In this document: positions 1 to 64,000 of the stretch, piece after piece | Layout: every line of letters begins with the position of its first letter | Numbering within the stretch: the stretch's first letter is position 1 | NCBI RefSeq assembly: GCF_030816915.1 | Contig: NZ_JAUSYN010000002.1 | Coordinates: forward strand, 6,275,501 to 6,339,500 | From: Streptomyces sp. B3I8 | GTDB lineage: Bacteria > Actinomycetota > Actinomycetes > Streptomycetales > Streptomycetaceae | Length of the DNA: 64,000 bases | Direction of reading: 5' to 3' | Position numbers and translations under genes: made by a program | Notes under the pieces: model-generated | Database searches by the model: none | Seen by the model: only the letters and a program-made list of their open reading frames with translations | Told to the model about the DNA's origin: nothing

Positions 1-1
1 G

Positions 2-676
2 CGGCTGCGGGAGGCCGAGGAGGCGCAGCGCGAGGCGCTCCGGCTCGCCGAGCGGGTCGGCCGCGGACTGCCCCTGTACTGGTCGGCGATCTGCGGTCTC
101 GTCGACACACTGCTCGTCCGCGGGCACGCGGAGGAGGCGGCGGAGGCGGCCGAGCGGTACGGGTTCGCGCCGCCCTACCCGTCGACGATCGTGCTGCCCG
201 ACATCCGCTCCGTGCGGGGGCGGCTGCTGCTGGCCACCGGACACACGCAGGACGGCATCAACGAACTGGAGGACGCGGAGAAGGCGGCGAGTGCGCGCGG
301 CCACCACAACACGGTGCTCGCGCCGTGGGCGCTGGACCTCGCGCGGGCGGTGGCCGGGTCCGATGCCCGGCGGGCCGCGGAACTCGCCGGGGCGGCGCGG
401 CAGCAGGCGGAGCGGTTCGGGACGGACACGGCGATCGGGGAGGCGTTGCGGTGCGCCGCGGCGCTGGAGACGGGGCGCAGGGCCGTGGCGCTGTACGAGA
501 GGGCGGTGGCGTATCTGGAGGCGTCGCCGTCCGCGTACGAGCACGCGGTGGCGCGCCTGGAGTACGGGGTGGCGACGGCGTCGCGGGCGGAACTGGAGCG
601 GGCGCTGACCCTGGCGAAGTCCTGCGGCGCGGACGGGGTCGCGGCGCGTGCGGAATCCGCGCTGCGGCGGACGTAG
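2..676 (+). CDS. C-terminal part of a large ATPase/TPR-type regulator (LAL-like), cut by window start
   Basis: An open frame runs in from the window edge and stops at 674-676. The visible 224 residues are alanine-, arginine- and leucine-rich helical repeats of the kind found in the C-terminal TPR half of MalT/LAL regulators (AAA ATPase, TPR, LuxR HTH). The last residues resemble the linker that normally leads into the LuxR helix-turn-helix, but the frame stops there, so no DNA-binding domain is present in what can be seen. It may be an HTH-less ATPase or a truncated regulator. The N-terminal P-loop lies outside the window. The family assignment rests on composition and linker resemblance. Confidence 0.6.
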   Translation, partial: RLREAEEAQREALRLAERVGRGLPLYWSAICGLVDTLLVRGHAEEAAEAAERYGFAPPYPSTIVLPDIRSVRGRLLLATGHTQDGINELEDAEKAASARGHHNTVLAPWALDLARAVAGSDARRAAELAGAARQQAERFGTDTAIGEALRCAAALETGRRAVALYERAVAYLEASPSAYEHAVARLEYGVATASRAELERALTLAKSCGADGVAARAESALRRT

Positions 677-823
677 CTTTCCTCGCCCCCGCCGACACGG
701 GCTTCGCCCCGTTCCGCGCGGTTCCCCGCGCCCCTGATCAGGGGCGCGGGGAACCGCGCATCTTCTGGGGGTCCGGGCGCGGAGCCCCCGGGGACGGGAA
801 GGGGCGGCGGGGGCGAGGAAAAC
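677..823. repeat. Composite intergenic repeat R1 with a perfect 44-bp palindrome
   Basis: Between convergent genes. The core, 716-759, is a perfect palindrome centred on TGATCA with 19-bp arms. It is flanked by two inverted copies of a G-rich module: CGCCCCCGCC-type sequence at about 677-693 and its complement at about 807-823. It should form a very stable hairpin and probably ends transcription from both sides. The same modules recur near 15.2, 17.1, 22.1, 23.9, 26.5, 33.1, 54.4 and 58.7 kb. Confidence 0.8.
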
Positions 824-1018
824 CTACGGCTCCTCCGACAGGACCCGTTGGGCCACCGCGAACGCCGAGTTAGCCGCCGGCACCCCGCAGTACACCCCCA
901 CCCGCGACAGCACCGCCCCGATCTCCTCCACCGTCAACCCGTTCCGCCGCGCCGCCCGCACATGCATCGCGAGCTCCTCGAGATGCCCGTGCGCGACGAG
1001 CGCCGTCAACGTCACCAT
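824..1018 (-). pseudogene. Remnant of pcaL/pcaC: C-terminal end of 4-carboxymuconolactone decarboxylase
   Basis: The 64 codons match only the C-terminal third of carboxymuconolactone decarboxylase. The diagnostic stretches are HGHLEELAMHVRAARRNGLT and YCGVPAANSAFAVAQRVL. In streptomycetes this is the tail of the fused PcaL (enol-lactonase plus decarboxylase). The lactonase half and the start of the decarboxylase are missing. The in-frame ATG at 1018 is probably an internal methionine of the ancestor, although GGAG-like sequence lies just upstream. It sits 49 bp after pcaF, where intact clusters carry pcaH, pcaG, pcaB and pcaL. A deletion has evidently removed those genes and left this tail. 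The product is too short to be a functional decarboxylase. Confidence 0.8.
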
Positions 1019-1067
1019 GCTCCGCTCCCTCGGTGGCGTGGGGCCCTCGCGGGGACGGTGGCGCCGT

Positions 1068-2270
1068 TCAGCGTTCGAGGACGAGTGCGAGACCCTGGCC
1101 GACGCCGATGCAGAGGGTGGCGACGCCGGTTCCGCCGCCCCTGCGGGCGAGTTGGTGGGCGACGGTGCCGGCGAGGCGGGCACCGGAGGCGCCGAGGGGG
1201 TGGCCGAGTGCGAGGGCGCCGCCCTGGGGGTTGAGCACGGCGGGGTCGAGGTCGGGCCATTCGGCGAGGCAGCCGAGGACCTGCGCGGCGAAGGCCTCGT
1301 TCAGCTCCAGCACGTCGAGGTCGGCGAAGGTGCGACCGGCCTTGGCGAGCGCCCGGTCGACGGCCTCGACGGGGGCGAGGCCGAAGTAGTGGGGGTCGAC
1401 GGCGTGCACGCCGGTGGCCGAGACGCGCGCGAGGGGCTCGCGGCCGGTGGCCTTCAACCCCTCCTCGTCGGTCAGGAGCAGGGCCGCCGCGCCGTCGTTC
1501 AACGGTGAGGCGTTGCCGGCGGTGACCGTGCCCCCGTCCGCGCGGAAGGACGGCTTCAGCTTCGCCATGGCCTCCAGGGAGGTGTCGGCGCGGACGGACT
1601 CGTCGGCGTCGAAGAGAACCGGGTCGCCCTTGCGCCGCGGGATCGTGACCGGGGCGATCTCGGCGTCGAAGAGACCGGAGGCCTGTGCGGCGGCGGCCTT
1701 GCGGTGACTGTGGAGGGCGAACTCGTCCTGCTGCTCGCGGCCGATTCCGTGCTTGTCGGCGATGAGTTCGGCCGACTCGCCGAGGGGGATCGTCCACTGC
1801 GGGTTCATGCCCGGGTTGACCATCCGCCAGCCGAGGGTGGTGGAGTACAGCTCGGTATGGGCGGCGGGGAAGGGCCGGTCGTTCTTGGGCAGGACGTAGG
1901 GGGCCCGGGTCATGGACTCCACGCCGCCGGCCAGCGCGACGGAGGCGTCGCCGACGGCGATGGCACGGGCGGCCTGGACGACGGCTTCGAGCCCGGAGGC
2001 GCACAGCCGGTTGACGGTGACGCCGGGCACGGAGGTGGGGAGCCCGGCCAGCAGTCCCGCCATGCGGGCGACGTTGCGGTTCTCCTCGCCGGCGCCGTTG
2101 GCGTTGCCGAGGTAGACGTCCTCGATCCGGGCGGGGTCCAGGCCGGGGGTACGGGCGAGGAGCGCCCGGAGGGTGTGGGCGGCGAGGTCGTCCGGGCGGA
2201 CGGAGGCGAGGCCGCCGTTGTAGCGGCCGATCGGGGTGCGGACCGCGTCGACGATGTAGACGTCCTTCAC
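1068..2270 (-). CDS. pcaF: Beta-ketoadipyl-CoA thiolase PcaF
   Basis: A complete 400-residue thiolase. It would cleave 3-oxoadipyl-CoA to succinyl-CoA and acetyl-CoA at the end of the protocatechuate branch. The nucleophile is Cys90 in [11 protein letters not shown]; the second active-site group is His357 in GHPLGASG, and Cys387 lies in LCIGVGQG. The GTG start at 2270 overlaps the stop of the upstream pcaI/J remnant (GTGA), so translation is coupled. The VYIVDAVRTPIGRY start and full length are normal for PcaF. Its operon partners are damaged, so the pathway cannot run from this locus even though this gene looks intact. It could still serve as a general acyl-CoA thiolase. Confidence 0.88.
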   Translation of the reverse strand: MKDVYIVDAVRTPIGRYNGGLASVRPDDLAAHTLRALLARTPGLDPARIEDVYLGNANGAGEENRNVARMAGLLAGLPTSVPGVTVNRLCASGLEAVVQAARAIAVGDASVALAGGVESMTRAPYVLPKNDRPFPAAHTELYSTTLGWRMVNPGMNPQWTIPLGESAELIADKHGIGREQQDEFALHSHRKAAAAQASGLFDAEIAPVTIPRRKGDPVLFDADESVRADTSLEAMAKLKPSFRADGGTVTAGNASPLNDGAAALLLTDEEGLKATGREPLARVSATGVHAVDPHYFGLAPVEAVDRALAKAGRTFADLDVLELNEAFAAQVLGCLAEWPDLDPAVLNPQGGALALGHPLGASGARLAGTVAHQLARRGGGTGVATLCIGVGQGLALVLER

Positions 2271-2608
2271 TGCTGCTCCTTCGGTTCCTTCGGTCCCTCG
2301 TCCAGTGGCTCGGCGAGGGTGAGTGCGGCGTCGGTCGCGGCGGTGATCTCCGCCGCCGTCACACCGGGGGCGGTCCCGACGAGGACGAGCCCGCCGGCGG
2401 TGACCTCCAGGACGCCCCGGTCGGTGACGACGCGGTCCACGTAGCCCTTGCCGGTGAGCGGCAGGGTGCACTTCGCCCATCCGCCGACGCCCCGCTCGTA
2501 CATCGCCCGGATCAGCACGTTCGGCACCCCGGCGAGCCCGAACCCGCCCACCGCGAGCGACGCGCCCTCCAGTATGTCCGCCACCGCCTCCTCGGCCGTG
2601 GCGATCAC
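2267..2608 (-). pseudogene. In-frame fusion remnant of pcaI (5' end) and pcaJ (3' end)
   Basis: The first ~35 residues (AEEAVADILEGASLAVGGFG) match the start of the 3-oxoadipate CoA-transferase A subunit PcaI. From about residue 43 the sequence jumps to the C-terminal part of the B subunit PcaJ (CTLPLTGKGYVDRVVTD, then a GLVLVGTAPGVT-like stretch). The rest of PcaI and most of PcaJ are absent, so an internal deletion has joined the two genes in frame. The 113-residue product lacks the CoA-transferase active site. The GTG at 2608 keeps a good Shine-Dalgarno sequence (GGAGG), so it may still be translated and may keep pcaF coupled. Confidence 0.82.
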
Positions 2609-2867
2609 CTTGTCCCTCCGCGCGGCTCCCTGTCCTCGACCGGTACGCAGTCAGCGCACTGAGTATCTCGGTGCCGCTCGGTGCCGCTCGGTGGGGGGAG
2701 GAACGCTGCCAGCCTGTCGGGCGGTCGTCAAGACCTCACCGGCAAACTGGCTGGTCACGGCCTCGTGTCCGGTCGAGGAGACAGGCGGACGGCGTGGCCG
2801 TAGCGCGGATATCCTTCAGTGCACCGACGAAATCCCGAGCAGCCCCCCGGCACCCCGAGGAGCACAC
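2609..2867. promoter_or_regulatory. Divergent pca/pcaV control region
   Basis: This 259-bp region lies between the pca remnant operon (leftward) and the MarR gene (rightward), the usual place for the repressor operator. An imperfect inverted repeat, AGTCAG-CGCA-CTGAGT (one mismatch), lies at 2649-2664. A tandem of CTCGGTGCCG follows at about 2668-2690. Assignment of the inverted repeat as the operator is inference. Confidence 0.4.
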
Positions 2868-3308
2868 ATGGCCGCGGTGGACCTCTCCACCCATCCCGGG
2901 CACCTGGCCCGGCGGCTCCAGCAGGCGCACTACCTGCTGTGGAACACGATGGTCTCCGAGGAGATCACCTCATCCCAGTTCGCCGTGCTCAACACCCTCG
3001 TCGCCGAACCGGGGCTGGACCAGCGCACGGTGGGGGAGCGGGTGGGCCTGGACCGCTCGACCGTCGCCGAGGTCATCGACCGGCTGAGCCGCAGGGGCCT
3101 GCTCGACAAGGTCCGCGACCCGCGGGACGGCCGCCGCTTCCTGCTCGACGCGACCGAGGAGGGCGTCCGCACCCACCGCAGGCTCACGGTCCGCACGGCC
3201 AGGATGAACCAGGTGTTCCTCGCCCCCCTGTCGGACGAGGAGCGGGAACAGTTCTTCGCCCTCATCGGCCGGGTGGCCGACGCGGCGGAGAGACTGCGCG
3301 CGGTCTGA
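2868..3308 (+). CDS. pcaV: MarR-family repressor PcaV
   Basis: A 146-residue winged-helix regulator, typical MarR length. The N-terminus (AVDLSTHPGHLARRLQQAHY) closely resembles PcaV of S. coelicolor, which represses pca genes and is released by protocatechuate. Arg15, the residue known to contact the ligand in PcaV, is present. The recognition helix and wing lie around residues 55-85 (DRSTVAEVIDRLSRRGLL, then RDPRDGRRF). The ATG at 2868 follows GAGGAG. It is divergent from the decayed operon, so an intact ligand-responsive repressor now faces a broken pathway. It may control other aromatic genes elsewhere. Confidence 0.88.
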   Translation: MAAVDLSTHPGHLARRLQQAHYLLWNTMVSEEITSSQFAVLNTLVAEPGLDQRTVGERVGLDRSTVAEVIDRLSRRGLLDKVRDPRDGRRFLLDATEEGVRTHRRLTVRTARMNQVFLAPLSDEEREQFFALIGRVADAAERLRAV

Positions 3309-3331
3309 GCCGCGGGGCGCGCCCCGCCCCG

Positions 3332-3365
3332 CGGTCGTCCGTGGGGCCGCCCCCACGGACGACCG
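3332..3365. terminator. Bidirectional hairpin terminator
   Basis: A perfect 15-bp stem (arms 3332-3346 and 3351-3365) with a 4-base loop lies between convergent pcaV and the DUF3048 gene. There is no U-tract, as is usual in streptomycetes. Confidence 0.75.
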
Positions 3366-3378
3366 TCGGGCGCGGGCG

Positions 3379-4386
3379 TCACGGTTTCTCCGCGAGGACC
3401 ACCCACACCTGGCCCTTCGCGAAGTTCAGCGGTGCCCCGTCCGGCGTGGTGAACTTCGTGCCCTGCGTCGCGGTGTCCCGCTTCCAGTGCCCCTCGTACG
3501 CCCGGCCGTCGCGCAGCACCTCCGCCCGGCCCGCGCCCACGGTCTCGGTGTACGGCGTCGTGCTGCCGAGGTAGTCGTGGAAGCGGGAGGCGTGCACGGA
3601 GACGTACTGCACGACCACCGTCGCGGGGGCGACCCGGTCGCCGCCGGTCGTCACGGTCGGCCGGCCGTCCGTCGAGACGAGCCAGCGCCGCCGGTCGCCG
3701 GACCAGGTGAAGGTGAACCGGGCCGCGGGGAACCGGACCGTGCGCGCGGACTCGGAGGTGCCGCCCGGGGGCGCGGCGCCGGAACGGAAGCCGGTGGTGA
3801 GCGCGTCCGCGCCCGGGGCGGAGCCCATCAGCGCGCGCGGGCGCAGGAAGAGGTCGTGCGGTGCGGGGCGGCCCGGCGCCCGGTAGAACGCGTCCGGCTC
3901 CGACTCCGGGGTCGCGGCCCGCAGCGGTGCCCTGTCGATCAGCGGCAGCAGCTTGTGCTGGGCGCCCGAGAAGGCCAGCGTCGGCTCGTGGAACTGGCGC
4001 AGCAGCTCCAGGTCCGACTCGCGCGCGCTGCGCACCGGCCCGACCGACTCGGGATACCGGGTCGCGTACAGCGCCATGAGCCGGCTCAGACCGCCCTCGA
4101 CCTGCTCCGCGAAGACGACGTCCGCCGTGTCCAGCCCGGCCTGCGGGCGTGCCGGGCCCACGTTGTCGATCTTGACGGCGAGCACCGGGCCGGCGGGCCG
4201 GGCGCTCTCGTCCGGGCTCCGTCCGGGTCTTCGGGAGCTCCCGTCGTCCGAGCCGCCGTCCCCGCCGGTGCAGGCCGCCAGCAGCGACCCCAGCAGCGCG
4301 GCGGCGACCAGAGCGGTGGTTCGTGCCCTCGCGGTTCGTGCCCTCGCGGTCCTCGGGGCCGCCCCCGTCACGCGTTTCCTCGTCAC
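3379..4386 (-). CDS. DUF3048 (YerB-like) lipoprotein
   Basis: A 335-residue secreted lipoprotein. A twin-arginine-rich n-region and hydrophobic segment (about residues 24-38) end in a lipobox, LLAAC. A Gly/Ser/Asp-rich linker then leads to the DUF3048 region, seen as KIDNVGPARPQAGLDTADVV, the GPVRSARESDLELL stretch, and a C-terminal half ending in GQVWVVLAEKP. The family is found in Gram-positive cell envelopes (YerB) and has no settled biochemical role. The n-region contains a 15-bp tandem duplication near 4320-4350 that encodes repeated ARTAR. The start at 4386 is the first reasonable codon before the signal sequence. It ends at a shared hairpin with pcaV. Confidence 0.85.
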   Translation of the reverse strand: MTRKRVTGAAPRTARARTARARTTALVAAALLGSLLAACTGGDGGSDDGSSRRPGRSPDESARPAGPVLAVKIDNVGPARPQAGLDTADVVFAEQVEGGLSRLMALYATRYPESVGPVRSARESDLELLRQFHEPTLAFSGAQHKLLPLIDRAPLRAATPESEPDAFYRAPGRPAPHDLFLRPRALMGSAPGADALTTGFRSGAAPPGGTSESARTVRFPAARFTFTWSGDRRRWLVSTDGRPTVTTGGDRVAPATVVVQYVSVHASRFHDYLGSTTPYTETVGAGRAEVLRDGRAYEGHWKRDTATQGTKFTTPDGAPLNFAKGQVWVVLAEKP

Positions 4387-4545
4387 CCGTCAATTGTGTG
4401 ACCTTCATACGATGCCTGCCATACCCGTACGAGGCGCACCGCGCGCCCCGGACACGGCCGTTGTGGGCAAGTGGGGCGGGTTCACGCCGGGCGCCCCGGG
4501 TACCCGCAGCCCCTACCCGGCGGACCGGACGAAAGGGTTGAGTCG

Positions 4546-5736
4546 ATGAAGGCAGTGACGTGGCAGGGCAAACGGGACGTGCGCGTCGAGGACGTGCCCG
4601 ACCCGCGCATCGAGCAGCCCACGGACGCGGTCGTCCGCATCACCTCCAGCGGCCTGTGCGGCTCCGACCTGCACCTGTACGAGGTGCTGACGCCGTTCAT
4701 GACGCCGGGCGACATCCTGGGCCACGAGCCCATGGGCATCGTCGAGGAGGTCGGCCCCGAGGTGACGAACCTGCGGCCCGGGGACCGCGTGGTCGTACCG
4801 TTCCAGATCGCCTGCGGGCACTGCTGGATGTGCGGCACGGGCCTGTACACGCAGTGCGAGACCACCCAGGTGTCCGGCGAGGGCATGGGCGCCGCGCTGT
4901 TCGGCTACACCCGCCTCTACGGGGCCGTACCGGGCGCCCAGGCCGAGTATCTGCGCGTGCCGCAGGCCCACTTCGGGCCCATCAAGGTGCCCGAGGGGCC
5001 GGCGGACGACCGCTTCGTCTACCTCTCCGACGTGCTGCCCACCGCCTGGCAGGCGGTCCAGTACGCGGCCGTCCCGCGGGGCGGCAGCGCCGCCGTGCTC
5101 GGCCTCGGACCCATCGGGGACATGGCCTGCCGGATCGCCCTGCACCAGGGCGCCGAGCGGGTGTTCGGCGTGGACCTCGTGCCCGAGCGGCTGCGACGGC
5201 TGCGCGAGCGCGGTGTAGAGACGTTCGACCTGCGCGACTTCGAGAGCGAGAAGGAACTCGTCGAGGCGATCCGCGAGAAGACCGGCGGCCGTGGCCCGGA
5301 CGCCGTCATCGACGCCGTCGGCACCGAGGCGCACGGCAGCCACGCCGCGAAGCTCGCCCAGACGGCGGCGGGCGTGCTGCCGCGGGCGATCGGCTCCAAG
5401 CTCGCGGAACGGTTCAGCGTCGACCGGCTCTCCGCGCTGTACACGGCGATCGACCTGGTGCGGCGCGGCGGCACGATCTCGCTGTCCGGCGTGTACGGCG
5501 GCCAGGCGGACCCGATGCCGCTGCTCACCCTCTTCGACAAGCAGATCCAGCTGCGGATGGGCCAGGCGAACGTACGCCGCTGGACCGACGACATCATCCC
5601 CCTCCTCACGGAGGCCGATCCGCTGGGCGTCGACGACTTCGCCACCCACCACGTCCCCCTCTCGGACGCGCCCCGCGCGTACGACATGTTCCAGAAGAAG
5701 CAGGACGGTGCGATCAAGATCCTGATGAAGCCGTAG
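4546..5736 (+). CDS. Zinc-dependent alcohol dehydrogenase (MDR family, formaldehyde-dehydrogenase-like)
   Basis: A 396-residue medium-chain dehydrogenase. The catalytic zinc site is indicated by GLCGSDLHLYE and GHEPMGIVEEVG. A structural-zinc-like cluster follows in CGHCWMCGTGLYTQC. The nucleotide-binding turn is AAVLGLGPIGDMACR at about residue 185. Overall it resembles the glutathione-independent formaldehyde dehydrogenase-like branch common in Streptomyces; the substrate is not known. The ATG at 4546 has AAAGGG eight bases upstream. It stands alone, with no operon partner. Confidence 0.85.
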   Translation: MKAVTWQGKRDVRVEDVPDPRIEQPTDAVVRITSSGLCGSDLHLYEVLTPFMTPGDILGHEPMGIVEEVGPEVTNLRPGDRVVVPFQIACGHCWMCGTGLYTQCETTQVSGEGMGAALFGYTRLYGAVPGAQAEYLRVPQAHFGPIKVPEGPADDRFVYLSDVLPTAWQAVQYAAVPRGGSAAVLGLGPIGDMACRIALHQGAERVFGVDLVPERLRRLRERGVETFDLRDFESEKELVEAIREKTGGRGPDAVIDAVGTEAHGSHAAKLAQTAAGVLPRAIGSKLAERFSVDRLSALYTAIDLVRRGGTISLSGVYGGQADPMPLLTLFDKQIQLRMGQANVRRWTDDIIPLLTEADPLGVDDFATHHVPLSDAPRAYDMFQKKQDGAIKILMKP

Positions 5737-5854
5737 GGGCTACCGCGCAGAGCCGTGGGGGCATGGGGGCCGTGGGCCATGGCAGTGGGCCCATGGCTGT
5801 GGAACCACTCCCCTCGCCCCCACCGAAGGGCGGCGCCGGCGATACCGTATCGGC

Positions 5855-6520
5855 GTGGAACTCTTCGCACGCTCCTGGGAGGCGCTGCGCGCGGCGGTCG
5901 CCGGGCTCCCGGACGAGGACTTCGCGCGCCCGTCCGGGTGCGCCGGCTGGCTGGTGCGTGACCTGGTGTGCCACCTGGTCATCGATGCCCAGGACGTCCT
6001 GATCACCCTGGCGACGCCCACCGCGGCCGCGCCCACCCGGGACGCGGTGACCTACTGGACGATCGACGACCCGGCGGCGCCGGACGATCCGCCCGGCCAG
6101 GACCCGTTGTCCGCGCTGACCGTCCGGCTGGCCGCCGCCTACCAGGACATGGGGCTGCTGAGGTTCCATCTGGACGACGTCGGCTCCGCCGCCGGCCGCG
6201 CCGCCCGGCTCGCCGACCCCGGCCTGCGGGTCGCCACCCAGGGGGAGGTCCTCACCGCGGGGGACTACCTCTCGGCGTACGTCTACGAGTGGACACTGCA
6301 CCACCTGGACCTGCGCGCCCACCTGCCCGGCGTGCCGGGGCCGCCCGCCGAGGGGCTCGCCCACGCGCGGGCGCTGCTGGAGGGCGTCGCCGGGGCCCCG
6401 TTCCCCGCCGCGCTCTCCGACGAGGACGCCCTGCTGCTCGGCACGGGGCGTCGCAGCCCCACCGAGGAGCAGCGGGCCGTACTGGGCCCCGTGGCCGACC
6501 GTCTCCCGTTCGTCGCCTGA
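5855..6520 (+). CDS. Maleylpyruvate-isomerase N-terminal (MDMPI/DinB-like) domain protein
   Basis: A 221-residue protein opening with the mycothiol-dependent isomerase fold: a first helix (ELFARSWEALRAAVAGLPDE), then GCAGWLVRDLVCHLVIDAQD, where the conserved His lies in the helix that binds metal in DinB-like enzymes. The EWTLHHLDLRAHLPG stretch carries further histidines. This places it among mycothiol-linked DinB/MDMPI proteins; the reaction is unknown. The GTG at 5855 has no clear ribosome-binding site. It is convergent with the ligase gene. Confidence 0.7.
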   Translation: MELFARSWEALRAAVAGLPDEDFARPSGCAGWLVRDLVCHLVIDAQDVLITLATPTAAAPTRDAVTYWTIDDPAAPDDPPGQDPLSALTVRLAAAYQDMGLLRFHLDDVGSAAGRAARLADPGLRVATQGEVLTAGDYLSAYVYEWTLHHLDLRAHLPGVPGPPAEGLAHARALLEGVAGAPFPAALSDEDALLLGTGRRSPTEEQRAVLGPVADRLPFVA

Positions 6521-6555
6521 CCGCCGGGGCAGATCCGGTCGCGCCGGCCCGTGGC

Positions 6556-7632
6556 TCACCCCGCGCCGCCGCTTCCCAGCACTTCCGCCAGGTCGTAGCG
6601 CACCGGTTCCTCCAGCTGTGCGAACGTGCAGCTCGCCGCGTCCCGGTCCGGCCGCCAGCGCCGGAACCGTGCCGTGTGGCGGAACCGCTCCCCGTTCTCC
6701 ATGTGGTCGTACGCGACCTCCGCCACCAGTTCCGGCCGTACCGGCACCCACGACAGGTCCTTGGTCCCCGACCACCGGCTCGGCGCCCCCGGCATCCGCG
6801 CCGACGCGTGTGCCGCCTCGTCGCCCCACGCCGCCCACGGGTGCCCCGCCGCGTCCGCCATCCGCAACGGCTCCAGCTCCTCCACCAGCTCCGCCCGCCG
6901 CTTCGCCGTGAACGCCGCGCACACTCCCACGTGCTGCAGCACCCCCGCCCCGTCGTGCAGCCCGAGCAGCAGCGAGCCGACCACGGGGCCGCTCTTGTGG
7001 AAGCGGTACCCGGCCACCACCACATCGGCCGTCCGCTCGTGCTTGATCTTGAACATGGCACGCTCGTCCGGCCGGTACCGCAGCGTCAGCGGCTTGGCCA
7101 CCACCCCGTCGAGCCCCGCCCCCTCGAACTGCTCGAACCAGCGCTCGGCCTCCGCCCGGTCCCGGGTCGCGGGCGCCAGGTGCACCGGTGCGGAGACACC
7201 CGCCAGCGCCCGCTCCAGCAGCGCGCGCCGGTCCGTGAGCGGGGCGTCCAGCAGCGCCTCGTCGTCCAGCGCCAGCAGGTCGAACGCGACGAATGAGGCC
7301 GGCGTGCGCTCCGCGAGCGTGCGCACCCGCGAGGCCGCCGGGTGGATGCGCTCGCTCAGCGCGTCGAAGTCCAGCCGCCCGCCACGGGCGACCACGATCT
7401 CCCCGTCCAGCACGCACCGCTCGGGCAGCCGCTCCCGCAGCGCCGCCACCAGCTCGGGGAAGTACCTGGTCAGCGGCTTGGCATTGCGGCTGCCCAGCTC
7501 GATCTCGGCGCCGTCGCGGAACACGATCGCCCGGAACCCGTCCCACTTCGCCTCGTAACTCATGTCCGGCGGGATCCGCGCCACGGACTTGGCGAGCATC
7601 GGCAGAACGGGAGGCATCACCGGCAGGTCCAT
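6556..7632 (-). CDS. ATP-dependent DNA ligase (LigC / LigD-ligase-domain type)
   Basis: A 358-residue ligase. The adenylated lysine is Lys29 in YEAKWDGFRA (motif I). Further motifs are SRNAKPL (Ia), DGEIVV (III), FVAFDLLAL (IIIa), GLDGVVAKPL (IV) and MFKIKHERTADVV (V), followed by an OB-fold domain. It has the length and layout of the separate ligase domain of NHEJ LigD and of mycobacterial LigC. The ATG at 7632 is followed by the usual PPVLPMLAKS opening. A LigD-type polymerase gene diverges from it 75 bp away, so the two probably supply ligase and primase-polymerase activities for Ku-dependent end joining or gap repair. No ku gene is visible in this window. Confidence 0.9.
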   Translation of the reverse strand: MDLPVMPPVLPMLAKSVARIPPDMSYEAKWDGFRAIVFRDGAEIELGSRNAKPLTRYFPELVAALRERLPERCVLDGEIVVARGGRLDFDALSERIHPAASRVRTLAERTPASFVAFDLLALDDEALLDAPLTDRRALLERALAGVSAPVHLAPATRDRAEAERWFEQFEGAGLDGVVAKPLTLRYRPDERAMFKIKHERTADVVVAGYRFHKSGPVVGSLLLGLHDGAGVLQHVGVCAAFTAKRRAELVEELEPLRMADAAGHPWAAWGDEAAHASARMPGAPSRWSGTKDLSWVPVRPELVAEVAYDHMENGERFRHTARFRRWRPDRDAASCTFAQLEEPVRYDLAEVLGSGGAG

Positions 7633-7707
7633 GCCCCCGATTCTGCGGCCGTACGTACCCCTTCGCCCGGTGTGCGAGGTATGCGGTGTACGCCTACCGT
7701 GGCTCGC

Positions 7708-8766
7708 ATGGGCGAAGCGGTGGAACTGCGGGTGGCGGGGCGGACCGTACGGCTGTCCAGTCCGGACAAGGTGTTCTTCCCGGAGCGTGGCTTCACCAAG
7801 TTGGACGTCGCGCGCTACTACCAGGCCGTCGCCCCCGGCATCCTGCGTGCCCTGCGCGACCGGCCCACCACCCTGCAGCGGTACCCGGACGGCGTCGACG
7901 GCGAGTGGTTCTACCAGAAGCGGGCGCCCAAGAGCATGCCCGACTGGATCCCCACCGCCCACATCACCTTCCCCAGCGGCCGCAGCGCCGACGAGATGTG
8001 CCCCACCGAGGAGGCCGCCGTGCTGTGGGCCGCCCAGTACGGCACCCTCACCTTCCACCCCTGGCCGGTGCGCCGCACGGACGTCGACCGCCCCGACGAA
8101 CTCCGGATCGACCTCGACCCGCAGCCCGGCACCGGCTACCCCGAGGCAGTCCACGCCGCGCACGAACTCCGTGCCGTACTGGAGGAGTTCGGCGGGCTGC
8201 GCGGCTGGCCCAAGACCTCCGGCGGCCGGGGACTGCACGTCTTCGTGCCGATCGAACCGCGCTGGACCTTCACCCAGGTCCGCCGCGCCGCCATCGCCGT
8301 CGCGCGCGAGGTGGAGCGCCGGATGCCGGAGCGGGTCACCACCGCCTGGTGGAAGGAGGAGCGGGGCGAGAAGATCTTCGTCGACTACAACCAGACCGCC
8401 CGCGACCGCACCATCGCCTCCGCCTACTCGGTACGCCCCAAGCCGCACGCCCCCGTCTCCGCCCCGCTGCGCTGGGAGGAGGTCCCCGACGCCCGCCCCC
8501 GCGACTTCGACCTGGGGACCATGCCCGGCCGCTTCGCCGGACTCGGCGACGTCCACGCGGACATGGACGACCACGCCTACTCCCTGGACGCCCTCCTCGA
8601 ACTCGCCCGCCGCGACGAGCACGACCACGGCCTCGGCGACCTGCCGTACCCGCCCGAGTACCCGAAGATGCCCGGCGAGCCCACACGCGTCCAGCCCAGC
8701 CGCGCCCGCAAGGACGTCCCACCGCACCCGCACAGTGGACATCGGAGCGCGGCCGGGGACGGGTGA
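7708..8766 (+). CDS. LigD-type primase-polymerase (NHEJ polymerase domain)
   Basis: A 352-residue stand-alone Prim-Pol protein. It starts with the typical VELRVAGRTVRLSSPDKVFF. The catalytic Asp pair is in RIDLDPQPGTGY. The SGGRGLHVFVPI box and the late RTIASAYSVRPKPHAPVS box are both present. These enzymes insert nucleotides (often ribonucleotides) into gaps and overhangs during non-homologous end joining. The ATG at 7708 has an in-frame GTG at 7699, and neither has a good ribosome-binding site, so the start may be leaderless. It is divergent from the ligase gene, forming a split LigD. Confidence 0.9.
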   Translation: MGEAVELRVAGRTVRLSSPDKVFFPERGFTKLDVARYYQAVAPGILRALRDRPTTLQRYPDGVDGEWFYQKRAPKSMPDWIPTAHITFPSGRSADEMCPTEEAAVLWAAQYGTLTFHPWPVRRTDVDRPDELRIDLDPQPGTGYPEAVHAAHELRAVLEEFGGLRGWPKTSGGRGLHVFVPIEPRWTFTQVRRAAIAVAREVERRMPERVTTAWWKEERGEKIFVDYNQTARDRTIASAYSVRPKPHAPVSAPLRWEEVPDARPRDFDLGTMPGRFAGLGDVHADMDDHAYSLDALLELARRDEHDHGLGDLPYPPEYPKMPGEPTRVQPSRARKDVPPHPHSGHRSAAGDG

Positions 8767-8811
8767 GCGGCGGGACTATCCTGGGCCGCAGTTGCCGAGG
8801 AGGAGTGCCGA

Positions 8812-9894
8812 GTGACCGAGACCGCGCCGCGGCCCACGCTGGAGGCGGTGGCCGCGCTGGCCGGTGTCTCCCGGGCCACCGTCTCCCGGGTCGTCAACGG
8901 CGGCGACGGTGTACGAGAACGCCTCGCCGAGCGGGTGCGCCGGGCCGTCGACGAACTCGGCTACGTGCCCAACCAGGCCGCCCGCAGCCTTGTCACCAAA
9001 CGGCACGACGCCGTCGCCGTCGTCATCGCCGAGCCCGAGACGAGGGTTTTCGCCGACCCCTTCTTCGCGGTCCAGCTCCGCGGCATCAGCAAGGAACTGA
9101 CCGCCCACGACTCCCAGCTCGTCCTGCTGCTCACCGAGGGCCGCGAGGACCACACCCGTGTGGGCCGCTACCTCGCCGGCGGCCACGTCGACGGGGCGCT
9201 CGTCTTCTCCCTGCACCTCGACGACCCGCTTCCCGGCCTGGTGCGCCGCGCCGGCGTGCCCACCGTGTTCGGCGGGCGGCCCGACTGGGGTGACGACACC
9301 GGCGGGACGGGCGACACCTCCTACGTCGACAGCGACAACCGGGGCGGCGCCCGCGAGGCCGTACGCCACCTTCTCGGCCTCGGCCGCACCCGCGTCGCGC
9401 ACATCGCCGGGGCCCTCGACCAGACCTCGGGCGTGGACCGGCTGGAGGGTTTCCGGGACGTCATGGGCGACGGCGACCCCGGGCTGGTGGTGGAGGGCGA
9501 CTTCACCCCCGCCGGCGGGGAGCGGGCCATGCGGGAGCTGCTGGAGCGACGGCCCGACCTGGATGCCGTGTTCGCCGCCAACGACCTGACGGCCGCGGGG
9601 GCCCTGCGGGTGCTGCGGGAGACGGGGCGGCGGGTGCCGGAGGACGTCGCGGTCGTCGGGTTCGACGACATGCTGCCGGTCGCCGAACAGACCGACCCGC
9701 CGCTCACCACGGTCCGCCAGGACATCGAGGAGATGGGCCGCCTGATGGCCCGCCTGCTGCTGCGCACGCTGGACGGCGGTGTCGGAGCCGGCGGTACGGG
9801 CGCGGGCGGCGGCGTGGGTGCGGGACCGGAGACGGCGGGCGCGCCCGCCGGCATGGTGCTGCCCACCACGCTGGTGCGCCGTGCCTCCGCGTGA
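8812..9894 (+). CDS. LacI-family transcriptional regulator
   Basis: A 360-residue repressor with an N-terminal helix-turn-helix (TLEAVAALAGVSRATVSRVV) and hinge (LGYVPNQAARSL), followed by a periplasmic-binding-protein-like effector domain ending in the VGFDDMLPVAEQTDPPLTTV signature. The GTG at 8812 follows GAGGAG at good spacing. A Gly-rich insertion of about 20 residues sits near the C-terminus (about 323-345). No sugar-transport or catabolic operon adjoins it, so its target and ligand are not evident. Confidence 0.9.
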   Translation: MTETAPRPTLEAVAALAGVSRATVSRVVNGGDGVRERLAERVRRAVDELGYVPNQAARSLVTKRHDAVAVVIAEPETRVFADPFFAVQLRGISKELTAHDSQLVLLLTEGREDHTRVGRYLAGGHVDGALVFSLHLDDPLPGLVRRAGVPTVFGGRPDWGDDTGGTGDTSYVDSDNRGGAREAVRHLLGLGRTRVAHIAGALDQTSGVDRLEGFRDVMGDGDPGLVVEGDFTPAGGERAMRELLERRPDLDAVFAANDLTAAGALRVLRETGRRVPEDVAVVGFDDMLPVAEQTDPPLTTVRQDIEEMGRLMARLLLRTLDGGVGAGGTGAGGGVGAGPETAGAPAGMVLPTTLVRRASA

Positions 9895-9941
9895 GCCCTG
9901 CGGGGGCTGCTCCGCTGGGGGCTGCTCCGTGCGGGCTGCGG

Positions 9942-10748
9942 TCAGCCCCGGCGCGGCGCGGGCCTGAGCACCGCGAACCGTGCCCCGTAAGGGTCGGTGA
10001 GCCGGGCGAGGCGGCCCACGTCCGGCACGTCCGCCGGCGGCACGAGGACCCCGCCGCCTCCGTCCGTCGCCCTGGCCACCACGGCGTCCGCGTCCGCCAC
10101 CGCGAAGTACGGCAGCCAGTACGCGTCCGGGGCCGCCCCGGCGTCCGCGCCCGCCGCCACCGGGTCGTCGGCCGACGCGACCAGGCCGCCGAACATGGCG
10201 CCCGCGCCGCCCTCCGCCGGGTTCACACACGTGTACGTGTCACCGCCGGGCCAGGGCACGCCCTCGACCTCCCAGCCGAACACCCGGTGGTAGAACGCGG
10301 CCGACGCGGGCACGTCCGCGGTGTGCAGCTCGACCCAGCACAGGGCGCCGAGCGTGCCCGCCGCGTCGAGCCCCTTCAGCCGGCCCGGCTGCCAGACGCC
10401 GAACGCCGCTCCCGCCCGGTCGGCGAAGACCGCCATCGTGCCCTCGCCCATCACGTCCACGGGCGGCACCAGGATCCGGCCGCCCGCCTGCTCGACCGCC
10501 TTCGCGGTGGCACCCGCGTCCGGAACCTGGAAGTACACGTTCCACGACGGTGGGCCCTGCTCCGGGGTGATCGGCATGCCGCCGGCGACGGTCTTCTCGG
10601 TGAGCCGGAAGAAGCCGTAGCCGCCGGCGCCGGCGGGGGTGAACTGCCAGTCGAAGAGGGCGGCGTAGAAGGCCGCGGCGCCGTCGATGTCGGGGGCGCC
10701 GAGGTCCAGCCAGTTCGGTGCGCCGCTGACGTAACGCGTACTGAGCAT
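9942..10748 (-). CDS. VOC-family (glyoxalase/bleomycin-resistance-like) protein, two domains
   Basis: A 268-residue tandem vicinal-oxygen-chelate protein. The first domain spans about residues 10-125 (PNWLDLGAPDIDGAAAFYAA; VYFQVPDAGATAKAVEQAGG; DRAGAAFGVWQ). The second spans about 135-262 (CWVELHTADVPASAAFYHRV; LPYFAVADADAVVARATDGG; DPYGARFAVLRP). Such two-domain proteins are common in actinomycetes and mostly uncharacterised. The ATG at 10748 has GAGGAG upstream. It is convergent with the LacI gene. Confidence 0.85.
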   Translation of the reverse strand: MLSTRYVSGAPNWLDLGAPDIDGAAAFYAALFDWQFTPAGAGGYGFFRLTEKTVAGGMPITPEQGPPSWNVYFQVPDAGATAKAVEQAGGRILVPPVDVMGEGTMAVFADRAGAAFGVWQPGRLKGLDAAGTLGALCWVELHTADVPASAAFYHRVFGWEVEGVPWPGGDTYTCVNPAEGGAGAMFGGLVASADDPVAAGADAGAAPDAYWLPYFAVADADAVVARATDGGGGVLVPPADVPDVGRLARLTDPYGARFAVLRPAPRRG

Positions 10749-10890
10749 GTCCGGCTCCTCCGCACGGTCCTCACGGTCCTTCGACGGGCCCCCTGCCGAG
10801 TCTGCCACCGCACCCCGTCCGGCGCGCGGGAGTCGCGCGCGTTGATCCCCCGTTGATCGAACGTTTTTCGCTTCCGGGCAGCATCCCCCC

Positions 10891-11139
10891 ATGCACTCGG
10901 AACCGTCGACCACCTCGGACATCGCCTGGCAGCAGCGCGCCCTCTGCGCCCAGACGGGGGCGGACTTCTTCTTCCCCGAGCCGGGAAGCTCACTGCGCGA
11001 GGCGAAACGCATCTGCGGCATGTGCGAGATGCGCTCCGTCTGCCTCGACTACGCCCTCCGCCACGACGAACGCTTCGGTGTCTGGGGCGGCCTCTCCGAG
11101 AAGGAGCGCCTGCGCCTGGTACGCGCGGAGGAGAGCTGA
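10891..11139 (+). CDS. wblH: WhiB-like iron-sulfur transcription factor (probably WblH)
   Basis: An 82-residue Wbl protein. The four [4Fe-4S] cysteines are the lone Cys in RALCAQTG and the cluster CGMCEMRSVC. The GVWGG turn follows, then a short basic tail (KERLRLVRAEES). Wbl proteins bind a sigma factor or DNA and control development or redox responses. The symbol is inferred from gene order relative to S. coelicolor, not from an alignment. The ATG at 10891 lacks a clear Shine-Dalgarno sequence, so the start may be leaderless. It faces the desaturase gene. Confidence 0.85.
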   Translation: MHSEPSTTSDIAWQQRALCAQTGADFFFPEPGSSLREAKRICGMCEMRSVCLDYALRHDERFGVWGGLSEKERLRLVRAEES

Positions 11140-11177
11140 GCACGACCCCGCACGCCCGCGGTACCCGCACGCCCGCA

Positions 11178-11209
11178 CGGCCCCGCGCTCCGGAGAGGAC
11201 GCGGGGCCG
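11178..11209. terminator. Hairpin between convergent wbl and desaturase genes
   Basis: Arms CGGCCCCGCG (11178-11187) and CGCGGGGCCG (11200-11209) with a 12-base loop lie 38 bp after the WhiB stop. The remaining gap to 11299 holds short tandem GGGTACTGC and CCCGGGCCTGCGGG repeats. Confidence 0.6.
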
Positions 11210-11299
11210 CACGGGTCAGCGGGTCATACGGGTACTGCGGGTACTGCGGGCCGTACGGGCCTCCCCGGGCCTGCGGGTCTCCCGGGCCTGCGGGCGGGG

Positions 11300-12277
11300 T
11301 CAGCCCGCCGCGCGGGCCGCCAAGCGGGCCTTGCGGGCCGCCAGCTTCTCGTCGAACTTCGACGCCTCCGCGTCCAGGCCGCCCAGGAACATGCCCAGTT
11401 CCTGCTGGGCCTTCAGACCCTCCGGGCCCAGGCCGTCGAGCTGCAGCACCTTCAGGTGGCGCAGCACCGGCTGGAGCACGTCGTCGTGGTGGATGCGCAG
11501 GTTGTACACCTCTCCTATCGCCATCTGGGCCGCCGCCCGCTCGAAGCCGGGGATGCCGTGGCCCGGCATGCGGAACTCGACCACCACGTCCCGCACCGCC
11601 CGCATCGTCAGGTCGGGGGCCAGCTCGAACGCGGCCTTGAGCAGGTTGCGGTAGAAGACCATGTGCAGGTTCTCGTCCGTCGCGATCCGGGCCAGCATAC
11701 GGTCGCACACCGGGTCGCCCGACTGGTGCCCGGTGTTGCGGTGCGAGATGCGCGTGGCGAGCTCCTGGAAGGCGACGTACGCGATCGAGTGGAGCATCGA
11801 GTGCGCGTTGTCCGACTCGAAGCCCTCGCTCATGTGCGACATCCGGAACTGCTCCAGCTTGTCCGGGTCGACCGCGCGCGAGGCGAGCAGGTAGTCACGC
11901 ATGACGATGCCGTGCCGGCCCTCCTCCGCCGTCCAGCGGTGCACCCAGGTTCCCCAGGCGCCGTTCCGGCCGAACAGGGTGGCGATCTCGTGGTGGTAGC
12001 TGGGGAGGTTGTCCTCCGTGAGGAGGTTGACCACGAGGGCGGTGCGGCCGATCTCGGTGACCTTGGACTGCCCCTTCTCCCAGGACTCGCCGTCCTCGAA
12101 GAACCCGGGGAAGTTGCGTCCGTCGCTCCACGGCACGTACTCGTGCGGCATCCAGTCCTTGGCGACCTTCAAGTGCCGGTTCAGTTCCCTCTCCACCACT
12201 TCCTCCAGCGCGTAGAGCAGCCGCGCGTCGGTCCAGGCGGCGGACGGGCTGCCGAGAAGGGGGGAGGTAACGGTCAC
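11300..12277 (-). CDS. Acyl-ACP desaturase (ferritin-like diiron, DesA family)
   Basis: A 325-residue soluble diiron desaturase that would introduce a double bond into acyl-ACP. The two carboxylate/His iron-ligand helices are visible: a first set around EDNLPSYHHEIA and TAEEGRHGIVMRDYL (EEGRH), and a second in IATDENLHMVFYRNLL (DENLH). Length and motifs fit the bacterial DesA/plant stearoyl-ACP desaturase family. The GTG at 12277 follows CTGGAG at about 7 bases. A five-unit palindromic array lies 68 bp upstream and is a strong candidate for regulation by a fatty-acid-sensing repressor. A 29-bp tandem repeat lies further up. Confidence 0.9.
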   Translation of the reverse strand: MTVTSPLLGSPSAAWTDARLLYALEEVVERELNRHLKVAKDWMPHEYVPWSDGRNFPGFFEDGESWEKGQSKVTEIGRTALVVNLLTEDNLPSYHHEIATLFGRNGAWGTWVHRWTAEEGRHGIVMRDYLLASRAVDPDKLEQFRMSHMSEGFESDNAHSMLHSIAYVAFQELATRISHRNTGHQSGDPVCDRMLARIATDENLHMVFYRNLLKAAFELAPDLTMRAVRDVVVEFRMPGHGIPGFERAAAQMAIGEVYNLRIHHDDVLQPVLRHLKVLQLDGLGPEGLKAQQELGMFLGGLDAEASKFDEKLAARKARLAARAAG

Positions 12278-12344
12278 GGGGCACTCCAGGGGGACGAACG
12301 GGAACGGAAAACGTGCGTGCACGCGGACCCGAGCGGTGGGTCCG

Positions 12345-12412
12345 CACCTACGGCACCGTAACCTACGGGCTCGTAGGCTACGAAACCGTAGGTTACGCAA
12401 GCGTAGGTTAAG
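12345..12412 (-). promoter_or_regulatory. Operator-like array: five 15-bp units with an 11-bp CGTAnnnTACG palindrome
   Basis: Read towards the desaturase gene, CGTA half-sites recur at exactly 15-bp steps, each paired with TACG seven bases on. The middle units are CGTAACCTACG, CGTAGCCTACG and CGTAGGTTACG. The first unit has one mismatch (CTTAACCTACG) and the last is degenerate. The array ends 68 bp before the desaturase start codon. Regular dyad symmetry at a constant step suggests cooperative binding of a TetR-type or similar dimer. Confidence 0.65.
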
Positions 12413-12438
12413 CACGCTGTAAAGGCCGCTGACCTGGC

Positions 12439-12575
12439 CCGGGGTTCCCGCACGTACCGAGAGTCACGAGTCTCCCGCACGCGTACCGTCGGCCGCGAGT
12501 GACCCGCACGGTTCCCGTCACGCGCGAGTCTCCCGCACGCGCACCGCCCTGCGCGAGTGTCGCGCACGCGCACCG
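12439..12575. repeat. 29-bp tandem repeat, about five copies
   Basis: Copies of GAGTCTCCCGCACGCGTACC-like sequence start at 12468, 12497, 12526 and 12555, exactly 29 bp apart. A fifth, shortened by 2 bp, begins near 12439. The conserved core is CCGCACG followed by ACCG. It fills the space between the ABC-F stop and the desaturase control array. Copies differ at several positions, so it is old or under selection. No coding frame explains it. Confidence 0.6.
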
Positions 12576-12594
12576 GGAAACCGGCGGCTCCCGG

Positions 12595-14223
12595 TCAGCC
12601 CGCCGCCACCTCCTCGGCCGACGTCTCGCGCAGCGCGCCCCCGTCCAGGAGCAGCCACCGGGTGATGCCGACGGACTCCAGGAACGGCAGGTCGTGGGAG
12701 GCGATGACGAGGGCGCCCTCGTAGGAATCCAGGGCCGAGGTGAGCTGCCGCACGCTCGCCATGTCGAGGTTGTTGGTCGGCTCGTCCAGCAGCAGGAGCT
12801 GCGGGGCGGGCTCGGCCAGCATCAGCGCCGCCAGAGCCGCGCGGAACCGTTCGCCGCCGGACAGGGTTCCCGCCGTCCGGTCGGCCCGGGCACCCCGGAA
12901 CAGGAAGCGGGCCAGTCGCGCCCGGATCCGGTTGCCGGTGGCGCCGGGCGCGAACCGGGCCACGTTCTCGGCCACCGTCAGCGCGTCGTCCAGCACGTCG
13001 AGCCGCTGCGGCAGGAACCGGACGGGCACATGGACGCGCGCCTCGCCCCGCACCGGCGGCAGCTCGCCCGCGACCGTCCGCAGCAGGGTGGTCTTTCCCG
13101 CGCCGTTGCGCCCGATCAGCGCGACCCGCTCGGGTCCGTGCAGATCGAGCCCGCCCTCCAACAGCGCCCCGAACGACGTCCGCAGATCGCGCAGGGTGAG
13201 CACGGTCCGGCCCGGCGGCACCGCGGTGTATGGCAGCTCGACGCGGATCTCGTCGTCGTCCCGGACGGCGTCCGCCGCCTCGTCGAGCCGCTCCCGGGCC
13301 GCGGCAAGGCGCTCCTCGTGCAGGATGCGGTGCTTGCCCGCGGACTCCTGCGCGGCCCGCTTGCGCGCCCCCATGACGATCTTCGGCTCGCGCTTGGCGT
13401 CCCACATCTTCTGCCCGTACCGCTTGCGGCGGGCCAGCTTCTGCTGCGCCTCGACGAGCTCGCGCTTCTGCTTGCGCAGGTCCGACTCCGCGACGCGCAC
13501 CATCCGCGCGGCGGCGTCCTGCTCGACGGCGAGCGCCTCCTCGTACGCGGAGAGGTTGCCGCCGTACCAGGTGAGCCCGCCGGCGCGCAGGTCGGCGATC
13601 TGGTCGACGCGGTCGAGGAGTTCGCGGTCGTGGCTGACCACCACCAGCGCGCCCGGCCCGGACCACGCGTCCACCGCCTCGTACAGCCGGCGGCGGGCGT
13701 GCAGGTCGAGGTTGTTGGTGGGCTCGTCGAGGAGCAGCACGTCGGGGCGGCGCAGCAGCAGGGCGGCCAGCCGCAGCAGGACCGACTCGCCGCCGGAGAC
13801 CTCGCCGAGCGTGCGGTCCAGGCCGATGTGGCCGAGGCTCAGCTCGCCGAGGACCGCGAGCGCGCGCTCCTCCACGTCCCAGTCGTCGCCGACGGCCGTG
13901 AAGTGCGCCTCGGCCACGTCGCCCGCCTCGATGGCGTGCAGCGCGGCGCGTACGTCGGCGATGCCGAGCGCCTCGTCGACGCGCAGGGAGGTGTCGAGCG
14001 TGATGTTCTGCGGCAGGTACCCGACCTCGCCGGTGACGCGCACGGTGCCGTCCGAGGGGGTCAGCTCCCCGGCGAGCAGCTTCAACAGGGTCGACTTCCC
14101 TGAGCCGTTGACGCCGACGAGTCCGGTGCGGCCGGGGCCGAACGCGGCGTCGAGGCCGTCGAGGACGGGCGAGCCGTCGGGCCAGGAGAAGGACAGGGAC
14201 GTCACGGTGACAGAGGTATGCAT
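12595..14223 (-). CDS. ABC-F family ATPase (ribosome-associated, antibiotic-resistance-like)
   Basis: A 542-residue protein with two ABC domains in one chain and no membrane segment. The first Walker A is GVNGSGKST, its signature LGEVSGGE and Walker B VLLLDEPTNNLD. The second set is LIGRNGAGKTT, GTLSGGERF and LLLLDEPTNNLD. The linker of about 80 residues (KQKRELVEAQQKLARRKRYG) is the basic coiled region that ABC-F proteins push into the ribosomal E site. The family includes resistance proteins and translation factors; this one is unassigned. The ATG at 14223 has GAGG six bases upstream; an in-frame ATG at 14256 lacks a good site. The 264-bp upstream region may be a leader, but I see no convincing attenuator. 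Confidence 0.88.
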   Translation of the reverse strand: MHTSVTVTSLSFSWPDGSPVLDGLDAAFGPGRTGLVGVNGSGKSTLLKLLAGELTPSDGTVRVTGEVGYLPQNITLDTSLRVDEALGIADVRAALHAIEAGDVAEAHFTAVGDDWDVEERALAVLGELSLGHIGLDRTLGEVSGGESVLLRLAALLLRRPDVLLLDEPTNNLDLHARRRLYEAVDAWSGPGALVVVSHDRELLDRVDQIADLRAGGLTWYGGNLSAYEEALAVEQDAAARMVRVAESDLRKQKRELVEAQQKLARRKRYGQKMWDAKREPKIVMGARKRAAQESAGKHRILHEERLAAARERLDEAADAVRDDDEIRVELPYTAVPPGRTVLTLRDLRTSFGALLEGGLDLHGPERVALIGRNGAGKTTLLRTVAGELPPVRGEARVHVPVRFLPQRLDVLDDALTVAENVARFAPGATGNRIRARLARFLFRGARADRTAGTLSGGERFRAALAALMLAEPAPQLLLLDEPTNNLDMASVRQLTSALDSYEGALVIASHDLPFLESVGITRWLLLDGGALRETSAEEVAAG

Positions 14224-14562
14224 GCGGCCTCGCAGGGCGTGTGAAGGGTGGATCATGAACACGCGTGCGGGACACCGCGAGGAGGGGGAGTGAAGACGGT
14301 CCTCCGTCGACGGGACGGCTCGTGGAACGAGGTCGCACAGGACGCGCACACTGCCCGGTTCGGCCGAGTTCGACTCGGCACGGCTCCACGAGCGTGCGGC
14401 GCGGTGTCCCAGAACCTCAGACGAGCAACGTCCTTCTCCGATCGACGACAACAGAACCGGTGTCCACCGTAGGAACGGGTACCAGGGGTGTCAACGGAAT
14501 TACCGTGGGCCGGACCCGCCCGAACGGGTGGCGGCGGCCCGCCCGAGCGTCAGGAGGCCGAC

Positions 14563-15201
14563 GTGCTCCATGGCTCCCTCAGCCTGCCCGCCCGCCTCTG
14601 TCTGCTGTCCTGGGACACGGCGACGGGGGAACCGGTCGCCGTCGACCGGCTGCCGTACCTGGTGCGGGCGGGCGCCCTCACCGAACTGGCGCGGCGCGGG
14701 CCGCTGACCGACGTCGACGGCATCGTCACCCCGGTCGACCTCGACGCGACCACGGGGGACGACGCGCTCGACGACTTCCTCGAACTGGTCCGGGAGTCCC
14801 GGCCGCGCACCTGGGCGGAATGGGTGACCGCGCACGCCTCCGTCACCCTCGACGCGGTGCGGGCCGGCCTGGCCGCCGACGGACTGCTGCGGCCCGGGAA
14901 GCGGCGGGCGCTGGGCTTCCTGCCGACGGTGGACTACACACTGGTGTCCGTCGCGGAGGCGACGGCGCTCCAGGAACGGGTTCGGGGACTGCTGTCCGGC
15001 CCACCGCCGGCCGGCCCCCCGCCGACGGACGGGGCTCTTGCCGCACTGGCGGCGACGGCGGGCGTCCCTTCCCGGCCCTCCGAGGCCGCCCTCGCCCGCG
15101 CGGAAGCACTCACGGCAGGGAGGGTGGCGAAGGAGATTCTCGAGAGCCTGGCGACGGCGGTGGAGGCGAGAAGGGGCGCGGGGAACCGCGCGATCCTGTA
15201 A
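14563..15201 (+). CDS. GPP34 (GOLPH3/VPS74-like) phosphoprotein family
   Basis: A 212-residue member of the GPP34 family. The family opening LHGSLSLPARLCLLSWD and the YLVRAGALTELARRGPLTDV stretch are clear. In eukaryotes these proteins bind phosphoinositides; the bacterial role is unknown, and streptomycetes carry many copies. The frame is open from 14488, but a perfect AGGAGG at 14552-14557 sits five bases before the GTG at 14563 and decides the start. The last codons (GAGNRAIL) are read from the edge of intergenic repeat R2, so the repeat has supplied the C-terminus. Confidence 0.82.
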   Translation: MLHGSLSLPARLCLLSWDTATGEPVAVDRLPYLVRAGALTELARRGPLTDVDGIVTPVDLDATTGDDALDDFLELVRESRPRTWAEWVTAHASVTLDAVRAGLAADGLLRPGKRRALGFLPTVDYTLVSVAEATALQERVRGLLSGPPPAGPPPTDGALAALAATAGVPSRPSEAALARAEALTAGRVAKEILESLATAVEARRGAGNRAIL

Positions 15202-15265
15202 GGGGCCCGGGGGGCGGAGCCCCCCAGGGGGACGGGAAGGGCAGGGGCGGCGGGAGCGAGGAGAC
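15172..15265. repeat. Composite intergenic repeat R2
   Basis: A half hairpin (GGGGCGCGGGGAACCGCGCG) overlaps the end of the GPP34 gene. The CCCCGGGG/GGAGCCCCCC stem and the GGACGGGAAGGGC plus GGGGCGGCGGG module follow. It lies between convergent genes and is likely a terminator. Confidence 0.7.
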
Positions 15266-15288
15266 ATGCCGCCCCCCGTCCGCACACC

Positions 15289-15702
15289 TCACGCGTCCCG
15301 CATCAGTTCCGCGAGATCACGGTCCAGGTCGAACTGGAGATGCTCCAGCCCCACCGGCACCAACTCCGCCGCCCGCCGCAGAAAACTCCGCACATCACGC
15401 GAGTGCACATGGATCACGGCCGTGCCCTCGGGCGCATGGAACTCCAGCACCGTCCTGTCGTACCCGTACGGCCGCACCCGGACATCACCGTCCCCCTCCG
15501 GTTCCTCCAGGCCCGCCGCGAGCAACTCCCGCGCGAACGTCCAGCTCACGTCGACACCCTCCAGCGTCGCCGGCGCGGGGAAGGTCATGCGGACCGCGAA
15601 CGGGTCGGCACGGTCGTAGTGGAGGGCGGCCGGGATGCTCGACATCCGAGGTGCGGCGGCGACCAGGCGTGCCTCGACGGGCTGCTCTATGACGGTGGAC
15701 AT
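15289..15702 (-). CDS. ssgD: SsgA-like sporulation/cell-division protein (probably SsgD)
   Basis: A 137-residue SALP, normal length. Family marks are PAALHYDRADPFAVRMTF, the VSWTFARELLAAGL helix, GDGDVRVRPYGYD, and a C-terminal HLQFDLDRDLAELM. SALPs recruit FtsZ or steer cell-wall synthesis during growth and sporulation; SsgD affects lateral wall integrity. The assignment to SsgD rests on gene order between ABC-F/GPP34 and endonuclease V, as recalled for S. coelicolor. The ATG at 15702 has AAGGGAG upstream. Confidence 0.85.
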   Translation of the reverse strand: MSTVIEQPVEARLVAAAPRMSSIPAALHYDRADPFAVRMTFPAPATLEGVDVSWTFARELLAAGLEEPEGDGDVRVRPYGYDRTVLEFHAPEGTAVIHVHSRDVRSFLRRAAELVPVGLEHLQFDLDRDLAELMRDA

Positions 15703-16031
15703 CGCCTTGCTCCCTTGTGGTGGGCTGGACGGACTCCCGGTGGCCGGAACCCGTCGACCGAAAAGACGCCGGAACCGGCAGTTCCGTGCACACGAGATGC
15801 GAGTGACCTCTGTCACCGAGTCCAATCACCGGGGTGAACGCGGCGCGTGATGATCCACACCTTGTCCACGCCTCGTTCACGGACGCCGTGACACCTCGAA
15901 AGGACACCGCCCGGCGCCTCCCGGTTCCCGCCCGACCGGAGTAGTGGCCGCGCGGCCCGGCACGCGTGGTGCTTGCCTGGGCGATGAGGGGTACCCGGTC
16001 GTCACCGTGTCCCGAGAGGAAGTGACCGTCC
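15703..16031. other. Divergent intergenic region between ssgD and the small stress-type gene
   Basis: This 329-bp region contains no gene I can support. The rightward half carries a SigB-like promoter (15971-15994, listed separately). The leftward promoter for ssgD is not evident. Confidence 0.6.
15971..15994 (+). promoter_or_regulatory. SigB-like stress promoter
   Basis: GCTT, a 14-base spacer and GGGTAC match the Streptomyces sigma-B consensus GNNT-N14-16-GGGTAC/T. The -10 box lies about 38 bases before the ATG at 16032, giving a short leader with GAGGAAG as the ribosome-binding site. Confidence 0.55.
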
Positions 16032-16355
16032 ATGCCCAGCGGGTCGAGCCCGAAGCGTGAACGCCAGTACGAGCACATCAAGAAGAGCGCCGAGGACCGC
16101 GGCGAGAGCACCGGACGCGCGAAGGAGATCGCCTCGCGCACGGTGAACAAGGAGCGTGCCCGGTCGGGCGAGGCCAGGCAGAGGAGCAGGACCTCGACCG
16201 AGGACATGTCGTCCGGCAAGCGCGGCGGACAGCGCTCCGGCAAGGGGTCGCAGGGGCCGACGTACGACCAGCTCTACGAAGAGGCCAAGAAGAAGAACCT
16301 GCACGGCCGTTCGGACATGAACAAGGCGCAGCTCCAGCGGGCCCTCGGCAAGTGA
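16032..16355 (+). CDS. Small basic Rho-N/SAP-like protein ('plasmid stabilization' family)
   Basis: A 107-residue, highly charged protein. The first ~75 residues are Lys/Arg/Ser-rich and probably disordered (KRERQYEHIKKSAEDRGEST). The C-terminal ~32 residues form a Rho N-terminal-like or SAP-like helix pair: TYDQLYEEAKKKNLHGRSDM then NKAQLQRAL. Actinobacterial relatives are annotated as plasmid stabilization protein without proof. It probably binds nucleic acid. The SigB-like promoter points to an osmotic or general stress role. Confidence 0.75.
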   Translation: MPSGSSPKRERQYEHIKKSAEDRGESTGRAKEIASRTVNKERARSGEARQRSRTSTEDMSSGKRGGQRSGKGSQGPTYDQLYEEAKKKNLHGRSDMNKAQLQRALGK

Positions 16356-16389
16356 AGCGGCCCGCGGGGCCCGTACCCTCGTCACCACC

Positions 16390-17091
16390 ATGACGAGCGT
16401 ACGCATCCCCGCGGGCCCGCCCACGCCCGCCACCGAGGAAGAGGCCCTCGCCGTCCAGGACGCGCTGCGCGGCAGGGTGATCCTTGACGAGCCCGGACCG
16501 CCGCCGGGAACCGGCAGGGTGACGGGTGTGGACGTCGCCTACGACGACGCGCGGAACGTGGTCGCCGCGGCGGCCGTCGTCCTCTACGCGGCCACGCTGG
16601 AACCGGTCGCCGAGGCCACCGCCGTCGGCGAGGTCTCCTTCCCGTATGTGCCCGGCCTGCTGGCGTTCCGTGAGATCCCCGCGGTGCTGGCCGCGCTGGA
16701 GGCACTGGCGTGCGACCCCGGCCTGGTCGTCTGCGACGGCTACGGTCTCGCCCACCCCCGCCGCTTCGGCCTCGCCAGCCACCTCGGCGTCCTCACCGGC
16801 CTCCCCGTCATCGGCGTCGCGAAGAACCCGTTCACCTTCACCTACGACACCCCGGCCGCCCCGCGCGGCAGCAGCAGCCCGCTCCTCGCCGACGGCACGG
16901 AGGAGGTCGGCCGCGCCCTGCGCACACGTACCGACGTCAAGCCGGTCTTCGTCTCCACGGGCCACCGCGTGACCCTCGCCAACGCCTGCGCCCACACGCT
17001 GGCCCTGACCCCGGCCCACCGCCTCCCGGAGACGACACGCGGAGCGGACGCACTGTGCCGCAAGGCACTGAAGGCGGCGACTGCTCCATGA
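16390..17091 (+). CDS. nfi: Endonuclease V (deoxyinosine 3' endonuclease)
   Basis: A 233-residue nuclease that nicks DNA (or RNA) near deaminated adenine. The first catalytic Asp is in GVDVAYDD, the PYVPGLLAFRE wedge motif with its Glu follows, and the second Asp is in DGYGLAHPRRFGLASHLG. The VIGVAKNPF box is also normal. The ATG at 16390 lies 35 bp after the preceding small gene; no strong Shine-Dalgarno sequence is seen. It could be co-transcribed with the SigB-like promoter upstream. Confidence 0.92.
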   Translation: MTSVRIPAGPPTPATEEEALAVQDALRGRVILDEPGPPPGTGRVTGVDVAYDDARNVVAAAAVVLYAATLEPVAEATAVGEVSFPYVPGLLAFREIPAVLAALEALACDPGLVVCDGYGLAHPRRFGLASHLGVLTGLPVIGVAKNPFTFTYDTPAAPRGSSSPLLADGTEEVGRALRTRTDVKPVFVSTGHRVTLANACAHTLALTPAHRLPETTRGADALCRKALKAATAP

Positions 17092-17104
17092 CGGGTGCGG
17101 GACC

Positions 17105-17205
17105 GTATCGATGTGCGGCTCCGCCGTGTGGACGCATCTTCCGGGGGTCCGGGTGCTGAGCCCCCGGACGGGAAAGGCAAGGGCGGCGGGGGCGAGAAAA
17201 ATCGC
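17105..17205. repeat. Composite intergenic repeat R3
   Basis: The modules present are GTGCGGCTCCGCCGTGTGG, the GGGGGTCCGG...CCCCCGG stem and GACGGGAAAGGC plus GGGCGGCGGGGGCGAG. It lies between nfi and the CoA-transferase gene, both rightward. Confidence 0.7.
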
Positions 17206-17271
17206 CCCCCGTGACCTACCCTGGACCCACCAACCGCATAACCAAGCGCTTGCTCGCTCCAGGGGACCCCG

Positions 17272-18475
17272 ATGCCAGAGGCAACGACACCACCCGCACC
17301 CCCACACCTCACCGACGCCCCGCACACAAGGACCCCCACCCCCGGCCCCCTCACCGGCACCCGGGTCGTGGAACTCGCCGGCATCGGCCCCGCCCCCTTC
17401 GCCGCCATGCTCCTCGCCGACCTCGGCGCGGACGTCGTCCGCGTGGACCGCCCCACCGGCCCCGGCCTCGGCATCGACCCCGCCCTCGACGTCACCAACC
17501 GGAACAAGCGCTCCGTCGTCCTCGACCTGAAGTCTCCCGACGGCCCCGCCCGCGTCCTGGGCCTGGCCGAACGCGCCGACATCCTGCTGGAGGGCTACCG
17601 CCCCGGCGTCGCCGAGCGGCTCGGCGTCGGCCCCGCCGACTGCCACGCCCGCAACCCCCGCCTGGTCTACGGCCGGATGACCGGCTGGGGTCAGGACGGC
17701 CCCCTCGCCGACCGCGCCGGCCACGACATCACCTACCTCGCCCGCACCGGCGCCCTCGGCATGACCGGCGACCCCGACCGCCCGCCCGTCGCCCCCGCCA
17801 ACCTCCTCGGTGACTACGCGGGCGGCGCTCTCTACCTCGTCGTCGGCGCCCTCGCCGCACTGCACCACGCCCGCGCCACCGGCACCGGCCAGGTCGTGGA
17901 CGCCGCCATCGTCGACGGCACCGCCCACCTCACCGCGATGCTGCACGGCATGCTCGCCGCCGGCGCCTGGCAGGACCGGCGCGGCGCCAACCTCCTCGAC
18001 GGCGGCTGCCCGTTTCTACGGCACCTACGAGACCTCCGACGGCCGCCACATGGCCGTCGGCGCCCTGGAGGAGCGGTTCTACGACGAGTTCACCGCTCTC
18101 CTCGGCGCGAAGGAGCCGCTCCCGCCGCGCGACGACCCGGCCCGATGGCCGGAGCTGCGGGCCGCCGTCGCCGCCCGCTTCCGCACCCGTACGCGCGCCG
18201 AATGGACGGCGGTCTTCGCCGGCTCCGACGCCTGCGTGGCCCCCGTCCTGTCGCTGCGCGAGGCACCGGCCGACCCGCACCTCGCCGCGCGCGGTACCTT
18301 CACCGACCACGGCGGCCTCACCCAGCCGGCCCCCGCGCCCCGCTTCTCCGTGACCCCCACGACCGTCCGCGGCGGTCCCGCGCGGCCGGGTGCCGACGCG
18401 GCGACCGTCGCCAGAGACTGGAACCTGCCGCACCTCGTCACCGACACCGCCGCACCACGCCCCCCGCACGCCTGA
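17272..18475 (+). pseudogene. CaiB/BaiF (class III) CoA-transferase or racemase gene with a +1 frameshift
   Basis: The first ~246 codons encode a normal family III CoA-transferase N-terminus: GTRVVELAGIGPAPFAAMLL, the ADVVRVDRP turn, NRNKRSVVLDLK, RLVYGRMTGWGQDGPLADRA with GHDITY, and AATGTGQVVDAAIVDGTAH. At 18006-18016 one extra base shifts the frame. The protein then continues as FYGTYETSDGRHMAVGALEE in the +1 frame and ends properly at 18475 (total about 400 residues). The unshifted frame happens to stay open into fadB, so automatic callers would predict a false 1594-residue protein. It may be a recent inactivation or a sequencing error. It is followed by fadA and fadB, so a role in fatty or branched acyl-CoA metabolism (for example alpha-methylacyl-CoA racemase) is likely. 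The ATG at 17272 follows AGGGGA. Confidence 0.8.
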
Positions 18476-18562
18476 CGACGACCCCCGGACCAGGGGCCCC
18501 GGCCCCCGCACCCCCGGCCCCGCAACCCCCGACGCCCCGCACGCCACCCGAAAGGTCCGCCC

Positions 18563-19777
18563 GTGAGCACCGAAGCGTACGTCTACGACGCGATCCGCAC
18601 CCCGCGCGGCCGTGGCAAGGCCGACGGAGCCCTGCACGGCACCAAGCCCATCGACCTCGTCACCGGCCTCATCCACGAACTCCGCGCCCGCTTCCCCGGA
18701 CTGGACCCGGCCGCCGTCGACGACATCGTCCTCGGCGTCGTCGGCCCGGTCGGCGATCAGGGCTCCGACATCGCCCGGATCGCCGCGATCGCCGCCGGAC
18801 TGCCCGACACCGTGGCCGGCGTCCAGGAGAACCGCTTCTGTGCCTCCGGGCTCGAAGCGGTCAACATGGCCGCCGCCAAGGTGCGTTCCGGCTGGGAGGA
18901 CCTGGTGCTCGCGGGCGGCGTGGAGTCGATGTCCCGGGTGCCGATGGCCTCCGACGGCGGCGCCTGGTTCGCCGACCCGATGACCAACCTCGCCACCGGC
19001 TTCGTCCCGCAGGGCATCGGAGCCGACCTCATCGCCACGATCGAGGGCTTCTCGCGGCGCGACGTGGACGAGTACGCGGCCCTCTCCCAGGAGCGTGCCG
19101 CCACCGCCTGGAAGGAGGGCCGCTTCGAGCGGTCCGTCGTCCCGGTCAAGGACCGCGCCGGGCTCACCGTCCTCGACCACGACGAGCACCCGCGCCCCGG
19201 CACCACCGCCGACTCCCTCGCCAAGCTGAAGCCGTCCTTCGCCGACATCGGCGACCTCGGCGGCTTCGACGCCGTCGCGCTGCAGAAGTACCACTGGGTG
19301 GAGAAGATCGACCACGTCCACCACGCGGGCAACTCCTCCGGCATCGTGGACGGTTCGGCACTCGTCGCGATCGGCTCCAAGGAGATCGGCGAGCGGTACG
19401 GCCTCACCCCGCGCGCCCGGATCGTCTCCGCCGCGGTCTCCGGCTCCGAACCCACCATCATGCTCACGGGGCCGGCCCCCGCCACCCGCAAGGCGCTCGC
19501 CCGCGCCGGGCTGACCATCGACGACATCGACCTCGTCGAGATCAACGAGGCGTTCGCGGCCGTCGTGCTCCGCTTCGTCAAGGACATGGGCCTGTCGCTG
19601 GACAAGGTCAACGTCAACGGCGGCGCCATCGCGCTCGGTCACCCGCTCGGCGCCACCGGCGCCATGATCCTCGGCACCCTCGTCGACGAACTGGAGCGCC
19701 AGGACAAGCGGTACGGCCTCGCCACACTCTGCGTGGGCGGCGGCATGGGCATCGCCACCGTCGTCGAGCGCGTCTGA
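18563..19777 (+). CDS. fadA: Acetyl-CoA C-acyltransferase (beta-oxidation thiolase)
   Basis: A 404-residue thiolase. It would perform the last beta-oxidation step, 3-ketoacyl-CoA plus CoA to acetyl-CoA and a shortened acyl-CoA. The nucleophilic Cys93 is in [11 protein letters not shown]. The acid/base set is [27 protein letters not shown] and TLCVGGGMG. The GTG at 18563 has GAAAGG upstream. It lies 98 bp before fadB in the same direction, so the two would form the usual thiolase/multifunctional complex. Confidence 0.92.
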
Positions 19778-19875
19778 CCCCCCCCGAGTCCACGCACCCC
19801 TGGCCCCCCGGCCCCCGGCCCCCCGATCCGCCGATCCGCCGATTCCCTGATCCAGATCCCCTGGAGCGCCCCCTC

Positions 19876-22056
19876 ATGACCACCGAAGCCACCACCATCC
19901 GCTGGGAGCAGGACGACACCGGCATCGTCACCCTCGTCCTCGACGACCCCGCCCAGTCCGCGAACACCATGAACCAGGCGTTCCGCGAGTCCCTGGCCGT
20001 GGTCACCGACCGCCTGGAGGCGGAGAAGGACGCGATCCGCGGCGTCGTCATCACCTCCGCCAAGAAGACGTTCTTCGCCGGCGGCGACCTGCGCGACCTC
20101 ATCCGTGTCACGCCCGAGACCGCCCAGGAACTGTTCGACGCCGGCATGGCGATCAAGAGGAACCTGCGCCGCATCGAGACCCTCGGCAAGCCGGTCGTCG
20201 CCGCGCTGGGCGGCGCGGCGCTCGGCGGCGGTTACGAGATCGCCCTCGCCTGCCACCACCGCGTCGCCCTCGACGCCCCCGGCTCCCGCATCGGCTGCCC
20301 CGAGGTCACCCTCGGCCTGCTCCCCGGGGGCGGCGGCGTCGTCCGTACGGTCAGGATGCTCGGCATCGCCGACGCGCTGCTGAAGGTCCTCCTCCAGGGC
20401 ACCCAGTACGCCCCGCGCCGCGCCCAGGAGAACGGCCTGGTCGACGAGGTCGCCGACAGCCCCGAGGACATGCTCGCCAGGGCCCGCGCCTTCATCGACG
20501 CCCACCCCGAGTCCGCCCAGCCCTGGGACAGGCCGGGGTACCGCATCCCCGGCGGCACCCCCGCCAACCCGAAGTTCGCGGCCAACCTGCCGGCCTTCCC
20601 GGCCAACCTGCGCAAGCAGACGGGCGGCGCGCCCTACCCGGCGCCGCGCAACATCATGGCCGCCGCGGTCGAGGGCTCCCAGGTCGACTTCGAGACCGCG
20701 CAGGTCATCGAGTCCCGGTACTTCGTCGAGCTGGCGGCCGGGCAGACGGCCAAGAACATGATCCAGGCGTTCTTCTTCGACCTCCAGGCCGTCAACTCCG
20801 GCGCCGGCCGCCCGAAGGACGTGGCCAGGCGCGAGGTGCGGCGGGTCGCCGTCCTCGGCGCCGGGATGATGGGCGCCGGGATCGCCTACTCCTGCGCCCG
20901 CGCGGGCATCGAGGTGCTGCTGAAGGACGTGTCCCTGGAGGCCGCCGTCAAGGGCAAGGGGTACAGCGAGAAGCTGTGCGCCAAGGCCGTCTCGCGCGGC
21001 CGTACCACCCAGGACAAGGCCGACGCGCTGCTCGCCCGGATCACGCCCACCGCAGAGGCGGCCGACCTCGCGGGCTGCGACGCGGTGATCGAGGCGGTGT
21101 TCGAGGACACCTCGCTCAAGCACAAGGTGTTCCAGGAGGTCGAGCAGGTCGTCGCCCCCGACGCGCTGCTCTGCTCCAACACCTCCACGCTCCCCATCAC
21201 CGCACTCGCCGAGGGCGTCGAACGCCAGGGCGACTTCATCGGGCTGCACTTCTTCTCGCCCGTCGACAAGATGCCACTCGTCGAGATCATCAAGGGCGAG
21301 CGCACCGGCGACGAGACGCTGGCCCGCGCCTTCGACCTGGTCCGGCAGATCAACAAGACGCCGATCGTCGTCAACGACTCGCGCGGCTTCTTCACCTCGC
21401 GCGTCATCGGCCACTTCCTCGACGAGGGCGTGGCGATGGTCGGCGAGGGCATCGAACCGGCGTCGGTCGAACAGGCCGCGGCGCAGGCCGGCTACCCGGC
21501 GAAGGTGCTCTCCCTGATGGACGAACTCACACTCACCCTCCCGCGCAAGATCCGCACCGAGACGCGACGGGCGGTGGAGGAGGCGGGCGGCACCTGGACC
21601 GCGCACCCCGCCGAGGCCGTCGTCGACCGCATGGTCGACGAGTTCGGCCGGACCGGTCGCAGTGGCGGCGCGGGCTTCTACGAGTACGACGAGGACGGGC
21701 GGCGCGGTGCCCTGTGGCCCGGGCTGCGCGAGCACTTCACCGAGCCGGGGCGCGAGATCCCGTTCCGCGACATGCAGGAACGCATGCTGTTCGCGGAGGC
21801 GCTGGACACCGTGCGGCTGGTGGAGGAGGGCGTGCTGACATCGGTCGCCGACGCGAACATCGGGTCCGTCTTCGGGATCGGGTTCCCGGGGTGGACGGGC
21901 GGCGTGCTGCAGTACATCAACGGCTACGAGGGCGGGCTGCCGGGGTTCGTCGCGCGGGCGCGGGAGCTGGCGGAGCGATACGGGGAGCGGTTCGCACCGC
22001 CGGCGCTGCTGGTGCGGAAGGCCGAGCGGGGGGAACGGTTCGCGGACGAGAGGTGA
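19876..22056 (+). CDS. fadB: Fatty-acid oxidation multifunctional protein (enoyl-CoA hydratase / 3-hydroxyacyl-CoA dehydrogenase)
   Basis: A 726-residue FadB/FadJ-like protein. The N-terminal crotonase domain (about 1-300) carries the oxyanion motifs [12 protein letters not shown] and [15 protein letters not shown]. The NAD-binding dehydrogenase domain begins with [20 protein letters not shown] (about residue 325). It has the [11 protein letters not shown] and [17 protein letters not shown] boxes, and ends with the C-terminal dehydrogenase helices ([19 protein letters not shown]). The ATG at 19876 is chosen because the crotonase fold begins directly after it. It works with FadA just upstream. 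Confidence 0.93.
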
Positions 22057-22059
22057 GGG

Positions 22060-22252
22060 TCCGGGGCTCCGCCCCCGGACCCCGAAAGGATCGCGCGGTT
22101 CCCCGCGCCCCGTTTCAGGGGCGCGGGGGTTGTGTCGACATGCGGCTCCGCCGCGTGGGCGCGAGCAACCACGCGACGCACCCGCGCGTTCGGGGGCCGA
22201 GGGGCAGCACCCCCAGAGGACGGGACGGGCAGGGGCGGCGGGGGCGAGAAGA
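22060..22252. repeat. Composite intergenic repeat R4
   Basis: Between convergent fadB and the M1 peptidase gene. It contains the GGTCCGGGGCTCCGCCCCCG stem, a near-perfect hairpin at about 22093-22127, the GCGGCTCCGCCGCGTGGG module and GGACGGGACGGGC plus GGGGCGGCGGGGGCGAG. A likely terminator for both genes. Confidence 0.75.
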
Positions 22253-22253
22253 A

Positions 22254-23741
22254 CTACCGGGCGTGCACGTCGTTCGTCGCCTGGATCTTCGTCCACGACT
22301 TGGGGCGCGCCGGCGCCACCGTCCGTACCGCCTGCGCCGACACCGCCCGCTCCGCCGGCCTCACCGTGTCGTACAGCCAGGTGTCGAACAGCGCCTTCAG
22401 CGACCGGCCGGTCACCCCTTCCGCGTACCGCCGGAAGTCGTCCACCGACGCGTTCCCGTACGCCCGTGCCGTCGGCCACCCCTTCAGGATCGTGAAGAAG
22501 GCCTCGTCGCCCACCGTGTTCCGCAACGCCTGCACCGCCAGCGCCCCGCGGTCGTACACCGCCGTGTCGAACTGGTTCTCGGGTCCCGGGTCCCCGGGCG
22601 CGACCGTCCAGAACGGATCGTCGGCCGGATGCGACGCGTACGTGTAGTCGGCCAGTTCCTGGGCCGTCCCCTCGCCCTCGTGCTCCGACCACAGCCACTG
22701 CGCGTACCGGGCGAAGCCCTCGTTCAGCCAGATGTCCTTCCACCCGGCGAGCGACACGTCGTCGCCGTACCACTGGTGGGCCAGCTCGTGCACCACGACC
22801 GAGGTGTTGGACCCGTTCGCGAACTGCTTGGGGGAGTAGTAGACCCGCGTCTGGGTCTCCAGCGCGTACCCGGTCGTCGTGTTCGGCACGTACCCACCGG
22901 CGGAGGAGAACGGGTACGGGCCGAGGTAGCCGCTCAGCCAGTCGACGATCTCCCCGGTCCGCTCGACGCTCGCCCGCGCCGCCCCGTCGTTGTCGCCGAG
23001 GTCCTTGCTGTAGGCGTTGACGACGGGGACACCGCCGTCGGAGGTGCCCGTGGTGATGTCGAAGCGGCCGAGCGCGAGAGTGGCCAGATATGTGGCCTGG
23101 GGTTTGTTCTGCCGCCAGTTGTAGCGGGTCCAGCCGCGCTGCGAACTCGTCGACTGCAGTGTGCCGTTGGAGATCGCCTGGGTACCGTCGGGCACGGCGA
23201 CCGAGACGTCGTAGGTGGCCTTGTCGCTGGGGTGGTCGTTGCTCGGGAACCACCACCACGCCGACTCCGGCTCGTCCGCCGCGACCGCGCCGTCCGGGGT
23301 GCGGTGCCAGGTCGTGAAGCCGTACGCGCTCTTCGTCGACGGCACGCCGCTGTAGCGGACGACGACGGTCACGGGCGTGCCCGCGGCCAGTGGGCTCCTC
23401 GGCGTGATCTCCAGCTCGTGCTCGCCGGAGGTGGTGAACCGCGCCTTCGCGCCGTTGACGCGCACCTCGCTCACGTCCAGCAGGAAGTCGAGGTCGAACC
23501 GGGAGAGGTCCTGGGTCGTCCGGGCCTGGATCGTCGCTGTGCCGGACAGCTCGTCGGTCGTGGGCCGGTACGTCAGCCGCAGGTCGTAGTGGGAGACGTC
23601 GTAGCCGCCGTTGCCGTAGTACGGGTAGTACGGGTCGCCGATGCCCGGCGCCCCGGGTGAGGCGCCGGCCGCCGATGCCGGGATCGCCAGCAGCAGGGAG
23701 GCGGCCGCGAGCGCGCCCGGAACGATGAGTCTGCGGTGCAC
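22254..23741 (-). CDS. Secreted M1-family zinc aminopeptidase
   Basis: A 495-residue metallopeptidase with a signal peptide ([20 protein letters not shown], cleavage near ASA-AG). The beta-sandwich N-domain ([20 protein letters not shown]) leads to the catalytic site HELAH (residues 318-322) with the third zinc ligand Glu341 in [18 protein letters not shown] stretch replaces the canonical GAMEN, as in many actinobacterial M1 enzymes. It should trim N-terminal residues from peptides outside the cell. The GTG at 23741 has TTGGAG at good distance. It is monocistronic, flanked by repeats R4 and R5. Confidence 0.9.
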
Positions 23742-23859
23742 GGGAACTCCAAGGGGTGGGGGTGATCCGGTGAAACCCTTCGGAGCGTATTCAGCCCCAC
23801 CCGCACAGTCATGTCCATGGCCCCCCTCGCCACACGATCGCCATCCGGCCGTCACCCGG

Positions 23860-23968
23860 TCTCCCGCGCCCCTGACAGGGGCGCGGGGAACCGCGCATCT
23901 TTTTGGGGGGCCCGGGGGTGGACCCCCCTGGGGGTCGGGACGGGAAGGGGCGGCGGGGGCGGAACCCC
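23860..23968. repeat. Composite intergenic repeat R5
   Basis: A hairpin (CGCGCCCCTGACAGGGGCGCG, about 23866-23890), the GGGGGG/CCCCCC stem and GGTCGGGACGGGAAGGGGC plus the G-rich module. It lies between tex and the M1 peptidase gene, both leftward, so it probably separates their transcripts. Confidence 0.7.
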
Positions 23969-23988
23969 CTGAGGTCACCCCCCTGCGG

Positions 23989-26388
23989 TCACCGCCCCTT
24001 GGGGTTCGCGAGCCCGGCCCGCCGCAAGGCATCCGCCATCGCACTGTTGGCCGGGGCAGGCGCCTGCCGGGAAGCACCGGCACCGGCCCCGCGGCCGGCA
24101 CCGCGCCCGCCGCCCCCCTGACGCGGCTGCGGCGCCCGCCCGCCACTCCGCTGAGGGCGTCCGCCGCCCGCGCCCGACGCGGCCGCCCCCGCCTCGTCGT
24201 CCAGCCGCAGCGTCAACGCGATCCGCTTGCGCGGGATGTCGATGTCCAGCACCTTCACCTTCACGATGTCGCCGGGCTTCACCACGTCCCGCGGGTCCTT
24301 CACGAACGTCTTCGACATCGCCGACACGTGCACCAGACCGTCCTGGTGCACACCGACGTCCACGAACGCCCCGAACGCCGCCACGTTCGTCACCACACCC
24401 TCCAGGACCATCCCGGAGGACAGGTCGGAGATCTTCTCCACACCGTCCTTGAAGACGGCCGTCCTGAAGGCCGGGCGGGGGTCGCGGCCCGGCTTCTCCA
24501 GCTCCTTGAGGATGTCGGTCACCGTCGGCAGACCGAACGTGTCGTCGACGAACTCCTGCGGCCGCAGCGACCGCAGTACGCCCGTGTTGCCGATCAGCGC
24601 GGCCACCTCGCTGCCCACCGTCTTCACCATCCGCCGCACCACGGGGTACGCCTCCGGGTGCACGCTGGACGCGTCCAGCGGGTCCTGGCCGCCGCGGATG
24701 CGCAGGAAGCCCGCGCACTGCTCGTACGCCTTCGGGCCGAGCCGCGCCACGTTCTTGAGCTGCGCGCGGGAGGTGAACGGGCCGTTGGTGTCGCGGTGCG
24801 TGACGATGTTCTCGGCGAGGCCGGAGGTGATGCCGGAGACGCGGGCCAGCAGCGGCGCGGAGGCCGTGTTGACGTCCACGCCCACGCCGTTCACACAGTC
24901 CTCCACCACCGCGTCCAGCGACCGCGACAACTTCACCTCGGACAGGTCGTGCTGGTACTGGCCGACGCCGATCGACTTGGGGTCGATCTTCACCAGCTCG
25001 GCCAGCGGGTCCTGCAGCCGGCGCGCGATGGAGACGGCGCCGCGCAGCGACACGTCCATGTCCGGCAGCTCCTGCGAGGCGAAGGCCGACGCCGAGTACA
25101 CCGACGCGCCCGCCTCCGACACCATCACCTTCGTGAGGTTCAACTCCGGGTGCTTGGCGATCAGTTCACCGGCGAGCTTGTCGGTCTCGCGGGACGCCGT
25201 GCCGTTGCCGATCGCGATCAGCTCGACCGCGTGGCTCTTCGCGAGCCGCGCCAGTTTCGCCAGCGCCTCGTCCCAGCGGTTGGCCGGCACGTGCGGGTGG
25301 ATGACGTCGGTCGCGACCACCTTGCCCGTCGCGTCCACCACCGCCACCTTCACGCCCGTACGGAACCCGGGGTCCAGACCCAGCGTGGCGCGGGTGCCGG
25401 CCGGGGCGGCGAGCAGCAGATCGCGCAGGTTGGCCGCGAAGACCCGTACCGCCTCGTCCTCGGCGGCCGTCCGCAGCCGCAGCCGCAGGTCGATGCCGAG
25501 GTGCACGAGGATGCGTGTGCGCCAGGCCCAACGGACGGTGTCCTTCAGCCACTTGTCGGCGGGCCGGCCATGGTCGGCGATCCCGAACCGCGACGCGACG
25601 ATGCCCTCGTACGACGACGGCGCCGAAGGGGTCCCGGCGGGCTCCTCCGGCTCCAGGACGAGATCGAGGACCTCCTCCTTCTCGCCACGCAGCATCGCCA
25701 GGATCCGGTGCGAGGGCAGCTCCGTGAACGGCTCGGCGAAGTCGAAGTAGTCGGCGAACTTGGCGCCCGCCTCCTCCTTGCCGTCCCGCACCTTGGCGGT
25801 CAGCCGGCCGCGCACCCACATGCGCTCGCGCAGCTCGCCGATGAGGTCGGCGTCCTCGGAGAACCGCTCGGTCAGGATCGCCCGGGCGCCGTCCAGCGCG
25901 GCCTGCGGATCGGCGACACCCTTGTCCGCGTCCACGAACGCGGTGGCCGCGGCGAGCGGCTCGACCGACGGATCCCCGAGCAGCCCCTCCGCCAGCGGCT
26001 CCAGACCCGCCTCGCGGGCGATCTGCGCCTTGGTGCGGCGCTTCGGCTTGTACGGGAGGTAGATGTCCTCCAGCCGCGCCTTGGTCTCGGCGCCGAGGAT
26101 GCGCGCCCGGAGGTCGTCGGTGAGTTTCCCCTGCTCACGCACCGACTCCAGGACCGCGGTGCGCCGCTCCTCCAGCTCGCGCAGATACCGCAGCCGCTCC
26201 TCGAGCGTGCGCAGTTGCGCGTCGTCGAGCATCTCGGTGGCTTCCTTGCGGTAGCGGGCGATGAACGGCACGGTCGAACCGCTGTCGAGCAGTTCCACCG
26301 CGGCCTTCACCTGCCGCTCCCGCACGCCGAGCTCCTCGGCGATCCTGCCCTCGATCGACCCTGCCCCAGTGGCCCCGGCTGTCGTCAC
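23989..26388 (-). CDS. tex: Tex-family RNA-binding transcription accessory protein
   Basis: A 799-residue protein. The N-terminal Tex domain is [20 protein letters not shown]. The YqgF-like domain is around [20 protein letters not shown]. The helix-hairpin-helix region is [20 protein letters not shown]. The C-terminal S1 domain is [20 protein letters not shown], ending about residue 735. A disordered Gly/Arg/Pro-rich tail follows. Tex homologues act in transcription or RNA quality control. The GTG at 26388 fits the usual start before SIEGRIAEE; an in-frame TTG at 26427 is possible. Confidence 0.9.
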
Positions 26389-26439
26389 GTCCCGTACCGC
26401 CTTCTCAGATCCCGGCTTGCGCGGCAATTCTGTCAGGCG

Positions 26440-26605
26440 CCACTGACAGCGCCCCGAAAGGGGCGCGGGGCTGTGTCACTGTGCGACTACCGCCGCGCGG
26501 GCGCGAGCAGCCCGTCACCGGCGGTCAGCCGATCACGCACCCCCGGGGTCCGAGGGGCGAGCCCCTTGAGGGACGGGAAGGGCAAGGGCGGCGGGGGCGA
26601 AAAGA
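26440..26605. repeat. Composite intergenic repeat R6
   Basis: A hairpin (GCGCCCCGAAAGGGGCGC, 26450-26467), a GCGACTACCGCCGCGCGGGC module, GGTCCGAGGGGCGAGCCCC and GGGACGGGAAGGGC plus GGGCGGCGGGGGCGAAAAG. It separates the LPFR small gene from tex. Confidence 0.7.
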
Positions 26606-26632
26606 ACCGGCCGAACCCGTACGCACCCCCGC

Positions 26633-26758
26633 TCAAGCCCCCCGCGTACTACTGGACGCGCCCCCGAACAACCGCGCCACCGCCCGGAACGGCAACGTCA
26701 CCACGGTCGCCACCGCTCCACCGATCTGCCGCAACACATCCGCGATCGCTCGGAACAC
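26633..26758 (-). CDS. LPFR-motif small protein
   Basis: A 41-residue protein with an amphipathic or hydrophobic centre: FRAIADVLRQIGGAVATVV, then TLPFRAVARLFGGAS. The central LPFR sequence names a small family seen across streptomycetes; its function is unknown. The GTG at 26758 follows GAGGGG at eight bases. It lies 53 bp after the SCO6745-family gene in the same direction and is probably co-transcribed. One membrane-active helix is likely. Confidence 0.75.
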   Translation of the reverse strand: MFRAIADVLRQIGGAVATVVTLPFRAVARLFGGASSSTRGA

Positions 26759-26811
26759 AGCACGTCCCCTCTCGTCTTCCGGCAGGCCCGCCGGAGGACT
26801 TCCGGGTACCC

Positions 26812-27678
26812 TCACCCCCTCCCGACCATGCCCGCCGGAAACGCCCCCGCCGCCAGCGCCCGCCCGGCCAACTCCCCGGCCACCTCGGTCAACCGCTCCA
26901 CCCCCGCCGCCCCGAGGTGCTCGTACGGCGCCCGGTCCAGCCGGTCCGTCTCCGCCTCGACCTCTCCCCGCAGCGCGACCCCGGCCGCCGTCAGCTCGCC
27001 GTCCCCGTCCAGCAGCCCGCGCCCCCGCAGCCGCTCCGCCGCCGCGTGCCATTCCTCCCGCTTCCAGCCCCGCGTGCCCAGCGCCCACTTCGGCGTCATG
27101 CCCTTGCCGGTCGCCGTATGGCTGACCAGGGCCTCGACCGGGTCCAGCTCCGCGGCCAGCAGCACCGCCAGATGGCCGTCGCCCCGGTGCTCGCGCAGCA
27201 GTGTCGCCGCGTGCCACAGCGCGAGGTGCGGCTCCTCGGGCACCGGCAGCCCGGCGTGCGCCGCGTACAGGGGGCGTGCGACCGGCGTGCACGCCTCCGC
27301 GGCCCGCAGCGCCAGCTCCGCCGCCTCGGCCACCTCCTTCGTGGTGCGCACCTCCTCGCCCAGCAGCCGTCGCAGCGTCGCGTCGACGGCACGCGCGCGT
27401 GCCGCCAGCACCACGGCGGGGGAGGCGGCCTCCCAGACGGCGGGCACGTGCCGCGCGACCAGCTCGGGACGGAAGTTGTAGAACGCGGCGGTCACCACCC
27501 CGGCGCCCACCGCACCCATGGCCGCCGCCCGCGCGGCGAGATAGGCGGCCGTCGGATCCCCGATGCCCACCGCGGCCAGCTCCCGCCCCAGGTCCGGTGA
27601 GAAGTAGTGCGTGGAGTGCAGCGGGTTGAGCCGGTTGTGGCAGCGCCGCCCGGCGCGCTCCGGCAGAGAAGAGGTCAT
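26812..27678 (-). CDS. SCO6745-family protein of unknown function
   Basis: A 288-residue, alanine- and leucine-rich, all-helical protein. It opens with RRCHNRLNPLHSTHYFSPDL and carries GYIG-free helical repeats with FYNFRPELVARHVPAVWEAA and a C-terminal winged-helix-like segment (GTRGWKREEWHAAAERLRGR, then GLLDGDGELTAAG). This matches the actinobacterial SCO6745 family. The C-terminal region resembles HTH proteins, but no function is known. The ATG at 27678 is the first start. Confidence 0.75.
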   Translation of the reverse strand: MTSSLPERAGRRCHNRLNPLHSTHYFSPDLGRELAAVGIGDPTAAYLAARAAAMGAVGAGVVTAAFYNFRPELVARHVPAVWEAASPAVVLAARARAVDATLRRLLGEEVRTTKEVAEAAELALRAAEACTPVARPLYAAHAGLPVPEEPHLALWHAATLLREHRGDGHLAVLLAAELDPVEALVSHTATGKGMTPKWALGTRGWKREEWHAAAERLRGRGLLDGDGELTAAGVALRGEVEAETDRLDRAPYEHLGAAGVERLTEVAGELAGRALAAGAFPAGMVGRG

Positions 27679-27826
27679 GCCCGGAGGTTACCGACTGGTC
27701 AGTACGGCATGGAAGCCGGTGGGCGCCGGATGCCGGAACGACACCGGAACACCCTCGAGACCCATGGCAGGAAAGGTGGGGTACTCGTCATTGCGGACAC
27801 CGACGCCCCCGCCCAGTATCGAGGAC

Positions 27827-28855
27827 ATGCGAAACGTCCTGGTCGTCCTCTTCGACGGTGTGCAGAGCCTCGACGTCACCGGCCCGGTGGAGGTCTTCGC
27901 GGGCGCCGAGCAGCACACCCCGGGGACGTACCGCGTCACCACGGCCTCCCTGGACGGTGCCCCCGTGCGCACCTCCTCCGGCCTCACCCTCGTCCCCGAC
28001 GGCACCCTCGCCGACGCCCCCGACCCGGACACCCTGCTCGTTCCCGGCGGCAAGAGCACCCGCGCCCCCGACCCCGCCCTGCTCGACTGGCTGCACCGCC
28101 ACGGACCCCGGGCCGGCCGCCTGGTCTCCGTCTGCACCGGCGCCCTGCTGCTCGCCGGCGCGGGCCTGCTGGAGGGGCGCCGGGCCACCACCCACTGGGC
28201 GTACTGCGAACGGCTCGCCCGCGACCACCCCGGCATCGACGTCGACCCCGACCCCATCTACGTCCGCGACGGACACATCGCCACCTCCGCCGGCGTGACC
28301 TCCGGCATCGACCTGACGCTGGCCCTCGTCGAGGAGGACCTGGGGCGCGAGGCCGCGCTCACCGTCGCCCGCCACCTCGTCGTCTTCCTGCGCCGCCCCG
28401 GTGGCCAGGCCCAGTTCTCCGCCCAACTGGCGGCGCAGACCGCCCGGCGGGACCCGCTGCGGGAGGTCCAGCAGTGGATCACCGAGCATCCGGCCGACGA
28501 CCTCGGTGTCGACGCCCTCGCGGCCCGCGCCCGGCTTTCGCCCCGCCACTTCGCCCGCGCCTTCCGGGCCGAGACCGGCATGACCCCCGGCCGCTACGTC
28601 GACCGGGTCCGCCTCGAACACGCCCGGCGCCTGCTGGAGGACAACACCGGCGGCGTGGAGGAGATCTCCCGTGCGAGCGGGTACGGCACACCCGAGGCGA
28701 TGCGCCGCGCCTTCGTCAGGACGCTCGGCACGGCCCCGGCCGAATACCGCCGCCGTTTCCGCCCGCTGCCCCGCCCCGAGCCCCCGCCCTCACCTGCGTC
28801 ACTCTCGTCCTCGTCCTCGCCGGCCTCCCAGTCCTCGTCGCCCTCGTCCGTGTGA
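27827..28855 (+). CDS. GlxA-type regulator: DJ-1/PfpI domain fused to AraC HTH
   Basis: A 342-residue protein. The N-terminal DJ-1/PfpI-like domain (about 1-185) has VLVVLFDGVQSLDVTGPVEV and the nucleophile-elbow-like SVCTGALLLAGAGLL. The C-terminal AraC domain (about 215-310) shows LAARARLSPRHFARAFRAET and the second HTH SRASGYGTPEAMRRAFVRTL. A Ser/Pro-rich tail (about 25 residues) follows. Regulators of this type sense small metabolites, often amino acids or polyamines. The next gene encodes a stand-alone paralogue of its N-terminal domain, so it is a likely target. Confidence 0.88.
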   Translation: MRNVLVVLFDGVQSLDVTGPVEVFAGAEQHTPGTYRVTTASLDGAPVRTSSGLTLVPDGTLADAPDPDTLLVPGGKSTRAPDPALLDWLHRHGPRAGRLVSVCTGALLLAGAGLLEGRRATTHWAYCERLARDHPGIDVDPDPIYVRDGHIATSAGVTSGIDLTLALVEEDLGREAALTVARHLVVFLRRPGGQAQFSAQLAAQTARRDPLREVQQWITEHPADDLGVDALAARARLSPRHFARAFRAETGMTPGRYVDRVRLEHARRLLEDNTGGVEEISRASGYGTPEAMRRAFVRTLGTAPAEYRRRFRPLPRPEPPPSPASLSSSSSPASQSSSPSSV

Positions 28856-28880
28856 CCGTTCCGAAAAGGGGAACCCCCGC

Positions 28881-29516
28881 ATGCGCATCGCCATCGTGCT
28901 CTTCGACCGCTTCACCGCCCTCGACGCCGTCGGCCCCTACGAGACCCTCGGCCGCCTCCCGGACGCCGAGACGGTCCTCGTCGCCGAGCGGACCGGACCC
29001 GTCCGCAACGAGCGCGGCAGCCTCGCGCTCGTCGCCGACCGGACCCTGGCCGACGTACCCCGCCCGGACATCGTCGTGGTACCCGGCGGACCCGGTCAGA
29101 GCGCGCAGATGGACAACCCGGTCCTTCTCGACTGGCTGCGCGCCGCCGACACCACCAGCACCTGGACGACCTCCGTCTGCACCGGCTCCCTGCTGCTGGC
29201 CGCGGCCGGACTGCTGGAGGGCCGCCGCGCCACCTCCCACTGGCTGGCGCTGACCGAGCTGAAGCGGCTCGGGGCCGAACCGACGGGGGAGCGGGTGGTC
29301 ACCGACGGCAAGTACGTCACCGCCGCCGGGGTCTCCTCCGGCATCGACATGGGTCTCACCCTGCTCGGCCGGATCGCCGGCGACGAGCACGCCCAGGCCG
29401 TCCAGTTGATGACCGAGTACGACCCCCGGCCGCCCTACGACGCCGGATCCCCGGAGAAGGCCCCCGCCCACCTCGTCGAACGGCTGCGGGCCCGGAGCCG
29501 CTTCCTCCAGTCGTAG
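28881..29516 (+). CDS. DJ-1/PfpI family protein
   Basis: A 211-residue single-domain protein: AIVLFDRFTALDAVGPYETL, IVVVPGGPGQSAQMDN, then SVCTGSLLLAAAGLLEGRRA with the conserved Cys at the nucleophile elbow. It closely parallels the N-terminal domain of the preceding AraC fusion, including the CTG-LLLAxAGLLEGRRAT run, so the pair arose by domain duplication. Homologues include isonitrile hydratase-like and cyclohexyl-isocyanide hydratase-type proteins; the substrate is unknown. The ATG at 28881 is 25 bp after the regulator. Confidence 0.82.
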   Translation: MRIAIVLFDRFTALDAVGPYETLGRLPDAETVLVAERTGPVRNERGSLALVADRTLADVPRPDIVVVPGGPGQSAQMDNPVLLDWLRAADTTSTWTTSVCTGSLLLAAAGLLEGRRATSHWLALTELKRLGAEPTGERVVTDGKYVTAAGVSSGIDMGLTLLGRIAGDEHAQAVQLMTEYDPRPPYDAGSPEKAPAHLVERLRARSRFLQS

Positions 29517-29553
29517 GGACGGAGGAACGGGGATGCGGGGCGGGGCGGCCGCC

Positions 29554-30363
29554 TCACTCGGGCGTGGGCGCGGGTTCGGGCGCCGGTCCCGGGCTGCCCG
29601 GGACGGCAGGGCCGGCCGGAAGCCAGGCGAAGCGCGGCTCCCGGCGCTCCACGTACGCGGCGACGCCCTCCGCGGCCTCACCGCTCGCGCGTGCCTGCGC
29701 GGCCCAGTACGCGTCCCGGTCCGTGCGCCCGTCGGCGAACTCCTTCGCCGCGGCCTGGGTGAGCCGTGAGCGGGCGGCCAGGACGTCGGTGAACTCCGCC
29801 ACCCGCGCCCGCAGCGCGCCGGCCGGCAGCACCTCGTCGACCAGGCCGGTGCGCAGCGCCCGACCGGTGTCGATCAAGTCGCCCGAGTACAGCAGGTACT
29901 TGGCGGTGGCCGGACCCACCAGCGCGGTCAGCCGCCGGGTGGCCGAGGACGGGTAGACGATCCCCAGCTTGGCCGGCGTCACCCCGAACAGCGCGCCCTC
30001 CTCGGCGAACCGCAGATCGCAGGCGGCCGCGAGCTGCGCCCCGCCGCCCACGCAGTACCCCTGCACGGCGGCCAGCGTCGGCCCGGGGAAGGCGGCCAGC
30101 GCCTCCTCGGCGAGGACGGCGAGCTCCTGCGTCTTCGCCGTCGACTGCCGCAGCTCCGTGAGGTCGGCGCCCGCGCAGAACGTCCCGCCCTCGCCGGTCA
30201 GCACCAGCGCGCGTACGGCGGGGTCGGCGGCCAGGGTGTCGAGCAGCGGCGGGAGCGCCCGCCACATGTCGGCCGTCATGGCGTTCCGCCGGGCCGGATG
30301 GTGGATGACGACGGTGGCGACCGCACCGGTCACCCGGTGCAGCAGTCGAGGCTCCATGAGCAT
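29554..30363 (-). CDS. Enoyl-CoA hydratase/isomerase family protein
   Basis: A 269-residue crotonase-fold enzyme. The oxyanion-hole residues lie in GTFCAGADLTELRQ and VQGYCVGGGAQLAAACDLRF. The usual acidic catalytic position falls in LGIVYPSSATRRL, where a typical Glu is not obvious, so the reaction may differ from hydration. The C-terminal tail is Pro-rich. The ATG at 30363 (another at 30357) has no clear ribosome-binding site. A perfect 8-bp inverted repeat abuts the start codon. Confidence 0.82.
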   Translation of the reverse strand: MLMEPRLLHRVTGAVATVVIHHPARRNAMTADMWRALPPLLDTLAADPAVRALVLTGEGGTFCAGADLTELRQSTAKTQELAVLAEEALAAFPGPTLAAVQGYCVGGGAQLAAACDLRFAEEGALFGVTPAKLGIVYPSSATRRLTALVGPATAKYLLYSGDLIDTGRALRTGLVDEVLPAGALRARVAEFTDVLAARSRLTQAAAKEFADGRTDRDAYWAAQARASGEAAEGVAAYVERREPRFAWLPAGPAVPGSPGPAPEPAPTPE

Positions 30364-30365
30364 GA

Positions 30366-30384
30366 GCGGATGGTATCCATCCGC
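30366..30384. promoter_or_regulatory. Inverted repeat GCGGATGG-TAT-CCATCCGC next to the enoyl-CoA hydratase start
   Basis: A perfect 8-bp inverted repeat with a 3-base centre, two bases upstream of the ATG at 30363. Its position suggests a repressor site or a 5' mRNA hairpin. Confidence 0.5.
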
Positions 30385-30431
30385 CTCGGGAGTGATCGGA
30401 AGCGGTCAGGAGGGCGCAGCGGGCAGGCCGG

Positions 30432-30473
30432 TCTGTTCAGAAGCCGCCGATACGTGCTGACTTCTGTTCAGAA
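30432..30473. promoter_or_regulatory. Paired palindromes TCTG-TT-CAGA, 31 bp apart
   Basis: TCTGTTCAGAA at 30432-30442 and TTCTGTTCAGAA at 30462-30473 are centred exactly three helical turns apart in the divergent region between the hydratase and the anti-sigma-type gene. They look like operator copies for one dimeric regulator. Confidence 0.5.
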
Positions 30474-30510
30474 TCTCGGCAGGGCGGGTCACGTTCCCAA
30501 CACTCGACCC

Positions 30511-31059
30511 GTGGTGACAATCGAGCGCGAGGACGGCGACCGCACGAGGGACGAGGAGGGGCGCGCGGCCGGTGGTACCGGCAGCATCGGCCCCGCCGAC
30601 GGGGAGGGCCCCGTGGCCGACGGACCCCCGGGGGCGCCGCACCACGAGGGCGTGTGGCGGTTCACCGCGCCCGCCGTGGACGCCTCGGTGCCGCAGGCCC
30701 GGCGGGCCGTACGGGACCTGCTGGCCCGGCAGCGGGTCCCGGTCTCCGAGGACGTGGCCGACGGGCTGCTGCTGATCGTCTCCGAGCTGACCACCAACGC
30801 CGTCCGGCACGCGGCGGTGCTCTCCCCGACGCTCGCCGTCGAGGTGGCCGTCGGCGCGGACTGGGTGCGCGTCTCCGTCGAGGACCGGCACCCCTACCGA
30901 CCCACCGCCCTGGAGGCCGACCACGGGCGCACCGGAGGGCGCGGCCTGCTGCTCGTGCGCGAGATCACGCGGGAGGCGGGCGGAGTGTGCGACATGGCGC
31001 ACACGGCGAGCGGCGGCAAGGTGATCTGGGCCACCCTGCCGCTGCGTCCGCTGCCGTGA
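30511..31059 (+). CDS. HATPase_c protein, anti-sigma-factor-type (RsbW-like) kinase
   Basis: A 182-residue protein. After a ~45-residue acidic, probably disordered N-terminus comes a GHKL ATPase domain: the N-box is LLLIVSELTTNAVRHAA, the G1 box VSVEDRHPYRP and the G2 box GGRGLLLVREIT. Stand-alone HATPase proteins of this kind in streptomycetes are related to RsbW anti-sigma kinases, but most are uncharacterised. GTG codons at 30511 and 30514 have no Shine-Dalgarno sequence, suggesting a leaderless mRNA. No sigma factor or antagonist gene adjoins. Confidence 0.8.
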   Translation: MVTIEREDGDRTRDEEGRAAGGTGSIGPADGEGPVADGPPGAPHHEGVWRFTAPAVDASVPQARRAVRDLLARQRVPVSEDVADGLLLIVSELTTNAVRHAAVLSPTLAVEVAVGADWVRVSVEDRHPYRPTALEADHGRTGGRGLLLVREITREAGGVCDMAHTASGGKVIWATLPLRPLP

Positions 31060-31119
31060 CGGCCGGGCTCACCCCGGCCCGCGCGGCCGGCCCCTACGAG
31101 GCGGCCGGCGTGGAGGCAC

Positions 31120-31713
31120 TCACCAGCCGGCCGAGTCGCCCGTCAGCTCCCTGACCGCCGGCCGGGCCGCGTCGAGCACGGTCATGAACCAGGCGGAGAA
31201 GCGGTCCCGCGCGTGGCGCTCCGTCAGCTCGGCGGGCGTCACGAACGCGGTCGCGCCCACCTCCTCCGGATCCGGCCGCACCGGCGACTGCACCAGTCCC
31301 ACGAAGAGGTGGTTGTACTCCTGCTCGACCAGGCCGGAGTCCGGGTCCGGGTGGTTGTAGCGGACGGTGCCCGCCGCCGCGAGCAGTGAGGGCGAGACAC
31401 CGAGCTCCTCGTACGTGCGCCGGGCCGCGGCCGCGAAGGGCGACTCCTCGGGGTAGGGGTGCCCGCAGCACGTGTTGGACCACACGCCGGGGGAGTGGTA
31501 CTTGCCGAGCGCCCGCTGCTGGAGCAGCAGCCGGCCCCGCTCGTCGAAGAGGAACACCGAGAACGCCCGGTGCAACTGCCCCGGCGGCTGATGAGCGGCG
31601 AGCTTCTCCGCGGTGCCGATCGTGGTGCCGTCCTCGTCCACCAGCTCCAGCATGATCGCTTCCGCGGTGCCGTTCGACGCACTGCGCGTCGCGGTGGCAG
31701 GTGTGATCGCCAT
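31120..31713 (-). CDS. idi: Isopentenyl-diphosphate delta-isomerase, type I
   Basis: A 197-residue Nudix-fold isomerase converting IPP to DMAPP. The catalytic Cys is in SNTCCGHPYPEE and the catalytic Glu in EQEYNHLFVG. The metal site uses the His residues of QLHRAFSVFLF and GKYHSPGVW. The second ATG (31713) is preferred over 31719 because AAGG sits about five bases before it and it matches the usual 197-residue length. Its closeness to the hopanoid operon (about 9.5 kb) suggests shared use in squalene supply. Confidence 0.92.
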   Translation of the reverse strand: MAITPATATRSASNGTAEAIMLELVDEDGTTIGTAEKLAAHQPPGQLHRAFSVFLFDERGRLLLQQRALGKYHSPGVWSNTCCGHPYPEESPFAAAARRTYEELGVSPSLLAAAGTVRYNHPDPDSGLVEQEYNHLFVGLVQSPVRPDPEEVGATAFVTPAELTERHARDRFSAWFMTVLDAARPAVRELTGDSAGW

Positions 31714-31948
31714 ACCCATCCTTCGCCTCGGTCTTCCAGCCCCAAGTCTGCCGTACGAATCCGGCACTCCCGGCACTTCACCACCCCGCATGTCCCGCCC
31801 CGGCCGGGAGGGAACCGGCCGCTCGGGGACGCGCACACGGTCACCCCCGGCACCCCGCCGGAACGTCACCCGGCGGTCACCGGTTGTCGCCGTGAGCCCT
31901 GATCGTGCCCCGCTTCGGCGGCCGGGAACCGCCCTGCCCGGGGCGCAC

Positions 31949-32932
31949 TCACCGGCGCGCCACCGCCGGGTGGTGCAGGAGCCAGCCCTGCCAGGCCGAC
32001 TCCACCATCTCGCGCACCCCGCGCCGGGCGCGCCAGTCCAGTTCGCGCGCGGCGCGCGCGGCGGACGCGACGGCGCGCGGGGCGTCGCCCGGGCGCCGCG
32101 GTTCCACGACCGCCGGTGTGCTGTCGCCGGTGACCTCGCCGATGAGGGTGATCAGTTCGCGCACCGAGACACCCTCGCCGCGGCCGATGTTCAGCGTCAG
32201 GTCGCCGGTCGAGGTCGCCGCGGTCAGCCGCCGGGTCGCGGCGAGATGCGCCTCGGCGAGGTCCGCGACATGGATGTAGTCACGGACGCAGGTGCCGTCC
32301 GGAGTGGGGTAGTCGTCGCCGAAGATCCGGGGGGCCTCGCCGCGGGTGAGACGGTCCAGGACCATGGGCACGATGTTGTACACGCCGGTGTCCGCGAGGG
32401 CTGGCTCGGCGGCCCCCGCCACGTTGAAGTAGCGCAGGCAGACCGTCGCGATGCCGTGCGCCCGGCCGGCGGCCCGGACCAGCCACTCACCGGCGAGCTT
32501 CGTCTCGCCGTAGGGGTTCACGGGGGCGCAGGGGGTGTCCTCCGTGATGAGGTCCACGTCGGGGTTGCCGTAGACGGCGGCGGAGGAGGAGAAGACGAAC
32601 CGCTCGACCCCGGCGCCGGCGGCGGCGTCCAGAAGGGTGGCCAGGCCGCCGACGTTCTCCTGGTAGTAGCGGGCCGGCTCGGCCACGGATTCGCCGACCT
32701 GCTTGCGGGCGGCGAGGTGGACGATGCCGGTGATCGCGTGCTCGGAGAGCACGCGCTTGAGGAGGGGGGCGTCGAGCGAGGACCCCGATACGAGGGGGAC
32801 GTCGGCGGGGAGGCGGTCGGGGATCCCGGCCGACAGGTCGTCCAGGACGACGACGCGTTCGTTCGCGGTGGTCATGGCCCGGACCACGTGCGCTCCGATG
32901 TAACCGGCTCCGCCGGTGATCAGCCAGGTCAT
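31949..32932 (-). CDS. galE: UDP-glucose 4-epimerase
   Basis: A 327-residue extended short-chain dehydrogenase. The NAD-binding motif is LITGGAGYIGAHVV. The catalytic Ser/Tyr/Lys set is FSSSAAVYGNP and NPYGETK. The LRYFNVAGA and DGTCVRDYIHVADLA boxes are typical of GalE. It would interconvert UDP-glucose and UDP-galactose, a possible sugar donor for the glycosyltransferase in the neighbouring surface-polymer operon. The ATG at 32932 gives the standard MTWLITGGAG start. Confidence 0.92.
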   Translation of the reverse strand: MTWLITGGAGYIGAHVVRAMTTANERVVVLDDLSAGIPDRLPADVPLVSGSSLDAPLLKRVLSEHAITGIVHLAARKQVGESVAEPARYYQENVGGLATLLDAAAGAGVERFVFSSSAAVYGNPDVDLITEDTPCAPVNPYGETKLAGEWLVRAAGRAHGIATVCLRYFNVAGAAEPALADTGVYNIVPMVLDRLTRGEAPRIFGDDYPTPDGTCVRDYIHVADLAEAHLAATRRLTAATSTGDLTLNIGRGEGVSVRELITLIGEVTGDSTPAVVEPRRPGDAPRAVASAARAARELDWRARRGVREMVESAWQGWLLHHPAVARR

Positions 32933-33697
32933 GACGCCCCACCCTACGCCGGGTCCTCCGCCCCCGGGTGAGCGGGACCCGGGGGTCCTGCTCACCACCC
33001 CCCGAAAGACGTAAGCGGCTCCGCCCCCAGGCACGGCCCCCGGGCTCTGCCCCGTTTCACGCAGTTCCCCGCGCCCCTTGGATGGGCGGGGCTGCGCCCC
33101 GTCCTCAGGGACGCGGGCTGAACACCGTGCCCCGCACGGGGCGCGGGGAACTGCGCGAGAAGTCCCCACCCACCCGCACTCCCCGCACGACCCCATCCAC
33201 CCGAGCTCTCCCGGGGTGCAAGGGGCGAAGCCCCTTGCAGGGACGGGAACCTCCCAGCCGGCGGCGGCCGCAGCTGTCCCAGGGGCGCGGGGAACTGCGC
33301 GACAAGCCACGACGTACCCGCCCCCGCCGAACGACCGCACCCGGCGAGCTCTCCCGCGACAGCACCGCACAGCGCCGCTCCGCACCGCACAGCGCCGCAC
33401 CGCACCGCTCCGCACCCCGGGCTCGCCCGTCGACCGCGCACCGGCGGAGCCATTTCGTACGGTTCGCCCCAGGGGGCGACCCCCCGGTTTGGTGGCCACC
33501 CCCCGCATCCCCCAAGATGATCGCGGCCGGAGGTGGTCGGCCGGTGGGTCGAGCCCCGCGTGAACACGCGGTGAACGCGCGCTTCCGGTCATCCGATAAC
33601 CTCTGCCGACACGTCGCCCCACAGGGCAGCACGTCCAGGGACGTACGGTCCCCTATTACATCGCGCACGCCGACGCGTGCCCGCGTCGGCCCAGGGA
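32933..33697. repeat. Long divergent intergenic region with repeat R7 and a 20-bp tandem repeat
   Basis: No gene is supported in 765 bp. About 33050-33305 holds three half or full hairpins of the GCAGTTCCCCGCGCCCC type and GGGACGGGAA-type modules. At 33361-33418 there is a tandem of AGCGCCGCTCCGCACCGCAC. The last ~200 bp before 33698 is repeat-free and should contain the promoter of the seven-gene operon. Confidence 0.65.
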
Positions 33698-35560
33698 GTG
33701 AGTTCGCTGTCGACCGCCATCCTCACCGGTCAGCCGGTACCCGGATCGTCGCTCGAGGGCGATCTGCGGTCCCTCGGCTTCGACGTGCGGGTCGCCTCGG
33801 ACATCGGTGACGCCGAGGCCCTGCTCACCACCATCCCCGCCGACCAGCGCGTCGCCCTCGTCGACGCCCGCTTCGTGGGCCACCTGCACGCCCTGCGGCT
33901 CGGCCTCACCGACCCCCGCTTCGACGCCGCCGCCCTCCCGGGCGCCGTCACCGCGCGTCCCGCCGCGCGCCAGGCGCTCGCCCGCGCCCTGGCCGGCACC
34001 CGCGCGGCCACCACGGGAGCCGCCGACCCCGGTGGCGACACCGCCCCTGCCACCGCCACGGCCGTACTCGACGACCTGTCCGACCTCCCCGGCCGTCTCG
34101 CCGCCGCACTCGACGCCGACGGCGTCCCCGTGCACCGCCCCGAGCTCGGCTCGCTCGTCGCCACCGTCCCCGCCGATCCGCAGACCCGCAACGAGGCCCG
34201 GCAGGCCGTCGCCGCCGTCGACGACGAGGCGGTCCGGCTGAAGTCCGCCGTGAAGTCCCGCGACGGGTTCTTCACCACCTACTGCATCAGCCCCTACTCC
34301 CGCTACCTCGCCCGCTGGTGCGCCCGCCGTGGCCTGACCCCCAACCAGGTCACCACCGCCTCCCTGCTCACCGCGCTGATCGCGGCCGGCTGCGCGGCCA
34401 CCGGCACCCGCCCCGGCTTCGTCGCCGCCGGTGTCCTGCTGATCGCCTCGTTCGTCCTGGACTGCACCGACGGCCAGCTCGCCCGCTACTCGCTGCAGTA
34501 CTCCACGCTCGGCGCCTGGCTCGACGCCACCTTCGACCGGGCCAAGGAGTACGCCTACTACGCGGGCCTCGCCCTCGGCGCCGCCCGCTACGGCGGCCAC
34601 GACGACGTATGGGCGCTCGCGCTCGGCGCGATGGTCCTGCAGACCTGCCGGCACGTCGTCGACTTCTCCTTCAACGAGGCGAACGTCGGGGAAACCGGCA
34701 CCGCCGCCAACAGCAGTCCCACCGCCTCCCTCTCCGGACGGCTCGACAACGTCGGCTGGACGGTCTGGCTGCGCCGCATGATCGTGCTGCCGATCGGCGA
34801 GCGCTGGGCCATGATCGCCGTGCTCACCGCCCTCACCACGCCCCGCCTCACCTTCGTCGTGCTGCTGATCGGCTGCGCCCTCGCCGCCCTCTACACCACC
34901 TCCGGCCGCGTCCTGCGCTCGCTGACCAACAAGGCACCCCGCGCCGCACGCGCCACCCGCGCGCTGGCCGACCTCGCCGACGCCGGACCGCTCACCGAGG
35001 CGCTGACCCCGGCCGTGCGCCGGGTCCCCCGCGGCGTCGCGCCCTTCCTCGCCGCCCTCGGCGGTGCCCTGGTCGTGCTCGCCGCCGCCCTGTGGGGCGC
35101 GAGCTGGGCCACCGCGGCGTGCGCCGCCGTCTACGTGCTCACCTCCGCGGCCGCCGTCGCACGCCCCCTGACCGGTGCGCTCGACTGGCTCGTCCCGCCC
35201 TTCTTCCGGGCCGCCGAATACGGCACGATCCTCGTGCTCGCGGCGAAATCAGAGGTGAACGGAGCGTTGCCGGCGGCCTTCGGGCTGGTTGCGGCGGTCG
35301 CCTACCATCACTACGACACGGTGTACCGCATCCGCGGCAACGCCGGCGCGCCCCCGCGCGGGCTGGTGCGGGCGATCGGGGGGCACGACGGCAGGACACT
35401 GCTCGTCGCCGTCCTCGCCGCGGCCCTCACCGCCACCGCTCTTCCCGTCGCGCTCACGGTCCTGGCCGTGGCCGTGGCACTCGCGGTGCTCGCCGAGAGC
35501 ATCCGCTTCTGGGTCTCCGCAGGAGCACCCGCCGTACACGATGAAGGAGAAACCGCATGA
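33698..35560 (+). CDS. CDP-alcohol phosphotransferase with an extra N-terminal domain and extended C-terminal membrane region (DUF5941-like)
   Basis: About 620 residues. Residues 1-185 are soluble and unrecognised; they faintly recall a worn nucleotidyltransferase fold. Residues ~190-410 are a membrane CDP-alcohol phosphotransferase with a complete signature: Asp255, Asp258-Gly259, Ala262-Arg263, Gly272, Asp276, Asp280. Several more membrane helices follow to the C-terminus, the region I believe is called DUF5941. It should join a CDP-activated alcohol to another hydroxyl with release of CMP. The start is uncertain: GTG at 33698 is used, GTG at 33677 is in frame, and a CTG at 33707 has the best Shine-Dalgarno spacing. 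The stop overlaps the next ATG (ATGA), so it heads an operon. Confidence 0.8.
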   Translation: MSSLSTAILTGQPVPGSSLEGDLRSLGFDVRVASDIGDAEALLTTIPADQRVALVDARFVGHLHALRLGLTDPRFDAAALPGAVTARPAARQALARALAGTRAATTGAADPGGDTAPATATAVLDDLSDLPGRLAAALDADGVPVHRPELGSLVATVPADPQTRNEARQAVAAVDDEAVRLKSAVKSRDGFFTTYCISPYSRYLARWCARRGLTPNQVTTASLLTALIAAGCAATGTRPGFVAAGVLLIASFVLDCTDGQLARYSLQYSTLGAWLDATFDRAKEYAYYAGLALGAARYGGHDDVWALALGAMVLQTCRHVVDFSFNEANVGETGTAANSSPTASLSGRLDNVGWTVWLRRMIVLPIGERWAMIAVLTALTTPRLTFVVLLIGCALAALYTTSGRVLRSLTNKAPRAARATRALADLADAGPLTEALTPAVRRVPRGVAPFLAALGGALVVLAAALWGASWATAACAAVYVLTSAAAVARPLTGALDWLVPPFFRAAEYGTILVLAAKSEVNGALPAAFGLVAAVAYHHYDTVYRIRGNAGAPPRGLVRAIGGHDGRTLLVAVLAAALTATALPVALTVLAVAVALAVLAESIRFWVSAGAPAVHDEGETA

Positions 35561-36309
35561 TCGGCCTCGTGCTGGCGGCCGGCGCCGGACGGCGTCTGCG
35601 CCCCTACACCGACACCCTGCCCAAGGCGCTGGTGCCGGTCGGACCCGAGGGCGCGGAGGAGAGCATCACGGTGCTGGACATCGCCCTCGGCAACTTCGCC
35701 GAGATCGGTCTGACCGAGGTCGCGATCATCGTCGGTTACGCCAAGGAGGCCATCTACGAGCGCCGTGAGGCCCTCGAGGAGAAGTACGGCCTGAAGATCA
35801 CCCTGATCGACAACGACAAGGCCGAGGAGTGGAACAACGCCTACTCCCTGTGGTGCGGGCGTGACGCCATCAAGCACTCGGTGATCCTCGCCAACGGCGA
35901 CACCGTGCACCCGGTCTCCGTCGAGAAGACCCTGCTGGCCGCCCGCGGCGACGGCAAGAAGATCATCCTCGCCGTCGACACCGTGAAGTCGCTGGCCGAC
36001 GAGGAGATGAAGGTCGTCGTCGACCCCGCCAAGGGCATGACGAAGATCACCAAGCTGATGGACCCGGCCGAGGCGTCCGGCGAGTACATCGGCGTCACCC
36101 TCATCGAGGGCGAGGCCGCCGACGAGCTCGGCGACGCGCTGAAGACGGTCTGGGAGACCGACCCGCAGCAGTTCTACGAGCACGGCTACCAGGAGCTCGT
36201 CAACCGGGGCTTCCGGATCGACGTCGCGCCCATCGGTGACGTCCAGTGGGTCGAGATCGACAACCACGACGACCTCGCCAAGGGACGTGAGATCGCGTGC
36301 CGGTACTGA
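35557..36309 (+). CDS. Cytidylyltransferase of the LicC/IPCT type (polyol- or choline-phosphate:CTP)
   Basis: A 250-residue nucleotidyltransferase. The NTP-binding loop is GLVLAAGAGRRLRPYTDTLP followed by KALVPVG. The NNAYSLWCGRD stretch resembles the NN-YSL signature of phosphocholine and inositol-1-phosphate cytidylyltransferases. The metal-binding end VQWVEIDNHDDLAKG also fits. It probably makes a CDP-alcohol from CTP and a polyol phosphate. It overlaps the gene before (ATGA) and, by 13 bases, the gene after, so it is translationally coupled to both partners. The substrate is inferred from context; glycerol-1-phosphate is the leading candidate. Confidence 0.85.
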   Translation: MIGLVLAAGAGRRLRPYTDTLPKALVPVGPEGAEESITVLDIALGNFAEIGLTEVAIIVGYAKEAIYERREALEEKYGLKITLIDNDKAEEWNNAYSLWCGRDAIKHSVILANGDTVHPVSVEKTLLAARGDGKKIILAVDTVKSLADEEMKVVVDPAKGMTKITKLMDPAEASGEYIGVTLIEGEAADELGDALKTVWETDPQQFYEHGYQELVNRGFRIDVAPIGDVQWVEIDNHDDLAKGREIACRY

Positions 36310-37358
36310 CTCGGCTCATCCCCTCACCGATCGTCGTGGACATCCGCCCGGGTGCCCTCGACGATCTGGCCACGGTCCTGGCCGACCAGCGGATCTCCTC
36401 CTCCGGCAAGCTCGCCGTCGCCATCAGCGGCGGCTCCGGCGCCCGGCTGCGCGAGCGGATCCTGCCCGCGCTGCCGGACGCCGACTGGTTCGAGGTCGGC
36501 GGCGGCACCCTGGACGACGCGATCAAGCTCGCCGAGGCCATGAAGCGCGGCCATTACGACGCGGTCGTGGGCCTCGGCGGCGGCAAGATCATCGACTGCG
36601 CCAAGTTCGCCGCGGCGCGCGTCGGCCTGCCGCTGGTCGCCGTCGCGACGAACCTGTCGCACGACGGCCTGTGCTCGCCGGTCGCCACCCTCGACAACGA
36701 CGCCGGCCGCGGCTCGTACGGCGTGCCGAACCCGATCGCGGTCGTCATCGACCTCGACGTCATCCGCGAGGCCCCGGTCCGCTACGTGCGGTCCGGCATC
36801 GGCGACGCCCTGTCCAACATCTCCGCGGTGGCGGACTGGGAGCTGGCCAACCGCGAGAAGGGCGAGTCCATAGACGGCCTCGCCGCCGCGATGGCCCGCC
36901 AGGCCGGCGAGGCCGTGCTGCGCCACCCCGGCGGGGTCGGCGACGACAGCTTCCTCCAGGTACTCGCCGAGGGCCTGGTGCTCACCGGCATCTCCATGTC
37001 GGTCGCGGGCGACTCCCGCCCCGCCTCCGGCGCCTGCCACGAGATCAACCACGCCTTCGACCTGCTCTTCCCCAAGCGCTCCGCCAGCCACGGCGAGCAG
37101 TGCGGCCTGGGTGCGGCCTTCGCGATGCACCTGCGCGGGGCGGCCGAGGAGTCGGCGTACATGGCCTCGGTGCTGCGCCGCCACGGACTTCCGGTGACGC
37201 CCGACGAGATCGGCTTCACCCCGGAGGAGTTCGTCCAGGTCGTGGAGTTCGCCCCGAGCACCCGCCCCGGCCGCTACACCATCCTCGAACACCTCGACCT
37301 GTCCACCGACCAGATCAGGGACGCATACGCCGACTATGCAAAAGCCATCGGTAGCTGA
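36297..37358 (+). CDS. Iron/zinc-dependent polyol dehydrogenase resembling sn-glycerol-1-phosphate dehydrogenase
   Basis: A 353-residue group III metal-dependent dehydrogenase. The NAD(P) motif is VVGLGGGKIIDCAKFAA. The G1PDH/AraM-type boxes are ATNLSHDGLCSPVA, RYVRSGIGDALSNISA, SRPASGACHEINHAFD and HGEQCGLG. The metal ligands would be Asp170, His248 and His265. In archaea and in Bacillus AraM the family reduces dihydroxyacetone phosphate to sn-glycerol-1-phosphate. Here it sits between a cytidylyltransferase and two CDP-alcohol phosphotransferases, so it probably makes the alcohol phosphate they use. A different ketose phosphate substrate is possible. The GTG at 36297 lies inside the preceding gene. 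Confidence 0.85.
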   Translation: MPVLTRLIPSPIVVDIRPGALDDLATVLADQRISSSGKLAVAISGGSGARLRERILPALPDADWFEVGGGTLDDAIKLAEAMKRGHYDAVVGLGGGKIIDCAKFAAARVGLPLVAVATNLSHDGLCSPVATLDNDAGRGSYGVPNPIAVVIDLDVIREAPVRYVRSGIGDALSNISAVADWELANREKGESIDGLAAAMARQAGEAVLRHPGGVGDDSFLQVLAEGLVLTGISMSVAGDSRPASGACHEINHAFDLLFPKRSASHGEQCGLGAAFAMHLRGAAEESAYMASVLRRHGLPVTPDEIGFTPEEFVQVVEFAPSTRPGRYTILEHLDLSTDQIRDAYADYAKAIGS

Positions 37359-38115
37359 GCTCCGCCCGGTCGTCCACCCCGCCGGGGTCAAGGACCGGCG
37401 CAGCGGTGAGCACTGGGGCGGCCGCCTCTACATGCGCGAGATCTCGCTGCGCATAGACCGGCACCTGGTGAACACCCGGGTCACTCCCAACCAGCTGACG
37501 TACCTGATGACCGTCTGCGGGGTGCTCGCCGCACCGGCGCTGCTGGTGCCGGGCATCCCGGGCGCCGTCCTCGGCGTCGTCGCCGTCCAGCTGTACCTGC
37601 TCCTCGACTGCGTGGACGGCGAGATCGCCCGCTGGCGGCAGCAGTTCTCGCTCGGCGGGGTCTACCTCGACCGGGTCGGCGCCTACCTCACCGACGCCGC
37701 CGTCCTGGTCGGCTTCGGGCTGCGCGCCGCCGACCTGTTCGGCAGCGGGCGGATCGACTGGCTGTGGGCGTTCCTCGGCACGCTCGCCGCGCTCGGCGCC
37801 ATCCTGATCAAGGCGGAGACCGACCTGGTCGGCGTCGCCCGCCACCAGACCGGCAAGGAGCCCGTCAAGGAGGCGGCCTCCGAGCCGCGCTCCTCCGGCA
37901 TGGCGCTGGCCCGCCGGGCCGCCGCGGCGCTGAAGTTCCACCGGCTCGTGCTGGGCATAGAGGCGTCCCTGCTCATCCTGGTTCTGGCGATCGTCGACCA
38001 GATCCGCGGCGACCTCTTCTTCTCCCGGCTCGGGGTCGCCGTCCTCGCGGGCATCGCGCTGCTGCAGACCCTGCTGCACCTGGTGTCCATCCTCGCGTCG
38101 AGCAGGCTCAAATGA
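37336..38115 (+). CDS. CDP-alcohol phosphotransferase family membrane protein with a variant signature
   Basis: A 259-residue membrane protein with about five or six helices. The signature is Asp91, Asp94-Gly95, Ala98-Arg99, Gly108 and Asp112. The position of the last Asp, thought to be the catalytic base, is Ala116; the next Asp is at 120. It may use a shifted register, work on another reaction, or pair with the canonical enzyme at the start of the operon. The N-terminal ~35 residues carry conserved-looking GVKDRRSGEHWGGRLYMR. It overlaps the dehydrogenase by 23 bases and the glycosyltransferase by 4 bases. Confidence 0.82.
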   Translation: MQKPSVAELRPVVHPAGVKDRRSGEHWGGRLYMREISLRIDRHLVNTRVTPNQLTYLMTVCGVLAAPALLVPGIPGAVLGVVAVQLYLLLDCVDGEIARWRQQFSLGGVYLDRVGAYLTDAAVLVGFGLRAADLFGSGRIDWLWAFLGTLAALGAILIKAETDLVGVARHQTGKEPVKEAASEPRSSGMALARRAAAALKFHRLVLGIEASLLILVLAIVDQIRGDLFFSRLGVAVLAGIALLQTLLHLVSILASSRLK

Positions 38116-39038
38116 GCAGCGGCATCGGCACGGGCAACGCCGACGGCACCGGCGGGGACACCACGCCGAAGGTCGGCGCGGTGATCATCACGATGGGCAA
38201 CCGGCCCGACGAACTGCGCGCCCTCCTCGACTCGGTCGCCAAGCAGGACGGCGACCCGGTCGAGGTGGTCGTGGTCGGCAACGGCTCCCCGGTGCCCGAG
38301 GTGCCGGACGGCGTGCGGACGGTGGAGCTGCCGGAGAACCTCGGCATCCCCGGCGGCCGCAACGTCGGCATCGAGGCCTTCGGACCGGGTGGCGAGGACG
38401 TCGACATCCTGCTCTTCCTGGACGACGACGGACTGCTCGCCCGCACCGACACCGCCGAACTGTGCCGGCGGGCCTTCGCCGCCGACCCGGAGCTGGGCAT
38501 CGTCAGTTTCCGCATCGCGGACCCGGAGACCGGTGTCACCCAGCGCCGGCACGTGCCGCGGCTGCGCGCCTCGGACCCGATGCGCTCCTCCCGGGTGACC
38601 ACCTTCCTCGGCGGCGCCAACGCCGTCCGCACGAAGGTGTTCGCCGAGGTCGGCGGGCTGCCCGGCGAGTTCTTCTACGCCCACGAGGAGACCGACCTCG
38701 CCTGGCGGGCGCTGAACGCCGGCTGGATGATCGACTACCGCGCCGACATGGTGCTGTACCACCCGACGACGGCGCCCTCCCGGCACGCGGTCTACCACCG
38801 CATGGTCGCCCGCAACCGGGTCTGGCTCGCCCGCCGCAACCTGCCCGTCCTGCTCGTCCCCGTCTACCTCGGGGTCTGGCTGCTGCTCACGCTGGCCCGC
38901 CGCCCCTCGGGGGCCGCGCTGAAGGCCTGGTTCGGCGGCTTCCGGGAAGGCTGGTCCTCCTCCTGCGGCCCCCGCCGGCCCATGAAGTGGCGTACGGTGT
39001 GGCGGCTGACCCGACTGGGCCGGCCACCGGTCATCTGA
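38112..39038 (+). CDS. Family 2 glycosyltransferase
   Basis: A 308-residue GT-A enzyme. After a ~20-residue Gly-rich lead, VGAVIITMGNRPDELRALLD starts the nucleotide-sugar fold. The DXD-type metal site is in LLFLDDDGLLAR. The acceptor region GANAVRTKVFAEVGGLPGEF followed by HEETDLAWRALNAGW (ED-like catalytic box) is typical. A single hydrophobic stretch near residue 245 (LLVPVYLGVWLLLTLA) may anchor it to the membrane. It probably adds a sugar to the lipid or polymer made by the operon. Start and stop overlap as ATGA with the gene before. Confidence 0.88.
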   Translation: MSSGIGTGNADGTGGDTTPKVGAVIITMGNRPDELRALLDSVAKQDGDPVEVVVVGNGSPVPEVPDGVRTVELPENLGIPGGRNVGIEAFGPGGEDVDILLFLDDDGLLARTDTAELCRRAFAADPELGIVSFRIADPETGVTQRRHVPRLRASDPMRSSRVTTFLGGANAVRTKVFAEVGGLPGEFFYAHEETDLAWRALNAGWMIDYRADMVLYHPTTAPSRHAVYHRMVARNRVWLARRNLPVLLVPVYLGVWLLLTLARRPSGAALKAWFGGFREGWSSSCGPRRPMKWRTVWRLTRLGRPPVI

Positions 39039-39135
39039 CAAGCTCGAGATCTGAGAGCATGCGGGGCGACACCACGCCCCGGGGCTCCTCCCTGCCCGAC
39101 TGGCGTGCTTCCCTGAGGACGAAAGCTTCCTACCT

Positions 39136-40065
39136 GTGAGTGAGACCACGCATGACGGCGGTGTCGCGGTGAGCGCCCGACCGTCGCCCGATGACGGGAT
39201 GAGCGCGGCCGATCTGGCCGCCAAGTACGGACTGAGCGTCAGCGGCGCCCGGCCCGGACTCGCCGAGTACGTCCGCCAGTTGTGGGGGCGGCGCCACTTC
39301 ATCCTCGCCTTCTCGCAGGCGAAGCTCACCGCCCAGTACAGCCAGGCCAAGCTGGGCCAGTTGTGGCAGGTGGCGACCCCGCTGCTCAACGCGGCGGTCT
39401 ACTACCTGATCTTCGGACTGATCCTCAACGCCAGCCGGGGCATGTCCCACGACGTGTACATCCCGTTCCTGGTGACCGGCGTCTTCACCTTCACCTTCAC
39501 CCAGAGCTCGGTGATGGCGGGCGTGCGGGCGATCTCCGGAAACCTCGGGCTGGTGCGGGCGCTGCACTTCCCGCGCGCCGCGCTCCCCGTGTCGTTCGCG
39601 CTGCAGCAGCTCCAGCAACTGCTGTTCTCGATGATCGTCATGGTCCTGGTGGTGGTCGGCTTCGGGAGCATGCCGGGCCTGTCGTGGGCGCTGGTCGTGC
39701 CGGTCCTGGTGCTGCAGTTCCTCTTCAACACCGGTCTGGCGCTGATCATGGCGCGGCTGGGGTCCAAGACCCCGGACCTCGCCCAGCTGATGCCGTTCGT
39801 GATGCGCACCTGGATGTACGCGTCCGGCGTCATGTTCTCCATCACACACATGCTCAAGGGCAAGCCGGAATGGATCGCCCATGTGCTGCAGGTGAACCCC
39901 GCCGCGGTCTACATGGACCTCATGCGCTACGCCCTGATCGACCAGTACGGCTCCTCGAACCTGCCGCCGCACGTCTGGGCGATCGCGCTGTTCTGGGCCG
40001 TCGTCCTGTTCGCCGGCGGGTTCGTGTATTTCTGGAAGGCGGAAGAGAGGTACGGCCGTGGCTGA
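39136..40065 (+). CDS. ABC-2-type polysaccharide exporter permease (Wzm/TagG-like)
   Basis: A 309-residue permease with about six membrane helices after a ~55-residue cytoplasmic lead. The entry helix motif AQYSQAKLGQLWQVATPLLN and AISGNLGLVRALHFPRAALP are typical of ABC-2 exporters of O-antigen and teichoic acid. The GTG at 39136 is 97 bp after the glycosyltransferase; this gap holds no gene. The following ATPase gene overlaps its end by 8 bases, so they form one transporter. Confidence 0.9.
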   Translation: MSETTHDGGVAVSARPSPDDGMSAADLAAKYGLSVSGARPGLAEYVRQLWGRRHFILAFSQAKLTAQYSQAKLGQLWQVATPLLNAAVYYLIFGLILNASRGMSHDVYIPFLVTGVFTFTFTQSSVMAGVRAISGNLGLVRALHFPRAALPVSFALQQLQQLLFSMIVMVLVVVGFGSMPGLSWALVVPVLVLQFLFNTGLALIMARLGSKTPDLAQLMPFVMRTWMYASGVMFSITHMLKGKPEWIAHVLQVNPAAVYMDLMRYALIDQYGSSNLPPHVWAIALFWAVVLFAGGFVYFWKAEERYGRG

Positions 40066-40828
40066 GTATTCCGACCGCCCCACCGTGATCGCGGACGAGC
40101 TGCACATCGTCTACCGGGTCAACGGCGCCCGCACCGGCAAGGGCAGCGCCACCTCCGCCCTCAGCCGCATCCTGAGGAGAGGCGAGGAGCGGGGGGTGCG
40201 CAAGGTGCACGCCGTGCGCGGTGTCTCCTTCACCTCCTACCGGGGCGAGGCCATCGGCCTGATCGGCTCCAACGGCTCGGGCAAGTCCACCCTGCTGCGG
40301 GCCATCGCCGGACTGCTGCCCGCCGAGAGCGGCAAGGTCTACACCGACGGCCAGCCCTCGCTGCTCGGCGTCAACGCCGCCCTGATGAACGACCTCACCG
40401 GTGAACGCAACGTCATCCTCGGCGGTCTCGCGATGGGCATGACCCGCGAGCAGGTCAAGGAGCGTTACCAGGAGATCGTCGACTTCTCCGGCATCAACGA
40501 GAAGGGCGACTTCATCACGCTGCCGATGCGGACGTACTCCTCCGGCATGGCGGCGCGGCTGCGGTTCTCCATCGCCGCCGCCAAGGACCACGACGTCCTC
40601 ATGATCGACGAGGCGCTCGCCACCGGCGACCGGGCCTTCCAGAAGCGCTCCGAGGCACGCATCCGTGAACTGCGCAAGCAGGCCGGCACGGTCTTCCTCG
40701 TCAGCCACAACAACAAGTCGATCCGCGACACCTGCGACCGGGTGCTCTGGCTGGAGCGCGGCGAGCTGCGCATGGACGGCCCGACCGCCGAGGTCCTCAA
40801 GGAGTACGAGAAATTCACGGGCAAATAG
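40058..40828 (+). CDS. ABC exporter ATP-binding subunit (Wzt/TagH-like)
   Basis: A 256-residue ATPase. Walker A is GLIGSNGSGKSTLLRAIAG, the signature TYSSGMAARLRFSIAAA, Walker B DVLMIDEALATGD and the switch His VFLVSHN. The NDLTGERNVILGGLAMGMTR stretch is typical of the Wzt/TagH group. There is no C-terminal carbohydrate-binding extension, unlike longer Wzt proteins, so substrate recognition may rest on the permease. It ends the operon, followed at once by a strong hairpin. Confidence 0.9.
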   Translation: MAEYSDRPTVIADELHIVYRVNGARTGKGSATSALSRILRRGEERGVRKVHAVRGVSFTSYRGEAIGLIGSNGSGKSTLLRAIAGLLPAESGKVYTDGQPSLLGVNAALMNDLTGERNVILGGLAMGMTREQVKERYQEIVDFSGINEKGDFITLPMRTYSSGMAARLRFSIAAAKDHDVLMIDEALATGDRAFQKRSEARIRELRKQAGTVFLVSHNNKSIRDTCDRVLWLERGELRMDGPTAEVLKEYEKFTGK

Positions 40829-40853
40829 CCCGCAATGACCCGCTTGTCGACGA

Positions 40854-40884
40854 GGGCCCCGCCGGTGCGAATCCGGCGGGGCCC
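40854..40884 (+). terminator. Hairpin terminator of the surface-polymer operon
   Basis: A perfect 12-bp stem (GGGCCCCGCCGG / CCGGCGGGGCCC) with a 7-base loop, 25 bp after the ATPase stop. No long U-tract follows. Confidence 0.85.
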
Positions 40885-41202
40885 CTGTCATTCGCAAAAG
40901 AAACGTCAACTCCTGCCGTCGTTAGGAATCTTGACGGCAATCGGTGTGTTCTTGTGATGTGCAGGACACCCCCGCGCAGCGTGCTGCGTTGTACAACGTA
41001 AGCTGAGCTCCGGTGCTGATTCGCGGCAACCGGGTCGATAACGCGCGAGATCCGCACGAAGGCCGCGCGGCGTGGACAACGGGGCGGCGTGTTCTAAATA
41101 GGATGTATTCGGTCCGCAGTGGAGAACGGGAGACGTGACGGCAATGGCTACGGATGAACTTCACCTCCGCACAGCACGCGCCGTCTCCCGGCCGGGCGGC
41201 TC
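40885..41202. promoter_or_regulatory. Promoter/leader region of the hopanoid operon
   Basis: This 318-bp gap is clearly less GC-rich than its flanks. It holds a perfect 12-bp palindrome, CGTTGTACAACG (40987-40998), and an AT-rich stretch around 41092-41110 (TTCTAAATAGGATGTATTCG) that could be a -10 region. No gene is supported. Confidence 0.5.
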
Positions 41203-42108
41203 ATGGTGACCGACGCCGGCACGACGCGGACCGGCGATCCGGAGCGCGACACCCTCGCCAAGGCCGCGGACGAGAACTTCCCCGTGGCCCCGTTCTTCCT
41301 GCCCCGCCCCTGGCGCGACGACCTGATGGCCGTCTACGGCTTCGCCCGCCTCGTCGACGACATCGGTGACGGCGATCTCGCCCCCGGCGGGGCCGACGCC
41401 CGGCTCCTCGGCGTGGCACCCGAACAGGCGGACGACCGGCTCGCCCTGCTCGACGCCTTCGAGGCCGATCTGCACCGCGTCTTCGACGCCACCCCGCACC
41501 ACCCCCTCCTGCGCCGGCTGCAGCCGACGGTCCGGCGCCGCGCGCTGACCCCCGAACCCTTTCTCGGGCTGATCGCCGCCAACCGCCAGGACCAGCTCGT
41601 CACCCGGTACGAGACCTACGCCGATCTGCTCGCCTACTGCGAACTGTCGGCCAACCCCGTCGGCCGGCTCGTGCTCGCCGTCACCGGCACCACGACCCCC
41701 GAGCGCGTCCGCCGCTCCGACCTCATCTGCACCGCGCTGCAGATCGTCGAGCACCTCCAGGACGTCGCCGAGGATCTGGGCCGCGACCGCATCTACCTCC
41801 CCGCCGAGGACATGAAACGCTTTCACGTCCAGGAGGCGGATCTCGCCACCCCCTCAGCAGGCGCATCGGTGCGCGCACTGATTGCATACGAAGCGGAACG
41901 CGCCCTCGGACTGCTGAATGAAGGCGCCCCCCTGGTGGGTAGCGTCCACGGCAGGCTCAAACTGCTGCTCGCGGGGTTCGTGGCAGGAGGAAGGGCGGCG
42001 GTCCGGGCGATCGCCGCCGCCGATTTCGACGTACTTCCCGGCCCGCCCAGACCCGGCAAGCTCCGGCTGCTGCGCGAGGTGGGCGTGACTCTGCGAGGAG
42101 AGGGGTGA
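41203..42108 (+). CDS. hpnC: Squalene synthase HpnC (hydroxysqualene-forming step)
   Basis: A 301-residue trans-isoprenyl synthase of the squalene/phytoene synthase fold. The Asp-rich motifs are RLVDDIGDGD and HLQDVAEDLGRDR. In the HpnCDE route, HpnD makes presqualene diphosphate from two farnesyl-PP, HpnC turns it into hydroxysqualene, and HpnE reduces that to squalene. The ATG at 41203 has only weak ribosome-binding sequence. It ends overlapping hpnD (GTGA), so it leads the hopanoid operon. Confidence 0.92.
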   Translation: MVTDAGTTRTGDPERDTLAKAADENFPVAPFFLPRPWRDDLMAVYGFARLVDDIGDGDLAPGGADARLLGVAPEQADDRLALLDAFEADLHRVFDATPHHPLLRRLQPTVRRRALTPEPFLGLIAANRQDQLVTRYETYADLLAYCELSANPVGRLVLAVTGTTTPERVRRSDLICTALQIVEHLQDVAEDLGRDRIYLPAEDMKRFHVQEADLATPSAGASVRALIAYEAERALGLLNEGAPLVGSVHGRLKLLLAGFVAGGRAAVRAIAAADFDVLPGPPRPGKLRLLREVGVTLRGEG

Positions 42109-43055
42109 TCCGGACCGTGGAGTCGGAACCACACGTGTCCCCACCGGTACTCGCCGCGTACCGCTACTGCGAGACCGTCACCGGGCAGCAGGCCCGCAAC
42201 TTCGCGTACGGCATCAGACTGCTGCCGACGCCGAAGCGCCGCGCGATGTCCGCGCTCTACGCGTTCTCGCGGCGGGTGGACGACATCGGCGACGGCGAAC
42301 TGGCGGACGACGTCAAGAAGGCCCGCCTCGAGGACACCCGGGCGCTGCTCGCCCGGGTCCGCGGGGGAGAGGTCGGCGAGGACGACACCGACCCGGTGGC
42401 CGTCGCCCTCGCGCACGCCGCCGACCGGTTCCCGATCCCGCTCGGCGGGCTCGACGAACTCATCGACGGCGTCCTGATGGACGTCGCCGGCGAGACCTAC
42501 GAGACGTGGGACGACCTCAAGGCGTACTGCCGCTGCGTCGCCGGTGCCATCGGACGGCTCTCGCTCGGCGTGTTCGGCACCGAGCCCGGAGCGCCCGGCG
42601 CCGACCGCGCCTCCGAGTACGCCGACACCCTGGGGCTGGCCCTGCAGCTCACCAACATCCTGCGGGACGTACGCGAGGACGCCGAGACCGGCCGTACCTA
42701 TCTCCCCGCCGACGACCTCGCCAAGTTCGGCTGCTCCGCCGGATTCTCCGGACCCCTTCCACCCGAGGGATCCGATTTCGCGGGCCTCGTGCACTTCGAA
42801 GTGCGTAGGGCCCGCGCCCTTTTCGCCGAGGGCTACCGGCTGCTGCCCCTGCTCGACCGGCGCAGCGGTGCCTGCGTCGCCGCCATGGCGGGCATCTACC
42901 GCCGGCTCCTCGACCGCATCGAACGCGAACCGGAGGCCGTGCTGCGCGGCCGGGTCTCGCTGCCCGGACACGAGAAGGCCTACGTCGCCGTGCGCGGCCT
43001 GTCCGGCCTCGACGCCCGCAACGTCACCCGGCGCACCGTCAGGAGGCGCGCCTGA
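42105..43055 (+). CDS. hpnD: Presqualene diphosphate synthase HpnD
   Basis: A 316-residue squalene/phytoene-synthase-family enzyme. The motifs are FSRRVDDIGDGEL and ILRDVREDAETGRTYLPADD, both complete. The family N-terminus YRYCETVTGQQARNFAYGIR is the HpnD hallmark. It condenses two farnesyl-PP to presqualene-PP. The GTG start overlaps hpnC and its stop overlaps the next small gene (TGATG). Confidence 0.93.
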   Translation: MIRTVESEPHVSPPVLAAYRYCETVTGQQARNFAYGIRLLPTPKRRAMSALYAFSRRVDDIGDGELADDVKKARLEDTRALLARVRGGEVGEDDTDPVAVALAHAADRFPIPLGGLDELIDGVLMDVAGETYETWDDLKAYCRCVAGAIGRLSLGVFGTEPGAPGADRASEYADTLGLALQLTNILRDVREDAETGRTYLPADDLAKFGCSAGFSGPLPPEGSDFAGLVHFEVRRARALFAEGYRLLPLLDRRSGACVAAMAGIYRRLLDRIEREPEAVLRGRVSLPGHEKAYVAVRGLSGLDARNVTRRTVRRRA

Positions 43056-43240
43056 TGAGCGACGGGACGAGCCCGTACGGCGGGCCGGACGGAGACGGCT
43101 CCGGGCGCCCGCCGACGTGCGCGGCGACCCGCGGGAAGAGGCAGGCAACCCCGTGCCGTCGCACCGCGTCCCTGACTGCGTCGGTCCGCCGCACTCCGTG
43201 CCGCCGTGGCGGAGCCGCCGCGGGAAAGGGTGTGCGATGA
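43055..43240 (+). CDS. Small DUF6380-like protein inside the hopanoid operon
   Basis: A 61-residue, Arg/Thr/Cys-rich protein whose second half (GKRQATPCRRTASLTASVRR, then a GGAAAGKG tail) resembles the small streptomycete family I know as DUF6380. Its ATG overlaps the hpnD stop and its TGA overlaps the hpnE ATG, so it is fully coupled. This argues that it is a real gene and not filler. Function is unknown. Basic and short, it could bind lipid headgroups, RNA or a partner enzyme. Confidence 0.65.
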   Translation: MSDGTSPYGGPDGDGSGRPPTCAATRGKRQATPCRRTASLTASVRRTPCRRGGAAAGKGVR

Positions 43241-44670
43241 GCGAGGCCACGCTGCCGGGCGAACCGGGGGCGGACGCGGCCGGCCGTGCCGGGGGACCGG
43301 CCACCGCCGTCGTGGTCGGCGGCGGGCTCGCCGGCGTCACTGCCGCGCTCGCGCTCGCCGACGCCGGTGTCCGGGTCACCCTGCTGGAGGGCAGGCCCCG
43401 CCTCGGCGGGCTCGCCTTCTCCTTCCACCGCGGCGACCTCACCGTCGACAACGGCCAGCACGTCTATCTGCGCTGCTGCACCGCCTACCGCTGGTTCCTC
43501 GACCGCATCGACGCCGCCTCCCTCGCCCCGCTGCAGGACCGGCTCGAAGTACCCGTTGTCGACCCGCGGCGGAGACCGGGACGCAGACTCGGCACCCTGC
43601 GGCGCGACGCGCTGCCCGTGCCCCTGCACCTCGGACGCAGCCTCGCCACCTACCCGCACCTCTCGCTCACCGAGCGCGCGAAGGTGGGCAGGGCCGCCCT
43701 CGCCCTCCGTGCCCTGGACCTCGACGATCCCGCGCTGGACGAGCGGGACTTCGCCGGCTGGCTGGCCGAGCACGGCCAGTCGGAGCGCGCCGTCGAGGCA
43801 CTGTGGGACCTCGTGGGGGTCGCCACCCTCAACGCGGTGGCCAAGGACGCCTCCCTGGCGCTCGCCGCGATGGTGTTCAAGACCGGTCTGCTGTCCGACC
43901 CGGGAGCGGCCGACATCGGCTGGGCCCGCGTCCCGCTGGGCGAACTGCACGACACCCTGGCCCGCAAGGCGCTCGACTCCGCGGGCGTGCGTACCGAGGT
44001 CCGTACACGAGTCACCTCCCTCTCCCCCCACGGAAACGGACGCTGGAGCGTGTCGGTTCCCGGCGAGACCATCGTGGCCGACACCGTCGTCCTCGCCGTA
44101 CCCCAGCGCGAGGCCCACGCCCTGCTGCCCGAAGGGGCGCTCCAGGCCCCGGAGAGACTGCTGGAACTCGGCACCGCGCCCATCCTGAACATCCACGTCG
44201 TCTACGACCGCCGGGTGCTGACCCGGCCCTTCTTCGCCGCCCTCGGCTCCCCGGTGCAGTGGGTCTTCGACCGCACCGAGGCATCCGGGCTGCGTGAGGG
44301 CCAGTACCTGGCGCTGTCCCAGTCGGCCGCCCAGGACATCGTCGACGAACCCGTGGCGGTCCTGCGGGAGCGGTTCCTGCCCGAGCTGGAGCGGCTGCTG
44401 CCCGCCGCCCGCGACGCCCGCGTGCGCGACTTCTTCGTCACCCGCGAACGCACCGCCACCTTCGCCCCCGCCCCGGGCACCGCCCGGCTGCGTCCCGGCG
44501 CCCGCACCGACGCCCCCGGCCTCTACCTGGCCGGCGCGTGGACCGCCACCGGGTGGCCCGCGACCATGGAGGGCGCGGTCCGCAGCGGCGCCGCCGCCGC
44601 GGAAGCGGCGCTCGGCGCGCTCGGCCGGCCTCGCGACCACCTCCCCGCCCTGCACGAGGAGGCCGCATGA
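43237..44670 (+). CDS. hpnE: Hydroxysqualene dehydroxylase HpnE
   Basis: A 477-residue FAD amine-oxidase/phytoene-desaturase-fold protein. The dinucleotide motif is VVVGGGLAGVTAALALADAG. The FAD-binding end is GLYLAGAWTATGWPATMEGA. The DNGQHVYLRCCTAYRWFLDR stretch is typical of HpnE. It reduces hydroxysqualene to squalene. The ATG overlaps the small gene before it, and its TGA overlaps the next ATG at 44667. Confidence 0.92.
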   Translation: MSEATLPGEPGADAAGRAGGPATAVVVGGGLAGVTAALALADAGVRVTLLEGRPRLGGLAFSFHRGDLTVDNGQHVYLRCCTAYRWFLDRIDAASLAPLQDRLEVPVVDPRRRPGRRLGTLRRDALPVPLHLGRSLATYPHLSLTERAKVGRAALALRALDLDDPALDERDFAGWLAEHGQSERAVEALWDLVGVATLNAVAKDASLALAAMVFKTGLLSDPGAADIGWARVPLGELHDTLARKALDSAGVRTEVRTRVTSLSPHGNGRWSVSVPGETIVADTVVLAVPQREAHALLPEGALQAPERLLELGTAPILNIHVVYDRRVLTRPFFAALGSPVQWVFDRTEASGLREGQYLALSQSAAQDIVDEPVAVLRERFLPELERLLPAARDARVRDFFVTRERTATFAPAPGTARLRPGARTDAPGLYLAGAWTATGWPATMEGAVRSGAAAAEAALGALGRPRDHLPALHEEAA

Positions 44671-44729
44671 AAGCCGATCAGCGGGGTATCGCCACCCGCG
44701 CTCCCGGTAACGCGACAAGAGGAGAGACT

Positions 44730-45803
44730 GTGCCCACCGTGCCCCCGGCGTCCACGGCCGCGTCAGCGACCGAGGTGGACGTGACCGCGCTCCTGGAGCG
44801 CGGCCGCACCCTGGCCACCCCGGTACTCCGGGCGGCCGTCGACCGCTTGGCGCCGCCGATGGACACCGTCGCCGCCTACCACTTCGGCTGGATCGACGCC
44901 GCCGGCAACCCCGCCGACGGCGACGGCGGCAAAGCCGTGCGCCCCGCCCTCGCCCTGCTCTCCGCGCAGGCCGCCGGCGCTGCTCCCGAGGTCGGCGTCC
45001 CCGGCGCCGTCGCCGTCGAGCTGGTGCACAACTTCTCGCTGCTGCACGACGACCTGATGGACGGTGACGAACAACGCCGCCACCGCGACACGGTGTGGAA
45101 GGTACACGGCCCCGCCCAGGCGATCCTGGTCGGCGACGCCCTGTTCGCGCTGGCCAACGAGGTGCTGCTGGAGCTCGGCACGGCCGAGGCCGGCCGTGCC
45201 GCCCGCCGGCTCACCACCGCCACCCGCGCGCTGATCGACGGTCAGGCCCAGGACATCTCCTACGAGCACCGCGACCGCGTCAGCGTCGAGGAGTGCCTGG
45301 AGATGGAGGGCAACAAGACCGGCGCCCTGCTCGCCTGCGCCAGCTCCATCGGCGCGGTCCTCGGCGGCGCCGACGACGCGACGGCCGACACGCTGGAGAC
45401 CTACGGCCACCACCTCGGCCTGGCCTTCCAGGCCGTCGACGACCTCCTCGGCATCTGGGGCGACCCGGACGCCACCGGCAAGCAGGCCTGGAGCGATCTG
45501 CGCCAGCGCAAGAAGTCCCTGCCGGTCGTCGCCGCGCTCGCCGCCGGCGGGCCCGCCTCCGAGCGGCTCGGCGAGATCCTCGCCGAGGACGCCAAGAGCA
45601 GCGACTTCGAGAACTTCTCCGAGGAGGAGTTCGCCGCGCGCGCCGCGCTGATCGAGGAGGCCGGCGGCCGCGAGTGGACCGCCGGGGAGGCCCGCCGCCA
45701 GCACGAGGTGGCGGTGCGGGCCCTGGACTCGGTCCGGATGCCGGACCAGGTGCGGGCGCAACTCGTCGCGCTCGCCGACTTCGTCGTCGTACGGAAGAGA
45801 TGA
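44730..45803 (+). CDS. Polyprenyl (farnesyl) diphosphate synthase
   Basis: 357 residues from the GTG at 44730. The first Asp-rich motif is LLHDDLMDGD and the second AFQAVDDLLGIWGDP; the KAVRPALALLSAQ and QDISYEHRD boxes are present. It should make the C15 (or longer) prenyl-PP that feeds HpnD. Start choice: an ATG at 44667 overlaps the hpnE stop (ATGA) and is in frame, but GAGGAG at 44719-44724 sits six bases before the GTG, so that start is preferred; both may be used. Product chain length cannot be read from the sequence. Confidence 0.88.
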   Translation: MPTVPPASTAASATEVDVTALLERGRTLATPVLRAAVDRLAPPMDTVAAYHFGWIDAAGNPADGDGGKAVRPALALLSAQAAGAAPEVGVPGAVAVELVHNFSLLHDDLMDGDEQRRHRDTVWKVHGPAQAILVGDALFALANEVLLELGTAEAGRAARRLTTATRALIDGQAQDISYEHRDRVSVEECLEMEGNKTGALLACASSIGAVLGGADDATADTLETYGHHLGLAFQAVDDLLGIWGDPDATGKQAWSDLRQRKKSLPVVAALAAGGPASERLGEILAEDAKSSDFENFSEEEFAARAALIEEAGGREWTAGEARRQHEVAVRALDSVRMPDQVRAQLVALADFVVVRKR

Positions 45804-45905
45804 TCACTATCGGTTCCACACACCTCGCGTAGTCGCCGGCCGGTGCCGCGAGCACCGGTCGACGGCGGACCCAGCAGAGACACACCACTGCACGAAGGGG
45901 AAGCC

Positions 45906-48062
45906 ATGACAGCGACGACCGACGGAAGTACCGGGGCGCTCCCGCCCCGCGCTGCCTCGGCCAGCGAAAGCACCATCCGCACCACGAGCACGACCGGCAC
46001 CACGAGCAGGACCGGCACCACTGGTACGACCGGCACCACTGGTACGACCGGCAAGACCGGAACCACGAGCACGACCGGCACGGCCTCCCGCACCGCCGGC
46101 GCGACGGGCGGTGCCCCCGCGGCGGCCGGCAACCGCGACGCCGCCACGCGCGCCATGCTGCGCGCCACCGACTTCCTCCTCGCCCGCCAGGACGCCCAGG
46201 GCTGGTGGAAGGGCGACCTGGAGACCAACGTCACCATGGACGCCGAGGACCTGCTGCTCCGCCAGTTCCTGGGCATCCGCGACGACCGCACCACCCAGGC
46301 GTCCGCCCTCTTCATCCGTGGTGAACAGCGTGAGGACGGCACCTGGGCCACCTTCCACGGCGGTCCCGCCGAACTGTCCACCACCATCGAGGCCTACGTC
46401 GCGCTCAGACTGGCCGGCGACGCCCCGGACGCCCCGCACATGGCGAAGGCGGCCGCCTGGGTCCGTGCCCGGGGCGGCATCGCCTCGGCCCGCGTCTTCA
46501 CCCGGATCTGGCTCGCCCTGTTCGGCTGGTGGAAATGGGAGGATCTGCCCGAACTTCCCCCGGAGCTCATTTACTTCCCCACTTGGTTCCCGCTCAACAT
46601 TTATGACTTCGGCTGCTGGGCGCGGCAGACGATCGTGCCCCTGACCATCGTCTCCGCCAAGCGCCCGGTGCGTCCGGCGCCCTTCTCCCTGGACGAACTG
46701 CACGTCGACCCCGACCGGCCCAACCCGCCGCGGCCCCTCGCCCCCCTGGGCACCTGGGACGGCGCCTTCCAGCGACTGGACAGGGCGATGCACCGCGTCC
46801 GCAGGGTGGTGCCGCGCCGACTGCGCCGCGCCGCCATGAACAGCGCCGCCCGGTGGATCGTCGAGCGGCAGGAGAACGACGGCTGCTGGGGCGGCATCCA
46901 GCCGCCCGCCGTCTATTCCGTCATCGCCCTTTATCTGCTCGGTTACGACCTCGAACACCCCGTGATGCGCGCGGGCCTTGAGTCGCTGGACCGTTTCGCC
47001 GTGTGGCGCGAGGACGGCGCCCGGATGATCGAGGCCTGCCAGTCCCCGGTGTGGGACACCTGCCTGGCCACCATCGCCCTCGCCGACGCCGGACTGCCCG
47101 CCGATCACCCGCAGTTGGTGAAGGCGGCCGACTGGATGCTCGGCGAGCAGGTCGTGCGTCCCGGCGACTGGTCGGTGCGCCGGCCCGGACTGCCGCCCGG
47201 CGGCTGGGCGTTCGAGTTCCACAACGACAACTATCCCGACACCGACGACACCGCCGAGGTCGTCCTCGCCCTGCGCCGGGTCGCCCACCACGACCCCGAG
47301 CGGATGGAACGGGCCATCGGCCGCGGGGTCGCCTGGAACCTCGGGATGCAGTCGAAGAACGGCGCGTGGGGCGCGTTCGACGTCGACAACACCAGCAGGT
47401 TCCCCAACCGGCTGCCGTTCTGCGACTTCGGTGAGGTCATCGACCCGCCGTCCGCCGACGTCACCGCGCACGTGGTGGAGATGCTCGCGGTCGAGGGCCT
47501 CGCCCACGACCCGCGCACCCGCCGCGGCATCGAGTGGCTGCTCGCCGAACAGGAGGAGAACGGCTCCTGGTTCGGCCGCTGGGGCGTCAACTACGTCTAC
47601 GGCACCGGGTCGGTGGTGCCCGCGCTGGCCGCCGCCGGACTGCCCGCCTCCCACCCCGCCATCCGCCGCGCGGTGGCCTGGCTGGAGTCCGTGCAGAACG
47701 ACGACGGCGGCTGGGGCGAGGACCTGCGCTCCTACCACGAGTCCGCCGAGTGGAGCGGCCGCGGCGAGTCCACCGCCTCCCAGACCGCCTGGGCGCTGAT
47801 GGCGTTGCTCGCGGCCGGGGAGCAGGACTCCAGGGCCGTCGAGCGGGGCATCGCCTGGCTGGCCGCCACCCAGCGCGAGGACGGCTCCTGGGACGAGCCC
47901 CAGTTCACGGGGACCGGCTTCCCCTGGGACTTCTCCATCAACTACCACCTCTACCGGCAGGTCTTCCCGCTGACCGCGCTCGGCCGGTACGTCCACGGCG
48001 AGCCCTTCAGCAAGCTCACCGGTTCCACCGGCGGGACCCCCGCCAGGACCGAGGCGCGCTGA
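45906..48062 (+). CDS. shc: Squalene-hopene cyclase
   Basis: A 718-residue class II triterpene cyclase turning squalene into hopene. The protonating DXDD motif is Asp445-Thr-Asp447-Asp448 (PDTDDTAEV). Many QW repeats are visible: ARQDAQGWW, QREDGTWATF, QENDGCWGG, QSKNGAWGAFD, QEENGSWFGRWG, QNDDGGWGED and QREDGSWDE. The enzyme is a monotopic membrane protein. It has an unusual N-terminal extension of ~70 residues, made mostly of Thr-Gly-Thr repeats coded by an 18-bp tandem DNA repeat. The ATG at 45906 has GAAGGGG upstream. Its end overlaps hpnG by one base. Confidence 0.95.
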   Translation: MTATTDGSTGALPPRAASASESTIRTTSTTGTTSRTGTTGTTGTTGTTGKTGTTSTTGTASRTAGATGGAPAAAGNRDAATRAMLRATDFLLARQDAQGWWKGDLETNVTMDAEDLLLRQFLGIRDDRTTQASALFIRGEQREDGTWATFHGGPAELSTTIEAYVALRLAGDAPDAPHMAKAAAWVRARGGIASARVFTRIWLALFGWWKWEDLPELPPELIYFPTWFPLNIYDFGCWARQTIVPLTIVSAKRPVRPAPFSLDELHVDPDRPNPPRPLAPLGTWDGAFQRLDRAMHRVRRVVPRRLRRAAMNSAARWIVERQENDGCWGGIQPPAVYSVIALYLLGYDLEHPVMRAGLESLDRFAVWREDGARMIEACQSPVWDTCLATIALADAGLPADHPQLVKAADWMLGEQVVRPGDWSVRRPGLPPGGWAFEFHNDNYPDTDDTAEVVLALRRVAHHDPERMERAIGRGVAWNLGMQSKNGAWGAFDVDNTSRFPNRLPFCDFGEVIDPPSADVTAHVVEMLAVEGLAHDPRTRRGIEWLLAEQEENGSWFGRWGVNYVYGTGSVVPALAAAGLPASHPAIRRAVAWLESVQNDDGGWGEDLRSYHESAEWSGRGESTASQTAWALMALLAAGEQDSRAVERGIAWLAATQREDGSWDEPQFTGTGFPWDFSINYHLYRQVFPLTALGRYVHGEPFSKLTGSTGGTPARTEAR
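45981..46085 (+). repeat. 18-bp coding tandem repeat in the 5' end of shc
   Basis: Two exact copies of ACCGGCACCACTGGTACG (46011-46028, 46029-46046) are flanked by diverged copies of ACCACGAGCACGACCGGC. It encodes Thr/Gly-rich sequence before the cyclase domain and keeps frame (18 = 6 codons). It could vary in copy number between strains. Confidence 0.8.
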
Positions 48063-48703
48063 TGACCACCCGGCCCGCCCCCACCCCGCTGCTCGTCGCC
48101 TGCGCGCTCGGCATCGAGCGCCTCGCGCTGCGCAGCGGCCGCCCCGGCACCGGGGGCGGGCCGGTCACCGTACTGCGCACCGGCATGGGCCCCCAGGCTG
48201 CCGAACGCGCGGTCACCCGGATGCTCGCCACCCCGGCGTTCACCGACGCCGCGGTGCTGGCCACCGGGTTCTGCGCGGGACTCGCGCCCGGCATGCACCC
48301 CGGCGACCTCGTCGTCGCCGAGGAGACCCGGGACCCACGCGGAATCACCCCCTGCGTCGGCACCGAACTGCTGGTCAAGGAGCTGGTACGGGCCCTGCCC
48401 GGCCGTACCGTGCACACCGGCCCGCTCACCGGTTCCGACCACGTCGTGCGCGGCCACGAACGCGCCGACCTGCTGGCGACCGGCGCACTCGCGGTGGACA
48501 TGGAGTCCGCCGCGACGCTCCACAGCGCCGTGCGCACGGGCGCGCGCCCGGTTGCGGCCGTCCGAGTGGTCGTGGACGCTCCAGAACATGAACTCGTCCG
48601 AATCGGCACGGTGCGCGGTGGAATATCTGCTTTCCGCGTCCTTCGTGCCGTGCTTCCCGCATTTTTCGAATGGCACCGATCCTTGCTGCTCCCCCGGAGG
48701 TGA
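48062..48703 (+). CDS. hpnG: HpnG: phosphorylase removing adenine from adenosylhopane
   Basis: A 213-residue nucleoside phosphorylase-like protein. The AVLATGFCAGLAPGMHPGDL loop and the AVDMESAATLHSAV motif, with its ribose-binding Glu, are typical of the nucleosidase/phosphorylase fold. It would convert adenosylhopane to phosphoribosylhopane or ribosylhopane on the way to bacteriohopanetetrol. The ATG overlaps the shc stop (TGATG). Confidence 0.88.
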   Translation: MTTRPAPTPLLVACALGIERLALRSGRPGTGGGPVTVLRTGMGPQAAERAVTRMLATPAFTDAAVLATGFCAGLAPGMHPGDLVVAEETRDPRGITPCVGTELLVKELVRALPGRTVHTGPLTGSDHVVRGHERADLLATGALAVDMESAATLHSAVRTGARPVAAVRVVVDAPEHELVRIGTVRGGISAFRVLRAVLPAFFEWHRSLLLPRR

Positions 48704-48708
48704 GCCCG

Positions 48709-49752
48709 ATGGCCATGCCGTTGCGCCAGTCCATCAAGGTCGCTACGTATCTGGCTGAACAGAAGCTCCGCAAGCGGGACAAGTTTCCGCTCATCGTGGA
48801 GCTCGAACCCCTCTACGCCTGCAATCTGAAGTGCGAGGGCTGCGGCAAGATCCAGCACCCGGCCGGGGTGCTCAAGCAACGCATGCCGGTGGCCCAGGCC
48901 GTCGGCGCGGTGCTGGAATCCGGTGCGCCGATGGTGTCGATCGCCGGCGGCGAGCCGCTGATGCACCCCCAGATCGACGAGATCGTGCGACAGCTCGTGG
49001 CGAAGCGGAAGTACGTCTTCCTGTGCACCAACGCCATGCTGCTGCGCAAGAAGATGGACAAGTTCAAGCCCTCCCCCTACTTCGCGTTCACCGTGCACAT
49101 CGACGGCCTGCGCGAGCGTCACGACGAGTCCGTGGCCAAGGAGGGCGTGTTCGACGAGGCCGTTGAGGCGATCAAGGAGGCCAAGCGGCGCGGCTTCCGG
49201 GTCACCACCAACTCCACCTTCTTCAACACCGACACCCCGCAGACCATCATCGAGGTGCTCAACTACCTCAACGACGACCTCAAGGTCGACGAGATGATGA
49301 TCTCGCCCGCCTACGCCTACGAGAAGGCGCCCGACCAGGACCACTTCCTGGGCGTCGAGCAGACCCGCGAGCTGTTCCGGAAGTCCTTCGCGGGCGGCAA
49401 CCGCCGCAAGTGGCGGCTCAACCACTCGCCCCTGTTCCTCGACTTCCTCGAGGGCAAGGTCGACTTCCCGTGCACCGCCTGGGCGATCCCCAACTACTCG
49501 CTCTTCGGCTGGCAGCGCCCCTGCTACCTGATGGCGGACGGCTACGTCCCGACGTACCGCGAGCTGATCGAGAAGACCGACTGGGACAAGTACGGCCGCG
49601 GCAAGGACCCGCGCTGCGACAACTGCATGGCGCACTGCGGCTACGAGCCGACCGCCGTGATGGCCACCATGGGCTCGCTCAAGGAGTCCCTGCGCGCCAT
49701 GCGCGAGACGGTCGCCGGGAACGCCGCGGCGAACGCGGGAAGCGGCAGGTGA
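48709..49752 (+). CDS. hpnH: HpnH: radical-SAM adenosyl-hopane transferase
   Basis: 347 residues from the ATG at 48709. The radical SAM cluster Cys residues are in [11 protein letters not shown] (CxxxCxxC). The SAM-binding [12 protein letters not shown] and [13 protein letters not shown] boxes are present. A C-terminal domain with additional Cys ([16 protein letters not shown]) is as expected for HpnH. It adds 5'-deoxyadenosine to diploptene to give adenosylhopane. GGAGGTGA supplies both the hpnG stop and a strong ribosome-binding site seven bases before 48709, which decides the start over the upstream ATG at 48670. Confidence 0.95.
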
Positions 49753-49756
49753 GGCC

Positions 49757-50914
49757 ATGACCGCCGTTTCCCTGGGCCTGCCCGGGGTGCCCGCACGCCC
49801 GGTGGCACCGCGCCGGAACAGCCGGCGGATCCAGGTCGGATCCGTGCCGGTCGGCGGCGGTGCCCCGGTGTCGGTGCAGTCGATGACGACGACCCGGACC
49901 TCCGACATCGGTGCCACGTTGCAGCAGATCGCGGAGCTGACCGCGTCGGGCTGTCAGATCGTGCGGGTGGCGTGTCCGACGCAGGACGACGCGGACGCGC
50001 TGGCGACGATCGCGCGGAAGTCGCAGATCCCGGTGATCGCGGACATCCATTTCCAGCCGAAGTACGTGTTCGCCGCGATCGAGGCCGGGTGTGCGGCGGT
50101 GCGGGTGAATCCGGGCAACATCAAGCAGTTCGACGACAAGGTGCGGGAGATCGCGAGGGCGGCCAGGGATCACGGCACGCCGATCCGTATCGGGGTGAAC
50201 GCGGGTTCGCTGGACCGTCGTCTGCTGCGGAAGTACGGCAGGGCGACGCCGGAGGCCCTCGTCGAGTCGGCGCTGTGGGAGGCGTCGCTGTTCGAGGAGC
50301 ACGGCTTCCGGGACATCAAGATCTCGGTCAAGCACAACGACCCGGTCGTGATGATCGAGGCGTACCGGCAGCTCGCTCAGGCGTGCGAGTACCCGCTGCA
50401 CCTCGGGGTGACGGAGGCGGGGCCGGCGTTCCAGGGGACGATCAAGTCGGCGGTCGCGTTCGGTGCGCTGCTCTCGCAGGGCATCGGTGACACCATCCGC
50501 GTCTCGCTGTCGGCTCCGCCGGCGGAGGAGGTGAAGGTCGGGTTGCAGATCCTGGAGTCCCTCGGCCTGAAGGAGCGCGGTCTGGAGATCGTGTCCTGCC
50601 CGTCCTGCGGTCGCGCGCAGGTGGATGTGTACAAGCTGGCCGAGGAGGTCACCGCCGGGCTGGAGGGCATGGAGGTGCCGCTGCGGGTGGCGGTGATGGG
50701 CTGTGTCGTCAACGGTCCCGGTGAGGCCCGCGAGGCCGACCTCGGCGTGGCCTCCGGCAACGGCAAGGGACAGATCTTCGTCAAGGGCGAGGTCATCAAG
50801 ACCGTCCCGGAGTCGAAGATCGTGGAGACCCTCATCGACGAGGCCATGAAGATCGCGGAGCAGATGGAGAAGGACGGCACCGGTTCGGGGGAGCCCGCCG
50901 TCACCGTGAGCTGA
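49757..50914 (+). CDS. ispG: 4-hydroxy-3-methylbut-2-enyl diphosphate synthase IspG (GcpE)
   Basis: A 385-residue iron-sulfur enzyme of the MEP pathway. The TIM-barrel start is [20 protein letters not shown]. The cluster ligands are in SCPSCGRAQ and [11 protein letters not shown]. It supplies HMBPP for the prenyl synthase in the same operon. Third-position bases lean to G and T (GCG, GTG, TGT) much more than in hpnH before it and dxs after it. It could be a duplicate of a housekeeping copy elsewhere in the chromosome. The ATG at 49757 is four bases after the hpnH stop. Confidence 0.95.
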
Positions 50915-50942
50915 GCAGCACGGACCGAGAGGGGGCTTGACC

Positions 50943-52877
50943 GTGACCAGACTGGAGAACATCCGGGGACCACGCGACCTGAAGGCGCTGTCCGAGGCGG
51001 AACTCGGTGAACTGTCGGAAGAGATCCGGCAGTTCCTCATCCACGCGGTCGCCAGGACCGGCGGACACCTGGGGCCCAATCTGGGCGTGGTGGAACTGAC
51101 CATCGCGCTCCACCGGGTCTTCGAGTCGCCGGTCGACCGCATCCTGTGGGACACCGGACACCAGAGCTATGTGCACAAACTCCTGACGGGACGTCAGGAC
51201 TTCTCCAAGCTGCGCGGCAAGGGCGGACTGTCCGGCTACCCCTCGCGCGAGGAGTCCGAGCACGACGTCATCGAGAACAGCCACGCCTCCACCGCGCTCG
51301 GCTGGGCCGACGGCCTCGCCAAGGCCCACGAGGTGCGCGGCGAGGAGGGGCACGTCGTCGCCGTCATCGGCGACGGGGCGCTCACCGGCGGCATGGCCTG
51401 GGAGGCGCTGAACAACATCGCCGCCGCCAAGGACCGTCCGCTGATCGTCGTCGTCAACGACAACGAACGCTCCTACGCGCCCACCATCGGCGGCCTCGCC
51501 AACCATCTGGCCACCCTGCGCACCACCGACGGCTACGAGAAGGCGCTCGCCTGGGGCAAGGGGATGCTCCAGCGCACCCCCGTCGTCGGCAACACCGTCT
51601 ACGAGGCGCTGCACGGCGCGAAGAAGGGATTCAAGGACGCCTTCGCCCCGCAGGGGATGTTCGAGGACCTGGGCCTGAAGTACGTCGGCCCCATCGACGG
51701 ACACGACATCGGCGCCGTCGAGTCCGCGCTGCGCCGCGCGAAACGCTTCCACGGCCCCGTCCTCGTGCACTGCCTCACCGAGAAGGGCCGCGGCTACGAA
51801 CCCGCCCTCGCCCACGAGGAGGACCACTTCCACACCGTCGGCGCCATGGACCCGCTCACCTGCGCGCCTCTCGCCCCGGCCGGCGGCCCGTCGTGGACCT
51901 CGGTGTTCGGCGAGGAGATCGTGGCGATCGGCGAGGAGCGCGAGGACGTGGTCGCCCTCACGGCGGCCATGCTGCACCCGGTGGGGCTGGCGAAGTTCGC
52001 CGAACGCTTCCCCGACCGGGTGTGGGACGTCGGCATCGCCGAGCAGCACGCCGCCGTCAGCGCGGCCGGGCTCGCCACCGGCGGACTGCACCCCGTCGTC
52101 GCCGTCTACGCCACCTTTCTCAACCGCGCCTTCGACCAGCTCCTGATGGACGTCGCCCTGCACAGGTGCGGCGTGACGTTCGTCCTGGACCGGGCAGGCG
52201 TCACCGGCGTCGACGGGCCCTCGCACAACGGCATGTGGGACATGTCGGTGCTCCAGGTCGTCCCCGGGCTGCGGATCGCCGCCCCGCGCGACGCCGACCA
52301 GCTCCGGGCCGAACTGCGCGAGGCCGTCGCCGTGGACGACGCGCCGACATTGGTCCGCTTCCCCAAGGAGTCGGTCGGACCCGCGATCCCGGCCCTGGAC
52401 CGGGTCGGCGGCATGGACGTGCTGCACCGCGCGGAGGACCCCGAGGTACTCCTCGTCGCCGTCGGAGTGATGGCGCCCGTCTGCCTCCACGCCGCCGAGC
52501 TCCTGGAAGCCCGCGGCATCCGCTGCACCGTCGTCGACCCGCGCTGGGTCAAACCGGTCGACCCCGCGCTGCCCGGGCTCGCCGCCCGGCACCGCCTGGT
52601 CGCCGTCGTCGAGGACAACAGCCGGGCCGCGGGGGTCGGTTCCGCCGTCGCGCTCGCCCTCGGCGACGCCGACGTGGACGTGCCCCTGCGCCGCTTCGGC
52701 ATCCCGGAGCAGTTCCTCCCGCACGCCAAGCGGGGCGAGGTGCTCGCCGACATCGGGCTGACGCCCGTCGAGATCGCGGGCCGGATCAGCGGGTGTCTCG
52801 CCACCGGCACGGCCGGCGCCCTGCCGGGACAGGACACACCGGCACACGTGAAGACGTCCGAGGAGAACCACGTATGA
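50943..52877 (+). CDS. dxs: 1-deoxy-D-xylulose-5-phosphate synthase
   Basis: A 644-residue transketolase-like enzyme, first step of the MEP pathway. The TDP motif is [20 protein letters not shown], ending in the [17 protein letters not shown] box. The [20 protein letters not shown] start and the [20 protein letters not shown] (Glu of the pyrimidine domain) are normal. The GTG at 50943 follows GGGGG at seven bases; the TTG at 50937 is too close. Its presence in the hopanoid operon suggests dedicated precursor supply. Confidence 0.95.
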
Positions 52878-54310
52878 CCACCGCGGAACCCGCCCCCCGT
52901 CAGACCGCCCGCGGCAAGGAGGCGGACGGGGCGAGGGAGTTCGACCTCGCCGGGCTGCTGGCCGAGCGCGGTGGCGAGCGTTACGACCTGCACGGCCGCT
53001 ACGTGAACCACCAGTTGCCGCGCATGCTGCACACCATCGGCTTCGACAAGGTCTACGAACGCGCCGAGGGCGCCCACTTCTGGGACGCCGACGGCAACGA
53101 CTACCTCGACATGCTCGCCGGGTTCGGCGTCATGGGCCTGGGCCGGCACCACCCGGTGGTGCGCAAGGCGTTGCACGACGTACTCGACGCCGACCTCGCC
53201 GACCTGACCCGGTTCGACTGCCCGCCGCTGCCCGGACTGCTCGCCGAGAAGCTGCTCTCCCACAGCCCGCACCTGGACCGTGTCTTCTTCGGCAACAGCG
53301 GCACCGAGGCGGTCGAGACCGCGCTCAAGTTCGCCCGGTACGCCACCGGGCGGCGCCGCGTCCTGTACTGCGACCATGCCTTCCACGGGCTGACCACCGG
53401 GTCCCTCTCCGTCAACGGGGAGGACGGCTTCCGTGACGGCTTCGCCCCGCTGCTGCCCGACACCGCGGTGCCGCTCGGCGATCTCGACGCGCTGGCCCGG
53501 GAGTTGAAGAAGGGCGACGTGGCCGCGCTCATCGTCGAGCCCATCCAGGGCAAGGGCGTGCACGAGGCGCCGCCCGGCTATCTGCGCGCCGCTCAGGAGC
53601 TGCTGCACAAGCACAAGGCGCTGCTCATCGCCGACGAGGTGCAGACCGGCCTCGGCCGCACCGGCGACTTCTACGCCTACCAGCACGAGGACGGGGTCGA
53701 GCCGGACCTGGTGTGCGTGGCGAAGTCGCTGTCGGGCGGGTACGTGCCGGTGTCGGCGACGCTCGGCAAGGACTGGATCTTCAAGAAGGTCTACTCCTCC
53801 ATGGACCGCGTCCTGGTCCACTCCGCCAGCTTCGGCGCCAACGCGCAGGCCATGGCGGCGGGGCTCGCGGTGCTGCACGCGATGGAGAACGAGCAGATCG
53901 TCGCGGGCGCGCGGGCGATGGGGGAGAGGCTGAAGTCCGGGCTCGCGGCGCTCACGGAGAGGTACGAGCTGCTCGCCGAGGTGCGCGGGCGGGGGCTGAT
54001 GATCGGCATCGAGTTCGGCCGGCCGAAGTCGCTGAAGCTGCGGAGCCGGTGGGCGATGCTGCAGGCGGCGCGGAAGGGGCTGTTCGCGCAGATGGTCGTC
54101 GTGCCGCTGTTGCAGCGGCACCGGATCCTGACGCAGGTGTCCGGGGACCATCTGGAGGTGATCAAGCTGATTCCGCCGTTGGTGGTGGACGAGGCGGATG
54201 TCGACCGGTTCCTGGAGGCGTTCACGGCGGTCATGGACGACGCGCACGAGGGGGGTCTCATGTGGGACTTCGGCAAGACGCTGGTGAGGCAGGCGGTGGC
54301 GGCGAGGTAG
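52874..54310 (+). CDS. hpnO: HpnO: aminotransferase for aminobacteriohopanetriol
   Basis: A 478-residue class III PLP aminotransferase. The cofactor-binding groups are [36 protein letters not shown] and the Schiff-base lysine in [14 protein letters not shown]. It probably aminates a ribosylhopane-derived aldehyde to give 35-aminobacteriohopanetriol. The long C-terminal part with [20 protein letters not shown] is usual. The ATG overlaps the dxs stop (ATGA). It ends the biosynthetic part of the operon, followed by repeat R8. Confidence 0.88.
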
Positions 54311-54317
54311 GGGGCGC

Positions 54318-54490
54318 CCGGGTTTTCGCCCCGGCCGCACCTTCCCGCTCCCGTCCCTCAAGGGGCTCTGCCCCTTCGGACCCCGGACGTGCGGGTGGGC
54401 GGGGCTTCTCGCGCAGTTCTCCGCGCCCCTGTCCAGGGGCGCGGAGCCCCCTGGGGACGGGAAGGGCAGGGGCGGCGGGGGCGTTGAGAC
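54318..54490. repeat. Composite intergenic repeat R8 (inverted module pair)
   Basis: A leftward module (about 54330-54400), a hairpin (GCGCCCCTGTCCAGGGGCGC, about 54422-54441) and a rightward GGGGACGGGAAGGGC plus G-rich module (about 54457-54487). The symmetry is like R1. It likely stops transcription between hpnO and the XRE gene. Confidence 0.7.
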
Positions 54491-54515
54491 CGGGTGGGCA
54501 CACCTTCGCACGCTT

Positions 54516-54550
54516 TTGCCTCTCAGGCAAGAAAATTGCCCAGCGGGCAA
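54516..54550. promoter_or_regulatory. Two palindromes TTGCCY-N3-RGGCAA upstream of the XRE/cupin gene
   Basis: TTGCCTCTCAGGCAA (54516-54530) and TTGCCCAGCGGGCAA (54536-54550) are both perfect 6-bp dyads with 3-base centres, centred 20 bp apart. They end 20 bp before the ATG at 54571 and would overlap the promoter. This is a strong autoregulatory operator candidate. Confidence 0.7.
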
Positions 54551-54570
54551 AAATCTGGCTCAATCGAGGT

Positions 54571-55197
54571 ATGAGCAGCCCTTCCGATCCGCCACCCCCG
54601 GCGGAGCCCGGCGCGGCCCTCCCCACCGTCGCCCCGCAACTCCGCGCCCACCGCCACCGCACAGGCATGACCCTGGAGACCGCGGCCCAGGCCGCGAACC
54701 TCTCGCCGGCCCACCTCTCCCGCCTGGAGACCGGCCATCGCCACCCCTCACTCCCCGTCCTGCTCACGCTCGCCCGCGTCTACGGCACGACCGTCTCCGA
54801 ACTGCTCGGCGAGACCGTCGCCGAGCGCGACGCCGTCGTCCGCGCCGCCCGCGCGGAACCGACGCAGGCCGGCGGCTGGACGTACTGGCAGGCCGGCGCC
54901 CCCGCCCGCGGCATGCAGGCACTGCGCGTCCACGTCCCGCACGGCACGCAGGGCGACATCGTCCGCGTCCACCCGGGGGAGGAGTGGCTCCACGTCCTGC
55001 GCGGCCGGCTCCGCCTCCGCCTCGGCGACACCGCGCATCTCCTCGACGCCGGGGACAGCGCGCACTTCGACTCGCTCACCCCGCACCGCCTCGCCGCCGC
55101 CGACCGCGCCGGCTGCGAGCTGCTGTTCGTCCACACCCTCCTGCAGAGCCCGAGCACCGCGCTCTGCCTCGGACCTCTCACCGGAGACACCCCATGA
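54571..55197 (+). CDS. XRE-family regulator with C-terminal cupin domain
   Basis: A 208-residue regulator. The HTH_3 domain (about residues 23-80) is QLRAHRHRTGMTLETAAQAA, NLSPAHLSRLETGHRHPSLP and a following helix. The cupin domain (about 120-200) shows GDIVRVHPGEEWLHVLRGRL and LDAGDSAHFDSLTPHRL. Cupin-fused XRE proteins bind a small ligand and often control their own gene. Its position after hpnO and the paired palindromes suggest it may regulate itself and the hopanoid genes. The ATG at 54571 follows GAGGT closely. The next small gene overlaps its stop. Confidence 0.85.
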   Translation: MSSPSDPPPPAEPGAALPTVAPQLRAHRHRTGMTLETAAQAANLSPAHLSRLETGHRHPSLPVLLTLARVYGTTVSELLGETVAERDAVVRAARAEPTQAGGWTYWQAGAPARGMQALRVHVPHGTQGDIVRVHPGEEWLHVLRGRLRLRLGDTAHLLDAGDSAHFDSLTPHRLAAADRAGCELLFVHTLLQSPSTALCLGPLTGDTP

Positions 55198-55313
55198 GCG
55201 ACTACGAGACGAAATTCCCGCGCGCCCTGTGGATCAGGCTGCTCGTCTACCTGGCCGTCGGCCACCTCTTCGCCGCCTTCATCTGGCTGCTCTTCCAGGT
55301 GGGCGCCAAGTAG
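55194..55313 (+). CDS. Small DUF6126-like single-pass membrane protein
   Basis: A 39-residue protein: a charged start (SDYETKFPRALWIR) and one membrane helix (LLVYLAVGHLFAAFIWLLFQ) ending in VGAK. It overlaps the XRE gene by four bases (ATGA). I recall the same pair next to hopanoid genes in other streptomycetes, where the small family is called DUF6126. It may couple the regulator to the membrane or to hopanoid state; no function is known. Confidence 0.75.
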   Translation: MSDYETKFPRALWIRLLVYLAVGHLFAAFIWLLFQVGAK

Positions 55314-55334
55314 GCCCGGCCCGGGGAGGCTTCC

Positions 55335-56132
55335 TCAGTCCAGCAGGTGCTCGCGCAGCCGCGTGCGCACCTCGGGGGTGACTCCCAGACCCTGTCCCAG
55401 GTAGGCGTCCACCCCGCCCCAGGTCTCCTCGATCGTGGTGAACGCCGCCCGGAGGTACTCGGCCCGCGCGTCGAACAGCGGGCCGAGCAGTTCCATCACC
55501 TCGGCGGAGTACGCGTCCGGCGAGGACGCGGTGCGCCGCACCTTGTACCGGCGGTGCTTCGCGTTCGACTCCAGATAGTCGGCGACGATCGCGTCCCGCT
55601 CCACGCCCAGGGCGAGCAGTGTCACGGCGATCGACAGCCCCGCCCGGTCCTTCCCCGCCGAGCAGTGCATCAGCGCGGGCGCGCCGCCGTCGGCCAGCGT
55701 GCCCAGCACCCGCGCGTGCTCCGCCGTGCGTCCGCGGACGATCGCGCGGTACGAGGCGATCATGCGGGCCTCGGCCCGGCCGTCGGCCAGCAGTTCCCGC
55801 AGCTGGTCCAGGTCCCCCTCGCGCACCATCTTCCAGAACTCCGCGCCGTCGGCCGGGTCGGACAGCGGCATGCCCACGTTGCGTACGCCCGGCAGCTCCA
55901 CGTCCGGGCCCTCCAGCTTGTGGTCGGCGGCGTTGCGGAAGTCGAAGACCGTGCGCAGGTTCAGGGAGGTGAGGAACTCCGCGTCCTCGGCCGTCGCATG
56001 GGCGAGGTGGCCGCTGCGGAACAGCCTGCCGAACGCCACGCGCCGGCCGTCCGTGGTCGGCAGCCCGCCCAGGTCGCGGAAGTTGCGCACTCCGGCCAGC
56101 TCGGGCTCGGTCGACGGGACCTGCTGTGTCAC
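55335..56132 (-). CDS. Tyrosine-protein phosphatase (PtpB/Tyr_phosphatase3-like)
   Basis: A 265-residue phosphatase. The family N-terminus is GVRNFRDLGGLPTTDGRRVA. The catalytic loop CSAGKDRAG (Cys-x5-Arg, with HCSAGKDR as seen in MptpB) is complete, and the DYLESNAKHR helix follows. Such enzymes act on phosphotyrosine, and some on phosphoinositides. The GTG at 56132 has GGAGGAG at good spacing. It ends 20 bp from the small membrane gene, convergent. Confidence 0.88.
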   Translation of the reverse strand: MTQQVPSTEPELAGVRNFRDLGGLPTTDGRRVAFGRLFRSGHLAHATAEDAEFLTSLNLRTVFDFRNAADHKLEGPDVELPGVRNVGMPLSDPADGAEFWKMVREGDLDQLRELLADGRAEARMIASYRAIVRGRTAEHARVLGTLADGGAPALMHCSAGKDRAGLSIAVTLLALGVERDAIVADYLESNAKHRRYKVRRTASSPDAYSAEVMELLGPLFDARAEYLRAAFTTIEETWGGVDAYLGQGLGVTPEVRTRLREHLLD

Positions 56133-56597
56133 GGGTGCTCCTCCCATCCGTCCGCCGACGCGGCTCGTCGGCGGGGCGCGTACCGCCGACGACGATACGG
56201 CACGGGTGCCCCCGGCAAGCATGTTCCGTACACGCATCGTCCACGGGCCTCTCATCGCCGCGAATGCCGTGAAACGGACCATGCGGCCAATCGGTCGATC
56301 CCTATAAGGGGTTTCTGTCCGAATAGTCATTCTTGGTCGCTTCACTCCAACTGGCCCGGTATTGCTCCACATCGACGAGCGGCGCGTGAGCAGCGTCATA
56401 TCCGTGACGGGGCGTCGAACGTCATGTTCACGTAATTCGCCTGTTCCGTCGGTGAATTCGGCGGGAGAAGAAGATCGTCCATTTCTGTGCGGCGGCGTGA
56501 ATTCTGTGAATCGATCAAGAGAACCCGGTGCCCGGGAAATCCAAAGCTTGTGGTCGCGGCGCCATTTCGCTTACGTTCCCCCTCGTTCCGAGCGGAA
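56133..56597. other. Intergenic region upstream of the riboswitch; no gene seen
   Basis: 465 bp, noticeably less GC-rich than the surroundings (for example 56290-56560). It includes direct copies of GTGAATTC near 56451 and 56499. It should contain promoters for the leftward phosphatase and the rightward riboswitch transcript, but I cannot place them. Confidence 0.5.
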
Positions 56598-56770
56598 CGC
56601 CTAATCCTGCCGCCGCCCGGAATCCGCACTCACCCACCCGCACTCGGCAGGAGCGGGGGACCCACAGGTACATCGCCTGGTCCGGTCTTCCAGGACAGGC
56701 TCGGGGTAAAGCCGTGGAATCACACGGCCGGGCATCTCCAGCTCGCACCCGACAGCTCACCTCGCAGGCG
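56598..56770 (+). ncRNA. Cyclic-di-AMP riboswitch (ydaO-yuaA type)
   Basis: The core carries the actinobacterial ydaO consensus in order: CGGCAGGAGCGGGGGACCCA, CCTGGTCCGG, CTCGGGGTAAAGCC, GGCCGGGCATCTCCAG, then CCCGACAGCTCACCTCGCAGG. The outer P1 helix can be formed by CGCCT (56598-56602) and AGGCG (56766-56770). It ends 17 bp before the ATG of a LysM/M23 cell-wall hydrolase gene, the usual Streptomyces target class of this riboswitch. High c-di-AMP is expected to lower expression. Confidence 0.85.
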
Positions 56771-56787
56771 CAGGAGAGGAATTCGAC

Positions 56788-57702
56788 ATGCCCGCGAAGG
56801 GTAAGCACCGCCGTACCAAGGCCCGGTTCATCACCACCTCCCTCGCCGCCGCCGGAACCGGTGGCGCCGCGATCGCGCTGCCCCTGCTGGTTGCCACCGG
56901 CGCCCACGCGGCCACCCCGGCCGCCGCACCCGAGCACTCCGCCACCTCCGTCACGGCGGGCGCTCACGAGGGCGCCGCCCGCACCTACACGGTGAAGGCC
57001 GGCGACTGGCTCGCCAGGATCGCCGACGAGCAGCACGTCGCCGGCGGCTGGCACAAGCTCTACGACGACAACCGTGCGGCCGTCGGGACCGACCCGTCGC
57101 TCATCCACCCCGGCCTGAAGCTCACCCTCGGTGCCAAGGCTCCGGCGCACGCGACGGGTTCGTCCTCCGCCGCGCACGAGGCCCCGGCCAGGAGCGGCAC
57201 CGCAGAGAAGTCCGCGAACGCCGAGAAGCCCGCGTCCGCGCAGACCGGCCGGTCCGCCGCCTCCTCCGCCGAGCCCGCCGCGAGCAGCTCCTCCGGGTAC
57301 ACCCTGCCGGTCCAGGGCGCCGTCATCGGCACCGCTTACCACACCGCCGGCAGCATGTGGTCCAGCGGCTACCACACCGGCACCGACTTCGTGGTCCCGA
57401 CCGGCACCAGCGTCAAGGCCATAGCCGACGCCACCGTCGTCTCCGCCGGCTGGGGCGGCGCGTACGGCAACCAGGTCGTCCTCAAGCTCGCCGACGGCCA
57501 CTACGCCCAGTACGCCCACCTCTCGCAGCTCTCCGTCTCGGCCGGCCAGACCGTGACCGAGGGCCAGCAGCTCGGCCTCTCCGGCGCCACCGGCAACGTG
57601 ACCGGGCCGCACCTGCACTTCGAGATCCGGACCACCCCGAACTACGGCTCGGACGTGGACCCGGTCGCCTACCTGCGCGCCCACGGCGTCACCGTCGGCT
57701 GA
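56788..57702 (+). CDS. Secreted LysM / M23 endopeptidase (cell-wall hydrolase)
   Basis: A 304-residue exported protein. The signal peptide ends around LLVATGAHAA. A LysM domain (YTVKAGDWLARIADEQHVAG, about residues 65-115) binds peptidoglycan. An Ala/Ser-rich linker follows, then an M23 domain: the first zinc His is in SGYHTGTDFVVPTG and the GHYAQYAHLSQL and GPHLHFEIRTT motifs complete the site. It should cut peptide bridges during growth, germination or development. It is controlled by the upstream c-di-AMP riboswitch. The ATG at 56788 has GGAGAGG nearby. A strong terminator follows. Confidence 0.92.
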   Translation: MPAKGKHRRTKARFITTSLAAAGTGGAAIALPLLVATGAHAATPAAAPEHSATSVTAGAHEGAARTYTVKAGDWLARIADEQHVAGGWHKLYDDNRAAVGTDPSLIHPGLKLTLGAKAPAHATGSSSAAHEAPARSGTAEKSANAEKPASAQTGRSAASSAEPAASSSSGYTLPVQGAVIGTAYHTAGSMWSSGYHTGTDFVVPTGTSVKAIADATVVSAGWGGAYGNQVVLKLADGHYAQYAHLSQLSVSAGQTVTEGQQLGLSGATGNVTGPHLHFEIRTTPNYGSDVDPVAYLRAHGVTVG

Positions 57703-57719
57703 CGGCTCCCGCGCCCTGT

Positions 57720-57755
57720 GAAGGCCGGACCCTCGATCCCCGGGGTCCGGCCTTC
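57720..57755 (+). terminator. Hairpin terminator after the M23 gene
   Basis: A perfect 13-bp stem (GAAGGCCGGACCC / GGGTCCGGCCTTC) with a 10-base loop begins 17 bp after the stop. Confidence 0.85.
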
Positions 57756-57897
57756 GGCCGTGCCCTTTCGTCCCCGCGCGTCGCGACGGCGCCTTATTCC
57801 GCGATTGACCAAGCCTTGACCCGTGGGGTATCTCACCGCCCGTCAATCCCTCCTTACGGTCGCGTAGCTCACATCCCAGGAGGAAGGATGGGCCGAT

Positions 57898-58716
57898 GTG
57901 GCAGACGATTCGAAGAGTGACAACAGATCAGTGATCGGGTCGTACGTGGCGGTGGGGGACAGCTTCACCGAAGGCGTGGGCGACCCCGGGCCGGACGGGG
58001 CCTTCGTCGGCTGGGCCGACCGTTTCGCGGTCCTCCTCGCCGACCGGCGGCCCGAGGGCGACTTCCGGTACACCAACCTCGCCGTACGCGGGAAACTGCT
58101 CGACCAGATCGTCGCGGACCAGCTCCCGCGGGCCCTGGAGCTCGCTCCCGACCTGGTCTCCTTCTGCGCGGGCGGCAACGACATCATCCGGCCCGGCACC
58201 GACCCGGACGAGGTCGCCGAACGGTTCGAGCGCGCGGTCGCCCGCCTCACCGGCACGGTCGGCACGGTGATGGTGACCACCGGCTTCGACACCCGCGGTG
58301 TCCCCGTGTTCAAGCACCTGCGCGGCAAGATCGCGACGTACAACGGGCACGTGCGGGCCATCGCCGACCGTTACGGGTGCCCCGTGCTCGACCTGTGGTC
58401 GCTGCGCACGGTGCAGGACCGGCGGGCGTGGGACACCGACCGGCTGCACCTCTCGCCCGAGGGGCACACCCGGGTCGCCCTGCGCGCCGGCCAGCTCCTC
58501 GGCCTGGAGATCCCGGCCGACCCCGACCAGCCGTGGCCGCCGCTGCCGCCGCGCGGGACGCTGGAGATCCGCCGCGACGACATCCACTGGGCGCGCGAGC
58601 ACCTCGTGCCGTGGATCGGCCGACGGCTGCGCGGCCAGTCCTCCGGCGACACGGCGGTGGCCAAGGGCCCGCTGTCCCCGGAGGACATCAGGATGCGGAT
58701 CGGCACGGCGGTCTGA
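57898..58716 (+). CDS. SGNH/GDSL-family hydrolase
   Basis: A 272-residue intracellular esterase-fold protein. Block I is SYVAVGDSFTEGVGDPG (nucleophile Ser), block II Gly in NLAVRGKLLDQI, block III GGND in SFCAGGNDIIRPG, and block V DRLHLSPEGH with the Asp/His pair. A ~50-residue C-terminal extension is common in this streptomycete group. The GTG at 57898 has AGGAGGAAGG ten bases upstream. The substrate is unknown. Confidence 0.88.
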   Translation: MADDSKSDNRSVIGSYVAVGDSFTEGVGDPGPDGAFVGWADRFAVLLADRRPEGDFRYTNLAVRGKLLDQIVADQLPRALELAPDLVSFCAGGNDIIRPGTDPDEVAERFERAVARLTGTVGTVMVTTGFDTRGVPVFKHLRGKIATYNGHVRAIADRYGCPVLDLWSLRTVQDRRAWDTDRLHLSPEGHTRVALRAGQLLGLEIPADPDQPWPPLPPRGTLEIRRDDIHWAREHLVPWIGRRLRGQSSGDTAVAKGPLSPEDIRMRIGTAV

Positions 58717-58770
58717 GGGGGAGCCCGGGGTCGGGACGGGAAAGGGGCGGCGGGGGCGAAGGACCTCCCC
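58717..58770. repeat. Composite intergenic repeat R9 (short)
   Basis: Only the GGTCGGGACGGGAAAGGGGC plus GGCGGGGGCGAAGG module is present, directly after the SGNH stop. Confidence 0.65.
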
Positions 58771-58880
58771 GGCGCCCTCCCCGTACCCCCGCACCCCCAC
58801 CCACCCCCCGGGAACCCACAGCCGCCCCACAACCGTTGACGCGGAAAACGGACCGCACCACGATCACCACTGGAGACGCC

Positions 58881-60068
58881 GTGACCGGCCTACGTACCCC
58901 CACCACCCGGCCGCGCCCCATACGGCCGCTTTCCTTCGGCGCGGACCCGACGGGCGCACGCATGGCCCGCATCCGCCGCTCCCCGAACTTCGCCGACGGC
59001 GTCTTCGTCAACCCGGACGGCACCCGCACCCGCGAGTCCGGCGGCTCCGCCCTGGGGATGGCCAAGGAGTACCTCGACAAGGAGTCCCGCGCCCGACGGG
59101 CCCCCACCGGCACCATCCCCGTGCACGCCACGACCGTCGCCGACCTCGCCCGGCCCCCGAAGAGCGGCCTCCGGCTCACCTGGACGGGCCACTCCAGCAT
59201 CCTCGCCGAGATCGACGGACAGCGCGTCCTGTTCGACCCGGTGTGGGGGCAGCGCTGCTCCCCGTTCGACTTCATCGGCCCCAAGCGGCTGCACCCCGTC
59301 CCGCTGCCGCTGGCCGCGCTCGGCCCGGTCGACGTGGTCGTCATCTCGCACGACCACTACGACCACCTCGACCTGCCCACGATCAAGGCACTGGCCGGCA
59401 CGGACACGCTCTTCGCGGTGCCGCTCGGCGTCGGCGCCCACCTGGAACGCTGGGGCGTCTCCCCGGACCGGATGCGCGAGCTGGACTGGAACGAGTCGAC
59501 GCGCGTCGGCGGGCTCACCCTCACCGCCACCCCCGCCCGTCACTTCTGCGGCCGCGGCATCCGCAACAGACAGCACACCCTGTGGGCGTCCTGGGTGGTC
59601 GCGGGCGAGCACCACCGGATCTACCACAGCGGGGACACCGGTTATTTCTTCGGCTTCAAGGACATCGGCACGGAACACGGCCCGTTCGACGCGACGATGA
59701 TCCAGATCGGCGCGTACAGCGACATGTGGCCGGACATCCACATGACCCCCGAGGAGGGCGTCGACGCCCACCGTGACCTGCAGGGCGGGGACGCGGCCGC
59801 GGGCGTCCTGCTGCCCATCCACTGGGGCACCTTCAACCTGGCACCGCACCCGTGGGCCGAGCCCGGCGAGCGGACGATGTGGGCGGCACACCGCGCGGGC
59901 GCCACCATGGTGGCCCCCCGCCCGGGCGAACCCCTCGAACCGGCCGCGGCGGGAGCCGTCTTCCCGTGGTGGCGCGAGGTGGCCCAGGCCCCGGCCGGCG
60001 GCTGGCAGGCCTGGCCTCCGGCCGGTGGGGCAACCGACCGCACCGTGGACCAGGTGGGTGAGGCCTGA
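58881..60068 (+). CDS. Metallo-beta-lactamase-fold hydrolase (NAPE-PLD/UlaG-like)
   Basis: A 395-residue MBL-fold protein. The metal-binding signature is VISHDHYDHLD. The further ligands are ATPARHFCGRG, IYHSGDTGYF and PIHWGTFNL. The WTGHSSILAEIDGQRVLFDP start of the fold is typical of the group that includes NAPE-phospholipase D-like and L-ascorbate-6-phosphate lactonase-like enzymes. It may act on a phospholipid or phosphodiester. The GTG at 58881 has TGGAG at about seven bases. Confidence 0.85.
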   Translation: MTGLRTPTTRPRPIRPLSFGADPTGARMARIRRSPNFADGVFVNPDGTRTRESGGSALGMAKEYLDKESRARRAPTGTIPVHATTVADLARPPKSGLRLTWTGHSSILAEIDGQRVLFDPVWGQRCSPFDFIGPKRLHPVPLPLAALGPVDVVVISHDHYDHLDLPTIKALAGTDTLFAVPLGVGAHLERWGVSPDRMRELDWNESTRVGGLTLTATPARHFCGRGIRNRQHTLWASWVVAGEHHRIYHSGDTGYFFGFKDIGTEHGPFDATMIQIGAYSDMWPDIHMTPEEGVDAHRDLQGGDAAAGVLLPIHWGTFNLAPHPWAEPGERTMWAAHRAGATMVAPRPGEPLEPAAAGAVFPWWREVAQAPAGGWQAWPPAGGATDRTVDQVGEA

Positions 60069-60339
60069 GACACGGATCCGTCCGGTTCTCGGGGGACGCT
60101 CTCCGAGGCAGGTCCGAGCTCGGGAAACGTACGCGCGATTCGAGCACGCACGGCAGACCTGTGCGCGGATCGGGGACCGGTCCGGCGCGGCGCGCGTGCG
60201 GCTCGAACTCGGCAGGCTCGCCGTTTCCCGTGGCGAGGACCGCGTGGGACGTACCTGGCTGCGGGAGTCGTCGGCCCTGTACAACGCTCTTGGAGCGCCG
60301 CAGGCCGGGGAGGCACGGGAACTCCTCGGTGAGGCATGA
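60058..60339 (+). pseudogene. Orphan 93-codon frame resembling the end of a TPR protein
   Basis: The frame GTG (60058) to TGA (60339) overlaps the end of the MBL gene. From about codon 24, YARFEHARQTCARIGDRSGA, then RVRLELGRLAVSRGEDRVGR and SSALYNALGAPQAGEARELL, looks like the last two helical repeats of a TPR-type regulatory protein. No ribosome-binding site and no upstream part of such a protein are visible. It may be a relic of a deleted gene or a chance reading frame. Confidence 0.3.
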
Positions 60340-60344
60340 AAAGG

Positions 60345-62696
60345 TCAGGGCTTGCCGGGCAGGTCCTGCTCCGTCCAGATGCACTTGCCGTCGGCCAGGA
60401 AGCGGGTGCCCCAGCGGCGGGAGAGGGCGGCCACCAGGTGCAGGCCGCGGCCGCCCTCGTCGGTCTGGCCGACGCGGCGGATGCGGGGTGTGGTGAGGCT
60501 GCCGTCGTAAACCTCGCAGATCAGTGACCGGCTGCGCATCAGGCGCAGCCGGATCGGTCCGCGGGCGTGCCGCACCACATTGCCGATCAGCTCGCTGACC
60601 AGCAGCTCCGTGCTCATCACCAGGTCGTCCAGGCCCCAGACGTCGAGCTGGCTGCGCACGTACTCCCGCGCCTGGCCGGCCGCCCGCGGGTCCTCCGGGA
60701 GGCTGCACGAGGCCACGTCGCAGGTGGGCGTGGAGCGGGTGTGGGCGATCAGCAGGGCTGCGTCGTCGCTGATGCGGGCGTGGTCCGGCAGCATCGTCGA
60801 GACGACGATGTCGCACAGCTCGTCCAGCCGACCGGCACGAGGGCCGGTACCCGTGGGCCGGTCGGTGTCCGGGCCGGTACCCGTGTCCGTGTCCGTGGCC
60901 TCGTACGGGGTGAAGTAGCCGGTGCGGGTCACGGCCGCGGCCAGGGTCTGCCGCAGCAGTGCCATCCCCTGGTCGGCGTCGCGGTCCTGGGACTCGACCA
61001 GCCCGTCGGTGCAGAAGACCAGCAGGCTCTCGTCCGGCAGCCGCAGCTCGTGCACCTCGAACGGCGGGTCGGCGGCGCCCAGCGGCGGGTCGATGTCGAC
61101 GTCGGGGGAGCGGACCGTGCCGTCGGGGTGGACGAGGACCGGCGGCAGATGACCAGCCAGCGCGTACGAGCAGATCCGGGTGACCGGGTCGAACACCGCG
61201 TACAGGCAGGTCGCGTAGTAGTCGTAGCCGAGGTCGCCGACGATCTCGCTGAGGTGGGTCAGCAGCTCGTCCGGGTCCATGTCCAGGTCCGCCAGGGTGC
61301 GCACCGCCGTGCGGAGCCGGCCCATGGTGGCGGCCTCGGTGATGCCGTGCCCCATGACGTCGCCGATCACCATGGCGACCCGGTCGCCGGAGAGCGGGAT
61401 GACGTCGTACCAGTCCCCGCCGACCTCGTCGCCCCGCCCGGCCGGCAGATACCGGGCCGCCGCCGAGACCGCGGGCAGCGACGGCAGCGTACGGGGGAGC
61501 AGGCCGCGCTGGAGGCCCTGGGCGCGGGTGTGCTCGACGTCGAACAGCCGGGCCCGCTCCAGCGCCTGGGCGACGAGGCCGCTGAGCGCGGTGAGCAGCG
61601 TGCGGTCGTCCTCGCTGAAGGAGCGCGGTTCGGCGAAGGAGATGACGAGGGAGCCGGTGGCCCGGCCGGACACGATCAGCGGGAGGAAGGCCCAGGCCGC
61701 GGAGGGCGAGTTGTCCGAGAGGTACTCCAGCTTCGGGTAGAGCTCCACGAACTCGCCGGCGGAGCCGACGAACAGGGGGGTGCGGTCCCGCAGCACGTCG
61801 GCGAGGGCCGTGTGGTCGGAGAGCGGGAGTCCGTCGACCCGGTCCAGGAACCGCTGGTTGTAGCCGACGGAGTCGACCACGCGGATCCGGCCGGCCTCCA
61901 GGGTCTCCACCACCAGCCCGTCGGCCCCGACGGGCGGCAGGACGTGCTCGGCGACGGCCCGCACCACGTCCTTGGACGTGACGGCCTCGGCGAGGGCCAG
62001 GGTGAGCTCGGACATGCGCGCGGCACGCTCGCCGGCCGGCGCGCCCGGCGGGTGTCCGGCCTCGCGCAGGCGGCGGTCGGTGACGTCGACGAAGGAGATG
62101 CCGAGGCCGCCGTCCGGGACGGGGACCAGACGCAGGTGGTACAGCCGTCCGTGGATCGGGCGCGTGAGGTCGAAGCCGATCGGCCGGCCCTCGGCGACCG
62201 CGCGCCGGCACTGGCCCTCCAGGCCGGGCACGCCGAGCGCGGCCACCTCCCACAGCCTCGTTCCCGGCCGGACCGGCTCGGCGCCCAGGATGCGGGCGGC
62301 CTCCCGGTTGGCGAACGAGATACGCCAGGTGTCGTCGACCGACAGGAAGCCCTCGCTCATGTCGGACAGGGCCCGCAGCACGGTGTCGCGCGGGGCGGCG
62401 AGGGGATCGGGAGAACCCGCCGGGTCGGTGGCGGTCCGTGCCGCACGCTCCCCGGGTCCCTCCGCAGGGTCGCCACTGCCGCCGGGGCGGTCGGGGCCGC
62501 CAGGGCGGACGGGACCGTCCGGCTCGCCGGCCGGGCGCCGGTGTCCGGCACCACCGGCGGCACCACCAGACGCCACGTCGCCTCCCGCTTGCCTCGCGCG
62601 TCGGGCCGCGGCCGGGGCGCGCGGTGGCGGAGGGCGCCCTGTGTGGGGGGCGGGAGCCGTGCCACCGCGGGACCGGTGGGGCCCGCTTTCGTCCAC
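60345..62696 (-). CDS. SpoIIE-type PP2C phosphatase with PAS, GAF and HATPase domains
   Basis: About 783 residues. After a Pro/Arg-rich lead come a PAS domain (TVLRALSDMSEGFLSVDDTW), a GAF domain (ELTLALAEAVTSKDVVRAVA and onward), a PP2C/SpoIIE core (GGDWYDVIPLSGDRVAMVIG, DVMGHGITEAATMGRLRTAV) and a C-terminal anti-sigma-like ATPase (VMSTELLVSELIGNVVRHAR, EGGRGLHLVAAL). Such proteins combine phosphatase and kinase activities of partner-switching systems on anti-anti-sigma factors. The GTG at 62696 has AGGA eight bases upstream, but the first ~90 residues are low-complexity and a later start is possible. A Thr/Asp/Gly minisatellite-like stretch lies at about 60840-60895. Confidence 0.85.
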   Translation of the reverse strand: MDESGPHRSRGGTAPAPHTGRPPPPRAPAAARRARQAGGDVASGGAAGGAGHRRPAGEPDGPVRPGGPDRPGGSGDPAEGPGERAARTATDPAGSPDPLAAPRDTVLRALSDMSEGFLSVDDTWRISFANREAARILGAEPVRPGTRLWEVAALGVPGLEGQCRRAVAEGRPIGFDLTRPIHGRLYHLRLVPVPDGGLGISFVDVTDRRLREAGHPPGAPAGERAARMSELTLALAEAVTSKDVVRAVAEHVLPPVGADGLVVETLEAGRIRVVDSVGYNQRFLDRVDGLPLSDHTALADVLRDRTPLFVGSAGEFVELYPKLEYLSDNSPSAAWAFLPLIVSGRATGSLVISFAEPRSFSEDDRTLLTALSGLVAQALERARLFDVEHTRAQGLQRGLLPRTLPSLPAVSAAARYLPAGRGDEVGGDWYDVIPLSGDRVAMVIGDVMGHGITEAATMGRLRTAVRTLADLDMDPDELLTHLSEIVGDLGYDYYATCLYAVFDPVTRICSYALAGHLPPVLVHPDGTVRSPDVDIDPPLGAADPPFEVHELRLPDESLLVFCTDGLVESQDRDADQGMALLRQTLAAAVTRTGYFTPYEATDTDTGTGPDTDRPTGTGPRAGRLDELCDIVVSTMLPDHARISDDAALLIAHTRSTPTCDVASCSLPEDPRAAGQAREYVRSQLDVWGLDDLVMSTELLVSELIGNVVRHARGPIRLRLMRSRSLICEVYDGSLTTPRIRRVGQTDEGGRGLHLVAALSRRWGTRFLADGKCIWTEQDLPGKP

Positions 62697-63199
62697 AGTA
62701 GTTCCTGGCGTCCCTTCGGGCCGTTCGGGAGGGCGGCGGTCGGCGGGGCCGGGCGTGCGGCCGCGCCTGAACACGCCCTGTGACCTCGGACGGAGGCGGC
62801 CGGGTGGCCTGCCGGGGGCCGGAAGGGCGCCCGGAGGCCGGTCAGCGGGCGCACGGAACCGGGCGTACGGCGAGGGACCGGGATCCACCCCCGCCCGACC
62901 GTGCGCCCGCTCCTGACTGCTTCTGACCAGCTCTGATCGCTTCCCTCGAACGAGGGAACATGCGTCCGAGACGGTTATCGGTCTGTCGTACGACGCGTCA
63001 TACCAGAGCGGGATGCTCCGCGGAGGACTTTGCCAACTGCCACCGCGCATGCTGTCGTGACGACTACTGTGAGTCGCCGCCGGACGACGGGGGGCCGCCC
63101 TTGCGTGACCCTCCCGGCCGGCACAGCGATGGCGCACGCCCACGCCGCGCGCCGACCGCGGGAGCCCCGTGCCCCCGAGCCCCCAGTACGAGGACACCG
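62697..63199. promoter_or_regulatory. Divergent control region between the SpoIIE phosphatase and the sensor kinase
   Basis: This 503-bp region has no supported gene. At 62911-62940 three 10-bp direct repeats (TCCTGACTGC, TTCTGACCAG, CTCTGATCGC) are followed at once by a perfect 8-bp inverted repeat, TTCCCTCG-AA-CGAGGGAA (62941-62958). Direct repeats at a 10-bp step resemble OmpR-type or SARP-type sites. Confidence 0.5.
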
Positions 63200-64000
63200 A
63201 TGTCTCACCTACGCGCACCGGCCACCCGTGCGGACCGCCGTGAGGGCGGGCGGCACGGGCGACCGGCCGCCCGCACCGCACCCACGCCGACCGAGACGCA
63301 CATACGGCCGCAACTGCTGCGACTGGCGGTGCTGCCCCCCGTCGCGGTCGCCCTCGCCGGCTGCGCCGCCGTGCTCTTCACCGTCCGCTCCACCGCGGCG
63401 ATGCCCACGCCCACGCTGTGGGCCGTGCTCGCCGGCGCGTTCGGAGTCGCCGTCGCCGGTGTACTGACCGCGGCCGTGGCCGCGGGCCGCGCGGCCGACT
63501 CCGTCAAGGAACGGGTGGACACGCTGCGGCGCACCGCCACCCGCGGCGAGGCCGACCTGCGCGCCCTCGTGGAGGCGCTGCGCCGTGGTGAGACCGTGCC
63601 GAAGCGGGGCGGCCGGGGCAGGCCCGCCGCCGACACCTCCGGCGCCGACGACTTCGAACTCCTCGCCGCCGACCTCGCCCGCGCGCAGGAGAGCGCGGTC
63701 GCCGCCGTCGTGCGGGCCGCCCAGCTCTCCAGCCGGGCGGGCAACGAACAGAAACTCGAGGTGTTCCTCAACCTGGCCAGGCGACTGCAGTCGCTGGTGC
63801 ACCGCGAGATCTCCACGCTCGACGAGCTGGAGAACGAGATCGAGGACCCCGATCTGCTCAAGGGCCTCTTCCACGTCGACCACCTCTCCACCCGCATCCG
63901 CCGCCATGCGGAGAATCTCGCGGTGCTCGGGGGCGCGGTCTCGCGCCGGCAGTGGAGCAACCCGGTGGAGATGACCGAGGTGCTGCGCTCGGCCATCGCC
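63200..64000 (+). CDS. Sensor histidine kinase, conservon (CvnA)-like, cut by window end
   Basis: The first 267 residues are in the window. One or two N-terminal membrane helices (LRLAVLPPVAVALAGCAAVL and LWAVLAGAFGVAVAGVLTAA) are followed by a HAMP-like helix and the dimerisation/phospho-acceptor-like region FLNLARRLQSLVHREISTLD, then LFHVDHLSTRIRRHAENLAV, a hallmark of CvnA and related actinobacterial kinases. The ATPase domain and any roadblock, DUF742 and GTPase partners lie beyond the window. The ATG at 63200 follows GAGGA at five bases. Confidence 0.82.
   Translation, partial: MSHLRAPATRADRREGGRHGRPAARTAPTPTETHIRPQLLRLAVLPPVAVALAGCAAVLFTVRSTAAMPTPTLWAVLAGAFGVAVAGVLTAAVAAGRAADSVKERVDTLRRTATRGEADLRALVEALRRGETVPKRGGRGRPAADTSGADDFELLAADLARAQESAVAAVVRAAQLSSRAGNEQKLEVFLNLARRLQSLVHREISTLDELENEIEDPDLLKGLFHVDHLSTRIRRHAENLAVLGGAVSRRQWSNPVEMTEVLRSAIA

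What the first reader, a model, noticed from the sequence alone, without database searches (positions are those of the whole stretch)
33698..40828. Seven-gene operon that may build and export a CDP-polyol-derived, possibly glycerol-1-phosphate-based, surface lipid or polymer
Seen: seven rightward genes, most overlapping by 4-23 bases, ending in a strong hairpin. They encode a G1P-dehydrogenase-like enzyme with its metal triad, a LicC/IPCT-like cytidylyltransferase, two CDP-alcohol phosphotransferases, a family 2 glycosyltransferase and a Wzm/Wzt-type exporter. Known: in archaea, G1P dehydrogenase makes the mirror-image glycerol phosphate. IPCT plus a CDP-alcohol phosphotransferase makes phosphodiester-linked inositols in thermophiles. 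TagG/TagH-type exporters move teichoic acids. Inference: this is a complete make-activate-join-glycosylate-export line for an uncharacterised envelope phospho-glycan or glycolipid, placed beside galE and the hopanoid operon. I know of no published product for this set.
Basis: partly seen in the sequence, partly recalled or inferred. Interest (0 to 1): 0.82.

Follow-up and report, generated by a model that had tools for sequence, protein, structure and literature searches.

The report
Mirror-image glycerol-phosphate cell-envelope operon
A seven-gene set found in the Streptomyces genomes examined looks like an assembly line that makes an 'archaeal-handed' glycerol phosphate, charges it onto a nucleotide, attaches it to something in the membrane and exports it; this could explain how these bacteria build glycerol-phosphate wall polymers although they lack the textbook enzymes.

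Summary
The seven genes are real and in the order described; a 97-bp gap separates the glycosyltransferase from the exporter pair. In 80 named, almost all Streptomyces loci (best 80 of 499) the order A-G holds in 74, A-F in the other 6. Across the class the core is two genes, cytidylyltransferase (B) and G1P-dehydrogenase-like enzyme (C), adjacent in 40 of 41 loci. That pair sits near three unrelated families of CDP-polyol users: CDP-alcohol phosphotransferases, a LicD-like protein, and TagB/TagF-like PF04464. The host genome has no GGGPS (so not archaeal ether lipid) and no true TagD. In 393 class genomes C and TagD-like genes (>=100 bits) never co-occur; 99 of 105 C genomes carry PF04464. 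Best reading: B+C make CDP-1-glycerol, mirror image of the usual teichoic-acid donor, for an exported glycerophosphate glycopolymer or glycolipid. A 2021 paper judged CDP-1-glycerol likely absent from bacteria; a 2011 paper left the synthesis of Streptomyces poly(glycerol phosphate) LTA open. Gene A's predicted fold resembles choline phosphotransferases, with DUF5941 as its second half; gene D lacks its family's last catalytic Asp. The hopanoid neighbourhood was seen only in Streptomyces. Product chemistry and enantiomer are inferred, not shown.

The parts
33698..35560 (+). A: membrane CDP-alcohol phosphotransferase, CHPT1-like predicted fold, with degenerate cytidylyltransferase-like N-terminal domain and C-terminal DUF5941 (GTG start; a 7-residue longer start at 33677 is possible)
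   Evidence: (motif D..DG..AR..G...D...D intact)
35557..36309 (+). B: LicC/IPCT-type nucleotidyltransferase, proposed CTP:glycerol-1-phosphate cytidylyltransferase
   Evidence: (solved relatives LicC, PntC fusion, 4jd0)
36297..37358 (+). C: glycerol-1-phosphate dehydrogenase-like enzyme with D170/H248/H265
37336..38115 (+). D: divergent CDP-alcohol phosphotransferase with Ala (His in other lineages) in place of the fourth Asp; acidic residue one helical turn later
38112..39038 (+). E: family 2 glycosyltransferase
39136..40065 (+). F: Wzm/TagG-type ABC permease
40058..40828 (+). G: Wzt/TagH-type ATPase, 256 aa
40849..40889 (+). strong hairpin after G, no T-run

Best explanation
The operon makes and exports a glycerophosphate-containing envelope glycopolymer or glycolipid built from the sn-glycerol-1-phosphate enantiomer. 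C reduces DHAP to G1P; B joins G1P to CTP giving CDP-1-glycerol; A (and perhaps D) transfers glycerol phosphate from it to a membrane-bound acceptor; E adds a sugar; F/G move the product outward. Shown here: the genes, their conservation, the near-invariance of B-C, the three alternative types of CDP-polyol user near B-C, absence of GGGPS and TagD from the host. Inferred: every substrate, the enantiomer, the acceptor and the polymer. The likeliest product is the poly(glycerol phosphate) teichoic/lipoteichoic acid class reported from Streptomyces.
For: B directly upstream of C in 40 of 41 class-level and 80 of 80 Streptomyces-scan loci, but in 0 of 5 loci of about 30%-identical C paralogues. 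C has the metal ligands in 130-135 of 135 orthologues and its best NCBIfam model and solved relatives are G1PDHs. B aligns best with LicC, the PntC fusion and 4jd0. B-C lies near a LicD-like gene in 3 Nocardioides-type loci and within 10 kb of PF04464 in 15 of 45 genomes, 0.36 expected by uniform placement. Host: no PcrB/GGGPS; its two weak TagD hits are HldE-like. 393-genome sample: TagD-like (>=100 bits) in 33, C in 105, overlap 0, expected 8.8; PF04464 in 99 of 105 C genomes and 53 of 288 others; family-level P about 3-6e-4 for the PF04464 link. A TagGH-like pair lies on the same strand near B-C in 17 of 41 other class loci. S. hygroscopicus LTA and WTA are poly(glycerol phosphate) and clear LtaS orthologues were not found in actinobacterial genomes (PMC3196553, abstract and passages); an S. 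hygroscopicus record holds the operon (L065).
Against: No biochemistry. The C-TagD exclusion is not independent of phylogeny: at family level only one family (f28, Nocardioides-type; 3 C vs 24 TagD genomes) has both types. The 100-bit TagD limit is mine; at the curated cut-off only 5 of 393 genomes have TagD. 32 PF04464 genomes have neither. S. coelicolor's main wall polymers are given as a phosphate-free teichulosonic acid and a glycosyl-phosphate polymer without glycerol (PMC7831098, passages). An inverting GT2 (general knowledge) would not by itself give the alpha-GlcNAc of S. hygroscopicus LTA. PF04464 near B-C is often divergent (38-49 bits in L119, L126, L147, L156) and the Pfam LicD matches cover only about 35 residues. 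D lacks the fourth Asp. C scores under the NCBIfam G1PDH cut-off.
Confidence: 0.55

Rival explanations
1. The set makes a small membrane lipid rather than a polymer: A, with its choline-phosphotransferase-like predicted fold, transfers glycerol phosphate from CDP-1-glycerol to diacylglycerol or a glycolipid (a Kennedy-type route to phosphatidylglycerol-like or glycerophosphoglycolipids), E glycosylates it and F/G flip it.
Against: A TagGH-type exporter and repeated proximity to PF04464 and LicD-like genes point to glycans; a shared fold shows no acceptor; helical bundles score high; Foldseek ranks AF2299 (E about 1e-8) well above CHPT1 (E 0.014 and weaker).
Confidence: 0.2
2. The activated alcohol is an inositol or another polyol phosphate, as in thermophile IPCT/DIPPS pathways, and C has drifted from G1P to another substrate.
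For: A and D are closest in sequence to AF2299 and IPCT-DIPPS among solved structures; B's resemblance to LicC, PntC and IPCT is weak; C is below the G1PDH equivalog cut-off.
Against: The G1PDH model beats the glycerol dehydrogenase model by 146 bits on C; no inositol-phosphate synthase among the seven genes; PF04464 and LicD enzymes use CDP-glycerol, -ribitol or -choline (general knowledge).
Confidence: 0.12
3. G1P serves archaeal-type ether lipids, as suggested for Streptomyces in a phylogenetic survey.
For: PMC6431249 (passages) says some Streptomyces have orthologues of all three archaeal genes.
Against: No PcrB/GGGPS match in this genome although the same search rings in 7 of 14 controls, among them B. 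subtilis and the four archaea; C is tied to a cytidylyltransferase instead.
Confidence: 0.04
4. C is a general glycerol or polyol dehydrogenase and the linkage with B is historical.
For: C belongs to the iron-containing alcohol dehydrogenase superfamily and is named so, or glycerol dehydrogenase, in many records.
Against: The B-C pairing persists in 40 of 41 class loci down to about 50% identity and is absent around five C paralogues.
Confidence: 0.07

Closest known systems
Wall teichoic acid pathway TagD-TagB/F-TagGH (Bacillus)
   Same: CDP-glycerol donor (here proposed), glycerol-phosphate transfer inside, ABC-2 exporter of TagGH type
   Different: No TagD in the genome and no PF04464 in this operon; donor proposed to be the sn-1 enantiomer made by G1PDH; transferases are membrane CDP-alcohol phosphotransferases
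Archaeoglobus IPCT-DIPPS / AF2299 and archaeal glycerophosphoinositol synthesis
   Same: Cytidylyltransferase plus CDP-alcohol phosphotransferase; CDP-1-glycerol is named for archaeal glycerophosphoinositol (PMC8262930)
   Different: Here with a dedicated G1PDH, a glycosyltransferase and an exporter; no inositol gene in the operon
Bacillus AraM-PcrB (heptaprenylglyceryl phosphate)
   Same: Bacterial G1P dehydrogenase
   Different: No PcrB in this genome; the partner is a nucleotidyltransferase
CpgD / ceramide diphosphoglycerate (Caulobacter)
   Same: Nucleotidyltransferase of the IPCT fold making a CDP-C3 donor for an envelope lipid
   Different: CpgD uses phosphoglycerate; no product was seen with glycerol-1-phosphate (PMC12275187 passage)
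Eukaryotic choline/ethanolamine phosphotransferases CHPT1/CEPT1
   Same: Predicted fold of A (CDP-AP domain + DUF5941)
   Different: Extra N-terminal degenerate cytidylyltransferase-like domain; 11-13% identity; acceptor unknown

Membership tests
Glycerol-1-phosphate dehydrogenase (EgsA/AraM) | metal ligands Asp, His, His | tested here: met
   D170 in 130 of 135 orthologues (Glu in 5), H248 and H265 in 135 of 135; the role of these residues is recalled
Glycerol-1-phosphate dehydrogenase (EgsA/AraM) | score above the NCBIfam equivalog cut-off | tested here: not met
   238 bits against 413, though best of the models listed and 146 bits above glycerol dehydrogenase
Glycerol-1-phosphate dehydrogenase (EgsA/AraM) | DHAP to sn-glycerol-1-phosphate activity | not testable with these tools
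   needs enzyme assay
LicC/IPCT-type cytidylyltransferase | GxGxRL...PK loop, GD site, C-terminal W.E.D | tested here: met
   at least 97% identical in 130 orthologues; aligned to 1jyk, 6pd1, 4jd0
LicC/IPCT-type cytidylyltransferase | CTP and glycerol-1-phosphate as substrates | not testable with these tools
   needs assay
CDP-alcohol phosphotransferase: gene A | D..DG..AR..G...D...D | tested here: met
   D255, D258, G259, A262, R263, G272, D276, D280 invariant in 27 aligned sequences
CDP-alcohol phosphotransferase: gene D | fourth Asp of the motif | tested here: not met
   Ala or His at position 116 in 25 of 25 aligned orthologues, Asp/Glu at 120 in all 25; 116 of the 117 motifs printed (of 118), the exception L137 being the gene that also matched A there
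CHPT1/CEPT1-like fold: gene A | structural match over the membrane domain | tested here: met
TagD/TagF wall teichoic acid pathway | TagD in the genome | tested here: not met
   35.5 bits against cut-off 165.4; both hits are HldE-like
TagD/TagF wall teichoic acid pathway | PF04464 polymerase | tested here: inconclusive
   two in the genome at 2.70-2.72 Mb beside a second ABC pair, none in the operon; near B-C in other genera
Archaeal-type ether lipid pathway | GGGPS/PcrB present | tested here: not met
LTA by LtaS | LtaS orthologue | not tested
   absence in Streptomyces taken from PMC3196553

The most novel reading that the evidence does not exclude
Actinobacteria run a previously unrecognised mirror-image teichoic-acid pathway: an archaeal-type G1P dehydrogenase and a LicC-like enzyme make CDP-1-glycerol, which replaces TagD/CDP-3-glycerol as donor for PF04464, LicD-like or choline-phosphotransferase-like transferases. 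This yields LTA-handed (sn-glycerol-1-phosphate) polymers in the cytoplasm and explains lipoteichoic acid in Streptomyces without LtaS, and the long-puzzling 'archaeal' G1PDH in these bacteria.
Probability: 0.35. Interest if true: 0.88.

Novelty: new variant of a known kind. Interest (0 to 1): 0.72.

Why it matters
Three open points meet here. Why do Streptomyces carry an archaeal-type G1P dehydrogenase (read in a 2019 survey as a hint of archaeal-like lipids)? How do Actinobacteria make poly(glycerol phosphate) lipoteichoic acid without LtaS (raised in PMC3196553, 2011)? Does any bacterium use CDP-1-glycerol (judged likely absent, PMC8262930, 2021)? One hypothesis answers all three and can be tested with enzymes, a stereospecific phosphodiesterase and a gene deletion in a non-pathogenic laboratory organism.

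Tried and rejected
Archaeal ether lipid: rejected for this genome, no GGGPS. TagD as hidden CDP-glycerol source in the host: rejected, both weak hits are HldE-like, one of them below the HldE-domain cut-off too. Hopanoid-linked lipid: not supported, no hopanoid, idi or galE match above 150 bits in 41 other class loci, though 53-60 of 80 Streptomyces-scan loci have hopanoid genes and 55 galE, several stretches being cut short. Extra B-C copies in some Streptomyces first looked like a biosynthetic cluster, but the neighbours are RNase E, L21, L27 and Obg. C-TagD exclusivity: the genome-level P of 2e-5 is inflated by relatedness and not relied on. Papers: SCO locus tags (one network paper naming SCO6753, not opened), DUF5941 (none) and 'glycerol-1-phosphate cytidylyltransferase' (none) gave nothing useful; PMC2612442 (Thermobifida LTA) is not held; PMC11481543 (passages) had nothing on glycerophosphate synthesis. 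Pfam gave nothing over the cut-offs for the 327- and 255-aa genes beside B-C in L135. The promoter scan found none. First counts of A, D and G by best hit (class loci A 27, D 30; Streptomyces G 76) were replaced by non-overlapping counts (26, 29; 74 in full order). That the VIA-align list shows no other family says nothing against one.
Full report
WHAT IS THERE. The window lies in a Streptomyces-type genome (G000:C2:6275501-6339500; the nearest named proteins are Streptomyces). Seven genes run rightward: A 33698-35560, B 35557-36309, C 36297-37358, D 37336-38115, E 38112-39038, F 39136-40065, G 40058-40828. Five of six junctions overlap by 4-23 bp; E-F is a 97-bp gap. A strong hairpin follows without a T-run.

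CONSERVATION. C occurs in 60 of 60 other same-genus genomes searched. In a class sample of 393 genomes 105 carry a strong C (E<=1e-100): 44 Streptomyces and 61 others. I fetched 41 of those 61: B lies directly upstream of C in 40; counting non-overlapping matches on C's strand, A-like in 26, D in 29, E in 27, all three in 23, a TagGH-like pair in 17. Five loci with about 30%-identical C paralogues have no B. So B+C is the core; A, D, E and the exporter vary.

WHAT B-C SITS NEAR. In L134 and L140 Pfam finds LicD (35 bits, only about 35 residues matched) and L148 has a 43%-identical relative. L134's contig length equals that of a Nocardioides silvaticus protein's contig, and L140 also has a pyruvyl transferase. 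In 15 of 45 genomes a PF04464 gene lies within 10 kb of C, 0.36 expected by uniform placement, including a 37%-GC genome (L126), the family of L119 (nearest named: Microbispora) and four loci of the same order. Extra B-C or C-only copies in five Streptomyces loci lie between or beside RNase E, L21, L27 and Obg (RNase E not within L165); three of them (L165, L166, L173) also lie near full PF04464 genes. PF04464, LicD and CDP-alcohol phosphotransferases are unrelated families that use CDP-polyol or CDP-choline type donors (general knowledge), so the common denominator is supply of a CDP-activated small alcohol; with C present, glycerol-1-phosphate is the natural candidate. In six loci (L126, L135, L139, L140, L142, L145) none of A, D-G was found on C's strand.

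GENOME-WIDE TESTS. The host lacks PcrB/GGGPS and a true TagD but has two PF04464 proteins 3.6 Mb away beside a second ABC pair. In the 393 genomes TagD-like genes (>=100 bits, my limit; 5 genomes at the curated cut-off) occur in 33, none with C (8.8 expected); PF04464 (E<=1e-40) occurs in 99 of 105 C genomes and 53 of 288 others. By family, 8 of 9 C families have PF04464 against 17 overall (P 3-6e-4 for 47-51 families, the exact number not being printed). The TagD exclusion does not stand at family level: only f28 has both types (3 vs 24 genomes, 0 shared). 32 PF04464 genomes have neither C nor TagD.

MECHANISM. DHAP -> G1P (C) -> CDP-1-glycerol (B) -> transfer to a membrane acceptor (A, perhaps D) -> glycosylation (E) -> export (F/G). 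The roles of B and C are inferred with moderate confidence; acceptor, sugar and polymer are open. galE stands inside the cluster in L161-L163 and directly before B in L160, hinting at galactose.

LITERATURE. [quoted passage not shown] PMC3196553 (abstract and passages) reports poly(glycerol phosphate) LTA and WTA in S. hygroscopicus, no clear LtaS orthologue in actinobacterial genomes, and the pathway as open. L065 is S. hygroscopicus subsp. hygroscopicus NBRC 13472 with A-G, A reaching the contig end; that this is the strain studied is recalled, not checked. PMC6431249 (passages) read Streptomyces G1PDH as possible archaeal-like lipid synthesis. PMC13118837 (one passage) lists this synteny with teichoic acid biosynthesis by annotation. 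PMC7831098 (passages) gives S. coelicolor's main polymers, without glycerol: a point against. PMC7086022 (passages) shows WTA and LTA to be enantiomeric and GlpQ to tell them apart. No paper assigning the operon was found; most subscription papers are not held.

VERDICT. Real, conserved and most likely a G1P-based, CDP-1-glycerol-dependent envelope pathway; a new variant of the teichoic-acid type, not proven.

Noticed in passing
L164, L165, L166, L167, L173 (unnamed Streptomyces genomes): Extra copies of B-C (C alone matched in L166) lie at the RNase E / L21 / L27 / Obg genes; three of these loci also have full-length PF04464 genes. PMC13118837 mentions duplication of the nucleotidyltransferase in 76 genomes.
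   Followed up: partly
L134, L148: A GlfT2-like galactofuranosyltransferase (Pfam in L134; 62% identical relative in L148) and a Wzm/Wzt-like pair lie near B-C and LicD.
   Followed up: partly
L160-L163, L152: The presumed metal-ligand Asp of C is Glu in these five orthologues.
   Followed up: no
window 33698-35560, residues 1-174 of A: Domain with cytidylyltransferase-like predicted fold but no visible catalytic loop; the A homologue in L159 as called lacks it.
   Followed up: partly
window 56621-56783: c-di-AMP (ydaO/yuaA) riboswitch, 59.5 bits.
   Followed up: no
window 11856-11923: Match to the ASdes small-RNA family, 60.7 bits.
   Followed up: no
window 32968-33622: Long region between galE and gene A whose translations show a recurring RGELR-like tract, which suggests an interspersed repeat.
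   Followed up: no
G000:C2:2700000-2719999 (L183): Second envelope-glycopolymer region with two PF04464 proteins, GT2 proteins and its own ABC permease/ATPase pair.
   Followed up: partly
class sample: 19 of 44 Streptomyces genomes have a 62-68-bit hit to the TagD model, well below its 165-bit cut-off, of unknown role.
   Followed up: no
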